A DNA stretch of 64,000 bases, taken from positions 58,301,665 to 58,365,664 of the forward strand of contig OZ034967.1 of NCBI GenBank assembly GCA_964030785.1, given 5' to 3'. How positions within the stretch are numbered: the stretch's first letter is position 1; each line of letters starts with the position of its first letter. The stretch comes from Siderastrea siderea (lineage: Eukaryota > Cnidaria > Anthozoa > Scleractinia > Rhizangiidae). The position numbers and the translations under genes are program-made. This document shows, piece by piece, positions 1-64,000 of the stretch. The notes beneath the pieces are model-generated. The model made no database searches, had not been told where the DNA came from, and was given only the letters and a program-made list of their open reading frames with translations.

Positions 1-456
1 CCCGAAAATATATTTCCTCTGAGGACGTACAACGGTTGAAAGGCAGCCGCAAAGCCTGTAAAATGAATGTCCAAGCACGGTGTGAAGAAAACTCACACAC
101 TGATAAATCAGTTTCACTTTTTCCACTGCAAAAGAAAATAGTAACATATATTCAAACTTCCGAATCAGGAAAGAAAACGTTTGCTGAGATTTCTCAGCGT
201 ATGTTTTCTGAAATAACTGATGTCCGCCTTTACCGAAGTGGCCGAAATGAAGACAAAAAAAATAGCGAAAAGCGCGCTTTATTTTCAATCCAATGCTCTC
301 GCGGTGCGTTAACCATCGTGGACAAAATAGAGAACTGGAAAAACACCAAGAAAAAAACTACTTCCATCGATAAGAAGGAGAAAGTTGAAGTGAAATTTCA
401 TGCTGCCCTAGTACTAAATGTTACTTACTGGGCAATTTACGAATCTAGAAGGGATA
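1..456. other. No recognised gene
   Basis: An open frame covers most of this stretch (first ATG near 63, stop at 546-548). Its product is Lys/Ser-rich, matches no family I know, and its last third runs into the palindrome that follows. I see no splice sites, promoter or repeat that I can name. Confidence 0.4.
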
Positions 457-549
457 CTCACTCTGTCGTTGAAACCCTTGCCACGTCCACTGAGCTATGT
501 ATGATACATAGCTCAGTGGACGTGGCAAGGGTTTCAACGACAGAGTGAG
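457..549. repeat. Perfect 93-bp palindrome
   Basis: Two 46-bp arms (457-502 and 504-549) are exactly complementary around a single central G at 503. I checked the pairing base by base and found no mismatch. The outer edge is CTCACTCTG and the inner edge is GCTATGTAT. It would fold as a very stable hairpin. It may be a fold-back MITE, a recent inverted duplication or an assembly chimera. The absence of divergence favours recent or artefactual origin. Confidence 0.9.
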
Positions 550-1879
550 CTAATTTTTTTCTCCGCCAGCAACCCAGCGAGAAAAATCACTTTGTATCGA
601 AGTTAAATTAAGGAGAAATTACAACTGAACGTCACTGAGACACAAATCTAAGTTGTTTCAGAGTGCTTGATTTCTTAGGACGAAAAGAAACTGTAGAAAT
701 AGAAATTTAAGCATTTAGCGCTGTGTTTACAATTTATTTCTTTCATCGTCAAATCAATCACTTGTTCTTAAAATTTCACTGAACAGTAGGTTTTATACGG
801 AAGGCTTTGACTCCGAAATATCGAGACAAGACAAAATAATGCACAGTGAAATGGGAGAGAAGCATGTGATAATTTAATAAAAATTGTTAAACGTTTATGG
901 CGAGTCAGTACAAAAATCATACAGCAGTCTGAATAACAAGCATTGAACAAATACAGTACCAGAAAGGGCGACATTTTTTGGCTATACCACGCGTAATACT
1001 GATTTACCTGGTTTACCTGCACTCGTTGTAGCTCTATCTGTGTTCCAGCAGCTCCAAATGTTCAGATACAAATCGGATGCCATGTAAGACACGTTGAATC
1101 GCTTTCACAGTTGCTGGAGTGTCGCTTTAACATTCCGTCCGAGGCTCTTAACCGAGAACAACTGCGTTTTGTGGTTTGCGTTTAAAAAGTAAAGATGGTG
1201 AATTCTAATGTTCCTCATTTCTGTAGTCTTGTTTCATTGAGCTGCTTAGAAATTATCGTTCAAGTTAAAATATTAAATCTGTCTTCTGTTCAATCAAACA
1301 AACACATGATGGCTTCGTTGACAAACTCGTTCATTTGAACTTCCGCAGCTATAGTCTATTATACTCTAACGGTGAGATCGTACAGCTTCAATCCGCTTTG
1401 AACGACGATTACAACAATTTTTCAGGAAAAATCAAAGGCGTACCACATTTCAGAGCCCATAACTGGAAGATTTTTTCCAAACCTTGTACTTGTACGTTCA
1501 CTTCGAAGCAGTTTCATTGATTCATTCAGCTCCGCAAAGAAACACTGCAACACTTCGCAAGGTTTTGGCACCTTTTACGGTCAGTCATGTGATCGCGATC
1601 GATTCTTGTTCCCTTTTATCTCGGAGTTTCTCTCTCTTTTTTTCTCTTTCTTGATTTTATACCAATTAGTGATTGCGTTTTTAATAATGAAAAAAATTAT
1701 TCTACTCGGGCTTGCTGGATATCAAATAATTATAAGCATTTTGGCGCTACGCGCCTCGTTGGTTGTCTATCATATTCAGCGCGCCCTCGTTGTACGCAAA
1801 ATTGCGTGTAGCCACGCGCGTTTATGACGTTGAGGGTGGCGCAATTTCTCTAAAAATAGCACATTTGTCTTTTTCGATG
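550..1879. other. Intergenic or intronic sequence, nothing recognised
   Basis: AT-rich sequence with only short uncorroborated open frames. If gene A has the same structure as gene B, its signal-peptide exon should lie upstream of the minisatellite, here or beyond the window edge. I could not find a counterpart of the gene B first exon. Confidence 0.5.
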
Positions 1880-2745
1880 GGGCCTCGTGGAGCCCGCGCT
1901 TACGGTCTCCGTCCCCGATTATGGCTCCAGACATCCCCGAGTATTCCCTGCATCCCCTTGCACTGCCTTGTCAATTGCCCTGTACTTTCATGTATCCCCT
2001 GTCCTCCCAAGTATCCACCTTTACTCCCATGTATCTCCTGTGCTCCTACGCTCCCTTGTACTCATCTGTATTCTCCTTTACTCCCATGTACCTCCTATAG
2101 TCCCATTTATCCCCCCTGTACTGCCACGTATCTCTTTGTGCTCCCATGTATCCCTCTGTTCTTCATCCCGCTGTACTCCCGTGTATCCCTTCGAACTCTT
2201 ATGTTGCCCTTACTTATTACTCTGTATTCCCATAAAACACTATGTAACACCTTTTCCCCGGTATACCCCTGTTATTCCATGTATCCCCCCTATAGTCCCG
2301 GGTATTCCCCTGCAATCTCATTTATCCTCATGTTTTTCCATGTGTCCCCTTGTTCCGCCATGTATTCCCATGTTCTCCCCGTGTATTCCTGTGTAAACTC
2401 TATGTAGTCCCGTGCATTTTCCTTTGGCTTATGCATACCTCTGTACTCTAATTTATCCCTTTGTTTTCTGATATACCTCCCTTGTAATCTCATACATTCC
2501 TTTATCTCCATTTATTCGTGCCTACTCCAATATTTCTCCTATAACATGTATAATGCCGTGTATTCTCTGTAGTCTCGTCTTTCCCTTACATTCCAAGGTC
2601 TCCCCAACTCCTTTGTATCTATATGAGTTATCATGTTTTCTTCTATACTTCCATGTATCCCCTTGTGCACCCAAATATCTCTCTGTATTTCCATACATTC
2701 CCCCATACTTCCATTTATCCCCAGCCTTTCGAGAAGACGTTAGTT
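1880..2745. repeat. Degenerate pyrimidine-rich minisatellite (CCCATGTATCCCCNTGTACT type)
   Basis: A long run of imperfect short units built from CCCATGTA, TCCCCTGTA and CTCCCATGTAT. The same kind of array occurs at 32560-34690, in the equivalent first intron of paralogue B, so it predates the A/B duplication or was copied with it. The open frames it generates, rich in Pro, Cys, Ser and Tyr, are composition artefacts. Positions 2428-2745 correspond to the 309-bp block that is duplicated in gene B. Confidence 0.8.
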
Positions 2746-3183
2746 TTCACTATTTTTGCTGGAGAGCACGCACCCGGGCCTTAGGTGACTTACCCTTACA
2801 CGAACAATTACGTCCTGCCCCCCGCCCCCCTTCACACACGCACTCGAGAATAAGCTCTTAAGTTTCTGCGGGTACTCATGTCTCGATCCCTCCTTTTTTT
2901 TCACCGTTGTTTTCTTTATTCCCTGTGTTCTGCTGTGCTCCCTTTCAGGTACTCTCCATATTCCAGACCTTGTGCCCCTTGTGTCCCTATGCCTAAGCTG
3001 CCTAGGTAAACATGATGTTCCACTTTATCATCGTTTGTTCCCATGTATTCCGTTTCTGCCAGCCTTGTGTTCCCATAGGATCCCTCAGTGTGTAGTTTGT
3101 TACGTGCTGCCCTATGCAATGTAACTAACGTTTTATTTATTAAAAAGTTACGTTGACACATTTATGATAATCTAATTTTGCAG

Positions 3184-5839
3184 GGTGAAGCACTCGTCAA
3201 TTCGGTACTCAAACCACTGACGAAGCGAGCCTTGGCTTCGTACCATCGATATGGCCATCACTCATCTAAGTTATCAGTGAAAGATCTTGCTGTTGAGTTG
3301 GCAAAGAAGCATGTAAGTACACCTTGTTTCTCTCTATTACTAAACTATTGACATAAGTTTTTCCCTCTGTTGAGTCTGATTATACTACACTTACTTTTCA
3401 GTTGCTTAAAATGATACTTGATGAACAGCACGACTTGAACAAAGCGAAGGAGAGTGTTTATATTCTTCAGCGAGGTTTGTTCAAACTCTGTACTTTTCCT
3501 GGCGCTTTTTCACTTTTGACGTCTTTCCAGTTTATGCTTTTCACTCCTTTAGCTTTCTCGTGTTTCTAAGTGATTTCGCAATATCAGATTTTTCGTTTTT
3601 CACTATCGTTTTCCCACTTCTTACATTTTTCTTTTTCAATTTTCCATTATCACACTTCACTTTGCTGTTTATAATTTCTCGCAACAAAGGGAGGTTTCTT
3701 TGCCGAGTGGTTTCTAAGGAAATGCACTACCCAACAAAATTATCCGTCGACGAAAGAGTTGATCCTTGTAAGCGTTTCTTGCTGGATCTTAAACTCGAGT
3801 GAGATCTCTGTACTGCATTCACCACCATAGCACCTTCGTTCGATCCAAAACATTCTCAGATTTAGGTTTGGTCACGGTAAACATAGCAGGTTTCCCTTGA
3901 TTTCTTCCAGACAGTTGTACTAACATCAAGTCCATTGGTAAGCCTGTGACACACAACGCTCGGTACTATACCCAAGGAGCCTGGATGAAAGACCCGCTAG
4001 GAATTATGGGAGCGGAGACCATATTCGTTATGGAGTATCACGCCGGGAGAAACTTAGTAGAAGAATTTGAAAACATGGACATGTTCAAAGCAGGTGTGGC
4101 CCGTAAGACTTACAAGCTCCCTTATCAATGGGACGGAACGGGAGCGGTGGTGTATGGACGATTCCTCTATTACAACAGGTAACATTTTACATTTGTTAAG
4201 CTGCGAACATTTGCAGTTTTGCCAGTTAACCCTATTCTCGTCCCCAGGGCCATGTGTCCCTCTCAACCCGCAGCGCCCGCTTACTGTCGGCTCTGGGGAC
4301 GAGAATTGGTTAACCCGCCTTGTCCCGTCCTACAGACATTATGTGGAATCAGCTGAATAAAGATATTCACTGTCACAATAACATTTCTTTGCGATAAAAC
4401 GTTTTCAAACAATTTTGGATTTATAGCTGTTGTTTTTGAGGTTTAGAGCATTTGCATTAAGTATCTAAAATCTTCATGTACCATTTTTTTTTAATTTTAG
4501 CTTAGTCTGTCTGTGTTTCGTTTACGATTGTACTGTAAAGTAGTTTTACCCAACTTAATTCTTACCTCTTACATAAACTAGTATTCCCTTTAAAACATGA
4601 TCACTTCAACATAGAAACATTTTGATTTTTTCACGACAGGGAGAATTCGCCCTATATCATCAAGTTTAACCTACATACTGAGCGACAGGAGGCGCAAATA
4701 AGCTTGAGCGGGTTTACCCCAAGGAAGAATGGGTACCAGTGGTGTGGAGGCTACTGTGCAGTGGATCTGGCAGTTGATGAGCAAGGATTGTGGGCCTTGT
4801 GGGGTGATACGGACAACAGCTACCGACTGTACGCATATAAAATTGATGTGTACAAGAATGCCGTTACCAATACTTGGGGATTGTCTACAGGTAAGAGTTA
4901 CTTAATTATTACAAACAAATGCTGCCAGGAACTGAAAGAATGAATGAAATAAGAGGGTGACTGTCGACGTATTTATTAAAAAATATTTCCTCAACTCCAA
5001 GATTAAGGCCAGCAAGTAAAAGATAAAAGGCTGTTTTTTTCCCTTCAGGTTTCTTATTATTGGTGTTACATGGCTGCGCCTCTGTGCCATTTTTTGACAA
5101 CGAAATTTTTAACAAATTTTTTAAGCTTTCTGATAGCTTCCATTATAAAAATATAACAACTGTATGATGCAGAGTTCCTCACGACTCTGCCTCCCACAAT
5201 TCTCTAGTTTAATTTCACAGTTGAAACAGTCAAGCCATCAAATCGAGATTTCAAAAAAGTTAACGACAATACGACGCGTAGCACTTAACTACCCTAACGC
5301 CAGATTGGGCTTTATTTTAGCTAATCCATAGAAAGGAATGCCACAACAGAAATTTAGGATGGTAATTCTGAATTAATGTACACTATTCTATTTTGTGACG
5401 CATATGTCCATAAAGTCCACAGACCCGCTAAAAGTAAAAAGGTAACAAGGTATTTCATGGATGAGTGCAACCTCACGTTTTACTGAAGAAAAGTCTTGTT
5501 GTGGTTGCCCTTGACGTTAAATCTAAGTGAATTTTTATCTCTTAGTATCAGTACAGCTATTCAGTTTTTATTTTATTTTCCATAGAAAGGATGAACACAA
5601 TGGGAAACGCTTTTGTCGCTTGTGGAGTAATCTACACTATCGACCAGTATAATGGGAAATCAACCACCATCAACTTTGCTTACGACACCAAAACTGGCAA
5701 ACAGTGGAACCCCAACATACAGTTCACTAACCAGTACGGCTACAACAGCATGGTGGACTACAACCCCAGAGAAAGAGTGTTGTACGCATGGGACAACAAG
5801 CGTCAAGTCACTTACCCCATCACTTTTGAGGAACATTAG
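3184..5839 (+). CDS. Olfactomedin-like protein, paralogue A (5 visible exons, first exon not found)
   Basis: Predicted secreted olfactomedin (OLF) domain protein. Exons 3184-3312, 3402-3474, 3911-4178, 4640-4890 and 5586-5839 are flanked by AG/GT and have lengths 129, 73, 268, 251 and 254 nt. The running phases (0, 1, 2, 1) keep one frame to the stop at 5837-5839. OLF landmarks are SCTNIKSIGKP, WMKDPLGIMG, LPYQWDGTG, DLAVDEQGLW and YNPRERVLYAWD. The two cysteines expected for the OLF disulfide are in SCTN and ACGVIY. The second exon (SYHRYGHHSSKLSVKDLA) and third exon (LLKMILDEQHDL) give a helical N-terminal spacer. Exon sizes match gene B except for one extra codon in exon 4640-4890. OLF proteins are extracellular matrix or cell-adhesion glycoproteins; the specific role here is unknown. 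No signal-peptide exon like that of B was found, so the 5' end is incomplete. Confidence 0.85.
4225..4314. repeat. Small MITE-like inverted repeat in an intron of gene A
   Basis: The ends are inverted copies of GTTAACC..ATTCTCGTCCCCAG, facing CTGGGGACGAGAAT..GGTTAAC across about 40 bp. It sits in the intron after exon 3911-4178 and has no counterpart at that place in gene B. No transposase is encoded. A target duplication is not clear. Confidence 0.6.
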
Positions 5840-6180
5840 GTTAATGACATGATCAGCTGGGGATGGATATTAAAAATGCTGATCATTATTGCTTTGCTGT
5901 TTGTAGACTATGCCATGCTAAAATGTTAAGCTAAGGTTACAATTTGGACTCTTTTAGATTGTTGGTTTAATCAACAGTTCTAAACAAATCTACCAACACA
6001 AATGTCTGAAATGTTCAACTAATTTCAGTTATTGAAGACCTAGCTGAAAATCTCCAGTGAATCTCAAGTGAACAAATTTTAAAAATAGGAAATCTCGCTT
6101 GCTGTGAACTGGCCTTTGACTTACTCAAAGTGTCGGTGCAGTTGCAACTGCTGTTAGTGCTGAAGGCTTTAATAAAATGT
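5840..6180 (+). other. 3' untranslated region of gene A with AATAAA signal
   Basis: The sequence after the stop is homologous to the region after the gene B stop (37945-38600). This includes TTTAATAAA at 6168-6176, matched by the one at 38588-38596. AATAAA in the same relative context in both paralogues supports a polyadenylation site just downstream. Confidence 0.6.
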
Positions 6181-6199
6181 GAAAATGAACACTGGCCCA

Positions 6200-8070
6200 A
6201 TCGATTGTTAACTTGTATTATGGAACTGCGGAGGCCTTATCAAATTTTTATAGCAGTGCGAAATTCCAACAGTGTGCTTTTCAGTGTGGGTGAGAGAGTA
6301 GAGAGGGCTGGAGGAAGGAGTCGGGGATCTGCGTAGAGGGGAATCTTTTGCGCGTTTTTCTTTACTTGCTCACTTTGCCTTTTCCAGCGTCTTTTTCGTT
6401 CGTTTAATTGTTTTGGCAATTTGTGAGGTCTGCGCGCGAGGCTCCGACAACTGAAAGTTTCTTATGAAACGTTGCAGTTAGACGCATAAAACTTCCCAAG
6501 TGTGGCGAAATTTATCATATTTTTTTTACTACATTCCCCGTATTTGAGAAATGACGGCTCTCACTATTGATAAGTACGTTTGAGAAATTACTATGACTAG
6601 CTAAAAAACGCACCTTAAAGTTTAATCAAAGGTGCTTTCAATAATTTGAAATAACTTGTCTTGAACTTCAATACTTTCGCCTTATGGTTTAAAAAAATGA
6701 TAACATTGTGAGCAGCATATAATATGATAGACTTCGAGTACTCATATATATTAGATTTTTTCTGTTAAAAGCATCAGTGTCGCCAGTATATTAATTACCC
6801 TTTTTATTTTTCTTAAAGTTAGAGCACTAAAGTGAAAGTGAGACACCACATTTTGCAAGCAGACACTGGATAGGGCTAATAGGGCCGCGCATAGTATGAG
6901 AGCAACTAACACTGGTACCCGGGAGCACGCATCTAATTAAAAAATATTAATCAAGATGGCGTCTTCCAGTGCTTTCAGCCGGATAAACTTAGTGATGCGG
7001 TTTCGTCCTTTTCTGATGGTCAATTTTTACTGTTTTTCTTCAATACCACATTTTTTGAAAAAACAAATGTAAAACAGGGACACTACTAGAAGCATAAAAT
7101 TCGCCTTTACGAGCATAGATTATCATTGCCTAGAGACATTGCTCCTTTTAAAAGTCGCCAAGAAGAGTTCCTCCTTACGCCCTCCGTCCGGAGTTGACTG
7201 ACTTACATGCCCTTTCAACAAAAAAGTAAAGCAAGTCACTCAAAATTAAAAATTACTAGAAGTTCAAACGTTTTTCATTGCTTAGTGCATTTTCTCGGAA
7301 GCCTGCTTCTTGGAGAAAATAGTTTAAATGTGTTTCATTTCCCATTAGATTTATGTTTAAACTCAATTTAGAAAGAATAAAATAGTGACAGGCCATTCAA
7401 AAACGCAAACAAAAACCTTAACCACTAAACGCCAGCTTAAACATTAGCTTTGTTTTTGCATTTGAATATCCCATGGAAAATAAAAAGCGCTCACTTAGCA
7501 TTAAGGTTGGGCCGGTATTGCTGCCAAATACTCGATATCACCGATATTTTTACCTAAAAAATTTCCAAACTCGCGCTATGTCAGTCGGGGACTTGCGATG
7601 CCGTTCGGTACTATCTCGTGATCAGTTGAAAAGAAATAGTCGTTGATTCACAAGCTGTTTCGGCCCTCCCTTGCTTAGCACCGCTGATCACTTTGACAGT
7701 TGTTCATCCAGGTTTTCTTGATCGAGTGAACAGTCATGAGATCTGGATACGAGAAACGAATTTTAAGTCTGAACTATTCTGGCTTTGTCTAGCTAAACAT
7801 TTTACTGATAACATTTAAGGACGTAGATTCACTGCTGGGAGGTGTTCATGATGATGTTTTTAGGTTTCCATTTTTGCGTTGTCCGTTAATTTTCACGCGG
7901 AATGAGTAGTAGTTTGTGGGAAAGTTAACAAACCGGAACTTCGTCCACTTAGACTGAGCTGAAACGTAACTGCACACTTTTATTTACATTAAACATTCAA
8001 AGAGTACCCGTTCTCGCGATATTAAATAAAAAATGCTTCTCACTCCGGCTAATATTACAAGGCAACTAAA
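6200..8070. other. Intergenic, nothing recognised
   Basis: About 1.9 kb of AT-rich sequence between gene A and the tandem array. No long open frame, RNA gene or repeat that I can name. Confidence 0.4.
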
Positions 8071-11000
8071 GTTCTAGGCGTCAATGAAACGAGGAAGCGA
8101 ATAAGCGTATGTACGAGGAAGAAGCTTGAAGCTAAGCGAGATCACGCGCAGCTGATTTCCCACTCGCGCGAGTTCTCGCCTCTCTCTCTACACGCGTAAA
8201 AGAAACGTCGTTAAAAACCTCCTGAGGTCTGTCGCAAGCTAAATTTTCCACGATCAGACTCACCAGCACCTGGTTATAACTACAGGCAGGTTTAACCGTT
8301 CGCGATGTCACGTGCCTAGCTTCTCGTACATTCAGCCATAGAGAAAAGTAGGGACTACTCGCTATCGCCAGCCACATTTGTAGTCACAAGGGCAAAGGAG
8401 ACATTGATGGGTGAAGCAAATGGCGGGACGTTTCAGCATAATTTTGTTCCGGCCTCGCGCCATATGTGAACCCTCTGAAAGCACTGAAAGAGGTATAAAA
8501 CAGAGCGTTAAGAATTAACCGTGGTTAATACATGTGTGCAGGTTAGCCCGTAAAAAGAGGTACTAGATTAACGCGTATGTGTTCAGTGCGATTGAAACAC
8601 AGCGCGAGGAAACACGCGAGGGCTCCTGCTGTCTTGTGTACAACGTGACTTATTTGTTGTCATGACGCGTCTGATTGAACTTGTTCGATATCGAAAAGGC
8701 CTCGCAAGTAAAAATGAACATTATGTACCTTTTAGGGAGGATTTTCGAGAGCTTTTCGCTTTTAATATCCTGTGTCCGTCGTTTGGATTTCAATGAACGG
8801 ATTTTTATTTATTTAGCGAACCACGGTCAACGGACATGATGAGAGGATAAAGGGTTTCCCGCCTAAGATCAACAATGAGGAGGAACGATTTCGCCGAAGG
8901 TTACTGACAAACTAGTAATTGTACTAACAGTATCGGCAACATAAACCATTTTAAGTTACTTCTACAGTTTGAAATTGAAATATGTCTTTAACAAAAGTTG
9001 AAATATGTCTTTAACAAAACTGCACCATGAAATTCGACAAATATGTCGGAATCACGAATTGCAAATCGGAACATTAACGCCAACGTTAACTAAGGAGTCA
9101 ACTTTTTCTAAAATTTAACTTGGGAACTTCAATATTTTTTCTCCTTTCTCAGTACTCCTTAGAGAAAAATTGTCCAAAGTTATTCCAATAGTCCTCTGTT
9201 CATTTTGAGAAGTTTGGTGTAGCAAATAAATCTCAGCTAAAAATAGACAGCCAACATGTTCCCCAACATGTTTCCTTACAATGAAACTACCAACTGGTCT
9301 TCAAACATCACTACAGAGGCTGTTCTTTAACGCTATCCTCTCCGATTCCACTATGCTTTATCGCAATTTTTCATTGATTTTATCATTAACAGTTGATTAG
9401 ATGCAGATATCAAGACTAAGGCAAGACATAATATTCCTTAAAAAAATATTTGACCGTCACAAGGTGTATTATATATACATTGCAACCGGCGAATGGAAAA
9501 CAGCTGGAGCAAAGTCGAGATTTTGCCGTAGAGTCGTGTCCCATTGTCAAACCTTTTGCCTGAAATAATGAATAAATGGAAAGTGTGCTACAGACTTTTC
9601 TTATCGCAGTCAGTATCTCGCAGAATATGCAATAAGACAAAGAATCTGACGGAAAGGTTTTTGAGTCAGGAGTGGGAACCTTTGTAAATTAAACGACACC
9701 ACTTTGTTTGTAATTTCGGCTACTTTTGTTCACGTTGGAAAGGGAAAGTTTAGATAGCTAACGGGAAAACGAGAAAAATAGAGCGACTGAATATTATATA
9801 CAAAAAAATGTTTGTTGATGTTTTGCCTGTACTGATTAAAGAATATTCTTATATGCATGAAAAGAGATGAACAAAGATGACATAAAAAACAATGAGTTTT
9901 CACTTCCTGTAGTGGCAGAAGTTTGTACCCGTCCCTGTTTAGCTCAAAAGAAAGAGAGAAAAAAAGGAGTTTAAGAACTTTGCGCTGGTATTTCGGCCGA
10001 AATCAATTCGAGGCGATGCGCTTTCATGCGCTACCATGTCTGTGAGCGACCACCTGAGCGACGATTTACAACTCATCGCATGCAGTCGGTGCGGATAGAA
10101 ATTATCAACTGAAGGCATTGGAACTATAGAAATGAATGTAAGTTCTCTGTTCGACTCTGTAATTATTGTCGTGTGGTCACCGATCAGATTATTCGTCTTA
10201 TTAATAATTGAACTGCGTTCATTATTACTGAGACAAACTGCCCGCAGCCTGAATCATTTCACCATGATATTTGAGGGGTATCGAATGGTAAATCCGAGAC
10301 TTTGAGAGACTGCGAGAGACTTGGACATCACAGTCGCACTAGAGCTTCTGAATTACTTTATAGCTTTGTCATTTCTGTCATTTATTATGTGTACGTTATT
10401 CATCGCTTCTAACAGAATAAACTAGATCCTTGCTTCTCTTCCTCGTCGAATTGTGAGCTTTAACGCAACGCCGGGTACAATTTATGAAAACTTAGACGGA
10501 TCCAAATGATCAAAATTTGAGACCTCCAGACGGTCCAAATTTTCCACGACTCTAATTTTAAATGCCTAAAATTCGAGAATTGGTTAATTTTATTCCAGAA
10601 GCATCACTTGATCGGCCATTCTATACCCGTTATTTGGAGACAAAAAAATCTTTTAGACGAAGTTTTTTTTTCCGAGAGGAGTTTTTCGTCAGTATTACAT
10701 TTGTTTATTAAATTATACACATATCACTTTCCTAACAGTAGCAAAATGATTTGCAGTTACTAAAGTTACTAGCAAGTAATTTAGCACTGTAAAAAGTTGC
10801 TATGTAAAAAAAAAATAAGATTAAGCTTGAAGAAACCGACGATTTGCGACAAAGAAGATATCGAATTCAATTCTTTGGGTAGCTGGACAGAGGCTTAGTT
10901 GATTGCAGGAGTAATACACTGAGTTAGGCGAAGGTTAAAACGGAAAAATCGTCTCGTGCACTGTATTAGTTATTCTACTGTGATAAGTTTGAATAAATCC

Positions 11001-13621
11001 TCTTCATTATCGGAGTTGTCAGTCACTTGAGGTGTGCGCCTCTTATCGTTACTCGCTCGAATATTACAAGGCAGCTTTAAAAAGTTCTAGGCGTCAATGA
11101 AACGAGGAAGCGAAATAAGCGTATGTACGAGGAAGAAGTTTGAAGCTAAGCGAGATCACGCGCAGCTGATTTCCCACTCGCGCGGGTGCTCGCTTCTCGC
11201 TCGACACGCGTAAAATTAGATATTTTCCGTAGTTAATGTGCGTAGTTTAGTCCGTAAGAGATACTAGATTAACGCGTATGTCTTCCAGGGAATTGGAAAC
11301 ATCGCGCCAGGAAACACGCGAGGGTTCTTCCTGTCTTGTGTACAACGTGACTTAAATTACTTGTTGTGATGACGCGACTGATTGAACTTGTTCGATATCG
11401 AGAAGTCCTCGCAAGTAAAAAATAAACATTATATACTCTTCAGGGAGGATTCTTGAGAGGTGCTTGCTTTTAATATCCTGCGTCCATCGCTTGGATTTCA
11501 ATGAACGGATTGTTATTTACTTAGCGAACTAACGGACAGTATGACAGGATGAAGGGTTTCCCTCCTAAGATCAACGAGTACTGAGAAACGATTTTGCCGA
11601 AGGATAGTGACAAACTGGCAATTGTACTAGCGGTATCGGCAACATAAACCATTTTAAATTACTTCTGCTGTTGAAATTAAAATATATCTTTAACAAAACT
11701 GGACCACCAAATACGACAAATATGTCAGACTGAAACAAGAATTTCAAATCGCCGAAATTTACACCGACGTTAACTGGTGAATCAACTTTTTTTTAAAATT
11801 CAACTTGGGAACTTTAATACTTTTTCTCCTTTGTCAGTACACCTAAGATAAAAATTGTCCAAAGTTATTTCAATAATAATCCTCTGTTCATTTTAAGAAA
11901 TTTTTTGTAGCAAATAAATTTCAGCTAAAAATAGACAGCCAACATGTTCCCCAACCGTGTTTCCTTAACAATGAAACTGCCAACTACTCTTCGAAAATCA
12001 CTAGTGAAGCTGTTCTTTAACGCTATCCTCTTGAATTCGACTATTTTTACCCCAATTATTCATTATTTTATCATTTACAGTTGATTAGATTCAGACATCA
12101 AGACTAGGGCAAGACATAATATTCCTTAAAAATAATTTGACTGGCGAAAGACGTTTAGGTAGAGCAAAGTCGATATTTTGTAGAGTCGTAAGCAATCGTC
12201 GAACCTTTTTCTTCTAATAATAAATAAATGGAAAAGTGTTTTACAGACATTTCTTATCGCAGTCAGTATAACTCACAAAAATCAGTATGTAATAAGACTA
12301 AGAATTACGGAAAGGCCGAGTTTTAAGTCAGGAGAAGGAACCTTTGGAAACGACAATAATTTGTAATCAGTTCGACTATTTTTGTTCACGTTGAAAAGGG
12401 AACGTTCAGATAGCTAACGGTCAAACGAGAAGAATAGAGCGACTGAATATTATGCACCAAAAAATGTTTGTTGATGTTTTGCCTGCCTGGTTAAAGAATA
12501 TTCTTATATGCATGAAAAGAGATGAACAAAGATGACATAAAGACAATGAGTTTTCACTTCCTGTTGTGGCAGAAGTTTGTACCCGTCCTTGTCTTGCTCA
12601 AAAGAAAGAAAAAAAGAAAAAGGTAGTTTAGAGCCTCTGTGCTGGCATTTCTGACGAAATCAATTCGAGGCGATGTTCAAAATGCATTGGAACTTGAGAA
12701 CTGAATGTAAGTTCTTTGTGATTATTGTCGTGTGGTCACCGATCAGATTATTCGTCTTGATCTGCGTAAATCATTACTGAGACAAACTACCGGCAGCCTG
12801 AATCATTTCACCATGATATTTGAGGGGTATGGTAAATCCGAGACTTTGCGAGACTGCGAGAGACATTAGAGTGCATTAGAACTTCTGGATTACTTAGCTT
12901 TCTCATTTCTGTCATTTAACATGTGCACGTTATTTACCGCTGCTGGCAGAATAAACTAGATCCTTGCTTCTCCTCCTCGTCGAATTGTGAGCTTTGAACC
13001 AATAACGGGTACAATTTAATGAAAACTCAGACGGATCCAAATTATTGAGACTTGGAGACGTTCCAAATCAGTCTAGCGAGCCCAAAATTCCAAGACTCTA
13101 ATTTTAAATGCCAAGAATTCAAGACTTGGTTAATCTTTTCCGAGAAGCATCATTTTTGATTGACCATTGTATGCCCGTTTAATATTTGGAGACATTCAAA
13201 AACAACCTTTTTAGACGAAGATTTTTTTCCCGAGCTTAAGTAATTTTTCGTCAGTTTTATTTACATTTGTTTAAATGAATTCAACTTCAGTTATACATAT
13301 ATCGCTTTCCTGAAGTAACCCTGAAAATGATTTGCAGTTAATTAATTACTTACGGTTACTAGCCCCTGAGTAATTTAGCACTGTTAAAAGTTTCGATGTA
13401 AAAAAATACGATTTAACTTGAAGAAACCGACGATTTGCAACAAAAAAGACATCAAAATCAGTTCCTTCGGTAGCTGGACAGAGGCTCAGTTAATGGCTTT
13501 AAAATACAGTTAGGCGGTAAATATATCCTCTTCAGTATCCCTAAGAAAGCAGCCGAGTTGTCAGTCGCTTGACGTGTGTGCCTCTTATTGTTTCTCACTC
13601 GAATATTACAAGGCAACTTAA

Positions 13622-16600
13622 GTGGCTGTCTCCCTAAGATCCTCATAACCCAAATTGGTCACAAAATAGATTTCCCTCAAATCTTGTATGTGAATTGCAC
13701 TTTGTCTGGGTACTTTAAAAACAATTTTCGTTTGGGCTCTAAATGCTTTCTTCAACAGTTTACAAGGGGGGTCCCCTGGTGGACAAAAATGCACATTTTA
13801 TTGGTACAAAAATGCCAATTTTCAATAACTTTGGTAACTCCTCACAACACTTAAAATTTGATGCAGGACAAAATTCTACTGTTGGTTGATAAGTACAACT
13901 CTTCCTTATCCTACATTGTTACTGGCATTTCCATGTAGTTGTTTTGAGTAGTTAAAACAGTTCCTTTTAACAACCCAGTTTAACAGCTTTTAAAAAAGTA
14001 GGAAAAATGGGTAAACAAAAATACATGTTAACAAAAAGTGAGACCTCGTCTAGCAAATTCCTTGCAGTCATGGAAAGTTAAAGACTTGGTCTTAATTATA
14101 ATAAAATAAAATCGTGCGGCCAGACGGTTTAAAGAACGTGGCGCCGCTTTGAAACACCAGTATTTCTTAATTATGCAAATTACGAACCACAACCTATGCG
14201 TGGAATTTAAGAGCAACTGTGATGCGAGCAATGCTCCCTTACATCAGGAAAACACGAAAATAGTTTCAAACTACAACAGGACACAAATGTAAACTGGTAA
14301 CATTTCGCATATAGCTTTAATTAAAATGTACAGCATTCAAATAGCTCATTAACTATGTTCAATTCACAAGATAAACAAGTTATGAAGTACATGCCACTCG
14401 ATGATTGCTAATTGCGCTTTACAAAACAACCTTGATCTAGAACTATTAATCTGAGAATAAATCAATAAAAGCAAGTCATATTGCCTATATCACAGCCTGT
14501 GTTTTGCAAACTTATTTAGCGAACACTTAGTGCCTTGCAAAACAATGAAATCAACGAAGGGCATCTTGTTCTGTTTACATTTGCACCCGTTACCTCAATT
14601 TTCTGTCATCTTCGATGAAATATATAGATCCGTGCGTTTCAGAGATCATCTTAGAAGCGTCAAACAGTCGGTTTTTAGAAAATTCTTCGTTCAACAACCT
14701 TCGTTTACAACAAGCTTTCCCTGCATTTAGTTCTGTCGTGTTATATTATTCTGGCAGTAGCCGCTGACCAGTTACTAATGTCAACAACAACACCGGGTAC
14801 TGCTCCATTTTGCACTCGCGTTTTGGCTCTTAGCTATCTAAAATTTGAATTCATGATCCTTCACAAATTAATAGTGAAATTATTTGAAAAAAAGGGTTGG
14901 AGCTCATGGGGAGAAGAAACAAATTTTTGTCCTTAATTTAATCTGCAAGCACACAACCCAATGAAGACCATGGTTTGGCTAAGTAAAATAACTCGTACAG
15001 CTGGGTACGTCTTCATAGATTTGAAAATAACCTTCCTGTTTTCGACTTCTGGGGCTTTGAAAGGTTCCTTCAGTTTTGAGGAAGTAATCAGCTGCAGTTA
15101 AGAGACAACCTTAACCCTATCTAGACCGGGCCTTCTTTGGTCTACTGAAGCCGTTGTGGGGCAGGCCTCCAGCAAACTCCGATAGCAATAAAGCAATGAA
15201 AATGAAACTTAGAGGGTCAAAAGTATGTCCAAGAATTTTGTCCAAGAATGTCTCCTTTGAGATCGGCAAGGGATACTGATGACGTCACACGACGTCAGAT
15301 TTATGTCATAATTTCCAATTGGATCCACCGTATTGGATTTCGTGATTTCCCTAAGACTTCGGAAAGCCACCCAATTGACCAAAAAGTGAACAAAAATAAT
15401 AAAAAGAACTCTAAAATTATCTCATAGCATGACACCTTCAGTAAGAAAGTCATTTTTGTTTTCAGTTAAAACAGTAATGTACCAAACAATTTCAGATGAA
15501 CACGCCTGTCAAAGTTTGATTGCCTTAGCAACGTGAATCTCACTGTACATTGACCTACCACACTAATTTGTTCCCAACTAATTTTTCAATAAAATTTTGG
15601 CAGTGCTTGTTCACACATTAAAAAAATAATAGAAAAGTTTCAAGTCCCCAAAGGCAGAGTCTGTGCACTCCCCCCCCCCTCCCCCATTATAGGGTTAATT
15701 TAAAATAAAGTAGGGTTTCAAGGAAATCAAAAATTCCTTCGGCAATGGCAGTAGTAAATGACTGGAGACAGTATTCAAGAGGAAACGAGTTTCTGTTCTA
15801 GATAACGGGCGTCTACTGTACAGGTAGATTAAGAGTAGTCTAGTGGAAATAGAACTTATAGTAGAGTAATTTTTGTGCGAGCTCGAGTATCTCATCCGCT
15901 ATTCAATCCCTAACAAAAATCTGAGGATACTCGTAACTTCCACTGATTAAGCCTGGTTCTCATACTACCCAGCTGGCTAGTCTGTGATCAACTCCGGAAG
16001 GGCATGTACTTAAACCCGGAACGCCGGAACGCCGGAACGCCGGAACGCCGGAACGCCGGAACACTTAAACCTGGAACGCCGGAATACTAAAACCCGGAAC
16101 GCTAGAATACTTCAACTCTAAATGACGATTTAATATACAAAAGATCGCTGAAAAGACGAACAATTAAGGTTAAGCCACGCTACATTGTTAACGTTACCTT
16201 CTGCCTCCCGCCAAAACCTGCGCGCAGGCTAGTTAAGATTCAGTGTCTCACCTCTTTTTCTCTGGCCTTTGGCTGGGACTAAAGGAAGGGAATAACAGTT
16301 TATCACTTTGTAAAATGTTACTTTAAACGCTTTAAGTCAAAGAGAAAATTTCAGGTACATACGCTTACCTTGCTGGAGAGTCCTCCATGTCGATGCCAGC
16401 GCGAAACAGCCCAGCAATCAAATAAATTATAATAATAATGGTTGGCGGGAAAGGAGGGGATAGTGAGGAGAATGGTTTTGGCGGGAGTCAGAAGGTAACA
16501 TTAATAATACGGTAGCGCGGCTTAACCCTAATTGTTTGTCTTTTCAGCGATCTTCTGTATGTTAAATCGTCATTTAGAGTTGAGGTATTCCGGCATTTCG

Positions 16601-18482
16601 GGTTTAAGTATTCCAGTGTTCAGGGTTTAAGAATTCCGGCGTTCCGGGTTTAAGTATTCCCGCGTTCGGGGTTTTAGTATTCCGGCATTCCGGCGTTCCG
16701 GCGTTCCGGCGTTCCGGCGTTTAAGTACATGCCCTCCGGAAGTGACATTCACTATGTTTGGCGGTATTAACTGCTAATCTAGAGAAAGTACAGCAAAACC
16801 AAGTCGGGGCGAAATTTCAAAAGCAAGACGTTTTTTGGGGGTATCGTAGGTTCACATTTGGTAAGCAGTACCCTACGATCAGGTGGTTCTGGGGGCTACA
16901 TACTGCAAACTGGATCATAACCATTAAGTCGTCATGGACCAAGCTCCCACGACTGTTTTACCAAACAGAAAGTATTCAACGGAGGATATTTCTATCAAGT
17001 TGTAATATTTTTGCTATACTGACGTTTCGCCAGGGTCGGATTCCAGAATTTAACTGCTTAGATGAAACTAGAAGTTTATTTTCAAACACGTTAAGATGCC
17101 CCCCCAAAGTCCGAGTTATTACGTTATTTCACCTTGCTAAAAATACAAAAAAAATAGCAACCACGTCACACACTATGGTTATGTGCTTGCAGCTCTAAAT
17201 TAAGGGCAAAATTTTGAATTTTTAATTTTCCCTCATGAGCTCCAGCCCTTATTTTCAAATGAATTCACCCTTCATTGGTGAGCGATCATACATTCAAATA
17301 GAAACGCGAGTGCAACAGGTCTTTTTGTTGACATTAGCTACTGGTCAGCGGCTACTGTCGGAAAATTTAACATGAGAGAAGTAATACATGGAAAGCTTGG
17401 TCTAAATGAAGGCCTTTGAACAAAGAATTTTCCCAAAACCAACTGTTTTGACGCTTCTAAGATGATCTCTGAAACGCACGGATCTATATTTGATCGAAGA
17501 TGACAGAATAATTGAGGTAATGGGTGCAAATGTAAACAGAACAAGATGCCCTTCGTTGATTTCATTGTTTTGCAAGGCACTTCGCTAAATAAGTTTGCAG
17601 AACACAGGCTGTGATATAGGCAATATGACTTGCTTTTATTGATTTATTCTCAGATTAATAGTTCTAGATCAAGGTTGTTTTGTAAAGCGCAATTAGCAAT
17701 CATCGAGTGGCATGTACTTCATAACTTGTTTATCTTGTGAATTGAACATAGTTAATGAGCTATTTGAATGCTGTACATTTTAATTAAAGCTATATGCGAA
17801 ATGTTACCAGTTTACATTTGTGTCCTGCTGTAGTTTGAAACTATTTTCGTGTTTTCCTGATGTAAGGGAGCATTGCTCGGATCACAGTTGCTCTTAAATT
17901 CCACGCATAGGTTGTGGTTCGTAATTTGCATAATTAAGAAATACTGGTGTTTCAAAGCGGCGCCACGTTCTTTAAACCGTCTGGCCGCACGATTTTATTT
18001 TATTATAATTAAGACCAAGTCTTTAACTTTCTATGACTGCAAGGAATTTGCTAGACGAGGTCTCACTTTTTGTTAACATGTATTTTTGTTTACCCATTTT
18101 TCCTACTTTTTTAAAAGCTGTTAAACTGGGTTGTTAAAAGGAACTGTTTTAACTACTCAAAACAACTACATGGAAATGCCAGTAACAATGTAGGATAAGG
18201 AAGAGTTGTACTTATCAACCAACAGTAGAATTTTGTCCTGCATCAAATTTTAAGTGTTGTGAGGAGTTACCAAAGTTATTGAAAATTGGCATTTTTGTAC
18301 CAATAAAATGTGCATTTTTGTCCACCAGGGGACCCCCCTTGTAAACTGTTGAAGAAAGCATTTAGAGCCCAAACGAAAATTGTTTTTAAAGTACCCAGAC
18401 AAAGTGCAATTCACATACAAGATTTGAAGGAAATCTATTTTGTGACCAATTTGGGTTATGAGGATCTTAGACAGACAGCCAC
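13622..18482. mobile_element. 4.86-kb TTAA-flanked element with terminal inverted repeats of about 1.3 kb
   Basis: The element interrupts one tandem-array unit exactly inside the string CAACTTAAAGTTCTAGG, which is intact at 24050 and 28742. The flanks are TTAA at 13618-13621 and 18483-18486. The termini are GTGGCTGTCT and its complement. The arms match in inverted orientation from 13622 to about 14960 and from about 17140 to 18482; paired landmarks include TCCTCATAACCCAAATTGG, CATGGAAATGCC and GGAGCTCATG. TTAA duplication is typical of piggyBac-like elements, but the ends do not match the piggyBac ends I know and no transposase is visible. It is therefore probably non-autonomous. The middle holds a nested element at 16001-16733. 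Confidence 0.75.
16001..16733. mobile_element. 733-bp fold-back element with GGAACGCC subterminal arrays
   Basis: The ends are GGCATGTACTTAAAC and its inverted copy, followed by tandem GGAACGCC units on the left (from about 16018) and GGCGTTCC units on the right. Arm homology extends roughly 230 bp inwards: AATGACGATTTAATATAC pairs with the region near 16570, and GGTTAAGCCACGC with the region near 16520. A 9-bp direct repeat, CTCCGGAAG, flanks it at 15992-16000 and 16734-16742. Long TIRs, subterminal minisatellites and a 9-bp duplication are MULE-like. No coding capacity. Confidence 0.75.
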
Positions 18483-21400
18483 TTAAAGTTCTAGGCGTCA
18501 ATGAAACGAGGAAGCGAAATAAGCGTTTGTACGAGGAAGAAGCCTGAAGCTAAGCGAGATCACGCGCAGCTGATTTTCCACTCGCGCGTGTGCACGCTTC
18601 TCGCTCAGCCGCCTAAAAAAAACCTCGTAAAAAACCTCCTGAGATCTATCGCATGCTTAATAAACTTTCCACAGCCAAACTCGTCAACACCGGGTTCTAT
18701 TGAGCTACGGGCAGGTTTTACCACTCGCGAGATCACGTACCTAACTTCGGCCATGAGGAGAAATATATAGGGACTACTCGTGGACTTTGCTATCGCCAGC
18801 CACATTTGCAGTCACGAGGGCAAGGGAGAGATTGATCGGTCATGGAAATAGGGTGTTTCAACATAATTTTGATTAGCCTCGCGTCATGTCAACCCTCTGA
18901 AAGCACTGAAAGAGATACAAAACAGAGTGTTGAGAATTAAGCGTAGTTAATACACGTGCGTAGTTTAGTTTGTAAGAGGTACTGGATTAATGCGTATGTC
19001 TTCAGGGCGATTGAAACACCGCACGAGGAAACACGCGAGGGTTCTTCCTGTCTTGTGTACAACCGGACTTAGGCCTCGCAAGTAAAACATGAACATGTAG
19101 TACTTTTTAGGGAGGATTCCTGAGAGCTGTCCATCGTTTGGATTTCAATGAACGGATTTTTATTTTTTTAGCGAACTACAGTCAGCGGACATGTTGACAG
19201 GATGAAGGGTTTCCCGCCTAAGATCAACAATGGGGAATTCGAACGATTTCGCCGAAGGTTAGTGACAAACTGGCAATTGTACTAGCGGTATCGGTAACAT
19301 AAACCATTTTAAGTTATTTCTACAGTTGAAATTAAAATATGTCTTTAACAAAACTGCACCACCAAATTCGACAAATATGTCCGTTCGGAAACAAGAATTG
19401 CAAATCGGAACATTAACACCCTAACACTCGTACCAATGTTAATTGGTGAATCAACTTTTTTTTAAAATTTAACTTGGGAGCTTTAACATTTTTTCTCCTT
19501 TGTCAGTACTCCTAGGATAAAAATTGTCCAAAGTTAATCAAATAATCCTCTGTTCATATTGAGAAATTTTGTGTGGCAAATAAATTTCAGCTAAAAATAG
19601 ACAGCCAACATGTTTTACCCAACATGATTCTTTAACAATGAAACTGCCACGGTTTGTCATTTGAAAGTGTCAAGAACTCTTGTCATACTACGGCTACACA
19701 TTCTGCCCTGGTATCGAAAGAAAAGCAAAATTACAATTCTTATAATAATTACTTTTTTTTCATCCCGGAGTGGCCCTAAGACCTTAAATGCGTATCACCT
19801 CGAGAGAAATGAATTTTTAACTTTTTAAAACAATGAAAATTAATTTTCAAGATTTCTGTTAACCGTACTCACCGAAAAGAAATTATCCGTTAGCCGTAAA
19901 AAGCCAAAATTTTAACCGTTAACCGTAAAAGCCACCACCCCATTAAGACCCATCTTTGTATCACTAATTTTGGCTATTTTTGTTCACGTTCGAAAGGGAA
20001 AGTTTAGATAGCTAACGGACAAACGAGAAAAATCAGAGCGACCGAATATTATATGCAAAAAATGTTTGTTGATGTTTTGCGTAGAATATTCTTATACGCA
20101 CAAAAAAAGATGAACGGAAGATGACATAAAAACAATGAGTTTTCACTTCCTGTTGTGGCAGAAGTTTGTACCCGTCCTTGTGTAGCTCAAAAGAAAGAGA
20201 AAAAAAAGTAGTTTAGAACCTCTGTGCTGGTACTTCTGAAGAAATCGATTCGAGGCGATACGCTATCATGCGCTGCCATACATGTCTGTGAGCGACCACT
20301 CCTGAGCGACGATTTACAACTTACCGCATGCAGTCGACGCGGATAGAAATTGATTAACTGAAATGCATTGGAATTAGAGAACTGAATGTAAGTTCTTTGT
20401 GATTATTATCGCGTGGACACCGATCAGATTATTCGTCTTGATCTCCGTTCATTATTACTGAGACAAACTGCCCGCAGCCTGAATCATTTTCACCATGATA
20501 TTTGAGGGGTATCGAACGGAAAATCCGAGACTTTGAGAGACTGCGAGAGACATGGACATCGCAGTCGCAGTAGACCTTCTGAATATCTTTATAGCTTTGT
20601 CATTTCTGTCATTTATTATGTGTACGTTATTCATCGCTGCTAAAGAATAAACAAGATCCTTGCTTCTCCTCCTCGTCGAATTGTGAGCATTAACTCGATG
20701 CCGGGCCGTACAATAGTTATGAAAACTTAGACGGATTCAAATGATCAAAATTTGAGACCTCGAGGCGGTCCAAATTTTCCAAGACTCTAATTTCAAATGT
20801 CTAAAATTCTAGGATTGGTTAATTTTATCCCAGAAGCATCACTTTTGATCGGCCATTCTATACCCGTTATTTGGAGACAAAAAAACCTTTTAGACGAGGT
20901 TTTTTTCCCAGAGGATTTTTTTCGTCAGTGTTACATTTGTTTAAATGAATTGGACTTCAGTTGTACACATATCGCTTTCCTAAAGTTGCAAAATGATTTG
21001 CAGTTACTAAAGTTACTAGCAAGTAAAAGTTTCGATTAGCTTGAAGAATGATACGATTTAGCTTGAAGAAACCGACGACTGTCGACAAAGAGGATATCGA
21101 ATTCAATTCTTTGGGTAGCTGGACAGAGGCTTAGTTGAATGCGTGAGTAAGCTTTAAAATACAGTGAATTAGGCGAAGGTTAAAACCGAAAAATCGTCTC
21201 ATGCACTGTATTAGTTATTCTACTGTAATAAATTTAAATAAATCCTCTTCAGTATCGGAGTTGTCAGTTACTTGAAATGTGCGCCTCTTATCGTTACTTA
21301 CTCGGATATTACAAGGCAGCTATAAAACGTTCTAGGCATCAATGAAACGAGGAAGCGAAATAAGCGTATGTACTTGGAAGAAGCTTGAAGCTAAGCGAGA

Positions 21401-24400
21401 TCACGCGCAGCTGATTTCCCACTCGCGCAGGTGCTCGCTTGTCGTTCGTCACGCGTGAAATGCAGGGATTGATCGGTCCCAATAAAATAGTGTGTTTCAG
21501 CATAATTTTGATTAGCCTCGCATGATGTGAACACTCTGAAAGCACTCTGAAAACAGAGTGTTAATTATTTACCGTAGTTAATGTACTTAGTTTAGTCCGT
21601 TAAGAGATACTAGATTAACGCGTATGTCTTCAGGGCGATTGAAACACCGCGAGGAAACACACGAGGGTTCTTCCTGTCTTGTGTACAACCCCGACTTATT
21701 TGTTGTGATGACGCGACGGATTGAACTTGTTCGATATCGAGAAGGCCTCGCAAGTGAAATATGAACATTATGTACTTTTTAGGGAGGATTCTTGAGAACT
21801 GTTCGCTTTTAATATGCTGCGTTCATCGTTTCGATTTCAATGAACGGAGTTTTCTTTGTTTAGCGAACTAACGGACATGATGACAGGAATCAGTGAAGGG
21901 TTTCCCGCCTAAGATCAACAAGGAAGAACGATTTCGCCGAAGGTTAGTGACAAACTGGCAATTGACTGGCGGTATCGGCCACATAAGCTATTTCAAATGC
22001 TACCACAGTTGAAATTAAAATATATCTTAAACCAAACTGCACCATTAAATTCGACAGCTAGTATGTCGGAATCACGAATTGTAAAATCGGAACATAAACA
22101 CCACTGCTACACTTGGTGAATCAACTTTTTCTAAAATTTAAATTGGGAACTTTAATGTTTTTCTCCTTTGTCAGTACTCCTAGGATAAAACTGTCCAAAG
22201 TTATTCCAATAATCCTCTGTTCATTTTGAGAAATTCTGCCGGTAGCAAATAAATTTCAGCTAAGAATAGACCACCAGCCAACATGTTGCCCAACATGTTT
22301 CCTTAACAATGAAACTGCCAACTGATCTTCTAAAATCATTACTAAAGCTGTTCCCTAACGCTATCCTCTCGGATTCGACTATTTTTCACCGCACCCTTTC
22401 ATTGGTTTATAATTTACAGTTGATTAGATGCAGATATCAAGACTAGGGCAAGGCATAACATTCCTTAAAAAAATATTTGACTGGCAAAAGACGTTTAGTG
22501 CACTTCTACCGGTGAATAGAAAATAGCTTGAGCAAAGTCGATATTTTATAGACTCGTATTGCAATCGTCGAACCTTTTGCCTGAAATAATAAATAAATGG
22601 AAAAGTGTTCTTTCGCCTTTTCTTATCGCAGTCAGTATAACTCGCAAAAATATGTAATAAGATAAAAAATTACGGAAAGGTTTTTGAGCCAGGAGTAGGA
22701 ACGTTTGGAACTGGCGACTCTACTTTGTTTGTAATTTTGGCCGTTTTTGTTCACGTTGGAAAGGGAAAGTTTAGATAGCTAGCGGGCAAACAAGAAAAAC
22801 AGAGCAACTGAATATTATATACAAAAAATGTTTGGTGATGTTTTGCCTGTACTAATTAAAGGATATTCTTATATGCATGAAAAGAGATGGACAAAGATGA
22901 CTTAAGGACAATGAGTTTTCACTTCCTGTTGTGGCAGAAGTTTGTACCCGTCCTTGTCTTGCTCAAAAGTAAGAAAAAAAGGTAGTTTAGAGCCTCTGTG
23001 CTGGTATTTCTGACAAAATCAATTCGAGATGATGCGCTATCATGCGCTACCATATCTGTGAGCAACCACCTGAGCGACGATTTACAGCTCATCGCGCAGT
23101 AGACACGGATAGAAATTATCAACTGAAATGCACTTGGAACTAGAGAACTGAATGTAAGTTCTCTGTGATTATTGTCGTGGGGTCACCGATCAGATTATTC
23201 GTCTTGATCTACGTTCATAATTACTGAGACAAATTGTTCGCAACCTGAATCATTTCACCATGATATTTGAGGGGTATCGAATGGTAAACCCGAATCTTTG
23301 CGAGACTGCGAGAGACTTGGACATCGCGGTAGCACTTAAGAGCTTCTGGAGTACTTAGCTTTCTCATTAATCGCTGCACAGAATAAACTAGATCCTTGCT
23401 TCTCCTCCTCGTCGAATTGTAAACTTTGAGCCAATTTAGGAAAACTCAGAGGAGTGTAAATAATCAAAATTTGAGACTTGGAGACGGTACAAATCAGTTT
23501 AGCGAGCCCAAGATTCCAAGACTCTAATTTTAAATGCCAAAAACTCGAAACTTGGTTAATGTTTTCCGAGAAGCATCATTTTCGATTGACCATTCTATGC
23601 CCGTTTAATGTTTGCAGACATTAAAAAAAAAAACCTTTGTAGACGAAGATTTTTTTTCCGAGAGGAGTTTTTCGTCAGTTTTAATTACATTTGTTTAAAT
23701 GAATTCGACTTCAGTTATACACATATCGCTTTTTCTTGAAGTAACCCTGAAAATGATTTGCAGTTACTAACGGTTAGTAGCAAGTAATTTAGCACTGTTA
23801 AAAGTTTCGATGTAAAAAAATACGATTTAGCGAGTGAAGAAACCGACGATCTGCGACAAAAAAGATATCGAAATCAATTCTTTCGGTAGCTGGACAGAGG
23901 CCTAGAGTATTTGATTGCATGATTAAACTTTAAACTGAATACAGTTAGGCGGTAAATATATCCTCTTCAGTATCCCTAAGAAAGCAGCCGAGTTGTCAGT
24001 CGCTTGACGTGTGTGCCTCTTATTGTTTCTCACTCGAATATTACGAGGCAACTTAAAGTTCTAAGCGTCAATGAAACGAGGAAGCAAAATAAGCGTTTGT
24101 ACGAGGAAGAAGCCTGAAGCTAAGCGAGATCACGCGCAGCTGTTTTCCCACTTGCGCGAGTGCTCGCTTCTCGCTCGACACGCTAAAAAAAGAACCTTGT
24201 TAAAAACCTCCTAAGATCTGTCGCAGTTCCACAACCAAACTCGCTGACACCGGGTTATATTGAGCTACGGGCAGGTTTTGCCGTTCGCAAGATCACGTAC
24301 TTAGCTTCTTGCACATTCAGCTCTGAAGAGAAATATATAGGGACTACTCGTGGGCTTTGCTATCGCCAGCCCGATTTGTAGTCACGAGGGCAAGGGAGGA

Positions 24401-27400
24401 ATTGATCGGTCAAGCATAATTTTGTTTAGCCTCGCGTCATGTGAACCCTCTGAAAGCACTGAAAAAGATACAAAACAGAATTTTAAGAATTAAGCGTAGT
24501 TAATGTGCGTAGTTTATTCCGAGAGAGGTACTGGATTAGCTCTTCTGTCTTCCGGGCGATTGAAACACCGCGCGAGGAAACACGCGTGTTGTGATGACGC
24601 GACTGATTGAACTTGTTCGATATCGAGAAGTCCTCCCAAGTAAAAAATAAACATTATGTACTTTTTGGGGGAGGATTCTTGAGTGGTGTTGTCTTTTAAC
24701 ATCTTACTTTCATCGTTATTTCTGTGGACGGATTTTATTTCAGATTTAGCGAACTACGGTCAACGGACATGACGACAGGGTGAACGATCAACGAGCAGGA
24801 ACGATTTCGCCAAAGGTTAGTGACAAACTGGCAATTGTACTAACGGCATCAGCAACATAAACCATTTCAAATTGCTTCTATAGTCGAAATCAAAATATAT
24901 GTTTAAGAAAACTGTACCATCGAATTCGACAAATATGTAGGAATCATGAATTGTAAATCGGAACATTATCAGTAAACAGCAACGCTATCTGGTGAGTCAA
25001 CTTTTCAATTTCTAAAATTTAACTTGGGAACTTTAATATTTTTCTCCTTTATCAGTATTCCTAAGATAAAAATTAACCAAAGTTATTCCAATAATCCCAT
25101 GTTCATTTTGAAAAATTTAGTCGCGTAGCAATTAAATTTCAGCTAACAATAGACAGCTAGCATGTTGCCCAACATGTTATGAAACTGCCAACTAGTCTTC
25201 CAAAATCATTACTGAAGCTGTTCTTTGACGCTGTCCTCTCGGATTCGACTATTTTTACCGCAATTTTCCATTATTTTATCATTTACAGTTGATTAGATGT
25301 AGCTAACAAGACTAGGGCAAGACATAATGTTCCCTAAGAATATTTGACAGGCAAAGGACGCTAATTTGTGCATTGCAACCGGGGTATGGTAAATCCGAGA
25401 CTTTGCGAGAGTGCGAGAGACTTGGACATCGCAGTCGCACTAGACATTCTGAATTACTTTATAGCTTTGTTATTTCTGTCATTTATTAAGGGTACGTTAT
25501 TTATCGCTTCTTACAGAATAAACTAGATCCTTGCTTCTCTTCCTCGTCGAATTGTGAGCTTTAACCCAATGCTGGGTATAATTTATGAAAACTTAGACGG
25601 ATCCAAATGATCAAAATTTGAGACCTCGAGACGGTCCAAATTTTCCAAGACTCTAATTTTAAATGCCTAAAATTCGAGAATTGGTCAATTTTATCCCAGA
25701 AACATCACTTTGATCGGCCATTCTATATCCGTTATTTGGAGATAAGTTTCTTTCCGAGAGGAGTTTTTCGTCAGTATTACATTTGCTTAATTATACACAT
25801 AACGCTTTCCTAAGGCGGCAAAATGATTTGCAGTTACTAAAGTTACTAGCAAGTAATTTAGCACTGTAAAAAGTTTCGATGTAAAAAAACATACGATTTA
25901 GCTTGACGAAACCGACGATTTCCGACAAAGAAGATATCGAATTCAATTCTTTGGGTAGCTGGACAGAGCCTTAGTTGATTGCAGGAGTAATACACTGGGT
26001 TAGGTTAAAGGTTAAAAACCGAAAAATCGTTTCATGCACCGTGTTAGTTATTCTACTGTAATAAGTTTAAAAATTCCTCTTCAGTATCGGAGTTGTCAGT
26101 CACTTGAAGTGTGCGCTTTTTATCGTTACTCACTCGAATATTACAAGGCAGCCTAGGCAGCTTTAAAAAGTTCTAGGCATCAATGAAACGAGGAAGCGAA
26201 ATAAGCGTATGTACGAGGAAGAAGCTCGAAGCTAAGCAAGATCACACGCAGCTGATTTCCCACTCGCACGGGTGCCTCCTTCTCGCTCGACACGCGTAAA
26301 ATGCAGGGATTTATCGGTCCGAGTAAAATAGGGTGTTTTAGCATAATTTTGATTAGCCCCGCGTAATGTGAACACTCTGAAAGCACTCTGAAAACAGAGT
26401 GTTTCATATTTACCGTAGTTAATGTGCGTAGTTTAGTCCGTAAGAGATACTAGATTAACGCGTATGTCTCCAGGGATTGAAACAGCGCGCGAGGAAACAC
26501 ACGAGGGTTCGTTCTGTCTTGTGTACAACGTGACTTATTTGTTGTGATGACGCGACTGATTGAAGTTGTTCGATGTCGAGAAGGCCTTGCAAGTAAAAAT
26601 GAACATTATGTACTTTTTAGGGAGGATTCTTGAGAGATGTTCGCTTTTAATATCCTGCGTCCATCGTTTGGATTTCAATGAACGGATTGCTATTTATTTA
26701 GCGAACTAACGGACATGATGACAGGATGAAGGGTTTCCCGCCTAAGTTCAACAAGTACTGAGAAACGATTTTGCCGAAGGTAAATGACAAACTGGCAATT
26801 GTACTAGCAGTATCGGCAACATAAACCATTTTAAATTACTACTGCAGTTGAATTAATCCAAATATATCTTTAACAAAACTGCACCACCAAATACGACAAA
26901 TATGTCGGAAACAAGAATTTCAAATCGCCGAAATTTACACCGACGTTAACTGGTGAATCAAACTTTTTCTAAAATTTTACTTGGGAACTTTTCCTTTGTC
27001 AGTACTCCTAAGATAAAAATTGTCCAAAGTGATTCCAATAATCCTCTGTTCACTTTGAAAAAATTTGTGTAGCAAATAGACCGCCAACATGTTCCCCAAC
27101 ATGTTTCCTTAACAATGAAACTGCCAACTGGTCTTCTAAAATTATTACTGAAGCTGTTCTTAACGCTATCCTCTCCGATTCGACCATTTTTACCAAGATT
27201 TTTCATTATTTTATCATTTACAGTTGATTAGATGCAGATATCAAGACTAAGGCAAGACATCATATTCCTTAAAAAGTATTTGACTGGCACAAGGCGTTTC
27301 ATGCATTGCAACCGGCGAATGGAAAACAGCTGGAGCAAAGTCGAGATTTTGCCGTAAAGTCGTGTCCAATTGTCAAACCTTTTGCCTGAAATATTGAATA

Positions 27401-30400
27401 AATGGAAAAGTGTGCTACAGACCTTTCTTATCGCAGTCAGTATCCCGCAAAATATGTAAAAAGGCAAAGAATTGCCGAAAGGCTTTTGAGTCAGGAGTAG
27501 GAACCTTTGGAAACGACACTAATTTGTTTGTAATTTCGGATATTTTTGCTCACGTTGGAAAGTGAAAGTTTAGATAGCTAACGGGCAAACGAGAAAAATA
27601 GAGTGACTGAATATTATATACAAAAAAATGTTTGTTGAGGTTTTGCCTGTACTGATTAAAGAATTAATGTTCTTATATGCATGAAAAGAGATGAACAAAA
27701 CAAAGAGTTTTCACTTCCTGTTGTGGCAGAAGTTTGTGCCCGTCCTTGTCTTGCTCGATAAGAAAGAGAAAAACAAAGTAGTTTAAAGCCTCTGTGCTGG
27801 TATTTCTGACGAAATCAATTCGAGGCAATGAAATGCATTGGAACTAGAGAACTGAATGTAAGTCCTTTGTGATTATTGTCGTGTGGTCACCGATCAGATT
27901 ACTCGTCTTGATCTGCGTTCATCAATACCGAGACAAACTGCCGGCATTTCACCACGAGACTTTGCGAGACTGCGAGAGACTTGGACATCGCTGTCGCACT
28001 AGAGCTTCTGGATTACTTTCGAATTACATAGCTTTCTCATTTCTGTTATTTATTATGTGTACGTTATTAATCGCTGCTGGCAGAATAAACTAGATCCTTG
28101 CTTCTCCTCCTCGTCGAATTGTGAGCTTTGAGCCAATAACGGGTACAATTTAATGAAAACTCAGACGAAACCAATTATCAAAATTTGAGACTTCAAGACT
28201 GTACAAATCAGTCTAGTGAGCCCAAGATTCCAAGACTCTAATTTTAAATGCCGAGTATTCGAGACTTGGTTAATGTTTTCCGAGAAGCATCATTTTCGAT
28301 TGACCATTCTATGCCCGTTTAATGTTTAGAGACATTAAAAAAAAAACCTTTTTAGACGAAGATTTTTTTTCCGAGAGGAGTTTTTCGTCAGTTTTAATTA
28401 CATTTGTTTAAATGAATTCGACTTCAGTTATATACATATCGCTTTTTCTTGAAGTAACCCTGAAAATGATTTGCAGTTACTTACGGCTAGTAGCAACTTA
28501 TTTAGCACAGTAAAAAGTTTCGATGTAAAAAAATTTTATTTAGCTTAAAGAAACCGACGACTTACGACAAAAAAGATATCAAAATCAATTCTTTTTGTAG
28601 CTCGACAGAGGCTTAGTTAATGGCTTTAAAAAATACATTAAGGCATTAAATATATCCTCTTCAGTATCGCTAAGAAAGCAGTCGAGTTGTCAGTCGCTTG
28701 ACGTGTGTGCCTCTTATTGTTTCTCACTCGAATATTACAAGGCAACTTAAAGTTCTAGGCGTCAATGAAACGAGGAAGCGAAATAAGCGTATGCACGAGG
28801 AGCTGATTTCCCGCTTGCGCGCAGTGCTCGCGTCTCACTCGACACGCGTAAAAATAGAACCTCGTTAAAAACCTCCTGAGATCTGTTACATGCTTAACTT
28901 TCCACAACCAAACTCGTCAACACCGGGCTATATTGAGCTACGGGCAGGTTTTGCCATTCCCGAGATCACGTACTTAGCTTCACGCACATTCAGCCATGAA
29001 GAGAAATATATAGGGACTACTCGTGGGCTTTGCTGCCAGCCGGTTTTGTAGACACGAGGGCAAGGGAGGGATTGATCGGTCAAGAAAAAGTGGTGTTTTA
29101 GCATAATTTTGCCGTTTAGCCTCGCGTCATGTGAACCCTCTGAAAGCACTGGAAGAGATTTTAAAAAAAGACAGTGTTAAGAATTAAGCGTAGTTAATGT
29201 GCGTAGTTTAGTCCGAGAGAAGTACTGGATTAACTCCCATGTCTTCCGGGCGATTGAAACACCGCGCGAGGAAACACGCGTGTTGTGATGACGCGACTGA
29301 TTGAACTTGTTGGATATCGAGAATTCCTCGCAAGTAAAAACTAAACATTATGTCCTTTTTTTAGGGAGGATTCTTGAGTGCTGTTCTCTTTTAATATCCT
29401 ACGTTTGTCGTTTGGATTTTTTTGAACGGATTTTATTTATTTAGCCAACTACGGTCAACGGACGTGACGACAGGCTGAAGGATCAACAAGGAGGAACGAT
29501 TTCGCCGAAGGTTAGTGACAAACTGGCAATTGTACTAACGGTATTGGCCACATAAACTATTTTAAATTGCTTCTATAGTCGAAATTGAAATATGTTTTTA
29601 AGAAAGCTGTACCATCGAATTCGACAAATATGTAGGAATCACGAATTGCAAATAGGAACATTATTAGGAAACACCAACGCTATCTGGTGAATCAACTGTT
29701 CAATTTCTATAATTTAAGTTGGGAACTTAAATATTTTTTCTCCTTTATCAGTATTCCTAAGATAAAAATTATCCAAAGTTATTCCAATAATCCTGTGTTC
29801 ATTTTGAAATATTTAGTCAGGTAGCAATTAAATTTCAGCTAACAATAGACAGCCAACGTGTTGCATAACCTGATAACATGTTATGAAACTGCCAACTGGT
29901 CTTCTAAAATCATTACTGAAGCTGTTCTTTAACGCTATCCTCTCGGATTCGACGACTATTTTTACCGCAATTTTCCATTATTTTATCATTTACAGTTGAT
30001 TAGATGTAGCTATCAAGACTAGGGCAAGACATAACGTTCCCTAAGAATATTTGACTGACAAAGGACGCTAATTTGTGCATTGCAGCCGGGAATAAAACGT
30101 AGCTGGAACAAAGTCGATATTTTGCAGAGTCGTACGCGGTGCGTTCATCGAATCTTTTGCCTGAAATAATAAATAAATGAATGGAAAAGTTAGTATAACT
30201 CGAAAAAATATGTAACTAGACAAAAAATTACGGAAGGTTTTTGAGTCAGGAGTAGGAACCTTTGGAAATGACTTTACTTTGTTTTGTATCTTCAGCTATT
30301 TTTGTTCTATACGTTGGAAAGGGAAAGTTTAGATAGCTAACAGACAAACGAGAAAAATAGAGCGACTGAATATTTTATACAAAAAATATCTGTTGATGTT

Positions 30401-31370
30401 TTGCCTGTACTGATTAAAAAATATTCCTATACGCATAAAAAGAGATGCACAAAGATGACCTAAAACCAATGAGTTTTCACTTCCCGTAGTGGCAGACGTT
30501 TGTACCCGTCCCTGTCTAGCTCAAAAGAAAGAGAGAAAAACAGGAGTTTAAAAACTTTGCGCTGGTATTTCGGCCGAAATCAATTCGAGGCGATGCGCTT
30601 TCATGCGCTACCATCAGTCTGTCAGCGACCACCTGAGCGACAATTTACAACTCGTCGCATGCAGTCGGTCCGGATAGAAATTATCAACTGAATGCATCGG
30701 AATTGGAGAACTTGATGTAAGTTCTCTGTAATATCTTTGTCGTGTGGTCACCAGATCAGATTATTCGTCTTCAACTGCTTTCATTATTGCTGAGACAAAC
30801 TGCCCGCAGCCTGAATCATTTCACCATGATATCTGAAGGTTATCGAATGGTAAAATCCGAGACTTTGCGAGAGTGCGAGAGACTTGGACATCACAGTCGC
30901 ACTACAGCTTCTGGACTATTTAGCTTTCTCATTTCCGTCATTTATTTTGTGTACGTTATTTATCTATGCTGCATGGCAGAATAAACTAGATCCTTGCTTC
31001 TCCTCGTCGTCGAATTGTGAGCTTTGAAAACAATATCGGGTACAATTTATGGAAACTGACAGATGGATCCAATTATCAAAATTTGAGACTTCGAGACGCT
31101 ACAGATCAGCCAAGACGCTAATTTTAAATGCCGAAAATTCGAGACTTGGTTAATCTTTTTCGAGGAGCATCATTTTCGGTTGACCATTCTATAGCCGTTT
31201 AATATTTGGAAACAAAAAAAAAACTTTTTGATGAAGTTTTTTCCGTCAGTATTACATTTGTTTAAATGAAATCGGATTTCAGTTTAATATAGACTATCGC
31301 TTTCCTGTAGTAACAAAATGATTTGCAGTTACTAAGTTTACTAGCAAGCAATTTAGCACTGTAAAAACTG

Positions 31371-32264
31371 CATTAAGATAAATCAGAATCGGTGCCGCTT
31401 TTGCGAAATTCTAAAATTATTGGCTCAGCATTTCAGTAAATGTTATCATGTAGGTCATACAGGGATCTAAATACAGTGTCGAGCAAAGATTTTCTGAACG
31501 GATTTGCTTAATCAGGTATGAGCGTTGTTTTGCAATAAAACTTCATTTTTGGTATTCGAAAAAAAAACTACTTGTTGAGTACAAAATCGAAAAGGGTTAC
31601 TCTTAATAAAAGAGGCAGATATCTAATGGTTTGCTAGGAGTTTTTGTATACGTGGCACCGGGAACACATTTCGACATTACCGCTCCGGTGGTAATGTAAC
31701 CAAGTCATTTGCATCGCTATAAAGCTCTGCTGTATTTTCCGTGTGTGTTTTTTCACCCACTGATACTTAGGACTTATACTTAGGTCTGTTTTAAGCGAAT
31801 AATCAGTTATTTTATTGCCTACAATCTCTCGATAAATTTCAACTTTTTCTTCTCAATAAACAGAATTCGGAACAATTTGCCGATGCAGTAAAGTAAATAT
31901 TAGCTACCACTAGGTAGACATAATGCAAACATGAATTTTACAAGATCAAAAAGGAATGTACTCAAGGAACGAAAAACACGGAAAAGTTCGCATTTCTCGA
32001 ACAATAGATGACTGTGGGCAAAGTAAATAAAACGGCCAATAAAGCAGGGCATCGACAGGGGTCATTTTCATTTCAGCCGGGCCTTTAGCGGGAAAAGCTA
32101 CCACAACGAGAAGAGACAAGAGAAAGTTTGGAAGAGATCGGTAAGGAAGTCAATAACCCTGATTTTCTGAAGGACAAAGTTCCTATCGATCCAGTTCTCG
32201 GCATCTTTGCTTATAGTAACTGTGTCATTTTTCTACAGATTCAAGGAGTTATTTCGCCTTCAGG
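31371..32264 (+). other. 5' flank of olfactomedin-like gene B
   Basis: The second half (about 31850-32220) is homologous to 41390-41690 upstream of broken copy C; shared landmarks include ACGGAAAAGTTCGCA and GTCATTTTCATTTC. This is probably promoter and 5' untranslated sequence of the family. No clear TATA box or initiator could be assigned. Confidence 0.45.
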
Positions 32265-37944
<5,680 letters not shown>

Positions 37945-38600
37945 GTTCATTTTATGACCAGCTAGTGATGGGTGTTAAAAATGCTGATCATGATTGCTTT
38001 GCTGTTTGTAGACTATGCCATGCTAAAACAAAATAAGCTTATAGATTACAATGCCTACTTTCTAAGCAGTCAGCGGTTCAGTTTTCAGATCAAATACACC
38101 GACACAAATTTTCAATTCGTTGCAGACACTGCAGATCCAGTTGCAAATCTCCAGTAGTCTCAAACAGGCTCTGTAAGAACGTCTGAAAACTAAAGATACC
38201 TAAGCAGTCTATTGCCAAGTCTTGTTCTTTATCTGTTACATGCATAGAACTGGACGCCTTTTTCTTAAAATCAACTGGTAAAAAAAGTTAGACTTTGTGC
38301 TTTTTTTTATTTTTCAAAAGTTCGTACAACATTGGGGCTGTTTGAGATTCACTGGAGATTTGCAACTGTTTCTACAATTGGCCATTTGTGTAGGTATATT
38401 CGTACAAAAACTGGGACAATAGGGTTGTTTCTAGAAGACGGTTTCTAATGGAAGAGTCTTTGTTAACATCGTTGGCTGTTGTCTGATAAAAGCGTGAATT
38501 GTTAAAAATAGGAAAACTCGCTGCTGCAAACTGGCCTAACTTTGTCAAAGTGTTGGCGCAGTTGAAACTGCTGTTAGTGCTGAATGCTTTAATAAATGGT
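37945..38600 (+). other. 3' untranslated region of gene B with AATAAA signal
   Basis: Homologous to the sequence after the gene A stop. AATAAA lies at 38591-38596 in the context GCTTTAATAAATGG, matching the gene A signal at 6171-6176. Confidence 0.6.
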
Positions 38601-40828
38601 GAAAAAGAATATCTTGAGTGTTTATCTGTTAGAGCTGAATAAATTGAATCACAGTAAAGCAGTGAAATAATAGGAGTGAGACATGTTTAGGGCCGGAAAG
38701 AGGGGATAGGTGGATCACACTTTCCTTTTTCTTTTCCTGCGCTTTCCTTGCTCGTTCCACTTTCTTTTGGACATGAAGCTACAACGAAGGTTCCTGGCCA
38801 TACAGAGTTCTGAAATCGTCTAAAAAAGACGGGAACAGATAAACCTAAAACTTTCGAGCATGTCAGGAGGTGCAAAATCTCAAATTCTGGTGATTGCATT
38901 TCACATGTTAAGCTGAAAAAACTTTGTCTTGTTGGGTCATTTTTCGTAGGTACACTGCAATGACGCTCTATTTTTTAAAATGTATGTTTGCTGAAAAAAT
39001 TTCACTCATTTATCAATCGCAAGTTTCAGCAAATTTGTGGCAATTCAAGGCAAAATTTTCTGCAACTGAACTGATAGTCTTTCGCAATTCGTTTCGGTGA
39101 CCTCACTGTAACGTAATGCCAGGGGAAGCCTCACTTTTTCCTTGTACCACGAGTAAGGAATTTGAAACTAAGAAAACTAGCACTGAAACTATGCATTTCA
39201 AAATACAGAGGCAATTCTGACGCCGATCAGACGAAATGGAACTTTAAGCTGAGTTCCACACACTAAAACGACAAGGATGCACGGAGAACCAATCACAATC
39301 TAGCATTTTGTTATTAATAGATACGATTAAAGCTTTTACAAGAGCAAAATACACGCCTTATTTAGATTCATATTATTCTAAGCCAAATGGATCGATGTCG
39401 CACCTAAACGTTCCAAGTGATTGCTGTACAGTATCTGTTGGTTCAACAATGTTAGAACTGTTTGACCAACATCTTTGTTGAATGAATGTTGGAGTAATTT
39501 TAAATGACGTTTAGCCGCGTGTCCAACATGTAATACAACAAATGTTATACAACAAAGTTGAAGCGTTTAGCCGCGGCTTAACCCTTCACACACATTTACT
39601 GGTAGGCGTTTAAAAATTATTTTACACAAATTCTTTATCCTTCGTTAAGACCAATAAACATAAGTTAGAGAAGCTTGAATGAATTTGTTTCATTTTAAAG
39701 CTTAAAACTTCAGCCGCAATTTTTTCGAAAAAGCTTTCATAGATTTTTTCAAACTAAGTACCACCCATATAGAAACTACAAGTACCATAAACCATTCTTA
39801 ACTGAAAAACCTCCAGAATTCAAGAAAATCGACTATTCCTATGAACAAAAATTCGCCTGGACGGAGCCAAAACCCGGGAGAAAAAGAGAAGAAGGTAGTT
39901 GGCCAAGATGATACTAAACGCTTTCTAAGGTAAATTCAATCAACAGTCCAAGACATGTACCGTGAAAGGCATAGCTTCTCCCGCCAAATTCTCAGAAAAG
40001 GGCTTGTGAAATGTCACTTGATAGCTCGTGCCACTTTTTCATCTTGCTAAATAAGGCGTCTAAAAGGACCTTGCGAACTTGAACGAAATTACTTCTTTTA
40101 CTTGAAAAACAAAATCAACTTTTGATTGATAGTGTAACAAACGTAACGGGCGCTGTGTCGGACGACGACCGCAACAACTAAAGTCCAGTTCTCAATCGTT
40201 TTTATTGCCACACTCTTCAAGTTGCTCGACATATCACTACCATACCAAAACCCGCCATTACAACGCGTAAGTCCCTTTTATACCTAGTGATATGCGTGTA
40301 CTACTTCGCTAACATTCGTGATATAACCGTCCTACGTTAGCTATTCGCAATCTTAACGGTTCCTTACTAGCTCGTGCACAATAATTCTAAAATAACTGTT
40401 TTGTTACAGTTAGTAGTGTCAGGATACTATGATTTTATTTACTTTTGCCCGTTAAAAGTCTCAGCGACTAACGTTTCGTTTTACATGTTACTTGTCAACA
40501 AAATTCTGAGAGGATCCACGAAAATCTATTTTACAAATAGTAATGGTAATTTTTCCTCGTCTCTTCGGACGAGTACTTAATAGTTTTCAGAAGGCTACCG
40601 GTCTGAGCTGAGAACTGTATATGAACGGTCGTTAGAAAGGTTTTTTGGCCTGCTTGCAGTGGATTGTCAGCTGATTTAGAGGAATTTTCTATTGATTCGG
40701 TCATTTGAGTCGGACTCAGACTTGACTTGGATTTGACTCGGTCAATCGATAAACTCGCAATAAATATAAACAGCTTATAAAATCTGAAATATATTGCAAC
40801 CCAGGAAAGAGTTTGTCCTTCACATACC
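38600..40828. other. Intergenic, nothing recognised
   Basis: AT-rich sequence without a credible gene. The stretch 39430-39560 has several short CAACAT/ATGTTG inverted pieces of the kind often left by old MITEs, but no clear ends. Confidence 0.4.
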
Positions 40829-41278
40829 TTATTCGTGCTTAATTTCGCGATTTTGGCAAGCCAGTATTTCGCGAGGCTTTAATTTCGTGATTTTAAGAAC
40901 ACAAAGAGCATTAAATTTCGCCAAAATGTGTGAACAAAACTTTATTTTCATAAAACTTTACAAAGGTTATTACAAACGGATTATTTTAAACAGGAACTCT
41001 TACATACTGTACGCTAAAGTGAATCAGTCATTCGGTCGTCCGATACTTCTCCAAAGGATCTTCTGGGGGATCGAAGTTTCTTTTCTCCGCAACCGGTATT
41101 ATATAGATAAACTGTACCAACTTGTTAAAAACATTTATTGTTTCATTTGTTTAATTATGTAAATTTCCAGTGAGGGTATTAAATTTCGCGGGGAATATTT
41201 GGGAGTCTTCAATTTCGCGATTTCTTTCAATTTGCGAAAATCAGGAAAATTAAGACGCGCGAGAATAAGTACGAATGA
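40829..41278. repeat. Probable MITE with ATTCGTRCTTA ends
   Basis: The left end TTATTCGTGCTTAATTTCGC faces an imperfect inverted copy at 41245-41278 (CTCATTCGTACTTATTCTCG on the other strand). Several AATTTCGCGA motifs occur near both ends in mirrored positions. There is no clear target duplication and no coding capacity, so this is a tentative call. Confidence 0.35.
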
Positions 41279-41389
41279 GGTATGTATTACAAAAACAGAA
41301 AAAGCCTTCTTACTAAGAGCAGAAAAGTGTGCATCTGTATTCTACGAATACCGAGTTACTTTCTTATTTTCTTCTCTGCCGGGGATAAA

Positions 41390-43772
41390 TTTCAACTTCT
41401 TCTCGTCAAGAAACAGAATACAGAACGGCAATTAACCGAGGATTTAAGAAAATAGTACTTACTATGCGTGAGGTAGACACAATACAAACATTCGACGTCA
41501 TAAGTGCAAAGTTCGGAATATACACAAGTGACAAAAAACGCGGAAAAGTTCGCAATCTCCAACAATGATGGTTGTGGGCCGCGTAAATAATACGGACAAT
41601 TAAAAAGCAGGCCAGCGAGTGAAGTCATTTTCATTTCGTCTGAGCCTTAAATCTACCACAGCGAGAACAGACAGACACTTCAACATGAAAGCATTTTGAT
41701 CTTTTCACGACAGGGTGAATTCGCCTTATATCATCAAGTTTAATCTACACTGAGCGAGAGGAGGCCCAAATAAGCTTGAGCGGGTCTACCCCAAGGAAGA
41801 ATTGGTATCAGTGGGGTGGTTACACTGCAGTGGACCTAGCGGTTGATGAGCAAGGATTGTGGGTATTGTGGGCTGATACGGACAACAGCTACTGACTGTA
41901 CGCATATAAAATTGACGTGTACAAGAATGTCGTTACCCAGAAGAAGAATGAATAGTATCCCACAATCCTTTGCGTTTGCAACTGTATTATCAAAATCTGA
42001 AGTGACGTCATCAGTCTCGCGAGGGATCGATTGAATGAGTTTCACTCAAATGGCGGCAGCTTTGTTTGTAGCGTGTTACAACGCAAAATACTCCGCTTAG
42101 TAATAACGCGTCTGGTCTAGTACTCACGCTGCGTATCAATGGAAGAATTTAGTGTTCAGCTGAAAGGTTTTGCCTATGCTGCACTTTATTGCAAGGAATT
42201 CGCTAGCGTCTCCTCGAAAGTTTGCACAGATGAAGGGTCTGATTGTTCTCGAAGTACATCGATGATCGCTCAGTTGAAGAACAGTTCATCGGTCTGTGCA
42301 GTCCTACTTGATTCAAATAAATCGTATTTGCGGCATCGCCGTGAGTATATTCTTAATTGCCATGTTTCGATCATCGATTCGAATTCGTTGTTAAAGACGA
42401 GATCCAGCTAGTTGTATCTTGTGTTTACTCGAGGATGTTGTTGATGATTGTAAGCAATGTATTCAAAATCGCTTACTTGAATTCGAGTAACATAACCTCG
42501 AGTAGTTTTTAAATTCACAGGACAATGGACAATTAACTGGAACAATAATTTGCGAACTCGAAGTTTTGTGTCAAACTACTTCGACCATTTCAAGAAGAGA
42601 CAGTATCATTAGTGAAATAGTGATATCTGTCACCCAGTTGACCATACTCAAGGAGAAAGCAACTGCTAATAACTGGTAATCTCCATGGCTCCTTTTGAGT
42701 TCATCTAACGAAACAAAAGCGATTTATTCACTCCTTGCTCGCACAGAAAGCACAATAAAGAAAAAGGGCGATTAATCTCCTTTAACCCTGCTTATTACTT
42801 TATTACATTTGTCGTGGAATCGCCATGTGAGTTAAAACGTGATACTCGCAATTGCGGGGATTTGGACCATTTTCGAACCTTCAGAAATTTGAAACTGTCG
42901 GGTCACTAAGGGTCACTATGGTACAAAGTTGTCCAGATACCTTTTAATTATTCAGATTTTAACTGTTTCTGTAAATTACTCAAGCATAAAGAGACGTATA
43001 ATTAATTTTATGCGACTCATTGAAGCGGTGGTAACGGATGGCGTTAGACATTGTTGTTCAAATTATCTAAAAAAACGTATTTCTAATGTACTAAATTCAA
43101 AAGAAACAACACCTATTTTATATTGAAGGTTGTAAGTTTGTGTTTTGAAGTGTGCTATCCCCAGCGAAACGCTTTATCTCTGAACAAATCCAAAGCGAAA
43201 ACAGGCAAAAACCGCCATGTGTCACAAGACATTCGCCATCTTCATGAAATTCCATGAGGCAAAGGATTGTGGGATACTATTCGTTCTTCTTCTGGTCGTT
43301 ACCCATACTTGGGGACTTGGGGCTTGGGTACAGGTAAGAGTTACTTTATTATAAACAAATAACAACAGGAACTGAAAGAAAGTATGAAATAAGAGGGTAA
43401 CTGTTGACGTATTTATTCAAAAATTTTTCTTCATCTCCGAGATTAAGACCAGCGAGTAAAAGAGTAAACGCTGTTTTTTCCTTAATTTCTCAATTATTAT
43501 TGGTGTGTTACAGGGCTGCGTTGTTGTGCCAGTTTTTGACAACGAAATTTTTAACAATTTCTTAAGCTTTCTGATAACTTCCATTTCAAAATATAAGAAC
43601 TGTATGAGGCGGAGTTCCCAAGTTTTACGTTCGCACTCACCGCCCTGCCTCCTTTTACAGTTGAAACAGTCGAGCCATCAAAATGAGATCTCAAAAAAGT
43701 TAACGACAATACGACATGCAGCACTTAACTACCCTAAACCCCGCTAAAAGGAAAAAAGGTGACAAGGTAATT
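41390..43772 (+). pseudogene. Chimeric, broken third olfactomedin-like copy (C)
   Basis: The 5' flank of a B-type gene (41390-41690) is joined directly to the intron end and exon homologous to gene A exon 4640-4890. That exon survives as 41714-41937 and 43295-43333; the exons before it are missing. A 2-nt deletion near 41747 shifts the frame, and the codon matching CGA after AACAGCTAC is TGA at 41893-41895. A 1357-bp transposon splits the exon. A GTAAGAG donor remains at 43334, followed by intron sequence collinear with 4891-5450 of gene A up to 43772, where the Polinton-like element begins. It cannot make an OLF protein. Confidence 0.85.
41938..43294. mobile_element. 1357-bp non-autonomous DNA transposon with 9-bp target duplication
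   Basis: Left end CAGAAGAAGAATGAATAGTA; right end is its inverted copy (ATACTATTCGTTCTTCTTCTG with one base difference). The homology continues through TCCCACAATCCTTTG. The target duplication GTCGTTACC lies at 41929-41937 and 43295-43303. A 9-bp duplication with TIRs is MULE-like, though hAT-like or other families cannot be excluded. The interior has only a 90-codon open frame at 42139-42411 without recognisable domains. Confidence 0.8.
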
Positions 43773-43844
43773 AGTAGTTATAGAGTTGGGGGTACCAGAT
43801 CATTTTAAAAATGATCTGTTACCAAACCCAACTCTATATCTACT
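43773..43844. repeat. Palindromic left terminus of the Polinton-like element
   Basis: Seventy-two bases starting AGTAG and ending CTACT. The left arm AGTAGTTATAGAGTTGGG pairs with the right arm CCCAACTCTATATCTACT, and CAGATCATTTT pairs with AAAATGATCTG, around an AT centre. There are a few mismatches (GGGTA against TTACCAAA). It is the first sequence after the host junction. A tandem 14-bp repeat, TTTCCATCTGATGG twice, follows at 43844-43871. Confidence 0.75.
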
Positions 43845-43999
43845 TTCCATCTGATGGTTTCCATCTGATGGTATTATTTTATGGAAATCTATATGTTTTT
43901 ATTTCATGCGGAAACCAACGCATTCTTCCATCGCGTGACTTCATTCAACAGGAAGTTTTAAAAACTACATAAAAATAATATCTCATATAATAGTATAGA

Positions 44000-44560
44000 A
44001 TGTATTGTAACTCAGATATTCACGATTACCTGAAAGAATCAGAAGTTGTTTGTCCTTTTTGTGACGAAAAAATAGAAGATTCTAATAAAAAACCGAAAGA
44101 TGATGAATGCTGTGATAATCAGGAGGTTATAACAACTGATGGAATGCAAGTTTGTCGAAGTTGTGGTGTTGTACAAGGATATAATTATGCAAAAGAATAT
44201 GTTGATTTCTATGAGAATAGACATAGATTTATAAGAAAATCTGTTTACCATCGAGAGTACCACATTAACAACCTGTTACTGAAAATCGAAGAAAAATATA
44301 ATATAGAAATATCACACCATCAAAAATGTAAAATTGAACGAGTTTTTGTAGAGATAGGTAATATTATTGATCAAGTAAATGGTACAAGGAAAAGAATGAT
44401 TAGCGTTAATTTTATTATGAGAAAGATATTCAAGATGATGGGAATACCTTACAAAAATATTCCAATTAGCAAATCTAAAAAAACATTGGCCTTTTACGAT
44501 CGGTATTGGTCAAAAATTATGTCTCTTATTGGTGATAAGATAAAATCTATTATTGGATGA
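44000..44560 (+). CDS. VLTF3-like late transcription factor with zinc ribbon (tentative)
   Basis: 186-residue protein. Two CxxC pairs are visible: CPFC near residues 18-21, and a TFIIB-like ribbon ECCDNQ..CRSCGVV near 36-58. A basic helical region begins SVYHREYHINNLL and ends with IMRKIFKMMGIP and a Tyr/Trp-rich tail. The order zinc ribbon, then YxRxxHFxxxL-like helix, then a KxLxxLG-like motif resembles the poxvirus late transcription factor VLTF3 family found across large DNA viruses. If so, it would direct transcription of late genes. It is the leftmost gene of the element. The start lies 20 nt after CTCATATAATAG, a variant of the element-wide start motif. Its 3' end overlaps the convergent gene by 11 nt. 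A TFIIB-derived factor is the alternative. Confidence 0.55.
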   Translation: MYCNSDIHDYLKESEVVCPFCDEKIEDSNKKPKDDECCDNQEVITTDGMQVCRSCGVVQGYNYAKEYVDFYENRHRFIRKSVYHREYHINNLLLKIEEKYNIEISHHQKCKIERVFVEIGNIIDQVNGTRKRMISVNFIMRKIFKMMGIPYKNIPISKSKKTLAFYDRYWSKIMSLIGDKIKSIIG

Positions 44561-45038
44561 ATACCTTATTATATTTCTTTTCAAATTTGTCAGTTAACGG
44601 ACACATATCAATGATTATATCATCAAGAACTTTGACATAATCAAGAAATTCTTTGTCATTATACTCCAGTCCTCTCATAAAAGACCGCAAATCTATTAAA
44701 ACCTTTTCATATGAGGTGTACGCGAATTTACACATCTCAATCTTTCTTTTGTAATTTTTAGCCTCTGAAAATGTTTTAAGCAATATACCAGTACCAGATA
44801 TCGTTCCAAGAGGAATAGGGTTTAGTGTTACACCACCAACTACTGTTCCTGTTACTACCAATAAAGCAGATCCAATATTACATGCAAGTTCTGCTTTTTT
44901 GAAATATTTGTAAGTCATTTTGAAAAGCCAGTATTTCTTATGATAGAATTTATACAATGCTTTCAACTCAGATATTTGATCATCAGTTAATTTTTCTGAC
45001 ACATGGTTCCAGTAGAATATGCTTTTACGTCTATCCAT
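44550..45038 (-). CDS. Conserved two-transmembrane protein of the element
   Basis: 162 residues. A helical, Tyr/Lys-rich N-terminal half leads into a hydrophobic hairpin (about residues 50-85, NIGSALLVVTGTVVGG and LGTISGTGILLKTF), then a long amphipathic helix and an acidic tail. Helix, two-TM hairpin, helix is the layout of SLATT-type membrane proteins. I also recall similar proteins beside fibre genes in other cnidarian Polinton-like elements, where the function is unknown. It is transcribed leftward, downstream of the fibre gene remainder (45068) with a 29-nt gap, and starts after ATATAATATATATTCA. Could be a holin-like, membrane-remodelling or defence protein; unresolved. Confidence 0.6.
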   Translation of the reverse strand: MDRRKSIFYWNHVSEKLTDDQISELKALYKFYHKKYWLFKMTYKYFKKAELACNIGSALLVVTGTVVGGVTLNPIPLGTISGTGILLKTFSEAKNYKRKIEMCKFAYTSYEKVLIDLRSFMRGLEYNDKEFLDYVKVLDDIIIDMCPLTDKFEKKYNKVFIQ

Positions 45039-45067
45039 TGAATATATATTATATTGATAGATAATTT

Positions 45068-45217
45068 TTATTCACTGGTGAAAGTTATGACATCAGCTGG
45101 GAGACCTGAATTTGTGTCCAATTTTAAACCAGCTATCTCTTGAACCTCAATTATGCTCACAGTGTAACTGTTCCAACTTGCATTTTTATTATTAGCGACG
45201 GAATTCACTGTGAAGGT
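45068..45217 (-). pseudogene. 3' end of the fibre gene, cut off by the MULE
   Basis: About 46 codons plus a stop at 45068-45070 lie just left of the MULE target duplication. They are in the frame that would follow the 5' part of the fibre gene (53492-55343) if the insertion and one duplication copy were absent. It has no start of its own and is an orphan fragment. It likely encodes the last strand region of the fibre knob. Confidence 0.8.
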
Positions 45218-45239
45218 GGGCGTTACTAAACACCGGAAC

Positions 45240-45385
45240 GGACCGGAATGGGACGGAATGAACCGGAATGAACCGGAATGGACCGGAATGAACCGGAATG
45301 AGACCGGAATGGACCGGAATGAGACCGGAATGAGACCGGAATGAACCGGAATGAGCTGGAATGAGCCCGGAATGGACCGAAATGA
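45240..45385. repeat. Left subterminal minisatellite of the MULE
   Basis: Imperfect 10-11 bp units GACCGGAATG, AACCGGAATG and GAGACCGGAAT. The same units in inverted orientation are at the right end. Reading through them gives meaningless repeated Phe-Arg-Ser-His or Thr-Asp-Arg-Asn-Gly peptides. Confidence 0.9.
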
Positions 45386-47257
45386 GATAAACTTGAGAAT
45401 AAAAGCAATTTTTTATGTTTACATGCTTTAATATTTTTTCTGGTGGACTGTTTGGAATTAAGTCGCTTTCGCAAGGATGTTCTGATTATTTCCCATTCAC
45501 TACTCCTCGAGTATCCGTTCTACTGGAAAACAACCACTTCAGGGATAAGTATGTTGAAATTGTGACGCACAATATAGAAAGCGGTTCCACATCTCCGCCT
45601 ATTCACTATATAAGTAATTCCAACTCACGTTCTTTTACTCAATACGTTTATTAAACTTCTTTTTCGTGGAAAACTGACACGGCTGTTAAGCATCAGGACC
45701 TATCTCCGTGTGTAAATAATTACAACATTTCAAGTATATAAATAACAGTAATCTGAACAGTTTTCTTAGTCTTACTAACAAGTTGATAGTAGTTTCAGAT
45801 GTTTGCGTTTCTTAAAGTTTATCCTTCACATATGTTTCAATTTCGAGTTAGAAAAATGTGTGTAATTTCAACTCCTTACTCCTACTATCAATGCCTATTA
45901 TATTTGTTACAGAGACAATTTCAATACTTCATATATAATAGCAACAATAGGAAGAATTCATTATCTAATTATTCCTAGCAGTAAAATTTACGAAATTACG
46001 GTTTGCTAGACAGAATATCAGAAAAGACGATCAGTGGAAACAAAACAGAACAAACTACTACCAAAGTGAAACAATCTAGACGACTAATCGTCAATACGCG
46101 CACACTCCTGACAACTTGAAGCTGGGGCAAGAACTAAACAATATCATTGTGGCACTATTTTTAAACTGAAAACCATGGCCAGAAATCTCGTTCCTTGCGC
46201 CCGCGTTAGTCATTCTTCCGAACTAACAAACATGTAATTAAAATAACGAAATTTGATTATTAATAGGTCTCCAATTTTGTTATTTTTTTCCCTTTGACGA
46301 GCTAAGTTTCATTTCCTGAAATTAATTTACAAGTTTATTCCTGAAGTGCATATCGCCTGTCACAGACGGAACGGATAATACAAACAGGATACTTTTGCTT
46401 ACTTGTTGAAATAAGTTATTTGAACGGTCATCGACTGAAAGTCAACTTTAGAAACTCGACTTGTCTCAAAGAAAATGTCTCCTGACCGTTTTCTCCCGCA
46501 ACTGTCACGCTGTCACGCTAACAAGTAGTCCGCTGACCAACAATTTGCGTGTACCCCAGATATCAATACGGTATGACAACAGTTAACTTTGGTGCCAAAC
46601 ATGGCGTACTTATGTCCCGGGACTTATGGATACAAATTGAACTTAAAAGTTCCAGAAGGAAGCAAACTTACGACTTGTTTGTTATCTTCCATCATGATTT
46701 CGGTAGAACCGATTTAAACTGTTGTTAAAGGTCGAATGAGGCATCGTCATACAGAAAGTGAAAGTGGAATGATCGACAGTTACATTGATGCTCGCTTCTG
46801 TTAGCTCGTGTTGTTCTTACACAATTTGCGAACTGCGGCCTATGGAAATTTGGATTTATGCTCGTTGTTAGCGGAAATGTGGATGCATAGCGTTAAGAAT
46901 ACAGAGATTTCCATTACGAACCAAGTATATTTTGGTACAAAGCACTGATGGTATCGATTGCTGCGACATCGTAATGATCAGGCAACATGATAATACCTTC
47001 AGCACTTCAGCCTCAACTCTGGATTGATGAAATGTTCCAGTCCAAATTAAGCTTCATAACAAATTAATATACTTAACTTCATTTCGTCCTATATCTGTTA
47101 AATATAAAATCGGAGATTTCTGGCCATGATGGTTGAAAGACTAGTTTGGAGAGTAATTATTGTCAGGAACTCAGTTCAACAATAACAACAACAGTAATAA
47201 TTAGAGAAACTCGTCATCGAAGAAGCAAAATCACATCTTTCAGTAACAATTTCATGC
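45386..47257. other. MULE interior left of the transposase gene
   Basis: The first 120 bp are TIR. The remainder is AT-rich sequence, probably the 3' untranslated region of the transposase gene and spacer. No other gene recognised. Confidence 0.5.
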
Positions 47258-50200
47258 TCAATCCTCGTTTAATCCAAACGAAGTTTTGATAAACAGCTTA
47301 GCCGTGTCATCGACTGCATCATACTTAACATTCTGGATAGTGGCCTTCCAGTCTACATGACGTCTACGGATGCACTGAATATCCACGTGGTAATACCTCG
47401 GTGACGCTGTCGGTGTTATCTTCTCTTTGTTGGTTCCAGCGATGAAATCCTTTTCGGGATGCCTAAGAATAATCCCGTGGGGAGGCTCTTCATTCTTAAA
47501 AGTTTGCTTGCAGCCAGCGCACAATTGCGCTCTTGTTTTCTTTAACTCGACCGCCTCAAAGGGATGGTTAGAACTCATCCACGGCTTTGGAGAGTTACAA
47601 GGAACTGGAATTCTTTCCCTTCTTTCCTCCAACCTCCCACCCCGATAGTTGCCTGACTTTCTGTTTGGTTTATCAGATTTTTTTCCAGCGGCTTCCTTGG
47701 TTTTGGCCTGCACAACCAGTGGGGTGAGAGTCACCTCCCTCTTCAGTTTTCGTCTCCACTCAAGGAACTTTTGGAGGCAATCATGGCCCATGTCCTGTGC
47801 AGCAGCAACGGTGTGGCAGCATATCCGAGCCGATTTGTACTTGAAACACTTACTATCACAGGTAAATTTACCATTTGCAAATCGTTCAACATAGTGTGGC
47901 GGACCTTTGGTACTTGCGACACTTCTGGCATTAGGATTGGCTCCAGCTGCCCGCAAGACACCAAATGGTGTGTTCAATAATTTTTCAGCCTCCTCCCAAA
48001 CGTCAGCAACCCATTTACTTGGGACACTTGTTAGACTCACTTCACTTGCAGCTGGGGAAATCGTCCTCTTGTCCTGTTCCTGGAAAGAGTTTTCATAGCC
48101 TGTAGAGGAGGAGGATAGAACATCTTCTTGGCTAAGTCTTGATGACTCTACACATCCCACGGCGATGCCAGCAGCTAAAGCTGACTGAGATGCACTGCTC
48201 TGAGCTTCTCTGTTGGGTGTTCCTGTGACATACTCTGGCATGAAGGCCTTTTGAAATGTTGCCAAGCTGCGAGCCTTGCGACGATAATCAAGACGCTGTT
48301 TCTCAGTCATGGTGTGCCACTTGCCAGGTTCAAGCTGCAAGAACTGAAACCTCGTGTCTAACTCGTACTCGCCACTGCCGTAGAGGGACTTGTCCTCTTC
48401 TCTTATCTGTGATTCTGCCTTTCTTCGCAACTTGTCGATGAAATCGGGCCATGACGACTTCTCAAATCCCGTCCACTGCTTCACACCAAAATTCTCACTC
48501 TCGTTGTCGTTCGTTGTGTAATCTTCAACCTGCCCGCCCCGCTCGTCAATAATTTGTGCAGCTTCACGTACCGATGAAATCATACACTGCTTGAAATCTG
48601 CGGACTGGAATCTCTGAAACCACGTGTAAAAGCCTGGGGTCAGTTTTTCCCATTTGTCCCTCAGAAGTGATAACTTTTCATCGAAATCTTCCTCAGACTT
48701 GGCATCGTACAGACCCATGTGGAGGATGGAACCTTCCTTTTGGCCGAACACGTCATGTACAATTTCTTTCTTGACATTGTGCGAGACTTTTAAAGTGGAG
48801 TGCAGGTGATGCTCTATATTTTCCTTCTTGTGGATGCGGCATAGAAGGGCAACTGAGTTAGCGAAAGTGATTCGAAGAGCATTTCGTAAAGCATCCTCGT
48901 TGTCCGTACCATACGCTTTTAGGTCGACCAACTCCCGTCTTTTCCTGACCATCGCCTGGGTGAACATTAGGTAATCCTCGGTGTTGCGAGACATATGGAT
49001 AAACGAAGGGCCGAGAAAGACGGGGTGCTTCCCAGTGCGCCTACTTCTCAGCATTAAATTCTTGTATGTCGTCAGAGTTACGAAAAAGTCTCCCAGTTTG
49101 AATGTAGCATCAACTCCTAGTACTGAAAAGCGGGTGGGACTAGTGCAGAACCGTACCACGTTGTCCAGTTGATCTTCTAAGGCAAGAAAGGCATGGGGAC
49201 TATCAGTTACGCTGATCTCTCGCAAAAATCCTTTGCCACTTTCTTCTTGATGACTTCTAAGTTGGCTGTGTAGCTCCAACATTTCGTCTTTCTGAACAGA
49301 AGACGTTGCACTTAGAGAGTGACGACTGTTGTAGGCTTGTTTTTTGTCCCGGGGTTCCTCCGAGATGCTTCGTAAAGCCATGATATCTCCACTCTCACGG
49401 TGAACAGCATCATATGCATTGGATGGATTCATTTCACTACAGCGTTGTTTAAGAGACTGCAGTGTACTTCTAGAAGTGGGAAAGAACATTCTGGATTCAT
49501 CTTTGGAATTTCCATGGGCTGTTGGGAAAATCGGTATTTCAGGTGAATCTTTGAAGAAGTACTGGATAACGGCAAATCGCATGGGTTGACCCTTGTTATC
49601 TTTCACTGTGGATATGATGCGTTTGAACTGCACTCCATTCTTTTCTTTGGTGCCTTTATGTGTGCCATACTGCCGTTTTAAAACAAAGACGTCACTTTCT
49701 TGGTCAGCGGATTCACCACGCCACTCAACCACGCTGGAGACCTTTCCTCCTGCGAACCGAACTTTGTGCGATTTTATTGGACAAGACACGTCAATGTAAA
49801 CGCCATTGTCGTCAGCTGTTAAGTCGCCAACACTTTGTGATTCAAGATCTACGACAAATACGGTGTTATGCTGAATTCGTACAGGCTTTGTAGTACAGAG
49901 TTTTTCTTCTGGCGGCCCCTCCAAAATAATGCTGTAAATTTCCTTGGCCGAAAGGCCTTTACTTAAACGGCAATACACGGGTAAACTTGAATCTTCATGA
50001 TAAAAGTCATCCACATCTTGGCAGACAGGGGGAGAACACCGTTCCTCGTCTGTGCTACGAAATAATCGACGTATGAATGGCTTTTCCGGGTTACTGTTCA
50101 TCTGAGAAGAAAACAACATTCCACAGTCACTTGCAAACAAGGATATAACGATTATGAATCAAACAGTTCCATTCTCCAGGCAGAAGCCTGGCATTTGTTT

Positions 50201-51866
50201 ACGTATTAATTCAGGTGTGGCGCATTTTGCCATCAGTTTTGGTCCCACTACGTGGCATTTGACCTGCTTATTTGACCTCGTCCCGGTAAATTTGCTAATT
50301 AAATAAACGGACAATCAGTGTCCGGGGATTGGGACCTGTCGTCCGGCAGGAACTCTACGAATTTGTCATTTAACAGTAGTTCTTCTATTTACCTTCACAA
50401 CTACTTTCTCTTCCTTGATTCTCTTCTTTGCAGGGCTATTAGTGGGTGAGTCAATGACTATGGGTTCCTCCTTCAGCTTTCCTCTGAATTTAACATTTTC
50501 CGTTGGCATTGGTGGATCTAGACATACCACATCCCTAATGTGCAAGAAAATACAAAATAATTTCTGAATTCTCTCGTGCATTAAGAGATATTATGTTAAC
50601 CCTATTCAGACCGGGCTTTTTTTTATCTTTTCAGACCGGTGGGGGGATTCCACCCCCCCCCCCCACCTCTTTGTAACTTCCAGAATATTTAATTATTTAA
50701 TTATTTATTTAATTGGTTTTGAGTACTTCCTAGTAATTTTGGGCGGTTTTCTGATGTTTTGGAAAAATTTCGAAATCCAAGATGACGGATCCAAGAAGGC
50801 GGCTGTTTGACATTATGTAATTGTCACGTGATGTGACTTCTTCATCTTACGTGACATGTACCAAAAGATAGATTTTTAGTCATACTACAATTACCGGTAC
50901 CGGTATATCCTGTAAGTTTCATTGTGATTGCTAAAATATTGCTAATTTAAAAAATAGAAATAATATTAAATAGAAATATTAGAAAATAGAAATAGTATTA
51001 AAAAATAGAAATAATCGAACCTAGCTGGTGCACTTTTCCCCTTATGATTAGATAATGAATCGAATATGAAACAAAATGTTTGGACTCAGGAGGATTGAAT
51101 ACAGATTGTAAAGCTGAAAATCTGAAAAATTAAAACCGGGTATGCAATTTCAAATACACATTACAGTTAATGTAAGCTTCTTTAAGCTTCTTCCTGGAAA
51201 ATGTTTCAATACAGAGGTTGCATTTCCTAGAAATCGACTCCAAGCAAAACGCTTTCTAGACTCTTCGTAGTATCATATTACCGAACTACAGCTTATTAGG
51301 CGAAATCATGTTACAATGAATACAAATTTTTGTATCGAAATTATAAATGTTGTGAGAAACAGCAAATGTGTTTTCAGCGACAACAATGACTTAATCAGTT
51401 GTCAACACTTTAAAAAGATTAAAGATCAGTCTTCAGGCCCGACAAACCACACATTTACACTGCAATTCAACGCGCTCGCAAACGACAATCAAAATATTTC
51501 CTACTCAGCTGACTCAGTAACTCGAGTTAATTAATACATAAACACTCTGCCACAGTTAAGGAAAACTTTAAGACGCCTTTGACGACGAGTATGGAGTGTG
51601 ATTACTTTTCAATATCCACAGATTGGGTATAGAGGTGGAAGATGGTTTGTAAGCAAACAAGCAAATTTAAGCTTTTCAGTCTGTGACAGCCGTGTTCATA
51701 ACCACTATCCCGGTTGAACACGGAGTTACTTTTTATAGCATTGAAATAATTATTTTCATGACTGTTCTGACAATTCGAAAACTTACCCGTCACTTTCCTC
51801 AGCTGTCTCATCAGATCTTCCCTCTGTACTCGGCACAGTAAGCTGTTCTTCTTCACTGTCGGACAT
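47258..51866 (-). CDS. MULE transposase with SWIM zinc finger (3 exons)
   Basis: Transposase of the surrounding MULE. Exon model on the minus strand: 51866-51787 (ATG TCC GAC.., acidic, GTAAGT donor), 50534-50393, then 50101-47258. Phases join to one frame of about 1021 residues. The large exon continues open upstream of 50101 through a TTTTCTTCTCAG acceptor, so the longer open frame to 50140 is not the true start. In that longer numbering the DDE residues are visible: D about 344 (VLGVDATFKLG), D about 413 (AYGTDNEDAL) and E about 547 (TTNDNESEN). A SWIM-like finger (CDSKCFKYKSARICCH) lies near 760-777 and a C-terminal CxxC..H..C finger near 885-935. SWIM and late zinc finger are common in MULE transposases. 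It appears intact and could be active. Confidence 0.85.
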
Positions 51867-51959
51867 GTTGTTGGAAGTACGAGGAATAATTTATTCTTGG
51901 CGGGAAATGAATTATTTTTGGCGGGACATAAATTATCAAAATGCTTATTACCCCACCCC

Positions 51960-53129
51960 TAGACTGCGAGCAGTCTCTCTTTTGCTCTAAAATCCCTGCC
52001 GGAGGAGCGGCGAGAAAAGCGAGTACGATATTCGAGCCGCGAGCCGCGAGCCGCGAGCCGCGAGCCGCGAGCCGCGAGTAGCGTGGGCGGGAGAGTGAGC
52101 GAAGAGCGAAAAGAGAGACTGCCCTGCTTTCATACTGCATTTCTGAAGCCCGGCACTCTGGTGACGGAGTGTTTTGATTGGTCGGTCTATGACCCGATGG
52201 CGCGTATCTGTCATCATCACTTGAAGACATGCAGTGCGCGCCAACGGCTGCCGTCAATAGAATTGCTGACCGCTAGACATCAAACTCACAGTTTCAAGAG
52301 GAGTTATTCACACATCTGACTGAAGCCGAGTTCAGCCATCTATTACACGTTGCATAGCTCTAAAGAAGCTACAACTTCACTTTCTTGACGAAATGGGTCT
52401 AAACATCACACTCTGTGATGCGAAACACAACATCCTGTAACAGACTTTTTAAGACAATAAGCCAGGCCCGGCGTTACAAACAAAGAAACTCGTCACGTTG
52501 CGGATAATATTTCAGATCCTTTATTGTCAGAAATTTAAACGTGAGAGGCTGAAAAACCTATCAAGTCCGTAAACGAGCCAAATTCAACGATCGCGGCATT
52601 AAAAAGTCGCTTTACAGACGATCAAAGATCAAATTTTATTGAGAATTACAAATGAACAGGCGTAAAGCCACAGGAGTCCGTCATACAAATATCAGATATG
52701 ACCTTTATACAGTAACGAACACTTTCACAAACGACAAAATCCTACCCAGACGGCTAATCAGGATTTTTTTCTTCGCCCCGTTCCATACAGGCTTCTTTGG
52801 CGTGGAACTGTTCATCACATCTTCCCAGCTTTGAACTTGAACACTTCGATCGATTCGCTAGACTGCGAGCAGTCACTCTTTTGGTCTAAAATTCGCGGGA
52901 AAAATTTGACACCAGCGTATCATGTTCGAAAATGGGCGTGTGATGTCATTGATGCGAACTGTCAAAGGGCTTCAGAAATGCAGTATGAAAGCAGGGCAGT
53001 CTCTCTTTTCGCTCTTCGCTCACTCTCCCGCCCACGCTACTCGCGGCTCGCGGCTCGAATATCGTACTCACTTTCTCGCCGCTCCTCCGGCAGGGATTTT
53101 AGAGCAAAAGAGAGACTGCTCGCAGTCTA
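51960..53129. mobile_element. 1170-bp fold-back element nested in the MULE
   Basis: The ends are TAGACTGCGAGCAGTC and its inverted copy, flanked by a 9-bp direct repeat CCCCACCCC (51951-51959 and 53130-53138). The arms match for about 190 bp (left 51960-52150; right 52970-53129), with GCTTTCATACTGCATTTCTG near the inner edges. A further partial copy of the end sequence starts at 52859, so the right side is itself composite. Long TIRs and a 9-bp duplication again suggest a non-autonomous MULE-like element. No coding capacity. Confidence 0.75.
52033..52078. repeat. Tandem GAGCCGC heptamer
   Basis: Six to seven copies of GAGCCGC within the left arm of the nested fold-back element. The right arm has only two (GCGGCTC), so the array expanded after the arms formed. 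Confidence 0.85.
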
Positions 53130-53191
53130 CCCCACCCCGGACACTACCCTGAGGTGGTCACTTTCCAATCCAAGGGGTTCCTAGGAGGTAG

Positions 53192-53491
53192 AGCATGGGA
53201 AATAATCAGAAACATTCTTGCGAAAGCAACTTAGTTCCTCACCCTCCACGAAAAAAAATATATAAAAGCATTTCTAAATCTCATTTCAGTCCATTCCGGT
53301 CTCATTCCGGTTCATTCCGGTTCATTCCGGTCTCATTCCGGTCCATTCCGGTCTCATTCCGGTTCATTCCGGTCTCATTCCGGTCTCATTCCGGTCTCAT
53401 TCCGGTCTCATTCCGGTTCATTCCGGTCCGTTCCGGTCCGTTCCGGTCCGTTCCGGTCCGTTCCGGTCCGTTCCGGTGTTTAGTAACGCCC
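53192..53491. repeat. Right TIR and subterminal minisatellite of the MULE
   Basis: Inverted match to 45218-45505. Consists of TTCCGGTCTCATTCCGG-type units (about 53285-53480) ending with CCGGTGTTTAGTAACGCCC. It contains a run of TCCGTTCCGG units not present on the left, so the two minisatellites have diverged in copy number. Confidence 0.85.
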
Positions 53492-55343
53492 CTGTGAAGG
53501 TTCCCCCATCTGTTACTCTTGTCTGTAATTGAAATTTATGAAGCTTGTTTTTGTCTACAACTGTGAAAAAAGAAGCGTTTGAGAGTGTGGCGATGTTTTC
53601 ATAGTCTGGAGCCAACTGAATACCAAAACTGGATCGGATTCTTTTTCCTAATAAAATGGAGCTAGTTGTATTGACTTGTATTATACGGGTATTTTCCACT
53701 TTCTTTGTCGTTGGGTTGATAATATTGGCCACCCAACGACACCAAAGATTGCCTCCGTATTGATCATTACTTACCTGTAGATATGTTACCAGTTTCACGA
53801 CATTGCCAACAGTTGGGTAATTGAAATTCACATAATAGTTGGTTAGGTCTTGCCAAGGACCATCTGTTAACCATGCGATATTGGAAACAATCTTATTTGT
53901 ATACTTAACGATTCTCATTACATGGTTGTTGTGATCATAGTCGTACACTTCTGGATTGACAGTGTCTTGCCAATCTTTCACACCATAAATAATGATGAAA
54001 GCCTGTGGTGAGGATAATGTTGAGCTTCCGTGTAGGTTGAAATAGATGTAATCAAGGGCATCCCTGCTCCCATTGTCGAATTGTACGAGAATCTTTACGT
54101 GATCTGAGAAGCTCTTTTGGATTGTTTTGTGAATATTAGCTGTGGTAGCCTGAGCGGATAGTTGGATGTTGGTATGTGGCCCTAGCGGATAATATTCCAA
54201 GACCGATGTGAATTTGCCGATACTGAGAGGATATAGATTGAATCCGATTTTCGATTGATAATCATTGCTATTAGGATTTTTTAGCAGTCCGACTTTGTAA
54301 GCTAATTTATTCTTGTGAGGGCTTTGTGCGAAATCAGAGATGCCAAGAACCACTATATTATTCTCACTGGAGCTCTCATCCGCATCAAGGAGGTACTTCA
54401 TTGCATTCTTTTTGTTGCTGGAATCGATATGAGATTGTGCCAACGTTTCGTCAATGTAGCTCTTATTAGCAGCACTGCTATTGTATTGAGGTGTGCCGAG
54501 GTTGTTAATCTGTTTTTGATTATTTGGTAATGAAGATAGGAATGTGATAGGAGTTTTCATAACACCTCCTTTGTTTTTATTCAAAAAGGTGTCGTTAATA
54601 TCTTTGAGATTGACAATATCTGATTCTGAATGAGAGGATGGATCAAAATCTGGTACTTGTATTCTTCCCTGAAATGTTTGTGTTGTTGTTTTTGAAAGGT
54701 CTGCTTTTGTACCCAATTGATTGTCAACATACTTCTTATTTACTCCATGGTCTGCATTGACTGGGTCCTTGATATTTGTTATGAATTGATTGTTCATATC
54801 AAGATTGGCTTCCATTAATACTGAACCATCTTTTTTGATGAATTTTGATGAATCAGTTATTGGAATCTTTCTTATCTCACTACCAACATACCCCTTATCA
54901 CTAGCGTGATTAGAAGCAGTTGGTGATTTCAGATTTACGATGTTTAAACCACCCATGTCAATATGTTGCTCCATTCGACCTCCTTCCTTCTTTGACAAGA
55001 ATATCTCTCTTTGCGATTCATAACTGATAACCTTGTTGAGATTACCATGAACTGGATAATTGTCTTTTGGGACAATGAGTGACCCTGTCATCGTATCACC
55101 AGATATTGCAACAAATTTAGATGTATCCACACTTGGAATCTTAGCTATTTCACTATCTAACTGACTTTTTGTAACCACATCATTATTATTGGTTCCTTGT
55201 TTTACATTCACTAATTTTTTATTCTGCATATCATAATCATTATTAGCATCTAATTTAAATCCAATACCAGGTAAACCTCTTGAACCTATCTTACCTAGTC
55301 CTTGAGAATCATCATGATTAAGAATACCGTTTGTATAACTCAT
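53492..55343 (-). pseudogene. Fibre (attachment) protein gene, 5' part, interrupted by the MULE
   Basis: About 617 native codons from the ATG at 55343. The shaft contains repeats of the phage tail-fibre kind, with the pattern MxGxLxMxxxxIxNLxxPxxxxDAxxKxYVD (for example near SGDTMTGSLIVP, NIKDPVNADHGVNKKYVD and NLGTPQYNSSAANKSYID). A beta-rich C-terminal knob follows. A short collagen-like GSRGLPGIG is near residue 20. By analogy it forms a trimeric fibre for host attachment. It lies 11 nt downstream of the ATPase gene on the same strand. The MULE joins at the target duplication, after which the frame runs into transposon TIR and stops at 53418. The missing 3' end is at 45068-45217. Confidence 0.8.
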
Positions 55344-55354
55344 ATATTAATGGT

Positions 55355-56002
55355 TTATATTCTTTCATCGAAATTTCGGGCTACCTTTTTTTTGACCTTA
55401 TCAACATACAAAAAACTATATGGATCCTTAGTAGCTTTCTGATAATCTGATTTATTTATGTTCAGTTCTCGGCAAATCATCGATTGCTCGTTTATAGAAG
55501 GAAAATCAAAAACACAAAAATGTGAACTATTCAGTCTTATTGTTTTATCAGTTCCGTAATAGCTTTGACTCAAATATATACAACAACAATTTTTATTTCT
55601 TGAATTGGTGAAGTAGTCTCGTATCCGTTCGTCATTTTTCTTACCTGTATTCAAATAGTCATCAAATATGATTAATTTTTGGTTTTCATCAGACAAATCT
55701 GTCAGAGGGATGATTTCATCGTTACTTGCTTCTATCACGTCATAACCGACCTCTTTTGATTTTGATATTGGTTCAAGAGATTTCAACAGATGCTTATATT
55801 TGCTTTGTTGGAGATTGCGAGCGTAAAGATATATTTTATCAAAGTATAAGAGCCTGTATATCATATCAAGCAGAAGGTTTGTTTTACCACCACCAGAGGG
55901 AGCACAAATAAGCATCCTGAAACATCGGTTTGGCATGAAACTCTTTAATTGAACAAAATTGTTGTTTTCATCATCTTGAATGTCGTAATTTTGAATCTTC
56001 AT
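55355..56002 (-). CDS. A32/FtsK-HerA-type DNA packaging ATPase
   Basis: 215 residues. Walker A is APSGGGKTN (about 34-42) and Walker B LIIFDDYLN (about 109-117), followed by a serine/tyrosine-rich sensor segment (CCCIYLSQSYYGTD). Size and motif spacing fit the small genome-packaging ATPases of Polintons, adintoviruses, virophages and poxvirus A32. It would pump the genome into the capsid. Intact. It starts directly after AACATATTATC in the shared start motif and is the first gene of a leftward pair with the fibre. The 128-bp spacer to the rightward capsid operon acts as a divergent control region. Confidence 0.88.
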   Translation of the reverse strand: MKIQNYDIQDDENNNFVQLKSFMPNRCFRMLICAPSGGGKTNLLLDMIYRLLYFDKIYLYARNLQQSKYKHLLKSLEPISKSKEVGYDVIEASNDEIIPLTDLSDENQKLIIFDDYLNTGKKNDERIRDYFTNSRNKNCCCIYLSQSYYGTDKTIRLNSSHFCVFDFPSINEQSMICRELNINKSDYQKATKDPYSFLYVDKVKKKVARNFDERI

Positions 56003-56130
56003 ATGATAATATGTTATACAATTTTATCGCATGACGACACGCTATGCGACACGCTATGCGAGTGTTTTAATATATGATAACCCTAATTTTTCCGAACAAA
56101 ATATGAAATTTTATGTAAACAAATGATATA
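56003..56130. promoter_or_regulatory. Divergent promoter region between ATPase and capsid operons
   Basis: 128 bp, AT-rich, between two outward-facing start codons, so it must hold promoters for both directions. It contains the direct repeat ACACGCTATGCG twice (about 56038-56061) and TATAA/TATGATAA motifs. Both flanking starts sit in the AT-rich start motif (AACATATTATCATATG and AACAAATGATATAATG). Confidence 0.6.
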
Positions 56131-57129
56131 ATGAGTTTACTCAAATGGAAAGAAATGGCTGAGAAACGATCCGAGCTTGGTAAAAAGATTAACACAGTAA
56201 AAGAGACAATAAAACAAAAAACGATATCTGATCAAATGGGTGAAGTCGAGGCAGAGAAACTTTTCAAACCTATAACATCAGGATTAAAGGAACTCACAGC
56301 TCCAAAAATGCCATTGAGAAGATTACCAAAGAAAAAGCAACCTGTTCCAGATTATGGAATAGCTATTGATGATGAAGTGCCTGATTATGGATTGGACGAT
56401 TTGTTTGATCAACCTGTTTTACCTGAAAACGAGAAACAGTTAGTTCCAAAACCTCCATCTTATGAAGATGTCCTTAAGGATTTAGCATCAGGTGAAAAAC
56501 GAATTCATATTGACCCAGAATACATGTATGAACCTGAAGATCTTCCACCTGAATACGAAGAAGAAGAAGAAGGACCAGATTACGAAATTCTTGAAGAGGA
56601 TAGAATAAATCAAGCTTTAGATGAACTTCAAATTCCTAACTATGATGATATTGAATTACGACTTCAACAAGAAGATATGGATAATAAAAAGAAGAAATCT
56701 TATCTTACCAAGACCCTGAAGATGGCTAAAGAGAAAAGGTATCAACTAACTGGCTATTGGAGTGATATCACTAAAAAATTAAATAGTGGTTCAATCACTG
56801 AAGCTGAGGCTCAATATCGAAGAAAAATTATTCAAGATACAAGAAAGGTTCTAAATGATTATATCAATTACAACAATCAAAAACTGAAAAATATTAAAGG
56901 ATCTGGTTTGAAGAAAAAAACAAAAAGAGGTGGACAGGTAATGTTTTTCAACAATCCGACAGAAATGATGAAAAAGCTTGAGCTGATTATCGGATCAAAG
57001 GTTGCTGGTAATAATAGCATCGAACTACGGAATACAGGTGTCGCTCTTCTCGACATCTTGTTGAGAAATTCAATACTCAATAAGCCGCAATATAACAAAA
57101 TATACAAAAACTATTTTAGTCTAAACTAA
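56131..57129 (+). CDS. Virion-associated protein with PPxY motifs
   Basis: 332 residues, not matched to a named family. The N-terminal third is Lys/Glu-rich and helical, the centre is acidic and disordered, and the C-terminal domain is compact and basic. Two PPxY motifs, PPSY (about 108-111) and PPEY (about 139-142), would bind WW domains of Nedd4-type ubiquitin ligases. Adenovirus protein VI carries a comparable PPSY motif. IKGSG (about 254-258) fits the adenain cleavage consensus (M/I/L)xGx-G. It is the first gene of the rightward operon, 8 nt before the minor capsid gene. Probable role in entry or assembly; this is inference. Confidence 0.6.
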   Translation: MSLLKWKEMAEKRSELGKKINTVKETIKQKTISDQMGEVEAEKLFKPITSGLKELTAPKMPLRRLPKKKQPVPDYGIAIDDEVPDYGLDDLFDQPVLPENEKQLVPKPPSYEDVLKDLASGEKRIHIDPEYMYEPEDLPPEYEEEEEGPDYEILEEDRINQALDELQIPNYDDIELRLQQEDMDNKKKKSYLTKTLKMAKEKRYQLTGYWSDITKKLNSGSITEAEAQYRRKIIQDTRKVLNDYINYNNQKLKNIKGSGLKKKTKRGGQVMFFNNPTEMMKKLELIIGSKVAGNNSIELRNTGVALLDILLRNSILNKPQYNKIYKNYFSLN

Positions 57130-57137
57130 TCATATAA

Positions 57138-57899
57138 ATGAATAGACAACTTGTATTATCCAGTCATATCGTCAAAGGTATAAGTGGTAATAAACCATCA
57201 GATTTCACAATCAAATACAGTAATCCGATAATACTGGATTCAAACAGACAATATGAAATCGGCCTAGACCGAATCATTTCGATGTCATTCACTTTTTTTA
57301 ATGTGACAAGGGAACTTGATAATCAGAAAATCAGATATTCAACAGATAGTGGTACTAATTGGACGGAAATTATATTCAACCCTGGAGTATGGAATTACAT
57401 TGATTTTGACAATTTAATTAAAGAAAAAACAAAAACAGGAACCTCATCAAACCCTCAATATCCAATCACTCTGGAGTTTAACGATACTGTATTCAGGACA
57501 ATAATAACACTAGCCTCAAATTACAGATTAGATCTTACTCAAAGTAATTTTAATGATCTTATTGGTTTCAATAAAAAGATTCTAACAAGTACTGTAAATG
57601 TTGGAGATTACATTCCTAATCTCTCACAAGACAGAGAAATATTGAATGTTCATTGTGATTTGATAAGTGACAGTCTTGTCGATGGTGAAGAGTCAGATAT
57701 TATATATAGTTTCAGTACCTCAACTCTCACCCCGAGTTATAGTTTCACACAAGAGCCTCGACGAGTACAGTACAACCCGTGTAATAAAAATACGATTAAT
57801 AAAATAAGAATTTATATCACCGACGGTAAGAGGAGAATCATCGATCTTAATCATAGTGACACTTCATTCAGTTTGATTTTAAGAGAGAAGAGAGATTAA
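57138..57899 (+). CDS. Penton-like minor capsid protein
   Basis: 253 residues, beta-rich, beginning LVLSSHIVKG and ending with a strand-rich segment (KIRIYITDGKRRIIDL). Position between the ATPase/PPxY genes and the major capsid gene, length and predicted all-beta content fit the single-jelly-roll penton of Polinton-like viruses. It would occupy the capsid vertices. Intact. It starts at ATCATATAAATG, a strong copy of the shared start motif, 8 nt after the preceding stop. Confidence 0.65.
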   Translation: MNRQLVLSSHIVKGISGNKPSDFTIKYSNPIILDSNRQYEIGLDRIISMSFTFFNVTRELDNQKIRYSTDSGTNWTEIIFNPGVWNYIDFDNLIKEKTKTGTSSNPQYPITLEFNDTVFRTIITLASNYRLDLTQSNFNDLIGFNKKILTSTVNVGDYIPNLSQDREILNVHCDLISDSLVDGEESDIIYSFSTSTLTPSYSFTQEPRRVQYNPCNKNTINKIRIYITDGKRRIIDLNHSDTSFSLILREKRD

Positions 57900-57917
57900 T
57901 CTAACTAATAGTTATAT

Positions 57918-58268
57918 ATGTCGTCGTATGAATACAAGCGAATTTATCACCCGAAACTAGGTCGTTTTGTGTATAAGCATAAAGGATCTGGGATTATTGT
58001 TGATAACATATTCAAACCAGTTGGAAGGGTGTTAAGTAAAGTTCCAGAAATGGTTTTAAAACCTTTTGCCAAAAAAGCGCTAGAATCTGGTATTTCACAT
58101 GCTGGAGACAAACTGGGAAAAAAAGCAGCTGAAAAAAGCGGAGAGCTTATTATGAGAAAATTACATGGTTCAACTAAACAATCAATGAAACCAACCAAAC
58201 CTACTAAACCAAAACAAGAAGACTACAACATGATTCTGAATAGACTTATATCTGGTACTGGTTATTAA
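57918..58268 (+). CDS. Small basic virion protein
   Basis: 116 residues, strongly basic, with Tyr-rich N-terminus (YEYKRIYHPKLGRFVYKHKG), a central amphipathic helix (LKPFAKKALESGISHAGDKL) and a Lys/Pro/Thr tail. It ends LISGTGY, where ISGT-G fits an adenain-type cleavage site. Resembles in size and charge the core or cement proteins of adenovirus-like virions (pX or pVI type), without clear homology. Lies between minor and major capsid genes. Start motif AGTTATATATG. Confidence 0.6.
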   Translation: MSSYEYKRIYHPKLGRFVYKHKGSGIIVDNIFKPVGRVLSKVPEMVLKPFAKKALESGISHAGDKLGKKAAEKSGELIMRKLHGSTKQSMKPTKPTKPKQEDYNMILNRLISGTGY

Positions 58269-58299
58269 AAAGTGAATTTTATCTAAACTACTCATATAA

Positions 58300-59570
58300 A
58301 TGAGTTTCAGAACAAATGAAAATCTACAACGATATGAATACGTTCGTTTCCATTTGGATAATGTCATTGAGCAACCTGCTAACAATCAAAGCCAGAAAAA
58401 GACAGGTTACAGATTCACTATCAACGATAGGTCGACAATGTTCGATTTTTTCAATGGGTATTTCGAAATAACTAAAGAGCTTCAAAAAAAGGCAGATGGT
58501 ACTGGATATGCTCAAGCAGATCGCATCACCATGATAAACGGATCTCACAGTCTAATCAGACATATGGTTATCAAATCTTCAGGCAAAATTGTGTATGAGA
58601 GTGATAATTTGCATCGAATAACGAATGTCAAAAATCTCCTTGAATACAGTCATGATTATAGTAGATCCGTTGGAAAGAATTCGTTCTGGTATCTTGATAC
58701 TGATGGAACTACAGCAAATACAAACACAGGTTTTGAAGCCCGTCGTATTTTAACCCAAGCAGCACAAAACAACGGTGGTGGGGGAGCTAAAAGTATTAAT
58801 GAGATGCTTCCCTTAAACAGATACAGCTTTTTTCAAGAATTAGAAAGAAAAATGTTGCCTCCGATGCAGCTCACAATTGAACTTACATTTAACGAAGACA
58901 GTGAACTGATTCACATGGCAAATGGCACAGACCCTGGTCGTGTTGTAGTAAAGAGATTGTATCTTTGGCTCCCAAGATTAATCCCAAAAGACAGCATGTA
59001 TAGTAATTTCGTTTCAGAGTTTCTTATATGCGAGATCTCTACAATCAGTCAGCAAATACCAGAGCTATTCAGAATATGTTTCAAATCAGTCCAGCTATCG
59101 ATGACGTTAAACATGTTTTTATATATCTCCAGAGGACAGACGGACCAAATGCTGATGAAGCAGAGAGGAGTCCGTATTTGTTTGACACTTTCAAGTTGAA
59201 TGCCGCTGACGCTAATAGCTCTCTCTCTAGCTGCCGTTTAGAATACGGAAACAATACATTTTACCCAGAGCTCGAATATGATGCAGATTCAAAAATCAGG
59301 ATATTCAATGATCTCATGTCATATGCATTTCGTAAGAACGATTACAATTCAGGAACACAGCTTAATGTATCCAATTTCACTAGTTTGTATGGATTATTGT
59401 ATTTCGATTTGTCATATCAGAAAGAGGTAGTGACGAGAGATCCTAAACAGTTGATTCTCCATTATCGTCTCAATGTAGCCCCGACAGCAAACGTCCGAGC
59501 TCATAGCATCGTATTTTACGAGAGTGAGGTTGTAGTCAAGACAGTTGGAAACGAATTGATGATAGTTTAA
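58300..59570 (+). pseudogene. Double-jelly-roll major capsid protein, broken by a -1 frame change
   Basis: Two overlapping frames (58300-59199 and 59028-59570) carry the N- and C-terminal parts of one capsid protein of about 420 residues. The N-part has FDFFNGYFEI, LPLNRYSFFQELERKMLPP and a strand ending KRLYLWLPRL. The C-part has PYLFDTFKL, CRLEYGNNTFYPELEYD, YRKND-like FRKNDYNSGTQLN, LYFDL and a conserved end. This is the order I know for Polinton/adintovirus hexon-type capsid proteins. The change occurs at about 59020-59028. No X XXY YYZ heptamer is in frame there and no stem is evident, so a one-base loss (or a sequencing error) is more likely than recoding. Start motif CTCATATAAATG. Confidence 0.85.
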
Positions 59571-59644
59571 ATAAATAAGTTTTACATCGATGAAAATTTA
59601 AATGAATATGTTTTTTAAAAGATAATTTATCTAACATATATTAT

Positions 59645-60487
59645 ATGACACAACTATACGAAATTAAAGTTAGTTTATCACCAAACCAGAAAAAGAATCT
59701 TAGTAACGCGTATCATAAAAGAGAAACAATAGTTCTAAGGCTCACGAAGGACTCTCTATCTGGGAATGATACTCTGTATGTACCTCAGAATATAGCTAAG
59801 CGATTGGAAAAAAATAGAAAATTGAAAAAGGGAATGGACATTAAACTTTCTAAAACAAACATTCGAAAGCAATTAGGTGGATCTCTTCTGTCTACAGTTC
59901 TGACGCTTGGAAGAACTTTTGTTCCAACGATTGCTAAGACTCTTGGATTGTCGGCTTTAGCTGGAGCAGCTAGTGAAGGAGCATCTCAGATTGTTAAGAA
60001 GATATCTGGAAAAGGTGTTCAAACCGATGGGTTTCTCATACCACAAAATAAAATCGATCAGTTGATAGCATATAAACATCTTTTGACAACCAAACAAAAG
60101 AAGGATATATTAAATGCTCTACAAACAGGCTCTGGTGTTCATATAAAACCGACTAAAGTACAAACAGGTGGATTCTTAGGTACTCTTCTTGCATCAATTG
60201 GAGTCCCTTTAGCTATTGAGGCAATAAAGAAGATGACTGGTAAAGGTGCCCCTCAGATGGGACAACCAAAACAAAGACCACCCAGATCTATATCACAACT
60301 AACCAATGATAATCAGGATGGTGGTTTGTTAATGCCAATGTATAGAACACCGCCTTTTTATGGAAATTGGCCGAACGGTACAATCGGTATGGGGACTAAA
60401 AAAAAAGCTCCCAAAAAGGGCAACGGTCTACTATTGGGCAAGAACTCACCCTTCAAAAACGTCCCTCTTCTAAACATTCTGTTGTAA
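59645..60487 (+). CDS. pVI-like minor virion protein with Gly-rich hydrophobic segments
   Basis: 280 residues. The N-terminal 60 residues look like an alpha/beta domain found at the start of several Polinton virion proteins. Two Gly/Ala-rich amphipathic segments follow: TVLTLGRTFVPTIAKTLGLS (about 85-103) and FLGTLLASIGVPLAIEAI (about 177-194). Each is followed by a site fitting the adenain consensus, ISGKG (about 120-124) and MTGKG (about 197-201). The C-terminus GNGLLLGKNSPF..VPLLN is a signature I recall from cnidarian elements. A membrane-active, protease-processed role like adenovirus protein VI is inferred. Its last 85 nt overlap the -1 frame of the protease, beginning at an A9 run (60398-60406). 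Confidence 0.65.
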   Translation: MTQLYEIKVSLSPNQKKNLSNAYHKRETIVLRLTKDSLSGNDTLYVPQNIAKRLEKNRKLKKGMDIKLSKTNIRKQLGGSLLSTVLTLGRTFVPTIAKTLGLSALAGAASEGASQIVKKISGKGVQTDGFLIPQNKIDQLIAYKHLLTTKQKKDILNALQTGSGVHIKPTKVQTGGFLGTLLASIGVPLAIEAIKKMTGKGAPQMGQPKQRPPRSISQLTNDNQDGGLLMPMYRTPPFYGNWPNGTIGMGTKKKAPKKGNGLLLGKNSPFKNVPLLNILL

Positions 60488-60945
60488 AACCGAAATTCCA
60501 TAAGAATGTCCCATTAAGCAATTATGATTTAATAAAATGGTGTAAATATCTGGATATCCCAATCAAAGATGTTCTGTCTCGAGATGAAACTGTCCCACAT
60601 AATCATAGACAGGCTCTATTCATTTACAATCTTGAACCGAGTTATATGTCAGGGAGCCATTGGGTTGCTACTTATGTGAAAGATAACGTCATCAATTACT
60701 TTGATTCATTTGGTTTGCCTCCCTTCCAAGAAATGGTCAATCATGCTAAAAAGAAGAACTTAACATTGCTTCATCAGAACAATCAAATACAAAATTTACT
60801 AACAACAACATGCGGTTACTTCTGTTTATACTTTTTGAATGAGATGAATAAGGGTAAATCATATTTTGATCTGCTTCAGGTATTTGATATATATGATACA
60901 ATGAAGAATGAGAGGTTTCTAGCACGGTATTTCAAAAATATCTAA
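60400..60945 (+). CDS. Adenain-like cysteine protease (C5/C48 type), start unclear
   Basis: Maturation protease. Visible catalytic elements are GSHW (His), YFDSFG (Asp), QIQNLL (oxyanion Gln) and TTCGYFC (nucleophile Cys). The only in-frame ATG (60646) lies just before the catalytic His and would remove the conserved N-terminal part (PLSNYDLIKWC..IPIKDVLSRD). The frame is open back to 60400 without any ATG. Possible routes are -1 slippage at the A9 run in the pVI-like gene, a near-cognate start (ATT at 60433) or a lost start codon. It stops 11 nt before the zinc-ribbon gene. Predicted substrates with (M/I/L)xGx-G sites are its neighbours. Confidence 0.82.
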   Translation, partial: KKSSQKGQRSTIGQELTLQKRPSSKHSVVKPKFHKNVPLSNYDLIKWCKYLDIPIKDVLSRDETVPHNHRQALFIYNLEPSYMSGSHWVATYVKDNVINYFDSFGLPPFQEMVNHAKKKNLTLLHQNNQIQNLLTTTCGYFCLYFLNEMNKGKSYFDLLQVFDIYDTMKNERFLARYFKNI

Positions 60946-60956
60946 TCATATTATAT

Positions 60957-61142
60957 ATGAAATCATATTGCGTGAAACAAAAGATGGTCACAGAATGTGT
61001 GCCTGGGAGTGAACGATATGAAAAGGCTAAAAATGGGAGGCTTATGCTTAAATGTACTTGTGCAGAATGTGGAATCACTAAGACGAAATTCGTCAAACAG
61101 GCGGGAAACGGGTTAGCCCGTCGAAAGGGGCGGGCTTACTAG
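60957..61142 (+). CDS. Small zinc-ribbon protein (DUF5679-like), also N-terminus of a frameshift product
   Basis: 61 residues. The cysteines are SYC near the start and CTCAEC in the middle, with the pattern YCVK..NGRxMxKxTCxxCGxxKTKF typical of small DUF5679-like zinc proteins of giant viruses and Polinton-like elements. Function unknown. It ends in the frame that contains G GGA AAC at 61103-61109, 30 nt before its stop. A -1 shift there would extend it into the PLA2 frame. Start lies in CATATTATATATG. Confidence 0.65.
   Translation: MKSYCVKQKMVTECVPGSERYEKAKNGRLMLKCTCAECGITKTKFVKQAGNGLARRKGRAY
61103..61136 (+). promoter_or_regulatory. Predicted -1 ribosomal frameshift site 1 (GGGAAAC plus hairpin)
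   Basis: In the zinc-ribbon frame the codons read GCG GGA AAC, giving a canonical X XXY YYZ heptamer G GGA AAC (61103-61109). After a 5-nt spacer, AGCCCGTC (61115-61122) pairs with GGCGGGCT (61129-61136): 7 Watson-Crick pairs and one G-U, closing a 6-nt loop. Slipping back one base enters the PLA2 frame, which has no ATG upstream of its conserved start region. GGGAAAC is a known functional slippery sequence (for example in lentiviruses). Confidence 0.75.
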
Positions 61143-61789
61143 ATACAGTAGCATCAACTGGTACTGATTTATTGATTCACCACGGTATTCCTTGGCTGGG
61201 AAAAAAGGCTGTTGAAATGGGAAGATATTACGGATCAGAAGCCTTGAGAAACCCAAAACTGCAGAAAAAGGCTATCGATTATGCTCTGGATAAGTTGAAT
61301 CCAATGATTCAAAATGTTGGAAGTCAAGCTCTTGATCAATTATCTACTAAAATCAGACCAAATAGAAAGTATAAAACTGACAGGAAGGATTTGGATGGTG
61401 CTGGTGTTGATATACATAAACTAATTGGGAAAATACCGAAACCAAAAGCTGGATGGACTCCTGGAAAGTATAAATACATGGGACCATACAACCCTCTCGA
61501 TAAACAGTTAGAGTATGATAGGAACACTGGAGAGGTCACCAAGTGGCACGTACAACCTTACAATAAAGTGGATGAAATAGCAGCTCATCATGATATTTGT
61601 TATGATATGGGGAAAAACAAAGGTGAATGTGACAAACAAATGGTTAAGTCATTGGATGAAATACCTTATGGACAGATGCCGAAATGGGGACAAACTGCTC
61701 GGTTCTTGATTAACACAAAGCAGAAACTGGGTCTTGGGACAAAAAACGGAAAAGGCCGTCGAGTGAAGAAAACTGGCAAGAAAAATTAG
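61109..61789 (+). CDS. Virion phospholipase A2 (parvovirus VP1-type), no ATG of its own
   Basis: The PLA2 core has the calcium loop YMGPYNPLDK and catalytic HHDICYD, followed by a helix with CDKQM, as in parvovirus VP1 and related virion PLA2 domains that breach endosomal membranes. Upstream is a helical region (HGIPWLGKKAVEMGRYYGSE) and LDGAG, an adenain-type cleavage match. The frame is open from 61082 and conserved-looking from about 61127, but the first ATG is internal (61217). The most economical reading is synthesis by -1 frameshifting from the zinc-ribbon gene. The frame ends at 61787-61789, inside the next frameshift hairpin. Confidence 0.8.
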   Translation, partial: RVSPSKGAGLLDTVASTGTDLLIHHGIPWLGKKAVEMGRYYGSEALRNPKLQKKAIDYALDKLNPMIQNVGSQALDQLSTKIRPNRKYKTDRKDLDGAGVDIHKLIGKIPKPKAGWTPGKYKYMGPYNPLDKQLEYDRNTGEVTKWHVQPYNKVDEIAAHHDICYDMGKNKGECDKQMVKSLDEIPYGQMPKWGQTARFLINTKQKLGLGTKNGKGRRVKKTGKKN

Positions 61790-61834
61790 CTGATGAGCTT
61801 CATAAGCCAATAAAGCGTAACTTTACTCGACGGC
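61741..61834 (+). promoter_or_regulatory. Predicted -1 ribosomal frameshift site 2 (AAAAAAC plus 14-bp stem)
   Basis: PLA2-frame codons ACA AAA AAC give A AAA AAC (61741-61747), the slippery heptamer used by mouse mammary tumour virus gag-pro. After a 7-nt spacer, GCCGTCGAGTGAAG (61755-61768) pairs with CTTTACTCGACGGC (61821-61834): 13 Watson-Crick pairs and one G-U, over a 52-nt loop that contains the PLA2 stop. A -1 slip leads directly into the integrase frame. A pseudoknot using the loop is possible but not traced. Confidence 0.82.
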
Positions 61835-62706
61835 GTGTTTTAGTAAACGGCATTGACGAGTTATGGTGCTCTGATATTGTTGAGATGCAAAAGTTCAGTC
61901 GATGGAACGCTGGCTACAGATATCTTCTTATGGTTTTAGATTTATTCTCTAAGTACGGTTGGATCGTTCCATTAAAAGATAAAAAGGGTGAAACCGTTAT
62001 GAATGCTTTTAAAACAATCTTTAAAGAAGGTAGAAAACCAGAATATCTTTGGACAGACAAAGGCAAAGAGTATTACAACAAACATGTTAAGGAACTACTT
62101 GATAAGAATAAAATAACCTTGTACTCAACCGAAAATGAGGAAAAGTCGTCAGTTTGTGAAAGATGGAACAGAACAATCAAGTCCAAAATGTGGAAGCAGT
62201 TTACTGTTCAAGGTAATACACAGTATTTAGACATGCTACCCAAATTAGTGAAACAATATAACAACACCAGACATTCAAGCACAAAGATGACGCCAACAGA
62301 AGCCAGTAAAAAGAAGAATGAAGGGACTGTTTACTTTAATCTATACGGTGATATGGAAACATCAAAACAGAAACCTAAATTTAAAGTTGGTGATAAGGTC
62401 AGAATAAGTAAGTATAAACGAAATGTGTTTGATAAGGGCTATACACCAAATTGGTCTGAGGAAGTTTTTACAGTTGATGAAATCCAATCCACTGTTCCTG
62501 TCACTTACAGACTGAAGGATCTCAGAGATGAAGACATTCAAGGGAGTTTCTATGAACCCGAATTGCTTAAAGCTACACAAGAGGTATTCAGAATCGATAA
62601 AGTCATTCGGAGGGATTATAAAAAGGAGCAAGCTTTGGTTAAGTGGAAGGGGTATAGTGATGAATTCAACAGTTGGATACCGTTCAAGGACTTGAAGGAT
62701 ATATAA
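61747..62706 (+). CDS. Retroviral-type integrase with C-terminal chromodomain, no ATG before the active site
   Basis: rve-fold DDE integrase that would insert the element into host DNA. Catalytic residues are D in WCSDIVEM (codon 61873-61875), D in WTDKGKEYY and E in VCERWNRTIK. Next come an SH3-like segment (KFKVGDKVRISKYK) and a chromodomain (FRIDKVI..QALVKWKGYSDEFNSWIP) that would bind histone tails. The first ATG (61885) is after the first catalytic Asp, so it cannot start a functional protein. The frame is open back to 61714 without ATG and includes the usual upstream helix (NWQEKLADELHKP). Production as a PLA2-integrase fusion through frameshift site 2 fits. Confidence 0.88.
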   Translation, partial: RKRPSSEENWQEKLADELHKPIKRNFTRRRVLVNGIDELWCSDIVEMQKFSRWNAGYRYLLMVLDLFSKYGWIVPLKDKKGETVMNAFKTIFKEGRKPEYLWTDKGKEYYNKHVKELLDKNKITLYSTENEEKSSVCERWNRTIKSKMWKQFTVQGNTQYLDMLPKLVKQYNNTRHSSTKMTPTEASKKKNEGTVYFNLYGDMETSKQKPKFKVGDKVRISKYKRNVFDKGYTPNWSEEVFTVDEIQSTVPVTYRLKDLRDEDIQGSFYEPELLKATQEVFRIDKVIRRDYKKEQALVKWKGYSDEFNSWIPFKDLKDI

Positions 62707-62830
62707 AATGATTTAAGCAAATATTATCTAACATATATTATATCGATTGATACAGTATATACTGTTTATTTGCTTTTGGTAGCCAAAAATATAATTGTTT
62801 CTGGCAATCAAGAATATATAACCATATTAT
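62707..62830 (+). promoter_or_regulatory. Spacer with an orphan start motif and a 12-bp palindrome
   Basis: Contains ATCTAACATATATTATAT (about 62727-62744), identical to the leader of the pVI-like gene at 59631, but followed by CG instead of G, so no gene starts there. Next comes the palindrome CAGTATATACTG (62753-62764), a possible operator. The spacer ends with AACCATATTATATG of the next small gene. Confidence 0.5.
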
Positions 62831-62971
62831 ATGAAAAAAGAGAAATTAAGGGAACTATTCAAGAAATTGAGGGACTTGATCTCATGTTGTAAGAAAACCA
62901 TCGATGAAGTAGATGACGTATTTGAACATATTGATAATCCAATCCATAAACCAAAAGTTGAAAATATATAA
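62831..62971 (+). CDS. Small protein, unknown function (46 residues)
   Basis: A short frame starting MKKEKLRELFKKLRD, basic and helical in the first half with CCKK in the middle, acidic in the second. I do not recognise it. Support comes from its ATG sitting exactly in the element's start motif (AACCATATTATATG), and from its stop falling 9 nt before the next gene, whose leader has the same motif. Confidence 0.5.
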   Translation: MKKEKLRELFKKLRDLISCCKKTIDEVDDVFEHIDNPIHKPKVENI

Positions 62972-62980
62972 CCTTATTAT

Positions 62981-63256
62981 ATGAATACCGTAACTGGTAA
63001 GGATTTTGACTTATTAAAACATAGAGCAATCAACGTATATGGTGCTAAGAACCTTGAATACTCCAACAGAATGAATAAAAAATATATGGTTACTCTTAAA
63101 AATGGTAATAATATTCATTTTGGAGATCCTAGATGCAAAGATTTTTTAACACACCAAGATTGGATACGTCGTAGAATGTTCAGAAAAAGAGCGTCCAAGA
63201 TAAAAGATAAGGATCCGAATTATGCTAATTTCTGGAGCTATCATCTACTCTGGTGA
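62981..63256 (+). CDS. DUF5754-like protein
   Basis: 91 residues with the signature KYMVTLKNGNNIHFGD, an RRxxFRKRASKIKDKD basic stretch and a FWSYHLLW end. This matches my memory of the DUF5754 family, found in large DNA viruses and Polinton-like elements, of unknown function. Start motif AACCTTATTATATG. Confidence 0.65.
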   Translation: MNTVTGKDFDLLKHRAINVYGAKNLEYSNRMNKKYMVTLKNGNNIHFGDPRCKDFLTHQDWIRRRMFRKRASKIKDKDPNYANFWSYHLLW

Positions 63257-63292
63257 ACAGGTTTAAACATAAAATAAAATATATAATTATAT

Positions 63293-64000
63293 ATGGAAAT
63301 TTTCACTTATGAAGGAAAAAAACTGAATATTATCAAAAAGGATGATGATATTTGGTTTCGTGGTAAAACAGTTGCTAGCATTTTGGGATATTCAAATTCA
63401 CGAAAAGTGATTAATGATCATGTTGATGAAGAAGATAAATGTTCACTTAAGAGGCTCAAATCCAAGGGGGACGATTCGTCCCCTTTAACTGAGGTTGATG
63501 AAAATGACCAAAAATCCAAGAGTAACGATTCGTTACCTTTGACTGGGAACCTCAAAAACACGATTTATATAAATGAATCTGGATTGTACAGCCTAATATT
63601 GAGATCAAAAATGGATAAAGCTAAAGATTTCCAACGTTGGGTAACAAAAGAGGTTTTACCATCAATCAGAAAAACAGGACGATTTGAATTCAACAACAGG
63701 CCATACAAAATGCTGACATTCAATATCAACACAGAATATGATTTACATAAAAAGGTAGTCAACTTTATTAGAAACAATTATCCTAAAGCAATCCTAATCC
63801 CAACATTAGGTGAAAACCAAATTAATGGTAACATGAGAATAAAATCATACAACATGGGTTATCAGAAGGGAGCTTGTGATCTATTCATTGGAAATATGCA
63901 TTTGAAGTACTCAGGTTTTGCAATCGAATTTAAAACACCAACTGGTTATGGAAAGCTTTCAGAAGAACAGGAGATGATGCTACAAGAGTATGAAAACAAC
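63293..64000 (+). CDS. BRO-N protein with PD-(D/E)xK-like nuclease domain (truncated by window end)
   Basis: The N-terminal BRO domain has IWFRGKTVASILGY, a KVINDHVD helix and INESGLYSLILRSKMDKAKDFQRW ending VLPSIRKTG (quoted in parts: INESGLYSLI, FQRWVTKEVLPSIRKTG). BRO-N proteins of baculoviruses and other DNA viruses bind nucleic acid. The C-terminal part has GACDLFI and AIEFKTPTG..LSEEQ, a D..ExK pattern typical of VRR-NUC/PD-(D/E)xK nucleases. An internal duplication, KSKGDDSSPLT then KSKSNDSLPLT, lies in the BRO loop. Starts at ATAATTATATATG. No stop before the window ends. Confidence 0.78.
   Translation, partial: MEIFTYEGKKLNIIKKDDDIWFRGKTVASILGYSNSRKVINDHVDEEDKCSLKRLKSKGDDSSPLTEVDENDQKSKSNDSLPLTGNLKNTIYINESGLYSLILRSKMDKAKDFQRWVTKEVLPSIRKTGRFEFNNRPYKMLTFNINTEYDLHKKVVNFIRNNYPKAILIPTLGENQINGNMRIKSYNMGYQKGACDLFIGNMHLKYSGFAIEFKTPTGYGKLSEEQEMMLQEYENN

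Follow-up and report, generated by a model that had tools for sequence, protein, structure and literature searches.

A candidate two-step -1 ribosomal frameshift cassette leading to the integrase of a Polinton/adintovirus-like element in Siderastrea siderea

To our knowledge, the way in which the integrase of Polintons and adintoviruses is made and delivered is an open question, and a locus in the scleractinian Siderastrea siderea bears on it. The window analyzed here (the whole stretch of 64,000 nt from contig OZ034967.1) contains at its right end part of a Polinton/adintovirus-like element, which continues past the end of the window. In this element an integrase frame (61714-62706, plus strand; rve E 1.3e-11, Chromo E 4.2e-7) lies -1 to a phospholipase A2 (PLA2) frame (61082-61789, plus strand; Phospholip_A2_4, PF08398, E 5.1e-8), and it contains no ATG before its first catalytic Asp (residue 54), the first Met being residue 58. 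How, then, is the integrase translated? A preliminary description of this DNA had interpreted the PLA2-integrase junction as a programmed -1 frameshift signal, an interpretation that is supported by the sequence comparisons reported here. We consider it very probable that the junction belongs to a cassette in which ribosomes are programmed to shift by -1 at two steps, composed of three overlapping frames (DUF5679-like, PLA2 and integrase), each -1 to the preceding one, with an in-register canonical heptamer at both junctions. In most families a stem is located 6-9 nt downstream of the heptamer and is kept across many copies.

The element and its PLA2-integrase junction

Among the core genes of Polintons (PolB, integrase, C5 protease and packaging ATPase), the rve integrase and a packaging ATPase (55358-56023, minus strand; Pfam Pox_A32, E 1.6e-10) are present in the window. 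The ATPase had no match among solved structures up to E 0.1. The C5-type protease may be represented by a weak match, an adenain-like frame at 60400-60945 (plus strand; Peptidase_C5 E 0.015, below cut-off), which overlaps a basic ORF from the ORF listing (59606-60487, plus strand). The first frame of the cassette is a DUF5679-like ORF of the zinc-ribbon type, 61 aa long and with its own ATG (60957-61142, plus strand), whose match to Pfam DUF5679 (E 1e-4, 22.8 bits) is below the curated cut-off of 27. The PLA2 part gave only weak matches to parvovirus VP1 among solved structures (E 0.19 and 0.96), and an Rfam search of 60900-62000 gave no match up to E 1. No relatives of the integrase were confirmed in IMG/VR or in GTDB species genomes, and the only organism named among its listed close relatives was Oculina patagonica, a stony coral (P0071).

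Several other features were recorded in the window. For a double jelly-roll capsid protein, the capsid-like ORFs at 58300-59199 and 57138-57899 were compared with Pfam, where no match reached its cut-off. The ORFs 58300-59199 and 59007-59570 overlap in different frames where one capsid-like protein is expected; a canonical heptamer is absent from their overlap, and the window copy may be damaged at 58300-59570. Translations with repeated SHSG/IPVHSG-like units, located on opposite strands at 45068-45519 and 53192-53532, flank the interval from 45.5 to 53.2 kb, and the minus-strand ORF 53418-55346 ends in a related repeat. An ORF at 63287-64000, which we take to resemble a BRO-N/antirepressor protein, is still open at the window end.

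At the PLA2-integrase junction (site 2), the two frames overlap by 76 nt. The heptamer A AAA AAC occupies 61741-61747 in the exact X XXY YYZ register, as seen in the sequence and the ORF listing, the PLA2 frame reading ACA AAA AAC. It is followed by a 7-nt spacer (GGAAAAG, 61748-61754) and by a stem of 14 pairs, one of them G-U, in which the 5' arm (61755-61768, plus strand) pairs with the 3' arm (61821-61834, plus strand) according to the fold and the pair counts; the PLA2 stop codon (TAG, 61787-61789) sits within the loop. The preliminary description was accurate in all of these features, as well as in the register of the two frames and the missing ATG. The fold of 61748-61840 had an energy of -30.7 kcal/mol against a shuffle mean of -17.4 (sd 3.25, n = 200), with none of the 200 shuffles as low (z -4.10), which agrees with the rule for programmed frameshifting that a stable RNA lies about 5-9 nt 3' of the heptamer.

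The preliminary description had judged coincidence unlikely from heptamer, register, spacer and stem together; a heptamer by itself is not rare. When the two sites reported here were excluded, 20 in-register heptamers were counted in 3079 codons of the element's frames, and a heptamer is expected by chance in about 15% of 25-codon overlaps; comparison between copies was therefore needed, and it is this comparison together with the structure that carries the case.

The upstream junctions

A second signal, overlooked in the preliminary description, is located upstream, between the DUF5679-like ORF and PLA2 (site 1). The PLA2 frame is -1 to the DUF5679-like ORF, and its first ATG in the window is at 61217. 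The heptamer G GGA AAC, identified from the sequence and the ORF listing in the register of the DUF5679 frame, occupies 61103-61109 (plus strand) and is followed, after a 6-nt spacer, by a GC-rich hairpin in the fold at 61116-61135 (plus strand; 61116-61122 paired with 61129-61135, with an extra pair 61115-61136). The fold of 61110-61180 had a z of -3.99, with 1 of 200 shuffles as low. When the window was searched for the pattern of this site (GGGAAAC, six free bases and GCCCG, with up to two mismatches), four matches were found against 1.72 expected, and only site 1 was exact.

The site-1 heptamer was present in 62 of the 70 records with upstream sequence, as GGGAAAC in all records having it, and was missing in eight (L017 and L071, which are one place, L027, L029, L030, L042, L044 and L063). 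Twenty further regions, taken 5' of additional loci, included 19 with G GGA AAC, in 17 of which the DUF5679 stop lies directly 3' of the heptamer; L129 was without the DUF5679 motif. Stem 1 was paired in 90.8% of cells, compared with 36-55% when slid, but only two of its pairs were changed on both sides. A set of 76 copies, selected for carrying the heptamer and a Pro-Ser motif, showed synonymous differences in 7.1% of pairs at the hairpin codons (codons 4-10 after the heptamer) versus 24.1% at codons 11-42, while the codon in the hairpin loop varies between Lys, Glu, Thr and Ser.

One copy, L043, has a different but paired site-1 stem. Judging from this copy and from L048-L050, families seem to have exchanged their DUF5679/PLA2 and integrase parts; the distinct stem of L043 is accompanied by an integrase nearly identical to those of L037 and L040, suggesting recombination at or near the junction.

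The junction between the basic ORF and the protease has some similar features. The protease frame is -1 to the basic ORF, overlaps it by 88 nt and contains A AAA AAA at 60400-60406; in the window its first Met is at index 82 and no ATG precedes the GSHW motif. A similar -1 overlap with A-runs recurs in other loci covering this junction. The protease frame of some families does contain an ATG. No RNA structure was detected 3' of the A-run in the window (z 0.73). A third frameshift or transcriptional slippage is possible at this junction, although unproven, and the A-run could act otherwise. A candidate cleavage motif of the adenain type before the PLA2 domain was found in 64 of 67 records here but in 68 of 137 database proteins, and was left unused because of the latter count.

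Comparison of copies and alternative explanations

The genome searched comprises 831 Mb in 402 contigs, and all compared DNA comes from this one genome. A DNA search yielded 40 scored copies (92-100% identity) of 735 candidates, and an integrase protein search yielded 118 scored matches of 3703 candidates, all of whose junctions were read. Conservation of the heptamer, which the preliminary description had proposed as a check, was found in 117 of the 118 matches, with the two frames apart and the heptamer canonical and in register, a count that does not represent independent trials, since the copies are related by descent. The heptamer is A AAA AAC in 105, A AAA AAA in 8 (7 being copies of the L058 family) and U UUA AAC in 4, and no PLA2 tail was found in the integrase frame. 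Where U UUA AAC has replaced A AAA AAC, both encoded peptides are different, and the only property preserved is the capacity to slip. The only exception, L085, has a single frame with one internal stop and no heptamer. A mixed set of 105 records, which correspond to 104 places since L017 and L071 share one, included 15 fetched by means of a fused query protein; 98 of its records were non-fused and 7 fused, and the heptamer was present in 96 of the 98, being absent from L016 and L080.

In a tree of 70 integrases, a clade of five (L058 and others) is separated from the rest by about 0.95 changes per site and keeps both junctions. The integrase is under purifying selection (pN 0.060, pS 0.346; 65 of the 70 copies), as is PLA2 (pN 0.039, pS 0.238; a 60-codon part in 62 copies). 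The elements carrying this integrase are very numerous, and some copies share 600 nt of integrase sequence without a difference, suggesting a recent spread.

The limits of the frames constrain the position of a slip. Across the 96 records with a site-2 heptamer, the distance from the end of the preceding -1-frame stop to the heptamer is as short as 3 nt (L068 and L081), and in 14 records the 0-frame stop follows the heptamer directly (U UUA AAC UGA and A AAA AAC UAA types); thus, little but the heptamer is left for the slip, the stretch common to all 96 records being 3 nt plus the heptamer. The corresponding stretch remaining at site 1 is 6 nt plus the heptamer.

Other expectations of the preliminary description were borne out in part. 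The site-2 stem was kept with its 7-nt spacer in most families folded but is absent from the L103-L106 family, and the L058 family has a different, paired stem in its place. Compensatory change was scarce, which makes this part of the case weaker than expected: 94.5% of cells were paired (31-49% when slid), but only one pair was changed on both sides, and synonymous change was not evidently reduced in the 3' arm of stem 2. An integrase frame initiated at its own ATG had been named as a finding that would speak against the shift; an in-frame upstream ATG was found in 34 of the 98 non-fused records, mostly of two unrelated kinds, but in none of the other 64, which include the window. A fused single frame, named in the same sense, was seen in 1 of 118 matches of the integrase search, but in 7 of the 16 junctions picked by the fused query protein. 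Of 92 matches to that query, these 16 extend across the two domains (five are free of stops) and comprise 7 junctions in one frame, 8 with separate frames and the heptamer, and 1 with neither. The fused junctions are unlike one another and therefore look like sporadic length changes, and the rarity of fused copies suggests that the product ratio matters.

The database relatives were compared as proteins only, and some may come from the same species as the window. Among the 120 PLA2 relatives listed of 1398, 88 had the LGLG tail, with 62 distinct endings; 51 of these contain Lys-Asn and 8 Leu-Asn (59 of 62), 1 contains Lys-Lys and 2 contain neither. Lys-Asn and Leu-Asn are what AAA AAC and UUA AAC would encode, and the background for Lys-Asn is 11.9% of 20-residue windows. 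The DUF5679-like ORF had 362 relatives, the listed ones being mostly 61-62 aa long; Gly-Asn follows a KTKFVK motif in 109 of the 120 listed, and several of those missed by the pattern hold Gly-Asn too. Many database gene models of the relatives join PLA2 and integrase, while others start the integrase at varying places, both of which the frameshift may explain.

These gene models could also be explained by splicing, which would join the frames or expose an integrase exon and make the heptamers incidental. Automatic models often bridge PLA2 and integrase, and the narrow stretches common to the copies constrain slippage and not splicing. Nevertheless, we regard splicing as very unlikely, as it leaves unexplained the in-register heptamers at two junctions and the stems at fixed spacing, and the purine-rich stretch 5' of the conserved integrase start would make a poor acceptor site. 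Heptamers and stems would be equally unexplained if integrase and PLA2 started independently, by internal or leaky initiation at an ATG or non-ATG codon. Such starts are compatible with the integrase-frame ATG of the 34 non-fused records and with the PLA2-frame ATG found near the frame start in some families, and at 61217 in the window. They are nonetheless highly improbable when 64 of 98 records lack an integrase ATG, when the existing ones are mostly of two unrelated kinds, and when the integrase frame of L068 and L081 opens only 3 nt before the heptamer.

Slippage of the polymerase, rather than the ribosome, on A-runs would have suitable sequence at many site-2 junctions, with their runs of A6 to A8, and at the protease junction, where the A-run is longer. 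The homopolymers in GGGAAAC at site 1 and in the TTTAAAC of 4 of the 118 site-2 junctions are too short for it, however, and the RNA structure downstream suits ribosomal slippage, making this explanation extremely improbable. We give just as little credence to the idea that the heptamers are by-products of double-frame coding, or the split frames remains of a decayed ancestral fusion. The junction is indeed lysine-rich and A-rich, fused open copies exist, and damage also seems to affect other ORFs of the window copy (58300-59199 overlapping 59007-59570 in a different frame). Yet, copies whose 0-frame stop directly follows the heptamer have no double coding beyond it and still retain heptamer and stem, while the different kinds of heptamer encode different peptides; decay, in turn, is at odds with the separate frames of 117 of 118 matches and with the differences among the fused junctions.

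The proposed mechanism and its relation to known systems

Under programmed ribosomal frameshifting, most ribosomes starting at 60957 would stop after the 61-aa protein. A fraction would slip at G GGA AAC into the PLA2 frame, and a fraction of those would slip at A AAA AAC into the integrase frame, giving products in falling amounts (DUF5679 > DUF5679-PLA2 > DUF5679-PLA2-integrase). Since PLA2 of the parvovirus type is a domain of capsid proteins and is required for entry, our guess is that the shift probably links a small amount of integrase to a protein of the virion or of entry, in analogy to gag-pro-pol, and the integrase may be packaged via PLA2.

The gag-pro-pol genes of betaretroviruses and deltaretroviruses are expressed by double -1 frameshifting, through three serial -1 frames of which the integrase is last, and the heptamers of retroviral gag-pro-pol belong to the types G GGA AAC, A AAA AAC and U UUA AAC, with stems downstream. 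The cassette is alike in its three serial -1 frames, its kinds of heptamer, its downstream stems and the final position of the integrase. In contrast, it is part of a DNA element with a packaging ATPase and a putative adenain-like protease, and its first products are DUF5679-like and PLA2 proteins rather than Gag and protease. No Pfam match to a reverse transcriptase was found in the cassette, the frames of 60957-62706 matching only DUF5679, PLA2, rve and Chromo. The cassette is thus predicted to work like gag-pro-pol, but it is not one.

The available text of PMC4061559 describes PLA2 as N-terminal in most capsid proteins of parvoviruses and as important for entry. The element resembles Polintons/Mavericks and adintoviruses, as described in the available parts of PMC3671162 and PMC11071296, in its chromodomain integrase, packaging ATPase and putative C5-like protease, and a figure legend of PMC3671162 marks a PLA2 domain. 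In contrast to the element described here, no frameshift link between PLA2 and integrase appears in these parts of either source. The nearest precedent is in the preprint PMC11071296, whose available text suggests possible -1 sites in adintoviruses for two cases only, the region close to the 3' end of penton genes and hexon-adenain fusions. Judged by titles and the beginnings of abstracts, none of the papers listed in searches of the open literature on Polintons, Mavericks, adintoviruses or DNA transposons describes a frameshifted PLA2-integrase junction, most subscription papers being outside this scope. The -1 shift is shared with those eukaryotic DNA viruses that use -1 recoding, which are relatively few according to the review PMC8310308; this review contains neither the word polinton nor the word integrase.

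A serial frameshift tying the integrase to a PLA2 of the parvovirus-capsid type would explain by what mechanism and in what stoichiometry the integrase is made, would offer a route for its packaging, and would be a DNA-virus counterpart of the retroviral gag-pro-pol, frameshifting being known in relatively few eukaryotic DNA viruses (available text of PMC8310308). More tentatively, and with rather less than even confidence, we suggest that coral-type Polintons follow a retrovirus-style plan of translation with as many as three -1 shifts (from a basic core protein to protease, and from DUF5679 to PLA2 to integrase). Protease and integrase would then exist solely as rare extensions of proteins of the virion, and the integrase would be carried into the next cell by its link to the PLA2 entry protein. 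If true, this would mean that Gag-Pro-Pol evolved convergently in a lineage of double-stranded DNA viruses.
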